Shown: one piece after another, positions 1 to 29,859 of the stretch
Position numbering within the stretch: position 1 is the first letter of the stretch
Layout of the letters: every line of letters starts with the position of its first letter
Source of the DNA: a virus
Reading direction: 5' to 3' (one strand)
IMG/VR virus record: IMGVR_UViG_3300049846_001172
Span: 1-29,859 of that record
Length of the DNA: 29,859 nt
Position numbers and translations under genes: made by a program
Notes under the pieces: model-generated
What the model was told of the DNA's origin: nothing
Database searches by the model: none
What the model saw: the letters and a program-made list of their open reading frames with translations, nothing else

Positions 1-361
1 TGACTGAAAGGCTGCGGTCAGCATCACCCGTCACAATGGTCAGGGTGCGGTTGTTGGTCAGGTTGGAGCCGGGCACAATGGCAAGCGTGTGGCTGGCATC
101 GGTGTCCTTGACCTTGAGGGCGGTATTGCTGACAGACAGCGCCGTGACATTGCCAAAGGCTGCATCACCGACCAGCGTGGTAGCACCGGTCACGCTGAAG
201 GTGCCGCCGCTCTTTACGCCGGCACTGGAAAGCTCCAGGGCAGTGGCGTTGCCAGTGCCATCAGTGATGACCTTTAGTGCGCCAGTAATGGCGGCGTTGT
301 CGGTAGTCTTGAGCAGACTGACATAGGTTGAACTGACCGCATTGCCTGTAAGTGATGCCAT
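1..361 (-). CDS. Phage tail-fibre or appendage protein, N-terminal part (truncated by window edge)
   Basis: An open frame starts at an ATG (359-361, minus strand) and stays open to the left edge, so about 120 N-terminal residues are visible. The protein is rich in Thr, Ser, Ala and Gly and contains the stretches LELSSAGVKSGGTFSVTG and NNRTLTIVTGDADRSL. The NRTLTIVTGDADR type of motif is common in phage appendage and tail-fibre proteins (family knowledge from memory). It is the last gene seen of the minus-strand late block, downstream of capsid and portal. Virion-attached host recognition is an inference; the missing C-terminal part would be the informative one. Confidence 0.65.
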   Translation of the reverse strand, partial: MASLTGNAVSSTYVSLLKTTDNAAITGALKVITDGTGNATALELSSAGVKSGGTFSVTGATTLVGDAAFGNVTALSVSNTALKVKDTDASHTLAIVPGSNLTNNRTLTIVTGDADRSLSV

Positions 362-382
362 GGTGGGGTGTCGTTAAAGTGG

Positions 383-598
383 TTATACGGGTAAACCGGC
401 GGCACGGTTCCAGACCTTCTCGATGCCGGAACGCTTGCCCAGGAACCGCTGGCCCTTCTCCTCTACCCGGCGGTAGCCATACATGGCCTGGTCGCGGAAG
501 CTCTTGACGGCCATATCAGGAGTGCCGCGCAGGGGCGGCTTCTCCGTGACCTTGACCATCCTTCCATCACGATAGACGTATGTGCCGGTATTGCTCAT
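383..598 (-). CDS. Small basic phage protein, unknown function
   Basis: A 71-residue frame whose ATG overlaps the stop of the preceding gene (ATGA, 595-598), which argues for translational coupling. The sequence begins MSNTGTYVYRDGRMVKV and is basic, with no membrane segment and no motif I recognise. Its place between the capsid gene and a tail-fibre-like gene suggests a late, possibly virion-associated role, but this rests on position only. Confidence 0.6.
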   Translation of the reverse strand: MSNTGTYVYRDGRMVKVTEKPPLRGTPDMAVKSFRDQAMYGYRRVEEKGQRFLGKRSGIEKVWNRAAGLPV

Positions 599-849
599 TC
601 CTCGTCCATCTTCTTGGCCATCTTCATCACGGACTCCTCAGTGGGCTCGGATTCCTTCTCGGAATCATCTTCCTCGCCGCACTCGCAGCCGCCCACGGAC
701 TTGACCGTGACATTGATCTTGTCGCCATCAATGGAGTCAACGACCGCCATGACATCGGGCAGCATGATCTCCTCGCCCACGCCAGGCATGACGGGCTTGC
801 CGTCTTCGCCATCGGATTCCATCGACTTAACCGGGATTGTGATTTTCAT
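595..849 (-). CDS. Small acidic phage protein downstream of the capsid gene
   Basis: 84 residues, strongly acidic in the C-terminal half (EEDDSEKESEPTEESV). The N-terminal half (MKITIPVKSMESDGEDG...) could be a small beta domain, and a Cys-Glu-Cys lies near residue 56. It overlaps the next gene by ATGA. The stop of the capsid gene is about 60 bases upstream. I do not recognise the family. Small acidic proteins beside capsid genes are sometimes head accessory proteins, but nothing here proves that. Confidence 0.6.
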   Translation of the reverse strand: MKITIPVKSMESDGEDGKPVMPGVGEEIMLPDVMAVVDSIDGDKINVTVKSVGGCECGEEDDSEKESEPTEESVMKMAKKMDEE

Positions 850-908
850 AGTTGAATTGGTTGTAAGTGGCCCCCACCGCTAGGCAGGGGCCAGAAGAAC
901 CAACCCTA

Positions 909-1997
909 TTAGAGGGTGTGCGCGGTCTTGTTCATATGCCGAATGTAGAAATTCGGATTGAGACGAAGGGCCGTGAAGTAGATCTTCGCGGCAACCACGA
1001 TGTTCTGATTGAAGGCGTCGGACTTGTCCGCCTTGTCGAGGACTTCCACCATCGGGGCGAACGGATTGTCGCCAGCCAGCTGCGGGATACCAACGGCATC
1101 CTTGGCCAGCATGAAGGACGAGATAACGTCCTTGCCGGTGCCCGTGCCACCACCGCCGGAAACGGCGTAGATGTTGCGATCACCAGCCGTAGCCGAACCC
1201 AGCGACACGAACGAATTGGTCTGCTCAACGACGCGGACGCCGTAGAGAGAGCCGACTTCGCCGCGATACAGGGCCTTCACGTTGCTGTACTTGGAGGCAT
1301 CGAGCCAGTCCGTATCACGCTTCAGGTCGCGGGACACGCGGGGATCGGTCACATAGACGTAGCCGCCGTCATCAAACTCAGGGGCGATGTTGCGCTTGAG
1401 CTTGGTGCTGAGGTCGAGCAGCGAGGCCGCATCGAGAACCGAGGTCGTGGTGGCGCTGTTCAGGCCCGTGTAGGACTGAGTGGTGCCAGCCGGCTGACCA
1501 TAGACTTCGATGATGGTGTCGCTGTTGTCCAGGGAACCGCCGCCCTCAGTGGCCGAACCGATGCTGCCGTTGCTGGCAGTGAGGTTGGAACCAGCGAGAA
1601 CGTTGCGGATCACGCAGTCAGACCACAGACCGAGATCCTGACCGGCACGCTTGACGGCCTCCTTGGTCGAGCTGAAAAGCTCGGTGGCCTTCATAATGTC
1701 GGTCATCGTGTAACGCTGACCGTACTGAGCCAGGGACTTCGTGATGCTGGACAGCGAGAGCTGGGCAGAAGTCGAAGAAGCCGGGATCGTGCCCTCAGAG
1801 AGAGCCTGAACGTCCGTGATGGCAGGATTGCCCCAACGGAACATGGTGATGGACTTGGCACCAGCGTTCTTGGGAACGACGGCCTTGGTAGCGAACTGGT
1901 CGAGCTTGCGGATCTGCTCGATGTTCTGGAGGAGCTGTTTCGAGAACAGCGCCCGGAATTGACCCGAGAGGGTCGAGGAGGTTGTTACACCAGCCAT
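909..1997 (-). CDS. Major capsid protein, N4-gp56 family
   Basis: 362 residues, a normal size for a HK97-fold major capsid protein. Features I associate with the N4-gp56 capsid family are an N-terminal segment with FATKAVVPKNAGAKSITMFR, the LSEGTIPASS strand, SLAQYGQRYTMTDIM and the following ELFSSTKEAVKRAGQDLG helix, then RNVLAGSN. The gene lies directly downstream of an acidic coiled-coil scaffold candidate, the usual order for capsid assembly genes. It would form the shell of the icosahedral head. Start: ATG at 1995-1997; the upstream gene's stop is 17 bases away. Assignment is by recalled motif pattern, not by a search. Confidence 0.85.
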   Translation of the reverse strand: MAGVTTSSTLSGQFRALFSKQLLQNIEQIRKLDQFATKAVVPKNAGAKSITMFRWGNPAITDVQALSEGTIPASSTSAQLSLSSITKSLAQYGQRYTMTDIMKATELFSSTKEAVKRAGQDLGLWSDCVIRNVLAGSNLTASNGSIGSATEGGGSLDNSDTIIEVYGQPAGTTQSYTGLNSATTTSVLDAASLLDLSTKLKRNIAPEFDDGGYVYVTDPRVSRDLKRDTDWLDASKYSNVKALYRGEVGSLYGVRVVEQTNSFVSLGSATAGDRNIYAVSGGGGTGTGKDVISSFMLAKDAVGIPQLAGDNPFAPMVEVLDKADKSDAFNQNIVVAAKIYFTALRLNPNFYIRHMNKTAHTL

Positions 1998-2014
1998 AGT
2001 AGTAGGTAGTTAGT

Positions 2015-2947
2015 TCAGACGAGTCCGGTAGCGCGGTCGTGTTCGTACGCCGCCTGCTCAAGATACTTCTCCTGTTCTTTCAGAGTCATCTGATCGAAGG
2101 ACTTGTTTTCCTTCGGGGAAGAAGTAGGCACACCGGAACCAATCTGGGTTTTTTTGATGAGCTTTTCGTATTCGGTCTTCAGCTTGGCGAACTCGGCCTT
2201 GGTCCCCTCAAACTCCTCCGCCTGCAGTTCAATCTCGGCGGCACGAACGGCGTATTTCAGTCCACCCTCGTTCTGGGCCAGTAGCGGGAAATGCTCGATG
2301 ACCTTGATGGTCCGTTTGTGCAGTTCGCTGTTCTGGTCCTTCAGCTCGGGCTTCTTGGCGGTCAGTTCCTCGTAGTCTTTCTTCCACGCGGCCTGACGCT
2401 CCTCCATGGCCTTCTGTTGCTTGAACTGCTGTTCCTCTGTCGCCAGATCGGCGGCCAGTTTCTCAGCAGCGTCGGCCTGGGCGGTTTCACCCTTGGCGCG
2501 TAACTGTTTCGCAACCTCCAGATAGTCCTGTTTGGTGGCGCCGTGCTTGTCCCTATAGACATCACTGGTGGCCGCCTTGGCTTTCTGGATTTCAGCCTTC
2601 TCCCTGGCAATCGCCTCCTTCTCGGCCTTGAGGGCCTCCTTCTCGGCATTGATCTCCTGCCAGGTCTTCTCCTTACGCTCCTTGTTCTGTGCCCACTTCG
2701 ATTGCTCCTTGGCTTCGGGGCTCTCAGTGGCCTTGGCTTCGCTTTCCTTGCTGTTGACTTCCGGCTTTTCCCCCTTCGCTTCCTCAGTCTCTTTCTTTGC
2801 CTCAACTTCAACGGACTTCTCAACAGGCTCGGCAGCCTGCTTGTTCTCCGGGACAGGTTTCTGTACCGGGGTGTCGATGTCCTTGCCGGCGTCGAAATCG
2901 GCGGCTAGGGCCAAGACTGAATCTTCTGTGGGTTCTGTGTCGGTCAT
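2015..2947 (-). CDS. Capsid scaffolding protein (putative)
   Basis: 310 residues dominated by charged amino acids, mostly Glu and Lys. An acidic disordered N-terminus (MTDTEPTEDSVLALAADFDA) is followed by a long Glu/Lys/Ala-rich region (about residues 35-250) with strong coiled-coil character, and a Pro/Ser linker (SGVPTSSPKENKS) near the C-terminus. The C-terminal helix (about residues 285-310) would be the capsid-binding part. Composition, length and position between portal and major capsid genes match phage scaffolding proteins, which are poorly conserved in sequence. No protease domain is visible. Confidence 0.75.
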   Translation of the reverse strand: MTDTEPTEDSVLALAADFDAGKDIDTPVQKPVPENKQAAEPVEKSVEVEAKKETEEAKGEKPEVNSKESEAKATESPEAKEQSKWAQNKERKEKTWQEINAEKEALKAEKEAIAREKAEIQKAKAATSDVYRDKHGATKQDYLEVAKQLRAKGETAQADAAEKLAADLATEEQQFKQQKAMEERQAAWKKDYEELTAKKPELKDQNSELHKRTIKVIEHFPLLAQNEGGLKYAVRAAEIELQAEEFEGTKAEFAKLKTEYEKLIKKTQIGSGVPTSSPKENKSFDQMTLKEQEKYLEQAAYEHDRATGLV

Positions 2948-2998
2948 GTTTTTGTTGCTATGGCTCGTGTGTGGGTCGCAACAACCCGCACCCGTATG

Positions 2999-3337
2999 TT
3001 AGGATTCCGGTTGGATCGTAGCTGGGTCGGTATCCTGTTCCCCCTGCTCCGAAATTCGTTGGTAGTCCGCCAGCCCCTCCGTGAAGGCCACGAACCCCTT
3101 CTGGCCGGCACTAAAGCCCGCCTCATACACCAGCTTGCCGTGGTCGGCCTGCAGGGCACTCGCCTGCTGCCGCAGCACCGCATTGACGTAGAGGGCCTTC
3201 AGCCGCGCACCCGTAGGCGTGGACAGGAAGGTGGCCAGATACTTGGCGTCAGCCGCAGTCCACTCAGGCTCATTCACCCACGGGAAGCGGGTGGCGTAGG
3301 CGAGGGCGGACTTGATGTGACGGTAAAGGCTATGCAC
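2999..3337 (-). CDS. Late-block protein of unknown function
   Basis: 112 residues, soluble, rich in Ala; starts at a GTG that lies within a copy of the recurring motif GTAAACCCGTG (3335-3345). Sequence features include EWTAADAKYLATFLSTPTGA and a helical middle (LRQQASALQADHGKLVYEAG). I recall small proteins of this kind next to portal and capsid genes in phages with N4-gp56 capsids, but no function is known to me. Tail-adaptor or head-accessory roles are possible guesses. Confidence 0.6.
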   Translation of the reverse strand: MHSLYRHIKSALAYATRFPWVNEPEWTAADAKYLATFLSTPTGARLKALYVNAVLRQQASALQADHGKLVYEAGFSAGQKGFVAFTEGLADYQRISEQGEQDTDPATIQPES

Positions 3338-3348
3338 GGGTTTACTCA
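3336..3348 (-). repeat. Copy of the intercistronic AAACCCGT motif
   Basis: TGAGTAAACCCGT reads across the stop codon of the 98-residue gene; the next gene's GTG start lies at the motif's 3' edge. The same string, TGAGTAAACCCGT, follows the SSB-like gene at 22560 on the other strand. Confidence 0.6.
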
Positions 3349-3642
3349 GAGGATCGTCCAGGCCGTGCCGTTGTTCGATGTGAACACCAGCAGCTTGTTG
3401 GAACCGCCACCGGCCGGGGTGGACAGGCGGGTGGTCGCATTGGCATCAGTGACAAAGGCAATGGCGTAGGCCGAGGTCAGGCCAGTCGGCAGGGTCGCCA
3501 CAGTGTAGGACTTGACCGGCAACGGCAGGGACGGGGTCGCCGTAAGCAGGGTCGTCTGCGCGTCCGTGATGGCAGCCGACGACTGCTGGTTGTTCAAAAT
3601 GGTGTAGATCGTGTTGCCGCTGGGATCGGTGGTGATGGCCAT
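3346..3642 (-). CDS. Small virion-associated protein candidate
   Basis: 98 residues starting MAITTDPSGNTIYTILNN, one base after the portal stop codon (tight coupling). I chose the ATG at 3640-3642 because the longer upstream reading overlaps portal coding sequence. The composition (Thr/Ser/Ala/Gly, LSTPAGGGSNKLLVFTSNN, ending NGTAWTIL) is typical of beta-rich phage decoration or appendage segments. No specific family recognised. Confidence 0.6.
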   Translation of the reverse strand: MAITTDPSGNTIYTILNNQQSSAAITDAQTTLLTATPSLPLPVKSYTVATLPTGLTSAYAIAFVTDANATTRLSTPAGGGSNKLLVFTSNNGTAWTIL

Positions 3643-3643
3643 G

Positions 3644-5533
3644 TTAATTGACTCCTGAGTTCTGTAGCTGTTGGGGTTGATTGGGGATGGACTGTGCCGG
3701 GGCCGGCATGAAACCGCTGGCCTGCAGGAACTGGCCAACGTCCTTGCTGAGTTGCTTGGCCCCGTTGTTGTCCTGCGTGGCAAGGCCCTTGAGCAGGCTG
3801 TCAAGGCGGGCCACGATCTGCTGGACACCAGCGGGCGGGAGTGGCTGGCCGGTCTGCTTGGCGTTCTGGAGGAACTGCATCAGGACGCCAATGCGGGCCT
3901 GGTAGTCGTCGCCCTGCTTGACCGGGACCGGGGCACCAATGAGCAGCGCCGGGATGGTCTTCATCTCGTCAGCACCCTCATCCTGACCCTTCTGGTTGGG
4001 GTCTTGGAACACCCGCTTGATAAGCGACGGGTCATCCAGCTCCAGGATGGTCTTGTCCAGTTCCGGCTGGTTGATCCACGGGCTGTTGGCGAAAATCTGC
4101 TTACGCTGGACCGCCTTTTGCAGCAGGAACTGCTTGTTGACCTCGTTCACGCCGCCCTTGGGCTCGATGTGGTACTGGTCATGCAGGGCCTGCGGGTCCA
4201 TCTGCAGGGACGACTCCTGGAAGCGGTAAATCAGGTCATCCTTGTCGAACTGGAGGAGCAGGCCCCAGGACATCTTGTAGAGCTGCGCCAGATTCATGCG
4301 GAACAGGCGGGCACGCAGATCGCCGGCCTGCTGGGACTGGGCGCCAACGGCCTCAATCTCAGTGGCGGTGCGCCGGTTGCTCGTGTTGATGACCTGGCCC
4401 ATGCCGTAGTCAGGATTGGCCACACGCTGTTCAGCAATGGACCGGGTGGCCACCATTTCCTGGTCAAAGGACAGCGGCGGCTGGGGCATGGCCACGGGGA
4501 TCAGGCCCGGGGGCAGGATCTGGCCCGGACCCATGCGGAGATTCATGCTGTTGGGCACATCCCGCTCGCTGCGGAAGACCGGCTTGTTGAACAGCTGCAT
4601 GGCATCATGCTTCTGATTCCACGAATGGCACAAGCTGGCCTCAAAGGGGGACAGGATTTCCGCGATGCCACGGGGGCTGTACCAGCCCTTGTCCTTGATC
4701 TCATAGGCAAAGTCCACGAACGGGACCATGCCATGATCGTAGGGCAGCAGCATCGGGTCGCGCAGGTCAGTTTCCGGGTCGGCCGGGCTGTAGGTGCGGA
4801 CCAGCCAGCTGCTGTCTTCCTGGCGCTCGTAAACCTCCCAGACGATGATCTTGTCCTGCTTGCTGTCGTGGGTGATGCCCTCACGGACCCGGCGGGCACT
4901 CGCATCCTGCGTGGCACCCGGCATGTCCTTGTCATCCCCATTGCCCAGCAGCTTCTTCATCGTGGCCTCGCTGGTGTCGTAGAGCCCGGCCCGCTTGTAG
5001 GCCGCCTTGCTCATCGGCATCACATGCACGATGCGGTCAGTGTCCTGCAATTCCTTGGTGTGGGGCGGCACGATGATGTAGAGCGGGTCAATCGCCGCAT
5101 ACTCCACCTGCTTCTTCATGGCGTTCCATGTCACCTTCATCACGCCACGGCCGCTCATCAGCGCGTAGTCGATCCAGGCCAGTGATTCCTGCTGGAGATT
5201 GGTGCGCTCACGGATCTTGTAGTCGAACCACTGTTCCGCCGTGGTCGTGGCCGCCGCCAGCTGGGAGCGCATCGGCACGAAGGTAGCCACCACATCCATG
5301 CCCACAATCTGGGTGAAGAACAGCGGCTTCAGCTTCTCAATGTTCGTGTCGATCAGCGGAAAATGGAGGTCGGCCGCATTGTTCCAGGGCTTGTTCTTCC
5401 GGCGGATGCCAGAGTGCCTCATCTTAAAAAATTCGACCTGACGCAGCTCCCACTCACTGCGCGCCTTAATGTCCGCAAGGATGCTTGAATGAAGTTCCTC
5501 GCGTGGCGATTCAGATGTATTTTCGTCGGTCAT
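3644..5533 (-). CDS. Portal protein
   Basis: 629 residues from the ATG at 5531-5533 (a TTG two codons earlier, overlapping the upstream stop, is a less likely start). The large mixed alpha/beta protein has WELRQVEFFKMRHSGIRRKN near the N-terminus, ALMSGRGVMKVTWNAM in the body, PFVDFAYEIKDKGWYSPRG before the long helix, and RRTATEIEAVGAQSQQAGDL, which resembles the conserved helix region of podovirus-type portals. A Gln-rich C-terminus fits the end of a portal crown or barrel. It would form the dodecameric DNA gate and terminase docking site. Position upstream of scaffold and capsid genes supports the call. Confidence 0.8.
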   Translation of the reverse strand: MTDENTSESPREELHSSILADIKARSEWELRQVEFFKMRHSGIRRKNKPWNNAADLHFPLIDTNIEKLKPLFFTQIVGMDVVATFVPMRSQLAAATTTAEQWFDYKIRERTNLQQESLAWIDYALMSGRGVMKVTWNAMKKQVEYAAIDPLYIIVPPHTKELQDTDRIVHVMPMSKAAYKRAGLYDTSEATMKKLLGNGDDKDMPGATQDASARRVREGITHDSKQDKIIVWEVYERQEDSSWLVRTYSPADPETDLRDPMLLPYDHGMVPFVDFAYEIKDKGWYSPRGIAEILSPFEASLCHSWNQKHDAMQLFNKPVFRSERDVPNSMNLRMGPGQILPPGLIPVAMPQPPLSFDQEMVATRSIAEQRVANPDYGMGQVINTSNRRTATEIEAVGAQSQQAGDLRARLFRMNLAQLYKMSWGLLLQFDKDDLIYRFQESSLQMDPQALHDQYHIEPKGGVNEVNKQFLLQKAVQRKQIFANSPWINQPELDKTILELDDPSLIKRVFQDPNQKGQDEGADEMKTIPALLIGAPVPVKQGDDYQARIGVLMQFLQNAKQTGQPLPPAGVQQIVARLDSLLKGLATQDNNGAKQLSKDVGQFLQASGFMPAPAQSIPNQPQQLQNSGVN

Positions 5534-5535
5534 GT

Positions 5536-6873
5536 TCAAACGGCGATGCCGTAATACTGGCTGAGATATTTAATGACCCGGTTCTGCGTGGCGGTGTCGT
5601 GCGCCGCGCTATATATGAGGACGCCGAGGACGTTCATGTTGGAGGGGGCGCTTCCCGTTACTGAAGCGCCAAGAGTAAAACCATTAGGGGTGGAGGAACT
5701 TAGGGTCTGTGCTTGCGCGGTTGCGCGATTAATGCGGGTTGCCCCAAGCGTCGTGCTATAAATGTTTGTGACAATGGCGTTGGTGCCAAGTGCCCAAGTC
5801 CCGACATTAGTAGCCACATCGCCACCCGTTGAATATGGGCGAATGTTGGGAGTCGTGGTCGCCTGATAAAGCAACATCGTGTTGTTATCCCCGCCATCAA
5901 AAAAGCGGTCATTAATCGTCCACGTCACCTGCTGCCCCACAAAGTAAACGGTGGTAGGCTGGGCGAGGGAGAACGCCGCCGCCTTCATGTAGTCGTCAGT
6001 CCCATCGAACAGCGCCCCGCCCCCGCTAATGGTGGGCTGCTTGGTTCCCGTCATCTGCACCAAGTCACGGGCTCCACAGATGCGGGCTCCCAAGTCGCCG
6101 GTGGTGTTGATGGTCACGGTGGCAGCGTTGCTGCTGCTCTCCGTGAAGGAGGTGGCCAGCTTGGCGGCGGTGGCGAAGTTGGCGTCGAAGGCTAAGGTGC
6201 CGGCGATGCCGTTGTAGATTTGGGCACGGTAGATTAGGCCGGTAAAGCGGTTTGCCGTGCCACCCGCCGCCGTGCCGATTTCTAGGATGTTGTTTCCGCT
6301 GAAAATAGTCCCCGCCGTGAGAACTTGCGTCGTGCCGAGCTGCGTCCACGAAGTCGGAACCGCAGACTGGTCAGCAGCGTAGTAGAAATTAACGTCTCCC
6401 GTGGCTGAATTATAGGTCGCCCGCATCCAATAGGCCGCCAGGTCGGTGAAGGGAGCAACGGAGGAACTGGTGGCAATTCTAAGAGTGGTTCCGTCTGGGG
6501 AGTAAACGAAACGGATGGTCCCAGTGGTCCCAATGTCCATCTGGTATGAGTAGTTACCGGCGACATGGGCCTTGCTCATAATCACCTGCACCGCCCCACT
6601 CGTCCAGTCCACCGCAGCCGCCCTCGCCACCATATCAATCGGCCCGGTAATGTCCAATGGGGCCGCATCAGGAGCGCTAGCATAATTCCCCGCCACCCCA
6701 TTCAGCGCCAGCACGTTCACCCCGCTGTTCCCCGACTTGTCCGCCAGCAGCTGGACGCCAGTGGCGGTGATCCGCGCACCAGCATCCTTCATGTCATACC
6801 ACGCCTCGAACTTGGGCAAGCTGCGCGGATTGCTGATGCTCGCGCTATACGGCGTCTGCCAGGGTAGCGGCAT
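5536..6873 (-). CDS. Lectin-like (LamG/ConA fold) virion protein, putative receptor binding
   Basis: 445 residues. Two successive beta-sandwich modules are suggested: roughly residues 20-235 (PKFEAWYDMKDAG, LADKSGNSG, FTGLIYRAQIYNGI) and 255-445 (GGGALFDGTDDYMKAA, TTVYFVGQQVTW, MNVLGVLIYSAAHD). The pattern of 'F-D-G-T-D-D-Y' followed by a late 'LIYSAA' strand is typical of concanavalin-like/laminin-G phage proteins. These usually bind glycans on the host surface or decorate the virion. It sits among other structural genes, two bases before the portal start. No catalytic motif is visible. Confidence 0.7.
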   Translation of the reverse strand: MPLPWQTPYSASISNPRSLPKFEAWYDMKDAGARITATGVQLLADKSGNSGVNVLALNGVAGNYASAPDAAPLDITGPIDMVARAAAVDWTSGAVQVIMSKAHVAGNYSYQMDIGTTGTIRFVYSPDGTTLRIATSSSVAPFTDLAAYWMRATYNSATGDVNFYYAADQSAVPTSWTQLGTTQVLTAGTIFSGNNILEIGTAAGGTANRFTGLIYRAQIYNGIAGTLAFDANFATAAKLATSFTESSSNAATVTINTTGDLGARICGARDLVQMTGTKQPTISGGGALFDGTDDYMKAAAFSLAQPTTVYFVGQQVTWTINDRFFDGGDNNTMLLYQATTTPNIRPYSTGGDVATNVGTWALGTNAIVTNIYSTTLGATRINRATAQAQTLSSSTPNGFTLGASVTGSAPSNMNVLGVLIYSAAHDTATQNRVIKYLSQYYGIAV

Positions 6874-6881
6874 GGCGCTCC

Positions 6882-7379
6882 TTAGACCGAACGATCAATG
6901 AACTGGACGGCCAGGCGCAGGTACAGGGCGCTGGCGGTGTAGGTCTTGGTATCGCGGCTGATGAGCCCGATGTAGAAGCTGTTCGCCCCGGCCGGGGGCT
7001 GGACGTAGATCGGAGCCGCCAGGTCAATGTTGGCCACCGCCTGGCCACCGCTGGTCAGGGTCGTGTAGTTGCTGGAGGTAACACTGACCGTCTTGACCAC
7101 ACTCAGGCTGTCCGCGTCACTGATGGACACCGCCGCATTGATGGTGCCAAGGCTCTTGTTGTCGTCCAGGATCACGATGTCGAAGGCACCGCTGAGGGCG
7201 TCCTTGTCGATAATCGTGATCTGCTCGATCTTGACCCGGGGCATATCGCCAATCGTGGCACCGACCAGCGGCACCGCCACGGTCGCCACCAGCACATCAC
7301 CGGAGGCGTAGATGCCCGTATCGGTGGTCAGCTGCTGGTCAATTTCCCTGGTCTGGAAGTTACGGAGATAATCGCTCAT
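6882..7379 (-). CDS. Phage structural protein, unknown role
   Basis: 165 residues, predicted mostly beta. Motifs GDVLVATVAVPLVG, VKIEQITIIDKDALSGAFDIVILDD and NAAVSISDADSLSVVKTVSV resemble a small family that I recall beside N4-gp56-type capsid genes. No signal peptide or transmembrane segment. A head or head-tail accessory function is likely from context, but unproven. Confidence 0.65.
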   Translation of the reverse strand: MSDYLRNFQTREIDQQLTTDTGIYASGDVLVATVAVPLVGATIGDMPRVKIEQITIIDKDALSGAFDIVILDDNKSLGTINAAVSISDADSLSVVKTVSVTSSNYTTLTSGGQAVANIDLAAPIYVQPPAGANSFYIGLISRDTKTYTASALYLRLAVQFIDRSV

Positions 7380-7458
7380 GGATACGGACAGATGATGGGG
7401 TTAAACCGACGATACTGAGACTCGTTCTCCTTGCATAGTAGCATAGGTAGCAAGCAGA

Positions 7459-7476
7459 GTAGTGACACGGGTTTTA
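7459..7476 (-). repeat. Copy of the intercistronic AACCCGT motif
   Basis: TAAAACCCGTGTCACTAC begins with the stop codon of the 497-residue gene. It closely matches TAAACCCGTCACTACAC after the small membrane gene at 14982. Confidence 0.5.
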
Positions 7477-8967
7477 TTCGTGATAGCCGAGGAAAGCGGC
7501 TGCACCAGTCACCTGCAGGGTGTTGGTGGTCACGGTGCCGGTATGGCGCATGATAAGCTGGACGTAGTGGCCGGGATAACAGACCAGCGGGGCATGGCTG
7601 AAGTCCAGTGTCCAGCCGCCCTTGGTGTCGCCAACGGCCTGGGCTGCAGTCCAGAACACTTGCCCGAACGGGATCAGGCGGGCCGCCACGATGGCCGCAC
7701 CTTCCGTAGCCGTGGTGGCGCTGCTGGTCGAGCCAATACCCACCGCAAAGCGCATCAGGCTGGTATTGGTGCTGGCAGCTGCGAACACCACCAGTTCACT
7801 CAGGCGGAATCCGGTGATGTAAAGGGTGCGTCCGGGCAGGGTGGAGGTGCCGGCCGGGTTCAGGTAGGAGAAGATGGGGTAGTCCGCATTGTCCGTCAGG
7901 GTGGACACCGCCGCCGTGACGAAGTAGCCGCCAAGGCTGTTGGTGGCCGGGGCGGATGTGGCGGTATAGGTGCCGGCGGTCTGGGCCGTGGCCGATGTGG
8001 GCCAGCCGGTCAGGGCCGCACCACGGGTCACGGTGGGACCGGAAGCCGTGCCGGGCTGGATCTGGTAGGCGCCGCCACCCATGCCGCACAGGGCATGAGA
8101 AAACAGCTTGTTGTTCGCCTGGTCGCCCATCGAGACGTTGACAAAGCCGATGTTCAGCTTGCGAGCCGTGCCAGCCGTGCCACTGTTGTACTGGCGGGCA
8201 AAGAGGGGTTGCGCCGAGGCCGAAACCGGGGCCGGGATCGTGCTATTGCAGTCAATGCTGGCAACGAGGGTGTCGTTGATCCACGCCCGGCAGACATCAT
8301 TGTGAACCACCAGGACGTAGTGGTTCATCTGGGTCGCATCATACACGCCGGAACCGTCCCGGTCAGGGATGTTCGTCGTGGTGATGTCAGCCGTGCTGAT
8401 GTCCGTGCTATTGTAGGTCACGACCAGACGCAGCTGGCCACCAGCCAAACGGCGGAAATACACGCCATCAGTCAGCTGGGCGGTGACACCGGAACACTGG
8501 CCAATACCGAACTCCGTCAGGGCAAAGGTAGCCGTGGGGTTGGACTCGCTCGCCCAGAACTCCACATAAAGCGGGTAGGCGCCAAACAAGGGGAACGTCC
8601 GGTAGGTGCGGATATTCGTGCCCTGGCCCGTTGTCAGGTTGTTGCCGCTGTTCAGAGTGAGCACACCGCTCGCCTGGGCACAGGTAGAGCTTGAGTCATT
8701 CTGTTGGATGCGGTCACGGGCAATGTTCGTGCCCTCAAAGGACAGGTTGAACAGGGACTGGTCCATGCCCACCCGGAGCCGGAAGTCATCGCTGGTTTCT
8801 GGGGACGACACCAGCCGGCTGCCAATGACCGTGCCATCGTCATTCTCGGAGCTGATCTGGACAAACCCGGCGCTGGCCTGGGTGGTCGGGGTGCGAACCT
8901 GCAAGTCATACGTCGAGGTGACGTTAACCTTGCCGGAAGTGGATGAACCTGTGTCGATGACGGCCAT
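7474..8967 (-). CDS. Large beta-rich virion protein
   Basis: 497 residues, low in charge, rich in Thr/Ser/Ala/Gly. It begins with a construct typical of phage virion proteins (TSGKVNVTSTYDLQVRTPTT) and has a lectin-like central part (YVEFWASESNPTATFALTEF, RLAGGQLRLVVTYNS, NHYVLVVHNDVCRAWIND). The C-terminal third (GRTLYITGFRLSELVVF, CYPGHYVQLIMRHTG) resembles a capping domain found in uncharacterised phage structural proteins. Encoded between two other appendage-like genes, so a virion location is likely; exact role unknown. Confidence 0.65.
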   Translation of the reverse strand: MAVIDTGSSTSGKVNVTSTYDLQVRTPTTQASAGFVQISSENDDGTVIGSRLVSSPETSDDFRLRVGMDQSLFNLSFEGTNIARDRIQQNDSSSTCAQASGVLTLNSGNNLTTGQGTNIRTYRTFPLFGAYPLYVEFWASESNPTATFALTEFGIGQCSGVTAQLTDGVYFRRLAGGQLRLVVTYNSTDISTADITTTNIPDRDGSGVYDATQMNHYVLVVHNDVCRAWINDTLVASIDCNSTIPAPVSASAQPLFARQYNSGTAGTARKLNIGFVNVSMGDQANNKLFSHALCGMGGGAYQIQPGTASGPTVTRGAALTGWPTSATAQTAGTYTATSAPATNSLGGYFVTAAVSTLTDNADYPIFSYLNPAGTSTLPGRTLYITGFRLSELVVFAAASTNTSLMRFAVGIGSTSSATTATEGAAIVAARLIPFGQVFWTAAQAVGDTKGGWTLDFSHAPLVCYPGHYVQLIMRHTGTVTTNTLQVTGAAAFLGYHE

Positions 8968-8973
8968 GGGGTG

Positions 8974-9555
8974 TTAAGCAGCTACCTGGTATTGGATCTT
9001 GCGCTTGCCGACCACCGGGCCGGGTTGCGCGGTTGCGTAAAGAGTAAAGGAACCAGCTGCCGGATTGGCCGCGAATACGATGCCATCCCATTGCCAGTCA
9101 TCCGCTGTCCGGCCGGTAGCCGCCTTGCCACACGGGATCACTGTGACCTTGCTCGTCCCGGATACCGCAGCATCCGTGACCGTGAAGGTGGCGTCATACT
9201 TGGGCGTGCTGCCAAAATCCACTTCCGCCTCGGTCCAGCTGGATACCGCCGTGGCACTCACCTGACCCGGGGTGGCCCAACTCCAAGTGACACTGGCACT
9301 GTCCGTCAAAACACGCTCGGCGGACAGGCCCGCATTGGCCGTCTTGACCACGTAATCCGCCGTGGTCGGGGCACCACCGCCACCACCAGCTGCAGCCGGG
9401 ACATACTTGTTCTCGGCATCCGACCATGCCAACACCTCGCCATCCGCCGGCTTGGTGGTTGACACCGCCTCGCCCTGGATCGCCCCCGCATTGAACAACG
9501 CCCGCTTGTCAGTGGCCAAAAAGCGCAGCAGTTGATTGCGAAACTCAGTCAGCAT
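8974..9555 (-). CDS. Tail-fibre-like virion protein
   Basis: 193 residues. After a helical N-terminus (MLTEFRNQLLRFLATDKR) comes an Ala/Gly-rich linker and the signature APTTADYVVKTANAGLSAER-V-L, which is widespread in phage fibre and collar proteins. The C-terminal part (WSWATPGQVSATAVSSWTE..., QWDGIVFAANPAAGSFTLYA) is beta-rich. It is the first structural gene after the large terminase; the HNH gene and its leader separate the two. Virion role inferred. Confidence 0.65.
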   Translation of the reverse strand: MLTEFRNQLLRFLATDKRALFNAGAIQGEAVSTTKPADGEVLAWSDAENKYVPAAAGGGGGAPTTADYVVKTANAGLSAERVLTDSASVTWSWATPGQVSATAVSSWTEAEVDFGSTPKYDATFTVTDAAVSGTSKVTVIPCGKAATGRTADDWQWDGIVFAANPAAGSFTLYATAQPGPVVGKRKIQYQVAA

Positions 9556-9606
9556 CGGTGAGCCTATAGTAGCACACGCGGCTAGCCAGTAACGGGTTTG
9601 CCCCGT

Positions 9607-9736
9607 CTGCTACCATAGGGGCACGGTCTAGAAGCCGTATTGCCATGGTAACTAACACCATTTCCCCGCCCGCATGTGAGAACGGCCTCAGTTATCAGGT
9701 CACTTCTAGCTCACAAGCGGCGCGGGGGTTTTGTTT
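9607..9736 (+). ncRNA. Conserved structured leader of HNH gene 1 (pseudoknot candidate)
   Basis: This 130-nt segment before the HNH start aligns with the leader of the second HNH gene (19480-19603, minus). Shared blocks include CTGCTA, CGGT-n-TAGAAGCCGT, CATGGT, GAGAACGGCC and a GGGGTTTT tract ending at ATG. Proposed helices here: CTAGAAG (9628-9634) with CTTCTAG (9703-9709); CCGT (9635-9638) with ACGG (9682-9685); and CCCCG/CCGC/TGTGAG (9664-9668, 9670-9673, 9675-9680) with CTCACA/GCGG/CGGGG (9710-9715, 9717-9720, 9723-9727). The third helix crosses the first two. The second copy keeps all three with compensating changes. The hairpin plus T-rich tract also resembles a terminator or attenuator. 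Confidence 0.7.
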
Positions 9737-10480
9737 ATGGCTAAAGTAACGTGCTCCCTGAAGCCCAATCACCATCTTTTCATAGGGCCAAGGCTTCCTT
9801 TCCACGAAAGAAAGGCTCTGTGGAACTCCAAAAGGCCGGTCGCCACTGTATCGGCATATCCCTGTAGCCCGCTTTTTATTGGACCGCATTGCCCGGAGAA
9901 CATCAGGGCAAAACAATACAAGTCGGAAAACAGGGAGAAAATCAAGGCATACAGGCGAAACCGATACCACAAGAGGCATGGATCGGACCACTCATTCCGG
10001 GTGACATGCAATCTGAAGGCCAGGGTTTCTAATGTGGTCAGGAGGTCGCTTGCCAAAAAGACAGACAGCACCTTCCCGCTCATAGGATGTGACGTTGCCG
10101 CCCTAATGAGGCATATTGAGTCCCGGTTTGAGTCCGGGATGTCATGGGAGAACTATGGAGCGGACGGCTGGCACATAGATCACATCATCCCATGCGCGGC
10201 CTTTGACATGCTTGACCCGGATCAACAGCGACTGTGCTTTCACTACAGCAACCTAAGGCCGCTTTGGGGTGACGATAACATCGCAAAGCGAGACAAGATC
10301 ACAAGCGATGCGGTTGATGAGCTATCCAGCCCAGGCTCCAGCGCGGCCTGGGTCGTCGATCATGTCTTCGATATCCCCAAAGGTTACGGAGCGCCCGTGC
10401 TTAACGACATACTCCTCGGCGCTCATACCACCACCACAGGCGGCCAGAATGAGGGCGTCCGCCCTGTCGGGAGAGTCTAG
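9737..10480 (+). CDS. HNH endonuclease 1 with N-terminal FIGP repeats
   Basis: 247 residues from the ATG that follows GGGGGTTTTGTTT; the second family member starts at the equivalent place. N-terminal repeats: HHLFIGPRLP (residues 12-21) and SPLFIGPHCP (44-53), 32 residues apart, followed by a basic region. The HNH core is WHIDHIIPCAAF (145-156) with H146, D148 and H149, then FHYSNLRPLW (168-177) with N172, and N181. This matches phage homing-type HNH nucleases that nick or cut DNA. It lies against the surrounding late genes, and its last 52 codons run antisense through the terminase 3' end, so its original C-terminus seems replaced. Likely a mobile element. Confidence 0.88.
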   Translation: MAKVTCSLKPNHHLFIGPRLPFHERKALWNSKRPVATVSAYPCSPLFIGPHCPENIRAKQYKSENREKIKAYRRNRYHKRHGSDHSFRVTCNLKARVSNVVRRSLAKKTDSTFPLIGCDVAALMRHIESRFESGMSWENYGADGWHIDHIIPCAAFDMLDPDQQRLCFHYSNLRPLWGDDNIAKRDKITSDAVDELSSPGSSAAWVVDHVFDIPKGYGAPVLNDILLGAHTTTTGGQNEGVRPVGRV

Positions 10481-11848
10481 GCCTCTTTTTTTCATACGGT
10501 CCTTCGGTTCCGCCATGAGCTTGCCCTTAGCGTTGTGCTCTAGGTGGCGGGTGGTCAGCTGGCGGTGAAGAACCTCATCGTCGGCTGGCAGGATGAACTT
10601 GCCCGTCTCTAGCAGTCTTGCGAACCGCACCCAGTTTTCGGTTCCAAGATTGGCAAACTTGTCCGGGTCGTTGGGCTTGTCGCCGTTATTGACCCGATTC
10701 ACCGGCCAACCGGCTTCACGCAGGGCATCGCATAATGGAATTCCTATCCCGCCGGCATCAGCGTAAATCTGGTGCGGCTCCAGGTTGTTCTTCTTGAAAA
10801 AAGTGATGAGCAAACCGATGGTGGCGGACGTATCTTTCTCCCGGTTCCTAAAGACATCCTTCACGGAATTGCCGTTCAGGACATAGGCGACCGATTCATC
10901 GCCTCCAGCGGCAAAATCGACGCCGGCCCGAACATATGACCCCTGCTTTGCTGGCGGACTGGCCAAGGCCCGCTGGAGAACGATGGGCGGGACGATTAGA
11001 TTTGCCCCTTCCTCGTCGCCAAACTCCGCAAAGATCATGCTCTGGATGATCGGGCTGTTGATGCCGTAGGCCGTGATCTGCTCGTCTATCCACTTTTTCT
11101 CAAGGTGCGGGCAGTCATAGGCGCTTACCTTGAATTGCTTGTAGCGCGGGTCCGGCTTGTTGAATATTTCAAAGAAACGACCAGCCCGGCCACCAGGGGA
11201 TGACACGACCAGCTGACGGGTGGGTTGACAGCGTTCAGCCGAACCGAAAATCGGGTCACTAACCGCCTTGGCTTCGTCGATAATGTAAAGCAGGTTCTGG
11301 CTGGGACCGCGTGCGTGCCAACCTTCAGCCGATTCCGGCTTTTCCGCCGAGAACGCATTACAAAGCGATGGCTCGCGGGGGCCTTCCCCGGGTAGGCTGG
11401 GCGAGCGGTAGATGATTCGGTTCTCCGTGACCTCAAAGAACTGGGCGATTTCCGGCCCCATTCCGTTAATCCGGTTCCGCAAGACCGGCCAGAGCACTTC
11501 CGCGAGCTGGCGGTACACTCCCGCTGTTAAAACCGTCTGAGATCCGGGGAATCGTATCATGTGCCAGAGCACGGCTACCACGACTACTTCACTGGTCTTG
11601 CCCGATCCGTTGCTGGCCCGGAGTGCCACCCGGCTGCCATGGGGCGCCAATGCCTCCAGGACGTTGAAACACCACTTGTACTGGGGTCGGTTCAGGAACA
11701 GCTCAGAGAAGTACTGGGGCAGCAGCCGCTTCTCCTCAATCGACAGCGGCTTTGGGGCCTTCGGGTCGGCCGGCTTCTTGGGAATCCGGGTCCGCTTGGG
11801 CAGGCCGGCACGGACGGAGGCAGGGGCGCGGCTGATGTCGAGGGTCAT
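10322..11848 (-). CDS. Terminase large subunit
   Basis: 508 residues. ATPase domain: Walker A ASNGSGKT (78-85), Walker B LLYIIDE (186-192, D191/E192), coupling motif VVSSPGG (214-220). Nuclease domain of the RNase H fold: GVDFAAGGDES with D311, YADAGGIG with D364, and SPDRADALILA with D461/D464. It pumps DNA into the prohead through the portal and cuts the concatemer. The stop codon (TAG, 10322-10324) is the exact point where the opposing HNH gene begins to overlap. Start: ATG at 11848; the preceding small gene ends 7 bases upstream. Confidence 0.95.
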   Translation of the reverse strand: MTLDISRAPASVRAGLPKRTRIPKKPADPKAPKPLSIEEKRLLPQYFSELFLNRPQYKWCFNVLEALAPHGSRVALRASNGSGKTSEVVVVAVLWHMIRFPGSQTVLTAGVYRQLAEVLWPVLRNRINGMGPEIAQFFEVTENRIIYRSPSLPGEGPREPSLCNAFSAEKPESAEGWHARGPSQNLLYIIDEAKAVSDPIFGSAERCQPTRQLVVSSPGGRAGRFFEIFNKPDPRYKQFKVSAYDCPHLEKKWIDEQITAYGINSPIIQSMIFAEFGDEEGANLIVPPIVLQRALASPPAKQGSYVRAGVDFAAGGDESVAYVLNGNSVKDVFRNREKDTSATIGLLITFFKKNNLEPHQIYADAGGIGIPLCDALREAGWPVNRVNNGDKPNDPDKFANLGTENWVRFARLLETGKFILPADDEVLHRQLTTRHLEHNAKGKLMAEPKDRMKKRGLDSPDRADALILAACGGGMSAEEYVVKHGRSVTFGDIEDMIDDPGRAGAWAG

Positions 11849-11855
11849 GGCGGGG

Positions 11856-12164
11856 TCAGCGACGGGCCGGGGCTACCCAGACACCCATTTGGGCCTCTGC
11901 GGCCTTCCTGGCGGCTACACACGTGGTCCCTGATACGCTGTAGGACTTGCCGGAAGTGCCCCATTCAGCATCGGACGGCAGGTATTCGGATGCCGGGAAG
12001 GTGACACCCATGGCCTCACGGGCCGACCGCTCCCGGACCTTCACCACCTCATACGCCCAGAGCCGCCCGGCCTTCCATTGCTCGTAGATCGCGGCCTTGC
12101 CCTTGCGGACCAGCAGCTTAAATGTGAACCCGTGCTTCGTGTATTCTTGCGGAATGAGATTCAT
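11856..12164 (-). CDS. Small phage protein between the terminase genes
   Basis: 102 residues. The N-terminal half (MNLIPQEYTKHGFTFKLLVR..GKAAIYEQWK) is a small alpha/beta unit that I recall in other phage accessory genes; the C-terminal half contains SDAEWGTSGKSYSV and ends in Arg residues. Seven bases before the large terminase, so probably co-transcribed with it. Function unknown. Confidence 0.65.
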   Translation of the reverse strand: MNLIPQEYTKHGFTFKLLVRKGKAAIYEQWKAGRLWAYEVVKVRERSAREAMGVTFPASEYLPSDAEWGTSGKSYSVSGTTCVAARKAAEAQMGVWVAPARR

Positions 12165-12470
12165 AGTGACAGCAGAGTGCCTATACAGTAGCTACTTGCA
12201 AGAAAAAGTTGCTGACGGGCCACGGACGGGCAGGGATGGACTGGTTGCAGGGGGGTGGTAATTGTAAAAGGGCTTTTAAAATATGTGGCGCAAATTTTAA
12301 AAGGGGCACGCGCATGTCCACCCCCCCTCGGGGGGTCGTGGCCCCCGGGTGGTCGGCCGGGCCGGGGCCAGGATCGGCCAGCCCATGCACCACGCCCTGC
12401 ACCACGCCAAGGCCAGCCATTGCGCGACAGATACTTACAAGGGAAACACGGTGATTCATAGTCACCTATG
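12165..12470. promoter_or_regulatory. Structured, G+C-skewed intergenic region between terminase genes
   Basis: No convincing gene in this 306-base stretch. It contains a perfect 10-bp inverted repeat, CTTTTAAAAT (12273-12282) and ATTTTAAAAG (12294-12303), with an 11-base spacer; a G/C hairpin ACCCCCC/GGGGGGT (12320-12336); and two direct copies of TGCACCACGCC (12386-12396 and 12398-12408). The short frames here are low-complexity by-products. Position beside the small-terminase candidate makes a packaging site, a promoter or a terminator all possible. Confidence 0.4.
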
Positions 12471-12989
12471 CTAGACAGGGACCGCCTGCTTCAGATCGCC
12501 GCCGACACTGGCAAGTAGCTGGGATGACAGACTATGCACCTGCATGGCCCCGCCGTTCTTGCCCGTTAGCTCTGTCTTGCTGACTGCGGCCCAGCGGGCG
12601 GCCGTTCTACGCTCCAGCAGCCAGGCGGCCGCCTTGTAGTCAGCAGAGGCTTTACCGTGGATCAGCGCCGCCATGCCGCATTCCCATTTTGCCTCTGCCT
12701 CCTCAAATGCCAAGCGGGCATGAGTATGCTGTTTTAGCCATTTTTCAGCATGGCTCCGCGACATACCATTAGCAACCAGGGCGGATTCAATGCCAGCCCC
12801 ATGAGCAATGGCTTCACTCACCTTAGCAACGTACTCCTTAGTCGGCTGGATTTTTACCCGCAGATCCGGCTTTTCAATGATCGGCCGGACTTTTACAATC
12901 TTAGGCTTTAGAGTGACAACCTTTACCCGCTGGGGCTTGTCCGGCTTGTCACGTTCAAAGTGATAGAGTGAGCCGTCAGGTCTTGGCAT
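12471..12989 (-). CDS. Putative small terminase subunit
   Basis: 172 residues. A basic N-terminus (LKPKIVKVRPIIEKPDLRVKI) is followed by a helical region with a likely helix-turn-helix (AIAHGAGIESALVANGMSRS, then HAEKWLKQH) and then KASADYKAAAWLLERRTAARW. The AAAWLLERR motif after a helix-turn-helix is typical of small terminase-like proteins that recognise pac or cos DNA. It is the first gene of the late block, upstream of the large terminase. A general DNA-binding regulator is the alternative. Confidence 0.55.
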   Translation of the reverse strand: MPRPDGSLYHFERDKPDKPQRVKVVTLKPKIVKVRPIIEKPDLRVKIQPTKEYVAKVSEAIAHGAGIESALVANGMSRSHAEKWLKQHTHARLAFEEAEAKWECGMAALIHGKASADYKAAAWLLERRTAARWAAVSKTELTGKNGGAMQVHSLSSQLLASVGGDLKQAVPV

Positions 12990-13160
12990 TGCCCGTCATA
13001 GTATCACAGCCGCCTAGTGTACATACACTGTGCCAACACCGCAAGAATCCGCTTTTAGCCCGAAAATAAAGTTTAGGCTTTGTGCCTCTTTGTGTTTTAC
13101 TGTGCAAGGAGATTGGTTGTAGGGTGTGAGCGAACAGGAAACCCAAAATAAATCCATCCC
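12990..13160. promoter_or_regulatory. Divergent promoter region between late and accessory blocks
   Basis: The genes on both sides point away from this 171-base gap. It contains a perfect palindrome AGTGTA-CA-TACACT (13016-13029), running into TACACTGTGCC (13024-13034), a string that recurs upstream of the integrase. The palindrome is a good operator candidate. An A/T-richer part near 13065-13110 may hold promoters, but I cannot assign -35/-10 boxes with confidence. Confidence 0.45.
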
Positions 13161-13373
13161 ATGAAAAACCAATCCCTCAGTGAAATCGCTTCCGCCGCCG
13201 GCGTTGCCCGCTACAAGGCCCAGCTTGACAGCTCCTACAAGGGCGAAAAGAAAACCGAACTAGACCGCGCCGAGGCGAACGCCTGGGCCGCAATCCGCAA
13301 GGCGCATTTTGACAGCATGGGCTATTACGCCGGCCCTTCCGAAGCGCAACAGCTTGGCTTCACCGCCCTCTAA
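13161..13373 (+). CDS. Small accessory protein, unknown
   Basis: 70 residues, hydrophilic, helical (LSEIASAAGVARYKAQLDSS, ELDRAEANAWAAIRKAHFDS). First gene of the plus-strand accessory run. The leader before the ATG is A/C-rich (AAATAAATCCATCCC) with no clear Shine-Dalgarno sequence, as for several neighbours. No family recognised. Confidence 0.6.
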   Translation: MKNQSLSEIASAAGVARYKAQLDSSYKGEKKTELDRAEANAWAAIRKAHFDSMGYYAGPSEAQQLGFTAL

Positions 13374-13483
13374 CCCCTTCCCGCCACAGCGGACAACCAA
13401 ACCAATATTTCAACCCGTACCCGTACAGCAACCAAACCCGCCCATAATGGGCAGTCGGATCAGACTCAAAACGATAACAAGAC

Positions 13484-13960
13484 ATGAGCACCCAAAAACG
13501 TAAGTTTGAACTATTCGCCCGCCTTCAAGAGCTGGGCTTTACCTATGACGAAGCGGCCAGCCTTCGCCGGATTGAAATGACGCTGCAACGCTGGGCGGAG
13601 CGCGAGTGTGGCGACGGCTCAAATTGGACCATTGAACGCGACGAAGTGACGGGCGAGCCCTTCAACGTCTATCACGGCGAGGGAAAGCCTTGGCGCTATT
13701 CCATTGCGGATCGGGAGGCCGGGGCACTCCGCCGGCTTGCGGTGATCCTGGCCCGGCGCAATCAACGTGAATCAGATGCAACTGGCTCGCTTTGCGGGAA
13801 CGACTACAACCGCGCTTATTATTATCATCAGGGCGATTGCCGGGGCTGCATGCTCTACATTTGCACCCGCGAACAGCTGACGGAGAAATACGGCGACAGG
13901 GCCGGGCAAATCCTTCCCATAGATCAGTACTACAATCGCGGCATTGCCGTTTGCGCCTAA
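13484..13960 (+). CDS. Accessory phage protein, unknown
   Basis: 158 residues. Helical N-terminus (ELFARLQELGFTYDEAASLR), then an alpha/beta region with WTIERDEVTGEPFNVYHG and an Arg-rich helix (ADREAGALRRLAVILARRNQ). A Cys-rich part CRGCMLYIC lies near residue 120. I recall similar proteins in accessory regions of other temperate phages, without a known function. Confidence 0.6.
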   Translation: MSTQKRKFELFARLQELGFTYDEAASLRRIEMTLQRWAERECGDGSNWTIERDEVTGEPFNVYHGEGKPWRYSIADREAGALRRLAVILARRNQRESDATGSLCGNDYNRAYYYHQGDCRGCMLYICTREQLTEKYGDRAGQILPIDQYYNRGIAVCA

Positions 13961-13979
13961 CCTTCAACCCCTCCATCCC

Positions 13980-14087
13980 GTGCACGCCTCCACCCCCTAC
14001 AGCTACTACCTCCACCGCGTCCGCTTCCGTTATTACCGCCGCAACGGCTTCAGCGCCGTGATCGCCTGGAAGCTGGCCAATGCTTGA
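13980..14087 (+). CDS. Tiny basic protein (35 aa), GTG start
   Basis: The frame encodes MHASTPYSYYLHRVRFRYYR followed by RNGFSAVIAWKLANA. The aromatic/Arg 'RFRYYRRNGFSAVIAWKLA' pattern resembles very short proteins I recall in phage accessory clusters. It starts at a GTG 20 bases after the previous stop. The frame is short, so it needs comparative support. Confidence 0.45.
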   Translation: MHASTPYSYYLHRVRFRYYRRNGFSAVIAWKLANA

Positions 14088-14115
14088 GCAATTAAACACG
14101 TAACAATACAATCCC

Positions 14116-14364
14116 ATGAAAACAAATGACGTTAAGGCATCTTGCAACCGCTACGCCAACGGCTGGGGAGCGGTTTTAGAATATAGCAACGGCGGCAGGC
14201 AGCTTTTTAGCCAGCGTTTCGGCACAATGGAGGACGCCGTTGCCGAATCAAATCACCTGATCAGGATGCGCGATAAATACCCGCAAGAGGTTATTTCAGA
14301 CCCCGCGCCAAACGCTTGCCAGATTGTAGGCGAACACGCCCGCAACTCGACTCACTCAAACTAA
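14116..14364 (+). CDS. Small accessory protein, unknown
   Basis: 82 residues. MKTNDVKASCNRYANGWGAV is followed by a probable beta-hairpin (LEYSNGGRQLFSQRF) and a helix (TMEDAVAESNHLIRMRDKY). Leader ACAATACAATCCC precedes the ATG without a Shine-Dalgarno sequence. No family recognised. Confidence 0.6.
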   Translation: MKTNDVKASCNRYANGWGAVLEYSNGGRQLFSQRFGTMEDAVAESNHLIRMRDKYPQEVISDPAPNACQIVGEHARNSTHSN

Positions 14365-14368
14365 TCCC

Positions 14369-14749
14369 ATGAAAACCCAATCCCATCCCATCCCATCCGC
14401 GCCCAATACTGGGCACACGCCGGGGCCGTGGATCGCCTTTGAAAGCAAGCAAGACAAGGGCACGATTTACATTCAAAAGCAGATCAACGAGGACCGGGTT
14501 TTCCCGGCCTGGGCGATTGCCCAAATCCCCAGCTATCAGGCCAACGACCCGGCCAACGCCCGCCTAATCGCCGCCGCGCCGGACCTGCTGGCCGCGCTGG
14601 AGGCAGCCGTGAATCAAATTGAAAGCCTCCACACCGACAATGGCTGGAGTAAATCGGGACCGCGCAAAGCAGACCTTTCCGCCGTGACGCTTAGGGTTTG
14701 CCGCGCCGCCATCGCCCGCGCTACGGGGCAGGGGGAGGGCGCAGCATGA
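14369..14749 (+). CDS. Phage accessory protein of the HTPGPW...ARLIAAAPDLL family
   Basis: 126 residues. It contains HTPGPWIAFES (about 16-26) and ANARLIAAAPDLLAALEAAV (about 62-81). This pair of motifs is the hallmark of a very widespread, uncharacterised phage and prophage family. The ATG follows AACTAATCCC and lies 4 bases after the previous stop, while the 3' end overlaps the next start (ATGA). Function unknown. Confidence 0.75.
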   Translation: MKTQSHPIPSAPNTGHTPGPWIAFESKQDKGTIYIQKQINEDRVFPAWAIAQIPSYQANDPANARLIAAAPDLLAALEAAVNQIESLHTDNGWSKSGPRKADLSAVTLRVCRAAIARATGQGEGAA

Positions 14750-14982
14750 AAACGCCCCCATTTCTCCGCCCATCCATGATCGCCCGCCGCCGCAAGGCAC
14801 TAGCCTGGATCATGGCCCACCGCCCGCGCAAAGCCTGCTACGCGCTCGCCATACTGCGCGACACGCCCGGCTACGTTGCCCAGCAATGGGCCAACGGCAA
14901 TATCCCGGCCACCATAGCCCAGACCGGGATCGCCGCCAGCCTGGGCCTGGTCTTTGGCTGCATGTTTGGTCTTGCCATGTAA
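14746..14982 (+). CDS. Small protein with a C-terminal membrane segment
   Basis: 78 residues from the ATG at 14746, which overlaps the previous stop (ATGA). I prefer it to a start 16 codons earlier that overlaps the previous gene more. The N-terminal part is very basic (MIARRRKALAWIMAHRPRKA), and the C-terminal segment (AQTGIAASLGLVFGCMFGLAM) is hydrophobic enough to be one membrane helix. Unknown function. Confidence 0.6.
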   Translation: MKTPPFLRPSMIARRRKALAWIMAHRPRKACYALAILRDTPGYVAQQWANGNIPATIAQTGIAASLGLVFGCMFGLAM

Positions 14983-14997
14983 ACCCGTCACTACACA
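14979..14997 (+). repeat. Copy of the intercistronic AAACCCGT motif
   Basis: GTAAACCCGTCACTACACA, with the stop codon TAA of the small membrane gene lying inside it. Confidence 0.55.
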
Positions 14998-15023
14998 CTC
15001 CGCGCACAATACTGCGAACCCCC

Positions 15024-15215
15024 ATGACCACCGAAATCACCCGTTCAACCAGCCCCCGCCTACCCCGGCCGGCTGATTACACCCCCTACAGTAACCGCAT
15101 CCTGGCCAATGCCGGGCCACGTGTTTCCACCCGCAACCTATGGCTGCTTGCCCTGGCCGTGGTCCTGTCCATTGTCGGATTGATCGCGCTCGCGCTAATG
15201 CTGCCTACCCGCTGA
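15024..15215 (+). CDS. Small single-pass membrane protein
   Basis: 63 residues from the ATG at 15024. A polar N-terminal half (PRLPRPADYTPYSNRILANA) precedes one clear membrane helix (LWLLALAVVLSIVGLIALAL), ending LPTR. By the positive-inside tendency the Arg/Asn-rich side before the helix is probably cytoplasmic. One of five short membrane proteins in this genome segment. Function unknown; superinfection exclusion or lysis-related roles are only guesses. Confidence 0.6.
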   Translation: MTTEITRSTSPRLPRPADYTPYSNRILANAGPRVSTRNLWLLALAVVLSIVGLIALALMLPTR

Positions 15216-15219
15216 AACC

Positions 15220-15666
15220 ATGAACACACCCACCACCGGGGCGGACAGCCCCACGCCGAGGACAGACAAGGCCCAATGGGACGACCGCGATTACTACGAG
15301 GGCGGGGGCTATGACTTCGCCCGCCAGCTCGAAAGGGAACTCACCGAGGCCCGCGCCGAGGTGGAGGAACATAAGGCCGAGTCAAAGTACCGGGGCGAAA
15401 TGTCCGACTCATGGCGCAAGTCTTACGGGGAACGCCTCGACGAAGTTCACGCCCTCCGCGCCCAACTCGCCGCGCTGGAGCAGGACAAGGCGAGGATGGA
15501 TTGGTTGGAGGCATCTTTGGCAAACGAGAACGACACCGAGCTTGGGCAGCGTGAAAGCGGGTTTTTCTTTATGCCACTGTTCAACCAAGACCGCGCACTT
15601 GACCGCCAGCCAACCCTCCGCGCCGCCATCGACGCCGCCATCAACTCCACCAAGCCCACCCCATGA
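15220..15666 (+). CDS. Coiled-coil phage accessory protein
   Basis: 148 residues. RTDKAQWDDRDYYEGGGYDF is followed by a long coiled coil (ARQLERELTEARAEVEEHKA, then LDEVHALRAQLAALEQDKAR), MDWLEASL, and a C-terminal LRAAIDAAIN. This 'FARQLEREL...LE.DKARMDWLE...LRAAIDAA' layout is a recurrent phage accessory protein of unknown role. Starts 4 bases after the previous stop and overlaps the next gene. Confidence 0.7.
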   Translation: MNTPTTGADSPTPRTDKAQWDDRDYYEGGGYDFARQLERELTEARAEVEEHKAESKYRGEMSDSWRKSYGERLDEVHALRAQLAALEQDKARMDWLEASLANENDTELGQRESGFFFMPLFNQDRALDRQPTLRAAIDAAINSTKPTP

Positions 15667-15962
15667 AAACCAAGCAACCCACCGCCAAGCTGCCGAAGGC
15701 CCGCGTCGAGAAAAACTATTACCTTGTGGCGAGGAGCGACCTCCGCACCAACATTCTGCACGAGTATTTTGATGCCGTCCTCCCAGCCGCCACCAAGGCC
15801 CAAGCCCGCCAGATGGTGAAGGCCCACAAGTTTCTGGCGATGACGAGGGAGGAGCAGGCGGAGGCGATTAAGAAAGCCTTCAATGATGTGTGGGCTTCAG
15901 GCTCGTATGATGCCGACGCCCGCGCCGTGCTCGCCCTGCTCTACGGGGAGGCGAAGCCATGA
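15663..15962 (+). CDS. Small basic accessory protein
   Basis: 99 residues starting MKTKQPTAKLPKARVEKNYY. A beta strand (YLVARSDLRTN) and helices (TKAQARQMVKAHKFLAMTRE and EEQAEAIKKAFNDVWASGSY) follow. It overlaps both neighbours by ATGA, consistent with one operon. Family not recognised. Confidence 0.6.
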   Translation: MKTKQPTAKLPKARVEKNYYLVARSDLRTNILHEYFDAVLPAATKAQARQMVKAHKFLAMTREEQAEAIKKAFNDVWASGSYDADARAVLALLYGEAKP

Positions 15963-16654
15963 GCACCGCCCGCAAGATCACGCCCGAGTGCCAGCCGGTG
16001 TTTCCGTGCTGGTTGTGGATTGAATCGTCTATCGCAGATGACGCTTGGGAGCGTTGTGAGGTCGCTCCTGATTATGTGCGCTATGCGACCCACTGGCACC
16101 CCGACCAGGCCACCGCCCCCGAGCCGGTGAATGAGCCGATTTGGTGCGCGGCCTGCGGAAGGTGGGGCAACCACGGCAGCGGAACTTGCCCGACCATTTG
16201 GCACCCCACCCCACCCAAGCCGGAAGCCACCGCGACGGACTGGGCGGAACAGGCCATTGCCGAAGCCTCCGAAAGTCTGTTCAATCTTTCCTTGCCCGCC
16301 AAGGACGATTGCCAAACTACAATCGGTTTCTGGAAAGCCAATGAGCGGCGACGCGCCGAGTGTGCTTTCAAAGTTTTCCTCCGCCACCACGCTGCACAGA
16401 TCGCACAGATGGAACACCCCGACAGCATTGACCTCCGTGCATGGCAGGAAGCGTTTGGCACATCCCAACTGACGCACGCCTTGGCCCGTGTTGAATCAGC
16501 CGAACGGAAGGCCGCCCAGTTGGTGCGGGACAGCGGGGCGGAGCTTGCGCTTGAAACCGCTCGGGAAAACGACCTTCCATACAGACATTTGCGGGCAATT
16601 GATGTCGCCATCCAGAAGCTCCGCGCCATCACCGGGGAGGGGGAGAACAAGTGA
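15959..16654 (+). CDS. Accessory protein with a Cys motif, unknown
   Basis: 231 residues. Trp-rich N-terminal part (FPCWLWIESS, RYATHWHPDQA) with WCAACGRWGNHGSGTC, which could bind zinc through three cysteines and a His (about residues 62-76). The C-terminal half is helical (ERRRAECAFKVFLRHHAAQI; ARVESAERKAAQLVRDSGAE). Starts by ATGA overlap. The modules resemble accessory phage proteins assembled from variable parts; function unknown. Confidence 0.6.
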   Translation: MSTARKITPECQPVFPCWLWIESSIADDAWERCEVAPDYVRYATHWHPDQATAPEPVNEPIWCAACGRWGNHGSGTCPTIWHPTPPKPEATATDWAEQAIAEASESLFNLSLPAKDDCQTTIGFWKANERRRAECAFKVFLRHHAAQIAQMEHPDSIDLRAWQEAFGTSQLTHALARVESAERKAAQLVRDSGAELALETARENDLPYRHLRAIDVAIQKLRAITGEGENK

Positions 16655-16767
16655 AGGCCCTAAAGCGATTCTTCAAGTGGCTCAATGAGCCCGTCACCAA
16701 ATACACGGCTGACTGTGCCGGTATCGGCCCAGAAACCCGTAAACGCTGGCAATGGCTTTTCGTATGA
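16651..16767 (+). CDS. Tiny protein (38 aa), GTG start overlapping previous stop
   Basis: The frame encodes MKALKRFFKWLNEPVTKYTA followed by DCAGIGPETRKRWQWLFV. The GTG overlaps the preceding TGA (GTGA). The amphipathic basic N-terminus and Trp-rich C-terminus look selected rather than random, and I recall similar short phage proteins ending an accessory run. Last gene before the terminator. Confidence 0.5.
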   Translation: MKALKRFFKWLNEPVTKYTADCAGIGPETRKRWQWLFV

Positions 16768-16826
16768 ACCGCCGCGCCATCACCGAGCAGCCTGGCTGAT
16801 CCCTTACGCTGTAAGGCTACACAAAA

Positions 16827-16858
16827 CAGCCCCGGGGCCGTAATGGCTGCCGGGGCTG
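16827..16858. terminator. Bidirectional hairpin terminator between convergent genes
   Basis: Perfect 9-bp stem CAGCCCCGG (16827-16835) with CCGGGGCTG (16850-16858), loop 14 bases. It lies between the plus-strand accessory run (ending 16767) and the minus-strand gene ending at 16886. The stem is strong; the T tract is weak on either side. Confidence 0.7.
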
Positions 16859-16885
16859 ACAGTTTACTCAGGATGGTGAGTGGAT

Positions 16886-17227
16886 CTACTTCGTAAACAC
16901 CACCTCGATGCCCTTGGCGCGGAGGAGGGCGATGCAGGCGGCGAGGGGGAAGGCACCATATGCCTCAATCAATCGGGTGTTCTCCCTGTCAATGTCGGCA
17001 CAAAAATGCCCGGGCGGACGGTCATTGTGATACGACCAAACCGCAAAATTCTTCTCCAGCAGCGGCAGCACGGCGTCAGCGGAGCGGGTGAAATCCATGT
17101 AATCGACCCCCGTGTTTGGGATGCCGTTCTGGTCACGCCAACCTTCATCGGGGTCATGCCGCCACCCCGCGACATGTTCCGCCACGGCAGCGTTGATCTG
17201 GTCCTCGGTTGGGTCGGTGAGTTTCAT
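16886..17227 (-). CDS. Phage ABA sandwich domain protein (putative)
   Basis: 113 residues. INAAVAEHVAGWRHDPDEGW is followed by RDQNGIPNTGVDYMDFTRS and SADAVLPLLEKN, and then by YGAFPLAACIALLRAKGIEV. The 'VAEHVAGW...W.D.NG....P.FT.SADAVLPLLE' pattern is that of the small phage ABA sandwich family found in many temperate phages; its function is unknown. Ends just after the bidirectional terminator. Confidence 0.65.
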   Translation of the reverse strand: MKLTDPTEDQINAAVAEHVAGWRHDPDEGWRDQNGIPNTGVDYMDFTRSADAVLPLLEKNFAVWSYHNDRPPGHFCADIDRENTRLIEAYGAFPLAACIALLRAKGIEVVFTK

Positions 17228-17228
17228 G

Positions 17229-17417
17229 TCAGTACAGCCGCCGGACCTTCGCCGCCAGGGTGGTCAGCTTGCCGTGGTAACGCCGGTCCTCGCCGTTCAC
17301 CGCCTGGGCATAGCTCCCGGCAATGCTGGCGAGCAGATCATGGATGAACTTGGCGTCATCCTGGGTCAGTTGATTCTTACGGTCAGATTTCTTGGTGGGG
17401 GCGGCTGTCTTGGGCAT
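17229..17417 (-). CDS. Small basic protein, unknown
   Basis: 62 residues, Lys/Arg-rich, with one long helix (QDDAKFIHDLLASIAGSYAQ). It ends one base before the start of the downstream ABA-type gene, so the two are probably co-transcribed. A small hairpin GGGGC/GCCCC (17448-17461) lies in its upstream region. Confidence 0.55.
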   Translation of the reverse strand: MPKTAAPTKKSDRKNQLTQDDAKFIHDLLASIAGSYAQAVNGEDRRYHGKLTTLAAKVRRLY

Positions 17418-17447
17418 TTGTATGGTGGTTTTATTGGTTAATACGAG

Positions 17448-17526
17448 GGGGCATTGGCCCCATACAAAAATACCTACACCGTGTTACGCCGTGTGCAAGC
17501 GTATTCCGTTGAGAATTGTGACAATT
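17448..17526. promoter_or_regulatory. Divergent control region with hairpin, tandem repeat and palindrome
   Basis: Between a minus-strand gene (start 17417) and the ribbon-helix-helix-like gene (start 17546). It holds hairpin GGGGC-ATTG-GCCCC (17448-17461), two CCGTGT copies 10 bases apart (from 17479), and a perfect palindrome AATTGT-G-ACAATT (17514-17526). Tandem repeats spaced by about one helical turn suit RHH regulators, so autoregulation is plausible. Confidence 0.5.
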
Positions 17527-17545
17527 TGTGCGTCACTGCCGGCTG

Positions 17546-17776
17546 ATGGCTGAATACACCCGCACCTCTATCCGCATCCCCGCCAAGCTGCACCGGGCCG
17601 GCGTAGCCCGGGCTGCCGCTGAACACCGGGACTTTTCCGGCCATGTCGCCTACCTGCTCGAGCGGGATCTGGCCAGTGCCCCTACTCACGCCGAACACCA
17701 CGCCGCTGTGGAACGGGCAGCGGATGAGGCCGCACGGCGCCATAGCATAGCCAAGCCGTCCCGGCCCACGCCTTGA
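17546..17776 (+). CDS. Ribbon-helix-helix-like DNA-binding protein (putative)
   Basis: 76 residues from the ATG at 17546. The N-terminal strand YTRTSIRIPAKLHRAGVARA with a following helix (EHRDFSGHVAYLLERDLA) matches the Arc/CopG-type layout: a short basic beta strand (TSIRI), helix, turn and helix. The Ala/His-rich C-terminus looks disordered. An operator-like palindrome lies just upstream. Its 3' end overlaps the convergent gene on the minus strand by 95 bases. Possible regulator of this segment; not proven. Confidence 0.55.
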   Translation: MAEYTRTSIRIPAKLHRAGVARAAAEHRDFSGHVAYLLERDLASAPTHAEHHAAVERAADEAARRHSIAKPSRPTP

Positions 17777-18059
17777 CTAGGGTAATGTCAGCCATCCGGG
17801 GCACCCCATCAATCCGGCATAGCTGCTGGTAGGTGATCGGCTCCCGGTTGTCCATGTCAGCGAACCAGGCCAGGACCCCGGGCAGTTCCGCCGGGTCCAG
17901 GAACTCCCACCAGCCGGACCCATGGATGCGCGGGATCACCTCGATCACATGGCCCTCCAGGTTGGCACAGGCCAGCATCCGGCCAGTAGTGTCACAGACG
18001 GCCACCCGGTAGCCGAGGGCAGCAGCTTCGTGGAAGGGGACCAGCCAGGGGTAGTGCAT
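17682..18059 (-). CDS. PAS-like small phage protein (putative)
   Basis: 125 residues. MHYPWLVPFHEAAALGYRVA is followed by VCDTTGRMLACANLEGHVIE, HGSGWWEFLDPAELPGVLAW and ITYQQLCRIDGVP. The order resembles a compact PAS fold, as seen in some uncharacterised phage proteins. The C-terminal 30 or so codons are antisense to the RHH-like gene. Upstream lie two dyads and a repeated TGAAAAATTGG. Confidence 0.5.
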   Translation of the reverse strand: MHYPWLVPFHEAAALGYRVAVCDTTGRMLACANLEGHVIEVIPRIHGSGWWEFLDPAELPGVLAWFADMDNREPITYQQLCRIDGVPRMADITLVKAWAGTAWLCYGAVRPHPLPVPQRRGVRRE

Positions 18060-18131
18060 GGGCGGTAAAATGCATGATTACCTACTGCTGGAAAGGGTGG
18101 GGATGACCTTTTTTAAGGATTTGCCGGACCT

Positions 18132-18238
18132 CAACCGGGTGACCCGGGTTAACAGTTGCAAGGCTGAGTGAAAAATTGGTGAGTGGGCACAATGAGTCCT
18201 AGCTATTTAGGACTCAGGTTGCATGGCTGAAAAATTGG
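18132..18238. promoter_or_regulatory. Operator-like dyads and direct repeats
   Basis: Upstream of the minus-strand gene that starts at 18059. Contains an imperfect dyad AACCGGGT-G-ACCCGGGTT (from 18133), a perfect 9-bp inverted repeat TGAGTCCTA (18193-18201) with TAGGACTCA (18208-18216), and two copies of TGAAAAATTGG (18169-18179 and 18228-18238) flanking it. This looks like a protein-binding region; whether it controls lysogeny is unknown because no repressor of a known family is visible. Confidence 0.45.
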
Positions 18239-18486
18239 AGCCGTGGTATACCTTTTGCACCATACTCGCCCAGCGGTGATCCCTCCGAGGCTTGGCTGTT
18301 TCTCGTAGCCTATGGTGGAGTGATGCCCGCCCGGTCTGCGCTGCTATCGAATGGTTAAGCCTACGTTCCCTGCATGTCTTGAGGTCACCCTCGGCTACCG
18401 CTCCTTCAGTGGTATATCGGGCCGCCTATTGCGGATGCCGCCACTTACACGCCAGGTTCTTCTATTCGGTGAACCTGGAAGACGGT
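18239..18486. other. Non-coding stretch, several hairpins, no convincing gene
   Basis: The only longer frame (18292-18540, plus) reads as a low-quality mixture with no family resemblance and overlaps a structured element. Visible pairings are AGGCT (near 18288) with AGCCT (near 18307), and an 8-bp hairpin CCAGGTTC/GAACCTGG (18452-18478). A plus- or minus-strand non-coding RNA is possible, but I cannot support a specific class. Confidence 0.3.
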
Positions 18487-18581
18487 AAAAGAAAACCCCC
18501 GGCCGTAGCAGCGGCGCGGGGGATTAGGTGTAGCGACTAACTGAAATTGATTTCTACACCTAGACCATATCACCGCTGCTA
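18487..18581 (-). terminator. Pseudoknot-capable hairpin with T tract downstream of HNH gene 2
   Basis: Read on the minus strand: TAGCAGCGG (18581-18573), hairpin TAGGTGTAG/CTACACCTA (18562-18525), CCCCCG (18522-18517), CCGCTGCTA (18514-18506), CGGGGG (18501-18496) and TTTTCTTTT (18495-18487). The last hairpin plus T tract is a good intrinsic terminator for the HNH transcript. Its loop can pair with the upstream TAGCAGCGG over 9 bases, giving the same helix order as the two HNH leaders. It starts 44 bases after the HNH stop codon. Confidence 0.6.
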
Positions 18582-18624
18582 GCGGGCCAAGGCCATCCTC
18601 GACGCCCACAGCATACACAGTGTG

Positions 18625-19479
18625 TCAAGACCCTGCCTGCACGGGTATATCCTGCCAGTCGTTTTCAGCGGACTCCGGGCGGGTGACGATCAGGGCCAGG
18701 GCTTCGGGGGTGAGGCGGTCGCCTTTTGAGAGATTGTCCCTGGCCCACATGGGCCGCTGATTTGAATAGTGGAAGCACATCCTCTGCTGGTCCGGGTCTG
18801 TCAAATCAAAGGCTGCGCATGGGATGATGTGATCCACATGCCAGCCATGAATACCCCGGTTTTCCCATGTCATGCCGGGTTGGAACTGCGCCTCCAGGTG
18901 CGCCATCAACTCCGCGATTGAGCAGCCGATAAGGTCCATCGTTTTCTTGGACTTTCCCGAGTATTGCTTGGCTAGGGCCATTTTCACTCGACTTGTCAGT
19001 ATCCCGCGAAGCGCAAATGATGGATCGACCTTCCTGCGGACATTATTCCTTTCGGTGGCACGCGCCTGTAGCTTGTCCTTATTGGCGGCTCGATAGTCCG
19101 CCTGATACCGCGCAACCGAATCCGCGTTTTTGGCTCTGTATGCCCTCTGCTTTTTCAGGTGATCGGCATGATTTTTTTCCCGACTCATCCTCCCTTGTAG
19201 CCTCTTCTTTTCTAGGTGAGGCATCTTTGGTCCAATGAAATGCGCACTGGTCGTTCTGATTGAAGGCCCTCCCCGCTTCCGATCCCTTTGGTTTACGGAC
19301 TTCAGCCTGGCTTGAGTCTTGGCCGGGCATCTTGGACCTATGAAAAGATGGTGCCCGGGCCAGATCGTAGCCTCTACCCTTCTCTTGGGGCGAAAGCTAT
19401 CCCTCAAACCGTTGGGTATCCTTGGTCCTATGAAATCCGGGTGAACCGTGGTTCCGCGCCGGGGTGCGTATTTCCTCAT
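18625..19479 (-). CDS. HNH endonuclease 2 with three N-terminal FIGP repeats
   Basis: 284 residues from the ATG at 19477-19479, which follows GGGGTTTTTTT exactly as in HNH gene 1. Repeats: DFIGPRIP (15-22), LFIGPRCP (45-52) and HFIGPKMP (80-87), spaced 30 and 35 residues apart. A long basic helical region follows, then KTMDLIGCSIAELMAHLEAQ, WHVDHIIPCAAF, FHYSNQRPMW and the Asn of RDNLSKGD. This is an HNH nuclease; the C-terminal half is closely related to HNH 1. Downstream of the integrase on the same strand, with its conserved leader in between. Probably a homing-type selfish gene. Confidence 0.88.
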   Translation of the reverse strand: MRKYAPRRGTTVHPDFIGPRIPNGLRDSFRPKRRVEATIWPGHHLFIGPRCPAKTQARLKSVNQRDRKRGGPSIRTTSAHFIGPKMPHLEKKRLQGRMSREKNHADHLKKQRAYRAKNADSVARYQADYRAANKDKLQARATERNNVRRKVDPSFALRGILTSRVKMALAKQYSGKSKKTMDLIGCSIAELMAHLEAQFQPGMTWENRGIHGWHVDHIIPCAAFDLTDPDQQRMCFHYSNQRPMWARDNLSKGDRLTPEALALIVTRPESAENDWQDIPVQAGS

Positions 19480-19603
19480 AAAAAAACCCCTCTCCGCTGA
19501 CGAGGTAGAAGGGGCCAAGTGCGTGGCCGTTCTCGTCAGCGGGAGGGAAAGATTTTGATGCACCATGATAGACGGCTTCTACACCGCGCTCTCATTTTAG
19601 CAG
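19480..19603 (-). ncRNA. Conserved structured leader of HNH gene 2 (pseudoknot candidate)
   Basis: Second copy of the leader seen at 9607-9736. Minus-strand helices (plus coordinates): GTAGAAG (19582-19576) with CTTCTAC (19511-19505); CCGT (19575-19572) with ACGG (19530-19527); CCGCTGACGAG (19542-19532) with CTCGTCAGCGG (19504-19494), extended by CCCTC (19547-19543) with GAGGG (19492-19488). Compared with copy 1 the outer pair of the first helix changes C-G to G-C, and the long helix has different bases but stays paired. It begins within 10 bases of the integrase stop codon and ends in a T tract abutting the HNH ATG. Confidence 0.7.
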
Positions 19604-19609
19604 CAAGGT

Positions 19610-20665
19610 CTAGCCCACAAACTGGATCGGCTTGGGCAGGTCTAGGCTGCGTGCGTAAAAACGGTCGGTCGTGGCCTGTTGGCCATGTCCGAGCATATCG
19701 CGGGCCTGTCGCGGTCCCTGCGCCGTGTAAACCAGGCTGCCGGCCAGCCGGCGGCACGACTGGAGGGGCTTCATTGGGAAGCCAATGGTCTTCAGCATTT
19801 GGTTTAACTCAACGCTGACGATCTGGTGCCTTCTCGGCCCCACGAGATACACGGGGTCATTGGATGCCAAGAGGAGTTGCGGCACTGGGTCCGGCAAAGC
19901 CACCGGGCGCCACTTCCGCCCCTTGGTGGTGCTCTGGTTGGGGTCGCCGCCAATGTGAAGGATCGAGCCGTCCAGCCAGTCCCTCCTGGCTTCGCGGATC
20001 TCTCCAGCCCTCAGGCCGCCGTAAAACGCTAAGAGAAAAGCACGGTGGTGCTCGGGATGGTCCTTCAGCAGATCGTTGACCTTGGCCATTGCGTCAGCAC
20101 TGGGCAGCACCGGCCGCCCATGGGCCTCATCAAGCAGGGTGCGCTCCATGAACGACGCGACGGCCTCCTTGGGGATGTTCATGCCGGAGTCAACGTAGGC
20201 AGAAACGCTGTCCCGGCTGACAATGCTTCTGGCCTGCCTGATTTTGCTGTTACAGCTCACCACGGCAGAGTTGCTGTCGGGCCTCAGTTTGACGCAATGC
20301 TGCTGATACTTGAGGACCACCCCGGCGGCCAGGCGGTCCATGCGGTCACTGTCCTTTATGCCGCTGACGGCCAGCACTGACTTCAAAGACGAAATGTTGC
20401 GCTTGCGCGTAAGTGGCTTGGGGGCCGGCAGTGCATCGTATGCCTTGTAGAGTTCGGCAAACGTCGGCGCACCCCCACGGGTTTTCATTTGATCCGCCAT
20501 GCCGAATTGCTGTCCGACAATTTTATTGCGGTAGTCCTTGGCTCTAATCAAAGCAAGGGCTTTGTCCGTCGTCTGGGTCGAGAACGGATATATCTTATTT
20601 CTAACACTGAATCTGACGCTCCAAGCACAGTTGGGGTTGTCCTTGTTCCTTTTAAAAAGTTTCAT
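19610..20665 (-). CDS. Tyrosine recombinase integrase
   Basis: 351 residues. An N-terminal arm-binding-type region (AWSVRFSVRNKIYPFSTQT) and core-binding helices precede the catalytic domain. Catalytic residues are R219 in YGGLRAGEI, a Lys in TTKGRKWRPV (near 248), R305 in SCRRLAGS, H327 in MLGHGQQATT and Y337 in RFYARS. The position that is usually His in the HxxR box is Gln302. It lies next to a partial tRNA-Gln with flanking direct repeats, the expected attP. It would catalyse insertion into, and with a directionality factor excision from, the host chromosome. Confidence 0.93.
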   Translation of the reverse strand: MKLFKRNKDNPNCAWSVRFSVRNKIYPFSTQTTDKALALIRAKDYRNKIVGQQFGMADQMKTRGGAPTFAELYKAYDALPAPKPLTRKRNISSLKSVLAVSGIKDSDRMDRLAAGVVLKYQQHCVKLRPDSNSAVVSCNSKIRQARSIVSRDSVSAYVDSGMNIPKEAVASFMERTLLDEAHGRPVLPSADAMAKVNDLLKDHPEHHRAFLLAFYGGLRAGEIREARRDWLDGSILHIGGDPNQSTTKGRKWRPVALPDPVPQLLLASNDPVYLVGPRRHQIVSVELNQMLKTIGFPMKPLQSCRRLAGSLVYTAQGPRQARDMLGHGQQATTDRFYARSLDLPKPIQFVG

Positions 20666-20727
20666 GTCGATAGTGCCTACACTGTGCCTGCATGGTGTCC
20701 AGACAATTCCTAGGTGACTCCGTGATG

Positions 20728-20924
20728 CAAGCTATGAGCAGGGCGGTTGTAGTTTACTTTGTGGTTTGATTGCGGGGTTCTCCTCTAGATTCCTTTCTGC
20801 AGCCTCGCTATACAGTGGTGGTTCCGGTGACTTTGACTCACCTAGTCATGGTTCGAATCCATGTCGGGCAGCCATACTTACAGAAGTATAGGGAGGCGGC
20901 GGTTCAAGCTATGAGCAGGGTGGT
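20728..20924. other. attP: Phage attachment site (attP) with tRNA-Gln 3' half as core
   Basis: Core 20826-20874: anticodon stem GGTGA/TCACC with loop CTTTGAC (anticodon TTG, Gln), T arm CATGG-TTCGAAT-CCATG, 3' acceptor strand TCGGGCA and GCCA. The matching 5' acceptor strand TGCCCGA and a D arm are absent, so this is only the 3' half of a tRNA gene, the usual crossover for tRNA-targeting phages. Two 20-bp direct repeats, CAAGCTATGAGCAGGGYGGT (20728-20747 and 20905-20924, one difference), flank it like arm-type integrase sites. Phage genes continue on both sides, so this is attP, not attL/attR. Confidence 0.75.
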
Positions 20925-20949
20925 GATGCAGGCCGACCATGAACCACGG

Positions 20950-21279
20950 TCAGCCACGCTTGACCCGCCGGGCATTGCGCCGCCGTGGGATGGCCGGGGC
21001 AATGGGGGTATCCCCGTCGATCAGTTCCTGCCATACGGGGTCATCCGGCCGGTAGGGGGCCAGGCCCTTGAAGATCGCCTTGGCATCCTTGGGCACGCCC
21101 TGGCCGTCCATGACATTGTTGAGCAGGGGCACGATGTACTCGTTGAACCAGGCATTGAAGCTAATCCGGCGGAGCTCGGCAGCGAGGTATAGCCTGCCCT
21201 TGAAGGCCATGTCATTGGCCTCGAAGGTAAGCAGGTGCCGGGCACGTTCCCGGCGGTAGTCTTTTCTGTTGGTTGGCAT
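20950..21279 (-). CDS. Small basic protein near attP, unknown
   Basis: 109 residues. MPTNRKDYRRERARHLLTFE is followed by NDMAFKGRLYLAAELRRISF and NAWFNEYIVPLLNNVMDGQG; the C-terminus is Arg-rich (IPRRRNARRVKRG). Strongly basic, so nucleic-acid binding is possible. No family recognised. Confidence 0.55.
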   Translation of the reverse strand: MPTNRKDYRRERARHLLTFEANDMAFKGRLYLAAELRRISFNAWFNEYIVPLLNNVMDGQGVPKDAKAIFKGLAPYRPDDPVWQELIDGDTPIAPAIPRRRNARRVKRG

Positions 21280-21367
21280 AATGTACTATAGGTAATCTGT
21301 ATCTAAAGTAACACAAGTGCTATTTTGTTGTTGATTGTATAGGGAGAGTGCCTACACGTATCACCCC

Positions 21368-21631
21368 ATGGAAAAGATCAAAGACGGCGGGCCAGCGTTT
21401 CCCGGTATTGGCAAGACGCCAAACTGCTTTGGCGGATTTGACGCCATTGATACAGAGGGCATGACCCTGCGGGATTACTTCGCGGGGCAGGCGTTGGCGG
21501 GGTTGACATCCGACAATAAGACCCTGACGGTTTTCAGGGACGAGGGAACGGGCAGTGTAATCACTGACGCCGCCGCAGCCTCATACGCATACGCCGACGC
21601 CATGCTCGCCGCACGGGAGGGCAAGCCGTGA
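21368..21631 (+). CDS. Phage protein of the DGGPAFP...GMTLRDYFAGQAL family
   Basis: 87 residues from the ATG at 21368. Contains KDGGPAFPGIG, EGMTLRDYFAGQALAGL and AAASYAYADAMLAAREG. This combination is a common, small, uncharacterised phage and prophage protein. It overlaps the next gene by GTGA. First gene of the plus-strand early block. Confidence 0.75.
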   Translation: MEKIKDGGPAFPGIGKTPNCFGGFDAIDTEGMTLRDYFAGQALAGLTSDNKTLTVFRDEGTGSVITDAAAASYAYADAMLAAREGKP

Positions 21632-21951
21632 CCCTCCCGCCCGTTACCATCACCATCAGCGATCAGGCCACCCTGGCCTACGCGCAGACCGCCGCCCGGC
21701 AAGCCGGCCACGCCGACTGGACCGCCTGGCTCCGTGAGCAGGCCCGGCAGGGCACCCGGCTGGCCCTCGGCATGAAGGCCGACCTGTCAGTGGCTGCAGC
21801 CGCCCGGTACCTGGGTTGCCACACCAACACCATCTGGAACTACCACAAGCGCGGCGACCTCCCCGGGCTCTACTATGTGTCAGCCAAGAAGGCCATGATC
21901 CCGCTGGCGGATCTAGAGCGATTTAAGGAGCGGTGCAAGGTAGCCGCCTAA
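21628..21951 (+). CDS. HTH DNA-binding protein, excisionase-like candidate
   Basis: 107 residues, GTG start overlapping the previous TGA. A helical N-terminal half (AYAQTAARQAGHADWTAWLR) precedes a MerR/excisionase-type winged helix motif: LSVAAAARYLGCHTNTIWNY, HKRGDLPGLYYVSAK, IPLADLERFKERC. Such domains occur in excisionases and early regulators. Being 0.7 kb from attP and the integrase it is the best candidate for a recombination directionality factor, by inference only. Confidence 0.6.
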   Translation: MTLPPVTITISDQATLAYAQTAARQAGHADWTAWLREQARQGTRLALGMKADLSVAAAARYLGCHTNTIWNYHKRGDLPGLYYVSAKKAMIPLADLERFKERCKVAA

Positions 21952-21998
21952 CCCTTCCGGCCTACCACTGGCCGGGCAACCACAACCAACATACAGAC

Positions 21999-22562
21999 AT
22001 GACAGCATTAAACCAAGAAGCACCTCCCGTGGAGGTCAAAGCCCAGACGAACTACTTCCGGTTTGATCCTCTCCCCAAGAGCGATACCTACCTTTTCACC
22101 CTGGTCGGATTCAATTACCTTGAGTCCACCCCGTTCAATCGCACGGACGAAAAGACGAAGCAGAAGACGGTGGAGCACGGCCCCGGCATCGAGTGGTTCC
22201 TTGGGACCATGGTGAAGGACAAGCCGTATTTCATCAAGACATGGCCGATCTACTATAGCATCAGTGACCGCGCCAACTATACCAAGTGGTATAAGGCGTT
22301 CACGGGTGCCGCCCCCACCGCCAAGCAGCGCCCTAGCGAGTGTCTTGGGAAGGCGGTCATGGTGCCGGTGGAGCTGGTGCAAAAGACATCGGCAAAGGGC
22401 ACGACATACACCGCAGCCAAGACCGGCTCGCCCAGCCCGGTGCCGTCAATGCTGGAAGGCTCGATCACGCCGCTCTCCGCGCTGAAGGCTGCTTTCGAGG
22501 CCGCCCTGGCGAAGAGCAGCGAGAAGGCGGACAAGGACGATACCGGCAATGCGCCGTTCTGA
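21999..22562 (+). CDS. SSB-like single-stranded DNA-binding protein (putative)
   Basis: 187 residues from the ATG at 21999 (leader AACATACAGAC). The body is beta-rich (YFRFDPLPKSDTYLFTLVGF, GKAVMVPVELVQKTSAKGTT), compatible with an OB-like or related fold. The C-terminus ends DKDDTGNAPF, an acidic tail closing with Pro-Phe like the protein-interaction tip of bacterial SSB. A RecB-type nuclease and a RuvC resolvase follow, which fits a replication/recombination module. No canonical SSB motif is visible, so the assignment is tentative. Confidence 0.5.
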   Translation: MTALNQEAPPVEVKAQTNYFRFDPLPKSDTYLFTLVGFNYLESTPFNRTDEKTKQKTVEHGPGIEWFLGTMVKDKPYFIKTWPIYYSISDRANYTKWYKAFTGAAPTAKQRPSECLGKAVMVPVELVQKTSAKGTTYTAAKTGSPSPVPSMLEGSITPLSALKAAFEAALAKSSEKADKDDTGNAPF

Positions 22563-22580
22563 GTAAACCCGTAACCACAC
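22563..22580 (+). repeat. Copy of the intercistronic AAACCCGTAAC motif
   Basis: GTAAACCCGTAACCACAC directly after the stop codon TGA of the SSB-like gene; the longest match is to the copy at 29791-29808. Confidence 0.6.
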
Positions 22581-22584
22581 AACA

Positions 22585-22604
22585 CCCCCGGGTCACACCG
22601 GGGG
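22585..22604. terminator. GC-rich hairpin just before a small membrane gene
   Basis: CCCCCGG (22585-22591) pairs with CCGGGGG (22598-22604), loop GTCACA. It lies 9 bases before the ATG at 22614, and no T tract follows, so it may limit read-through or translation of the next gene rather than terminate fully. Confidence 0.5.
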
Positions 22605-22613
22605 ACACTTTCA

Positions 22614-22814
22614 ATGACCACATCCCCCATCAGCCTCCCCGTACTCGTTCTCATCCTGCTGTCCATGACGCTATCCTACTGTGCCGGGGCCTATGCCCAG
22701 GGCGTGTGGATGCCGGTCATGCTCATCGGTTCCGGCATCATTGCCGTGTGCGCCGTGTTCATTGAGGCCAGTGAAGCCTATGCGGCTGGCGTCGATTCGG
22801 AGGACATGGAATGA
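22614..22814 (+). CDS. Small two-helix membrane protein
   Basis: 66 residues with two hydrophobic segments (LPVLVLILLSMTLSYCAGAY and VWMPVMLIGSGIIAVCAVFI) and a short acidic tail (GVDSEDME). It overlaps the nuclease gene by ATGA. No family recognised. Confidence 0.6.
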   Translation: MTTSPISLPVLVLILLSMTLSYCAGAYAQGVWMPVMLIGSGIIAVCAVFIEASEAYAAGVDSEDME

Positions 22815-23674
22815 GCACGCTGAACCAGACGGATGCGCCGATACAGGCGAGCAAGCCCGACCATGGCGACGGCCATTTTTACGGCTACACCAAGGACCGT
22901 GGCTGGTTCCCGCTCTACAACGAGGGCGGCACGTTCGGTATGCGTGAGGCAAGGAAGCTCCACGAAGCCGGCCAGATTGCCATGCCGTCAGCTACCGGCT
23001 ACATCAAGTGCCTGAACAAGCCGCACCTCACAGACTGGATGATGGAGGAGGTGGCGAAGGCGTGCTGGCGTATTGGCCGAAAGGCAATGGGCGACGATGA
23101 AAATGAGTTCGTCACGGCTGCACTGGAGGTTGCCCGCAACGTCAGCAAGCCCTCGATGGAGCTGGGCACGGCGGTTCACGCACAGGTCGAGCGGGCTATT
23201 AAGGGCGAGGACTACGACGCCCAGTATCAGGTTTATGTAGATTCCGTGATGAAGGAACTGGAAGCTGCCGGCATGTCCGGTTGTCAGGCGGAACTCTGCA
23301 CCGGCAGCCTCAAATACGGCATCGGGGGTAAGATCGACATGAGCCACGACGCCAGCCGGACCATTGGCGACCTGAAAACGAGAGGCAGCCACCGCGTCAA
23401 CAAGGTCAAGCCGAGCAAGGTGCCATACTACGAATCTGACCTGATGCAGACCGCGTGTTACGGCTACTGCCGATACGGCAATGCTTTCTTCACCAGTGGC
23501 CGGGCGGTCATTTTCGGGGCCAGCACGCTCATCCCCGGACTGGTAACTCCCCATGTTTTCACGGGCAAGGAGTTGGTGCCGGCCTTTGAGGCGTTCCTGG
23601 CCCTGACCGCCGTGTGGCGCTATACGCACAACTGCGATCCCCGCAGACCGCTGTTTGAGGAGGGCGTTGTTTGA
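22811..23674 (+). CDS. PD-(D/E)XK nuclease, RecB/Cas4-like
   Basis: 287 residues. SATGYIKCLNKPHLTDWMME and the helix MELGTAVHAQVERAIKG (H123) precede the nuclease motifs: E161 in QAELCTG, D176 in GGKIDMS and D187-x-K189 in GDLKTRG. This order (H...E...D...DxK) is that of the RecB/AddB/Cas4 superfamily, phage versions of which act as exonucleases in recombination or end processing. No Fe-S cysteine cluster is evident. Starts by ATGA overlap with the upstream membrane gene; ends by TTGA overlap with the RuvC gene. Confidence 0.8.
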   Translation: MSTLNQTDAPIQASKPDHGDGHFYGYTKDRGWFPLYNEGGTFGMREARKLHEAGQIAMPSATGYIKCLNKPHLTDWMMEEVAKACWRIGRKAMGDDENEFVTAALEVARNVSKPSMELGTAVHAQVERAIKGEDYDAQYQVYVDSVMKELEAAGMSGCQAELCTGSLKYGIGGKIDMSHDASRTIGDLKTRGSHRVNKVKPSKVPYYESDLMQTACYGYCRYGNAFFTSGRAVIFGASTLIPGLVTPHVFTGKELVPAFEAFLALTAVWRYTHNCDPRRPLFEEGVV

Positions 23675-24183
23675 AAACCACCATCGCCATCGACAACGGC
23701 ACCACGGGGTCCATCGCCATCATCGGGCCGGACGGGGTGTTCTTTGAGTCCATCCCGACGAAGGAGCAGCTGATGGGCAAGGCGGGGAAGGTGGTCAAGC
23801 GGATCGACCACCAGGAGCTATACGCCATGATCTGTGGCCGGATGGGTGATCGCTGCAGCCCCGAGTTCACCCCCTTGTCGTGCCGGGCCTATGTTGAGCG
23901 CCCGTTCACTGGCGGCCCCATGATGGTCAATGTGGCCAGCCTGTCGGCCCGTGCCCATGAGGCGGTGTCTATCGTCCTTGAATCCCTCCAGATTGGCTAC
24001 GAGACAGTGGATAGCAAGGGTTGGCAGCTGGCGATGCTGGGTGTAATCAATGGCAGCGATAATCTCAAGAAGGCATCCAAGCTGCGCGGCATGCAAATGT
24101 TCCCGGCTTATGCCGAGGCCATCAAGGATCACGGGGATGCGGATTCCCTGCTGATGGCGCACTACTACCACAACCAAAAATGA
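23671..24183 (+). CDS. RuvC-like Holliday junction resolvase
   Basis: 170 residues, TTG start overlapping the nuclease stop. RNase H-fold signature: IAIDNGTTGSIAII with D8, E76 in AYVERPF, and D156/D158 in DHGDADSLLMAHYY. SLSARAHEAVSIVLESLQIG corresponds to the conserved helix of RuvC. It would cut branched intermediates before packaging. Length is normal for the family. Confidence 0.82.
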   Translation: MKTTIAIDNGTTGSIAIIGPDGVFFESIPTKEQLMGKAGKVVKRIDHQELYAMICGRMGDRCSPEFTPLSCRAYVERPFTGGPMMVNVASLSARAHEAVSIVLESLQIGYETVDSKGWQLAMLGVINGSDNLKKASKLRGMQMFPAYAEAIKDHGDADSLLMAHYYHNQK

Positions 24184-24383
24184 AACCCATCACCAACCTC
24201 CTCCTGCTACTTGGCTATCTGGCCATCCTCTCATTCTGCGCCGTGAGCCATGATCCGGCCAGCACCATTGCGGTCATCTGGATCAGCTTCTGGTTCGTCC
24301 TGATGGCGTGCAGCGTAAATCAGCCGGCGAAGAAGCGGAAGAAAACTTACCGCAGCACCAATTATGGGCTTGATGTTGAGTAA
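24180..24383 (+). CDS. Small membrane protein, unknown
   Basis: 67 residues with two hydrophobic stretches ([17 protein letters not shown] and [19 protein letters not shown]) and a basic tail ([10 protein letters not shown]). Starts within the RuvC stop (ATGA). Possibly an inner-membrane protein; no family known to me. Confidence 0.6.
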
Positions 24384-24409
24384 ACAGGTATTAGCACTCT
24401 CTCTACACA

Positions 24410-24712
24410 ATGACACCCGAACAAGTAATCCAAGCCGCCGCCGATGTGTTCGGGGTGACGCCGGATCAAATCAAGGGGAACACGAAGCCCCGCCACATCA
24501 CGGATGCCCGGCATTGCTGCAACTGGATCATGCGGTCCTACACCCGCTGGAGCAACGGGCAGATCGCCCAGGCCATGGGCAAGCACGGCCACCCCAGCTG
24601 CATCTACTCGGCCAACACCGCCCAGCACCTGATCGACACCGACAAGAAATACAGCGCCATGGTCAGCCAGGTCATCAACCGGCTGGGACTGACGCAAACC
24701 ATCGCCGCATGA
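24410..24712 (+). CDS. Free-standing DnaA domain IV-like protein
   Basis: 100 residues. [40 protein letters not shown] and [20 protein letters not shown] (helix-turn-helix, about 49-68) align in layout with DnaA domain IV. That domain binds DnaA boxes through an R-x-x-A-x-x-L-x-R helix and a D-H-T-T signature. The signature is altered here (HPSCIYSA). No AAA+ domain is present, so it cannot act as a full initiator. It might bind the phage origin or interfere with host DnaA. Overlaps the HNH_3 gene by ATGA. Confidence 0.7.
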
Positions 24713-25257
24713 AACAGAAGGACAAAGACCGTTTCTGGGGCAAGGTGCAGTTCGGGCAGTCCTGTTGGACATGGACTGGAACTACCAAGCACAAGACGGG
24801 ATACGGTAGTTTCAAGATGGACGGAAGGCATCCTGCCGCCCACAGGGTTTCTTACGAGATAAACCACGGCCCTATCCCAGCAGACAAGCCGCACATCTGC
24901 CACAAGTGCAACAATCGGATTTGCGTAAACCCGGCCCATTTATACGCCGGCACACCCGCCGACAATATGGCCGACAGAAAGGCCAGCGGCGGATACCCCA
25001 AGGGATCCGATTCATGGCCTGCCATGCATCCAGAACGGATGGCCAGAGGTTTGCGGAACGGAAAACATACTAAGCCGGAAAAGACACCGCGTGGCGAGCG
25101 GCACGGTAACGCAAAGCTGACCGAGGCTGATGTTGTCGCAATTCGCAGGGAATATGAATCCGGCGAAACCCAGGTCAATCTGTCCAGGAAATACAAAACA
25201 TATCAGACCAACATATCCATGATCGTCACGCGCACCGCATGGCGCCACGTCGCCTAA
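24709..25257 (+). CDS. HNH_3-type homing endonuclease
   Basis: 182 residues from the ATG overlapping the previous stop. Contains [55 protein letters not shown] and [14 protein letters not shown], the classic HNH_3 arrangement with Cys/His zinc ligands. A C-terminal HTH-like DNA-binding part follows ([29 protein letters not shown]). It is of a different family from the two FIGP-type HNH proteins. Position inside the early block suggests a mobile gene. Confidence 0.88.
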
Positions 25258-25263
25258 TTTCAC

Positions 25264-25509
25264 ATGACCACAAAACGACCCATTTTTCAGGCGACCGAAT
25301 GGACGCCGCCCAACGAAACCATCACCACGATGATCGACGCCACAGTGATGAAGGTGCCATACATCAAATGGCTGGAGATAGAGATTGATCGGTGGGCGAA
25401 TAACATGAACGCCCGGGAGGCCTGGGTCCAGCAGGACAAGGAGGGGATGGTGGCGCTGTTTAGCTGGGCGGAGTATCAGCGGCCGGTGGACAGTGAGGAG
25501 GGCCAATAA
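25264..25509 (+). CDS. Small protein upstream of the cytosine methyltransferase
   Basis: 81 residues, acidic C-terminus (PVDSEEGQ), helical middle (VPYIKWLEIEIDRWANNMNA). Its stop TAA overlaps the ATG of the alternate-frame gene (TAATG, 25507-25511). Unknown function. Confidence 0.6.
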   Translation: MTTKRPIFQATEWTPPNETITTMIDATVMKVPYIKWLEIEIDRWANNMNAREAWVQQDKEGMVALFSWAEYQRPVDSEEGQ

Positions 25510-26432
25510 TGTGGATACTCCCCAAGAATTTACCCATGTCAGTCTATGCGCCGGATACGGCGGCATTGATCTCGGACTTAAACGAGCAATCCCAAGCCTG
25601 CGCACAATCGCTTTTAGTGAGATCGAAGCCTACGCCTGCGCGAACCTGGTTGCGAAAATGGAAGCGGGACAGCTGGACCCGGCACCTATCTGGACGGATC
25701 TTAAAACCTTCCCTTACGCACAGTTTTCACAATGCGTTGATGTCCTCTCTGGCGGGTATCCGTGCCAGCCGTTTAGCCTCAATGGCGAGCGCGCCGGGAC
25801 AGCCGACCACCGGCACCTCTGGCCATGGATCGCAGCCGGAATTGACGCTATGCGACCCGGATACTGCTTCTTTGAAAATGTTGGGGGCCACGTCACGCTG
25901 GGACTCTCCACAGTCATCAGCGATCTGGAAGCAATGGGTTACCGAGTTGCGCCAGGACTATTCTCGTCGGCAGAAGTTGGCGGCTGGCATGAGCGGCAGC
26001 GCATCTACATTCTCGCTGCCCACCCCAAGGGCCGACGAATACAAGGGTGTGGGCCAGATGGGCAACAAGGCGTGGTGCCACTGGATTTCCAAGCGTTACC
26101 TGACGCCCTATCTTCACTGCCTCCACCTTGTCTGGAGCAACACAAGGTCCGTTGCGCCCACGAATGTCGTGTCATGGATGCGGACGGCGAAGAACTTTAC
26201 TGCCCCGAGTGCCGCACGGATTATGCGGACTGTGTATGCGTCGGACCTTCCATGGATGAGGATTTTGATTATCAAGAGGATTCTTCGGGGCAACTTACGG
26301 CTCACACCAAACCCGGTGTTTCTGGAGATTTTGATGGGCCTGCCTCCTGGGTGGACCGGATGCGCCTCATCGGGAACGGCGTCGATCCCCGCGTTGCCCA
26401 GCTCGCATGGATGGAGCTTCACAAAAGATTAA
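25509..26432 (+). CDS. Alternate-frame gene overprinting the cytosine methyltransferase
   Basis: 307 residues in a different frame from the methyltransferase, over almost its full length. It has the better start: an ATG coupled to the upstream stop (TAATG). It begins MWILPKNLPMSVYAPDTAAL and contains CAQSLLVRSKPTPARTWLRK, WKRDSWTRHLSGRILKPSL, FSLPTPRADEYKG and LNPVFLEILMGLPPGWTGC-like text (ending part NPVFLEILMGLPPGWT). From memory, the same combination occurs in proteins of other phages, including the 'LPTP..D.KG' and 'LMG.P.GWT' pieces. The function is unknown. It could also be a non-functional by-product of conserved methyltransferase DNA. Confidence 0.5.
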   Translation: MWILPKNLPMSVYAPDTAALISDLNEQSQACAQSLLVRSKPTPARTWLRKWKRDSWTRHLSGRILKPSLTHSFHNALMSSLAGIRASRLASMASAPGQPTTGTSGHGSQPELTLCDPDTASLKMLGATSRWDSPQSSAIWKQWVTELRQDYSRRQKLAAGMSGSASTFSLPTPRADEYKGVGQMGNKAWCHWISKRYLTPYLHCLHLVWSNTRSVAPTNVVSWMRTAKNFTAPSAARIMRTVYASDLPWMRILIIKRILRGNLRLTPNPVFLEILMGLPPGWTGCASSGTASIPALPSSHGWSFTKD

Positions 26433-26440
26433 ACCCGTAA
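25511..26440 (+). CDS. DNA (cytosine-5) methyltransferase
   Basis: 309 residues from the GTG at 25511 (a GTG at 25493 is the alternative). Motif I SLCAGYGGIDLGL (11-23), motif IV GGYPCQPFS with catalytic C85, motif VI FENVGG with E122, motif VIII ERQRIYIL (161-168), and C-terminal RMRLIGNGVDPRVAQLAW as motif X. A CAHEC...CPEC pair in the variable region may bind zinc. It transfers methyl groups from SAM to C5 of cytosine in a target sequence, which probably protects phage DNA from restriction. The end reads NP-stop inside the recurring AAACCCGTAA motif. Confidence 0.9.
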   Translation: MDTPQEFTHVSLCAGYGGIDLGLKRAIPSLRTIAFSEIEAYACANLVAKMEAGQLDPAPIWTDLKTFPYAQFSQCVDVLSGGYPCQPFSLNGERAGTADHRHLWPWIAAGIDAMRPGYCFFENVGGHVTLGLSTVISDLEAMGYRVAPGLFSSAEVGGWHERQRIYILAAHPKGRRIQGCGPDGQQGVVPLDFQALPDALSSLPPPCLEQHKVRCAHECRVMDADGEELYCPECRTDYADCVCVGPSMDEDFDYQEDSSGQLTAHTKPGVSGDFDGPASWVDRMRLIGNGVDPRVAQLAWMELHKRLNP

Positions 26441-26446
26441 CCCAAC
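26429..26446 (+). repeat. Copy of the intercistronic AAACCCGTAAC motif
   Basis: TTAAACCCGTAACCCAAC covers the last codons and stop (TAA) of the cytosine methyltransferase gene. Confidence 0.6.
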
Positions 26447-26449
26447 CCT

Positions 26450-26998
26450 ATGACCACTCAATCCCCACTCCCCACCCACATCGGCGGCTACCAGCATTTG
26501 GAGCCGGATGTTATCACCCGTTCCGGGGACATCTATGTAGAGGACGGCAAGCCTGTTGGTTTCGTCGTCGAGAACTTGGGCGTACCTGTAGGCGAGGTGG
26601 AGGAGTCCATGCGTCAGCGTGTTTACCGCAAAATGCCCTGCCCGAAACAAGGCGGTGAACGGGTTGAATCAACCCCGGATCAGCCCAAGGCGGCCACCTA
26701 CGACGATGGCAAGCCTCCGCTCGCCTGCCTGCCCCTGAAGGGACTGCGGGAAGTGGCTATGGTGCAGCTCTACGGCCAGCAGAAATATGGCGATTTCTAC
26801 AACTACAAGAAGGGCATGGAGCTGTCCCGCAATGCCAGTTGTGCGATGCGCCACATTGCCGACTACATGGACGGGCAGGACTTGGATACAGAGTCAAAGC
26901 GCAGCCACCTTGCCCATGCCGCCTGCCGGTTGCTTTTCATGCTGGAGAACCTGGCTGACGGCACGGCCATTGATGACCGCTACAAACAATCCCAATGA
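26450..26998 (+). CDS. dATP/dGTP diphosphohydrolase-like protein (DUF5664 type)
   Basis: 182 residues. After a variable N-terminus (GGYQHLEPDVITRSGDIY) comes the conserved domain: KPPLACLPLKGLREVAMVQL, YGQQKYGDFYNYKKGMELSR, AMRHIADYMDGQDLD, and SHLAHAACRLLFMLENL, ending IDDR. The 'KYG..N..KG...S....A..RH....G.D.D.E.....H..HA..N..FL' pattern belongs to the MazG-like all-alpha family annotated as dATP/dGTP diphosphohydrolase. The role would be control of the nucleotide pool. No PurZ-like gene for base replacement is seen in this window. Confidence 0.75.
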   Translation: MTTQSPLPTHIGGYQHLEPDVITRSGDIYVEDGKPVGFVVENLGVPVGEVEESMRQRVYRKMPCPKQGGERVESTPDQPKAATYDDGKPPLACLPLKGLREVAMVQLYGQQKYGDFYNYKKGMELSRNASCAMRHIADYMDGQDLDTESKRSHLAHAACRLLFMLENLADGTAIDDRYKQSQ

Positions 26999-27201
26999 TC
27001 CAATCCCACACTACCACCGACATCCTGACCACCGGGATCAACCAAGCCATCATGCACGGCGCCCCGCCGGATGTGATCGCCAACCTGCGCGGGGCACTGG
27101 CCTTTGTGCGGCATGGGGAGGCTGTGCCGAAGGACAAGCCCCCGGTGGTCAACCTGCTGGTGCCGGCCGAGCCGGTCACGGAGATCACTAACGATGAATG
27201 A
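26995..27201 (+). CDS. Small protein, unknown
   Basis: 68 residues, ATGA overlap with the upstream gene. Helical start (TTTDILTTGINQAIMHGAPP) and a hydrophobic/Pro-rich end (KPPVVNLLVPAEPVTEI). No family recognised. Overlaps the tiny membrane ORF that follows. Confidence 0.55.
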   Translation: MIQSHTTTDILTTGINQAIMHGAPPDVIANLRGALAFVRHGEAVPKDKPPVVNLLVPAEPVTEITNDE

Positions 27202-27298
27202 CCCCATCACCATCATCGAATGGGGCCTGGCCATCATTGTCCTGTTCATGGCCATCTTCGTAGCCATCGGCAATGACCGGGACGGGAGGAGTTCATAA
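27194..27298 (+). CDS. Tiny membrane protein (34 aa)
   Basis: The frame encodes MNDPITIIEWGLAIIVLFMA followed by IFVAIGNDRDGRSS, one membrane helix flanked by polar ends. It overlaps the upstream gene by 8 bases and its stop overlaps the next ATG (TAATG), which supports real translation. Confidence 0.55.
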   Translation: MNDPITIIEWGLAIIVLFMAIFVAIGNDRDGRSS

Positions 27299-27876
27299 TG
27301 ACACTCGAAGAAGCCTTCACCAAGTTCGCCGCCACCCGTTCCCATGGTTTGCCCTGGGAGATCGGGGCCGATGACCTGCGGGCCATATTCACGGCTGGCT
27401 GGCACGCGCATTACGAGGCGAGCCGGCAGACGGATATGTTCCCCGGGACACTTACCGCCAACGTAGCTCAGTCGGCAGAGCAGCTGTTTTGTAAACAGCC
27501 GGTCGTCGGTTCGATCCCGTCCGTTGGCTCCAACTCGCCGCAAGGCAAAGGCAGCGGCTCGTTGGGCTTCGCGCCATCTGTAACCGCTGAGGACATCTAC
27601 GCCGCCTATCCCCGCAAGGTGGGCAAGCAGGCGGCGATTAAGGCCATCAAGAAGGCGATAAAGGCCCTGGGTGGCGCTTTCGGCAAGCCAGAGGTTGAGC
27701 TGTTGATTTTGACAAAGCAATACGCCGCCGCCGTGGCTACCTGGCCCGCCGCCGACAAGCAATTCATCCCGCACCCCGCCACCTGGTTCAATCGTGGCAG
27801 CTATGACGACGATCCGAAAGAATGGGTCCGGGGCACCGCTGCCGCGCCGAGTCAATTCAGCAAAAAGTATGAATAA
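27298..27876 (+). CDS. Phage replication-region protein containing a tRNA gene in its frame
   Basis: 192 residues from the ATG at 27298. N-terminal part: LEEAFTKFAATRSHGLPWEI and DDLRAIFTAGWHAHYEASRQ. C-terminal part: ADIYAAYPRK-like segment (EDIYAAYPRKVGKQAAIKAI), FIPHPATWFNRGSYDDDP and KEW, found at the ends of phage replisome-organiser-type proteins and just upstream of DnaB here. Residues 54-79 are encoded by a complete tRNA-Thr and read NVAQSAEQLFCKQPVVGSIP, the typical text of a tRNA read as protein. So this may be two genes joined by the tRNA, or a real ORF carrying it. Confidence 0.6.
   Translation: MTLEEAFTKFAATRSHGLPWEIGADDLRAIFTAGWHAHYEASRQTDMFPGTLTANVAQSAEQLFCKQPVVGSIPSVGSNSPQGKGSGSLGFAPSVTAEDIYAAYPRKVGKQAAIKAIKKAIKALGGAFGKPEVELLILTKQYAAAVATWPAADKQFIPHPATWFNRGSYDDDPKEWVRGTAAAPSQFSKKYE
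27457..27532 (+). tRNA. tRNA-Thr (anticodon TGT)
   Basis: 76 bases including CCA. Acceptor stem GCCAACG/CGTTGGC is perfect (7 bp), D arm GCTC-AGTCGGCA-GAGC, anticodon stem GCTGT/ACAGC with loop TTTGTAA (anticodon TGT, reads ACA), T arm GTCGG-TTCGATC-CCGTC with one T-T mismatch, discriminator T and encoded CCA. The whole gene lies inside a same-strand reading frame. Confidence 0.88.
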
Positions 27877-27879
27877 GCC

Positions 27880-29166
27880 ATGTCAATCGAAGCCACGCAA
27901 CGGACGGAAAGTGACTACCTTGGCTGCTGCCTCCTCGATGGCTCCGTCATCGACAGGGGACTCCAGCAGGGAATCACCCCCGGCCATTTTTCCCACCTTC
28001 ACCACAAAGCACAGTTTTCGTTCCTCTGCGATCTCAGGCTTGCTGGTAAAGACACTACCCCCGAGGGCGTTTTTGCAGCCGCCTCAAGGGATGCGGGAAG
28101 GCTCTCAGCGATGGGTGGCATGGGTGCTATCGTTGCCCACCAAACGGCTACCACACTCCATGCGCCAAGCCTCATATCAAGCCTCATCGAGATCCACGGA
28201 AAGCGCGAGGGCTGGCGAATACTTTCTAAGGGGCTTGAATCTCTTAAATCCGGTGCCGGTGATCTGGCAGGCCTGGCAGCACTTGCTGACGAGCTTAAAG
28301 AGGTCAGCACCTGTCAGCAGTCTCTACAGCGGTCCCTCAGTGACATCGGGGATGATGCCATCAAGGACGCGCAAGAGCAGATCGACGGCAAGCAAGCCAC
28401 GCGGACGCTAATCACCACCGGCCTGTCCATGTTTGACCGCTACGCCACCCCCATTGAGTCCCACGAATATGTCGTCGTGGGTGCCAGGACCAGCCACGGC
28501 AAGAGCAGTTTCCTGCTGCAGGTGGCCGGGCATAATCTGGCGGCCGGCAGGAAGGTGGCCATCTTCAGCCTGGAAACATCCGACAAGGCCGTGCTCAAGC
28601 AGATCGTTGGTCAGCGGGCCGGGGTGAACATCCGCCAGTTCCACCAGGAAACCCGGGACAAGCAGCAGGAATACATGGACAAGCTGCGGTTCGCCAAGAC
28701 CACCAAGAACCTCATCATCTTTGACCGTGACCTGACCCTGACCGCCATTGAGGCCCGGTGTCGCCTGCTGGCCACCAGCTTCAAGCCGGATCTGGTCATC
28801 ATCGACTACCTGGGCCTGATCGGCATTGACGGCACCAGCAGCTATGAGCGCATGAGCAAGGTCAGCAAGGCCATGATCCCGCTGCGGAAGGCACTGGGTT
28901 GCGCCCTGATGGTGGGTGCCCAGCTGAACCGTGGACCGGAGAAGGAGGAGCGGGAGCCGGGCCGGTCGGACTTCCGGGATGCCGGCGGTATCGAGGAGGA
29001 TTCACACCGGATCATCGCCCTGTGGCGCAAGCCCAACCAGCCGCTGGACCGGGACTACTATGACAGCGCCCTGCTCCAGCTGAAGTGCCGTGACGGCGGG
29101 CTGGCCAAGGTGGACTGCTCGTTCCATGGGCCAACAACCAAGTTTCTGGAACAGGTAAACCCGTAA
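27880..29166 (+). CDS. Replicative DNA helicase, DnaB family
   Basis: 428 residues. An N-terminal helical domain (SDYLGCCLLDGSVIDRGLQQ) precedes a RecA-type motor: Walker A GARTSHGKSS (201-210), IFSLETS for H1a, Walker B LVIIDYLGL with D309, QLNRG (348-352), EEREPGRSDFRDAGGIEEDS and the KCRDGG near the end. Hexameric 5'-3' helicase for theta-type replication; the loader is not obvious, though the gene upstream is a candidate. The stop lies in the recurring motif GTAAACCCGTAA. Confidence 0.92.
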   Translation: MSIEATQRTESDYLGCCLLDGSVIDRGLQQGITPGHFSHLHHKAQFSFLCDLRLAGKDTTPEGVFAAASRDAGRLSAMGGMGAIVAHQTATTLHAPSLISSLIEIHGKREGWRILSKGLESLKSGAGDLAGLAALADELKEVSTCQQSLQRSLSDIGDDAIKDAQEQIDGKQATRTLITTGLSMFDRYATPIESHEYVVVGARTSHGKSSFLLQVAGHNLAAGRKVAIFSLETSDKAVLKQIVGQRAGVNIRQFHQETRDKQQEYMDKLRFAKTTKNLIIFDRDLTLTAIEARCRLLATSFKPDLVIIDYLGLIGIDGTSSYERMSKVSKAMIPLRKALGCALMVGAQLNRGPEKEEREPGRSDFRDAGGIEEDSHRIIALWRKPNQPLDRDYYDSALLQLKCRDGGLAKVDCSFHGPTTKFLEQVNP

Positions 29167-29170
29167 CAAT
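29155..29170 (+). repeat. Copy of the intercistronic AAACCCGTAAC motif
   Basis: GTAAACCCGTAACAAT forms the last codons and stop of the DnaB gene and touches the ATG of the next gene. Confidence 0.6.
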
Positions 29171-29794
29171 ATGACAACCCTACCTAAGCCATATTATCAG
29201 GACTCAGCCGTGACGCTCTACCACGGGGATTGCAGGGAGATTGTGCCGCTGCTGGGGCGGTTTGATTTGCTGCTGACGGATCCGCCGTATGGGATTGATT
29301 TGAACTACGGATGGGCTGGGGAGTATTCGTCAAAAGCATTTGGAGCTTCTGAATGGGACGTGAGGGACAGCGATGCAGTAATGCGGCTTTTGTATCACGC
29401 CACAAACTCGATTATTTGGGGCGGCAATTATTTTCCACTTCCCCCGATGCGCGGCTGGCTTGTATGGGATAAAATGCAGAAACACTCAGGAAGCGAAGCC
29501 GAGTTTGCTTGGTCGAATATAGACACCCCGGCGAAGGTCTTTCGCATGTGTCGGGCCCAAGCGCACGGCAGGATGGACAAGGAGCACCCCACGCAAAAGC
29601 CTATTGAGTTGATTACATGGTGCCTTTCATTCGCACCCGATGCCGCCACCGTCCTCGACCCCTTCGCCGGCAGCGGCACCACGGGCCGCGCCTGCAAAGA
29701 CCTTGGCCGCAAATGCACCATGATCGAGCGCGAGGAGAAGTATTGCGAGATCGCCGCCCGCCGCATGGGGCAGGAAGTGCTTAACCTTACTTAA
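29171..29794 (+). CDS. DNA methyltransferase, DPPY type (N6-adenine or N4-cytosine)
   Basis: 207 residues. Motif IV DPPY (37-40) precedes motif I DPFAGSGTTG (163-172), the beta-class order. HPTQKPIELITW before motif I is typical of this class. It methylates an exocyclic amino group (DPPY favours adenine N6, but N4-cytosine cannot be excluded). Together with the cytosine-5 enzyme it would give the phage two modification types. No cognate restriction gene is visible. Confidence 0.88.
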   Translation: MTTLPKPYYQDSAVTLYHGDCREIVPLLGRFDLLLTDPPYGIDLNYGWAGEYSSKAFGASEWDVRDSDAVMRLLYHATNSIIWGGNYFPLPPMRGWLVWDKMQKHSGSEAEFAWSNIDTPAKVFRMCRAQAHGRMDKEHPTQKPIELITWCLSFAPDAATVLDPFAGSGTTGRACKDLGRKCTMIEREEKYCEIAARRMGQEVLNLT

Positions 29795-29808
29795 ACCCGT
29801 AACCACAC
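29791..29808 (+). repeat. Copy of the intercistronic AAACCCGTAAC motif
   Basis: TTAAACCCGTAACCACAC; the methyltransferase stop TAA is inside it and the next ATG is at 29810. Confidence 0.6.
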
Positions 29809-29809
29809 T

Positions 29810-29859
29810 ATGACCACATTCCCCCAGTCCATCACCCTCGGCCACGCCGCCGTCTATCC
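29810..29859 (+). CDS. Start of a gene cut by the window edge
   Basis: ATG directly after an intercistronic AAACCCGTAACCACAC motif. The visible text is MTTFPQSITLGHAAVY. Too short to identify. Confidence 0.4.
   Translation, partial: MTTFPQSITLGHAAVY

Follow-up and report, generated by a model that had tools for sequence, protein, structure and literature searches.

Two HNH nuclease genes of a virus of bacteria are each directly preceded by a conserved, folded leader, which probably serves as a cis-acting shut-off of a selfish nuclease by combining a terminator with a buried ribosome-binding region. The computed support consists of a conserved sequence, a conserved fold with compensatory changes, the position at the ATG, the presence at two unrelated sites and the absence in a syntenic relative. 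Leader 1 lies at 9608-9736 on the plus strand and leader 2 at 19480-19602 on the minus strand of the window, i.e., the whole viral record of 29,859 bases that was analysed. The start codons of the genes that follow, HNH1 and HNH2, are the ATGs at 9737 (+) and 19479 (-), and both are directly abutted by a T tract (TTTTGTTT in leader 1 and TTTTTTT in leader 2). The features of the two loci are the following:

9608..9616, plus strand: promoter-like extended -10 element TGCTACCAT of leader 1, where the similarity starts (from the sequence)
9623..9638, plus strand: 5′ hairpin ACGG-UCUAGAAG-CCGU of leader 1 (MFE fold; a G-U variant is possible in leader 2)
9628..9634, plus strand: 5′ strand of helix a, CTAGAAG, leader 1, pairs with 9703-9709
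9663..9680, plus strand: 5′ arm of the long stem P3, leader 1 (hairpin of -34.8 kcal/mol, z -4.8)
9684..9701, plus strand: inner hairpin d in the P3 loop, GGCCT/AGGTC, leader 1 (MFE fold)
9703..9709, plus strand: 3′ strand of helix a, CTTCTAG, leader 1, pairs with 9628-9634
9710..9728, plus strand: 3′ arm of P3, leader 1, which includes the G-rich stretch ahead of the start codon (from the fold)
9729..9736, plus strand: T tract of leader 1, a terminator-like tail abutting the ATG
9737..10480, plus strand: HNH1, an EndoVII-type HNH gene that contains two FIGP repeats and extends antisense into terL at its 3′ end
18625..19479, minus strand: HNH2, an EndoVII-type HNH gene with three FIGP repeats, behind the integrase gene
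19480..19486, minus strand: T tract of leader 2, abutting the ATG
19487..19504, minus strand: 3′ arm of P3, leader 2, holding the ribosome-binding-like GGAGAGGGG (from sequence and fold)
19505..19511, minus strand: 3′ strand of helix a, CTTCTAC, leader 2, pairs with 19582-19576
19513..19528, minus strand: inner hairpin d, GGCCA/TGGCC, leader 2 (from the fold)
19532..19548, minus strand: 5′ arm of P3, leader 2 (hairpin of -38.3 kcal/mol, z -5.9)
19576..19582, minus strand: 5′ strand of helix a, GTAGAAG, leader 2, pairs with 19511-19505
19594..19602, minus strand: promoter-like extended -10 element TGCTAAAAT of leader 2 (from the sequence)

The leaders, their nucleases and their insertion sites

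The MAFFT alignment of the two leaders comprises 129 columns, with 38 substitutions in the 123 ungapped ones (69% identity). The coding DNA of HNH1 and HNH2 is 50% identical, and their fourfold-degenerate sites are 38% identical, which is near saturation. Because the leaders are so much more alike than the genes that they precede, they are considered to be constrained; judging from the sequences, selection would have slowed their divergence, or else they were exchanged later. An earlier note on this DNA had described a shared leader before both FIGP-type HNH genes with a T tract touching the ATG, and this description, including the coordinates, is confirmed. The similarity begins at the extended -10 element, and nothing alike is seen further upstream.

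The sequence TGCTANNAT occurs four times in the window, always between genes and ahead of one that has the same orientation. Its count alone is not significant, since 6 out of 100 shuffles reach four occurrences; it is the placement that suggests a promoter. A standard scan, which does not cover phage promoters, detected no consensus sigma-70 promoter at the leaders. At the insertion site of HNH1, the start of leader 1, TGCTACCATAGGGGCACGG, matches a resident promoter-like element on the opposite strand (9574-9556) in 15 of 19 bases, so that in the region 9556-9626 the element of the neighbouring gene and the leader start form inverted copies. The target of the nuclease could therefore resemble its own promoter.

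A leader peptide starting at the ATG within the conserved CATGGT was also considered and rejected. The respective frame is open in both copies and is in frame with HNH2 only. Substitutions are spread about equally over the three codon positions of the possible ORF, with no codon bias, and therefore no peptide-coding constraint acts on the leader.

Both HNH proteins match the endonuclease VII family phrog_1035 (E values of 6.3e-11 and 3.5e-13) and can be assigned to the class of phage homing-type nucleases, homing activity itself being predicted. No Pfam match was found in either protein at E<=1. In the AlphaFold model of HNH2, the FIGP part is disordered and residues 81-270 are confident; apart from helices, the model contains just a small pair of HNH-type strands. 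A PDB fold search with HNH2 gave no significant match, the best of the weak ones being HNH domains of Cas9. RuvC, bridge helix and PLMP domains were found neither by Pfam (E<=1) nor in the AlphaFold model. The FIGP repeats are located in the N-terminal part of the proteins, at 9779-9885 (two) and 19229-19434 (three). Their pattern is absent from the other viral contigs, and five matches in genome contigs are due to chance. Possibly they derive by degeneration from the YFTGKPCKxGH module that is present in other phage HNH proteins.

Among annotated phages, the large terminase is closest to that of Akkermansia phages. Closer relatives are two IMG/VR contigs, i.e., L155 (41.7 kb, 73% terminase identity, syntenic) and L154 (63%). 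HNH1 adjoins the 3′ end of the terminase gene, whose stop is separated from the following gene by 766 bases in the window, a stretch holding the leader and most of HNH1. At the same site, L154 has only a few bases and L155 a short gap, and the HNH gene with its leader is absent. In L155, different genes of opposite orientation come after the integrase gene, and no leader was detected in its record by a search with R1, a covariance model built on the two leaders. Since gene and leader are both absent at the homologous sites of the relatives, the leader arrived with the gene at both sites. On the basis of this comparison, leader and HNH gene look like one mobile cassette.

Fold of the leaders and the crossing helix

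When folded separately, the two leaders form the same long hairpin P3 with an inner hairpin, and no shuffle folded as well as either of them. Between the copies, a single pair out of the 31 in four helices is broken, compared with 12.6 expected, and none of 20,000 simulations of random substitution did as well; that pair lies at the end of a helix, and its break is an artefact of a shift in the alignment. Double compensatory changes amount to 5, compared with 1.3 expected under random substitution (P ~0.005), although such P values for pair changes are optimistic, as the structure was drawn from the same two sequences. In the inner hairpin d, for instance, a T-A pair of leader 1 is replaced by A-T in leader 2. 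If one gap is moved by a column, a sixth double change, from G-C to U-A, can be recognised by eye, as can the matched loss of a single base.

The earlier claim that the long stem stays paired despite its changed sequence is confirmed. Of the three helices drawn at that time, the long stem stands, but they cannot all form together: the GCCGT/ACGGC helix overlaps the inner hairpin and the 5′ hairpin and competes with both.

The 3′ arm of P3 ends 7-8 nt before the ATG and includes GGAGAGGGG in leader 2 and a weaker G-rich stretch, without a clear Shine-Dalgarno core, in leader 1. As in an intrinsic terminator, a GC-rich hairpin is immediately followed by a U tract, and termination is predicted on these grounds. 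The P3 loop of 27-29 nt, inner hairpin included, is unusually long for such a terminator. A standard scan with a loop limit of 8 nt, which excludes the P3 hairpin, reported no terminator at the leaders.

Helix a joins a segment upstream of the hairpin to the hairpin loop by 7 bp and shows one compensatory change between the copies. A complement of this length appears in about 5% of the shuffles of each copy, and when unconstrained divergence of the second copy is simulated, the helix survives in 0.9% of cases. Support for this crossing helix, which would be a pseudoknot or a kissing contact, is moderate and weaker than that for the hairpin. The pseudoknot proposed previously is plausible, but covariation is limited to two copies from one virus, and a single compensatory change in the crossing helix falls short of proving it.

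Further copies and other structured leaders

The leader was found only in the virus of the window, by searches with exact patterns or a two-sequence model, by which distant copies could be missed. In viral contigs, nine matches to patterns of the leader blocks were judged by inspection to be due to chance, and 32 others had no match to the model. R1 retrieved nothing beyond the window from the fetched loci of HNH relatives or from 388 genomes belonging to the same phylum as L152 (titled Verrucomicrobiales). Similarly, BLAST searches of phages and plasmids with the leaders and the FIGP region gave nothing credible. More than 100 homologous HNH genes do not have this leader, and it is also missing before a third HNH gene in the window, which is of the HNH_3 type and lies within 24364-25254. 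Leaderless homologues, named beforehand as an observation that would speak against the leader, therefore exist within the HNH domain family, but none is of the FIGP type, for which HNH1 and HNH2 were the only examples found.

Both leaders were compared with Rfam 15 at the gathering threshold and at E<=5, and no credible match, no HEARO and no known ribozyme family was detected. Rfam matches to mir-960, MIAT and NsiR1 scored much lower than the gathering values of these families and were discarded. The suggestion that the leader is a ribozyme thus finds no counterpart among the known ribozyme families of Rfam.

When 119 HNH ORFs were compared with 1,692 control ORFs, no combination of a hairpin and a T tract before a start codon was stronger than those of the two leaders of the window. 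A hairpin with an upstream complement is not enriched before HNH genes compared with the controls, and therefore the HNH class as a whole does not share this arrangement.

The third rank among the HNH genes in this latter test is held by L137, a 140-aa HNH ORF in another, unrelated phage. Its layout is that of the window leaders, with a hairpin of -24 kcal/mol, a T tract and the ATG following one another (2790-2900). An 8-bp upstream complement to the loop is also present, with a 5% chance in shuffles for a case picked out of 119 genes. No relatives of L137 were found.

A second leader family, unrelated in sequence to the leader of the window, consists of a hairpin with GCAGCGRGGCGGYAACCYCCTGC that ends just before the ATG of an HNH gene in 24 stretches of viral contigs (loci L006, L027, L040 and L170-L190, e.g., L179:4100-4181 and L173:530-608). 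It precedes two unrelated types of HNH genes, EndoVII-type and AP2-type. In L173 and L186, the following gene carries an AP2-like domain (E value of 1.3e-7, just under the cut-off of Pfam) and an HNH-like motif recognised by eye. Four predicted pairs of this family are changed on both sides, and Rfam gave no match at E<=0.5. The window is thus not the only place where a structured leader abuts a phage HNH gene. We tentatively consider that free-standing phage HNH nucleases might recurrently carry compact structured RNA leaders within the mobile unit, that unrelated families (the pseudoknot type of the window, L137 and the second family) might do the same job, and that cassettes might be exchanged between nuclease families.

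Two additional stretches appear to be structured. The one is located in L030 (2520-2650), where GGTCCTGGCTGG...CCAGCCAGGGTAGGGGACC lies upstream of a phage HNH gene and has no Rfam match at the gathering threshold. The other is found downstream of HNH2 (18060-18625, minus strand), where about 560 nt without a recognised gene have a fold z of -3.9. Within it, a unit of a promoter-like element, hairpin and terminator (18488-18577) has GGTGTAGAA in common with leader 2 (21.9 bits, rough E value of 0.0048), and an upstream TAGCAGCGG can pair with CCGCTGCTA of the terminator, giving two exclusive folds.

Possible function of the leader

In the T4-group homing endonucleases I-TevI, I-TevII, I-TevIII, segB and Aeh1 mobE, the ribosome-binding site lies hidden within a stable RNA structure (PMC2988022). 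In leaders of this type, a late promoter produces transcripts too short for the structure, by which the site is freed. The leaders of the window resemble these T4-group leaders in belonging to a phage homing-type nuclease gene and in having a very stable hairpin over the ribosome-binding region beside the start codon. They differ in the T tract at the ATG, in the contact of the loop with an upstream segment, in the promoter-like element upstream of the structure and in the conservation of leader and gene as one unit at two sites. The best explanation would be a new form of the control by hairpins hiding the ribosome-binding site that is known from these endonucleases, and the attenuator silencing a selfish gene is the best reading among the options that the earlier note had listed.

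In detail, each cassette would consist of three parts, namely a promoter-like -10 element belonging to it, the folded leader with a length of about 115 nt, and the gene of the nuclease, and it would be switched off by default. Most transcripts from the presumed leader promoter would stop at the T tract. In those that read through, the ribosome-binding region would be buried in the 3′ arm of P3, blocking translation, and expression of the nuclease would be limited in both ways. Pairing of the upstream TAGAAG with the CTTCTA of the hairpin loop would probably lock the fold or tune it. No late promoter freeing the ribosome-binding site, as in the T4-type leaders, was seen, so the release step is missing, and no clear antiterminator was found by eye.

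Terminator-type attenuators, such as the expression platforms of riboswitches, and H-type pseudoknot leaders, such as that of T4 gene 32, also place a terminator-like hairpin just before the gene or pair a loop with an upstream segment. The leaders of the window differ from them in having no known ligand or binding protein.

The leader could also be mainly a DNA element, i.e., a promoter and an operator bound by the HNH protein for autorepression, in which the inverted repeats are protein sites. The blocks beside the -10 element are indeed well conserved, TGCTACCATAGGGGCACGG resembles the resident promoter-like element, and autorepression is established for I-TevI, where a homing nuclease gene likewise has a conserved promoter-near sequence resembling one at an insertion site (PMC2988022). 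Here, however, the conserved unit extends through the folded RNA to the ATG, and protein binding is hypothetical. The compensatory changes in a long, imperfect, bulged stem and in its inner hairpin fit an RNA better, and the T tract at the ATG is left unexplained, so that this function appears unlikely. It is quite unlikely that the hairpin is only a transcription terminator insulating the inserted gene from neighbouring transcription. The GC-rich hairpin with its direct T tract would suit this, and T4 segD sits among terminators (PMC2988022), but the conserved promoter-like element upstream would have the hairpin terminate its own transcript, and the conserved loop parts GAGAACGGCC and CTTCTA, together with the upstream TAGAAG, are unnecessary for a terminator.

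A promoter-like element and a terminator-like end could also delimit a discrete RNA of about 115 nt acting in trans, either as a partner of the nuclease, as omega RNA is, or as a regulator of other genes. With a folded RNA immediately 5′ of an HNH nuclease, the layout recalls that of HEARO/omega RNA with IscB and IsrB, and the unit with GGTGTAGAA downstream of HNH2 again combines a promoter-like element, a hairpin and a terminator. Against this, no covariance model of HEARO or other credible Rfam family matches, the nucleases are of the EndoVII type without RuvC or any other IscB domain, and leaderless homologues are common. Moreover, the FIGP part is predicted to be disordered and no guide-like variable segment is visible. 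A trans-acting RNA is thus very unlikely and a guide-RNA role unlikely, and the omega-RNA-like partner suggested earlier is not supported.

The cis-acting shut-off bears on a general need, as homing nucleases must stay quiet inside the phage and T4 showed that RNA structure can accomplish this. Rfam contains no leader that travels with its gene as a constrained cassette and combines a promoter-like element, a terminator-like hairpin and a possible pseudoknot; such a leader would place the RNA control within the selfish element. The two leaders offer a compact, testable reporter system and hint at more leaders of phage HNH genes that have yet to be catalogued.
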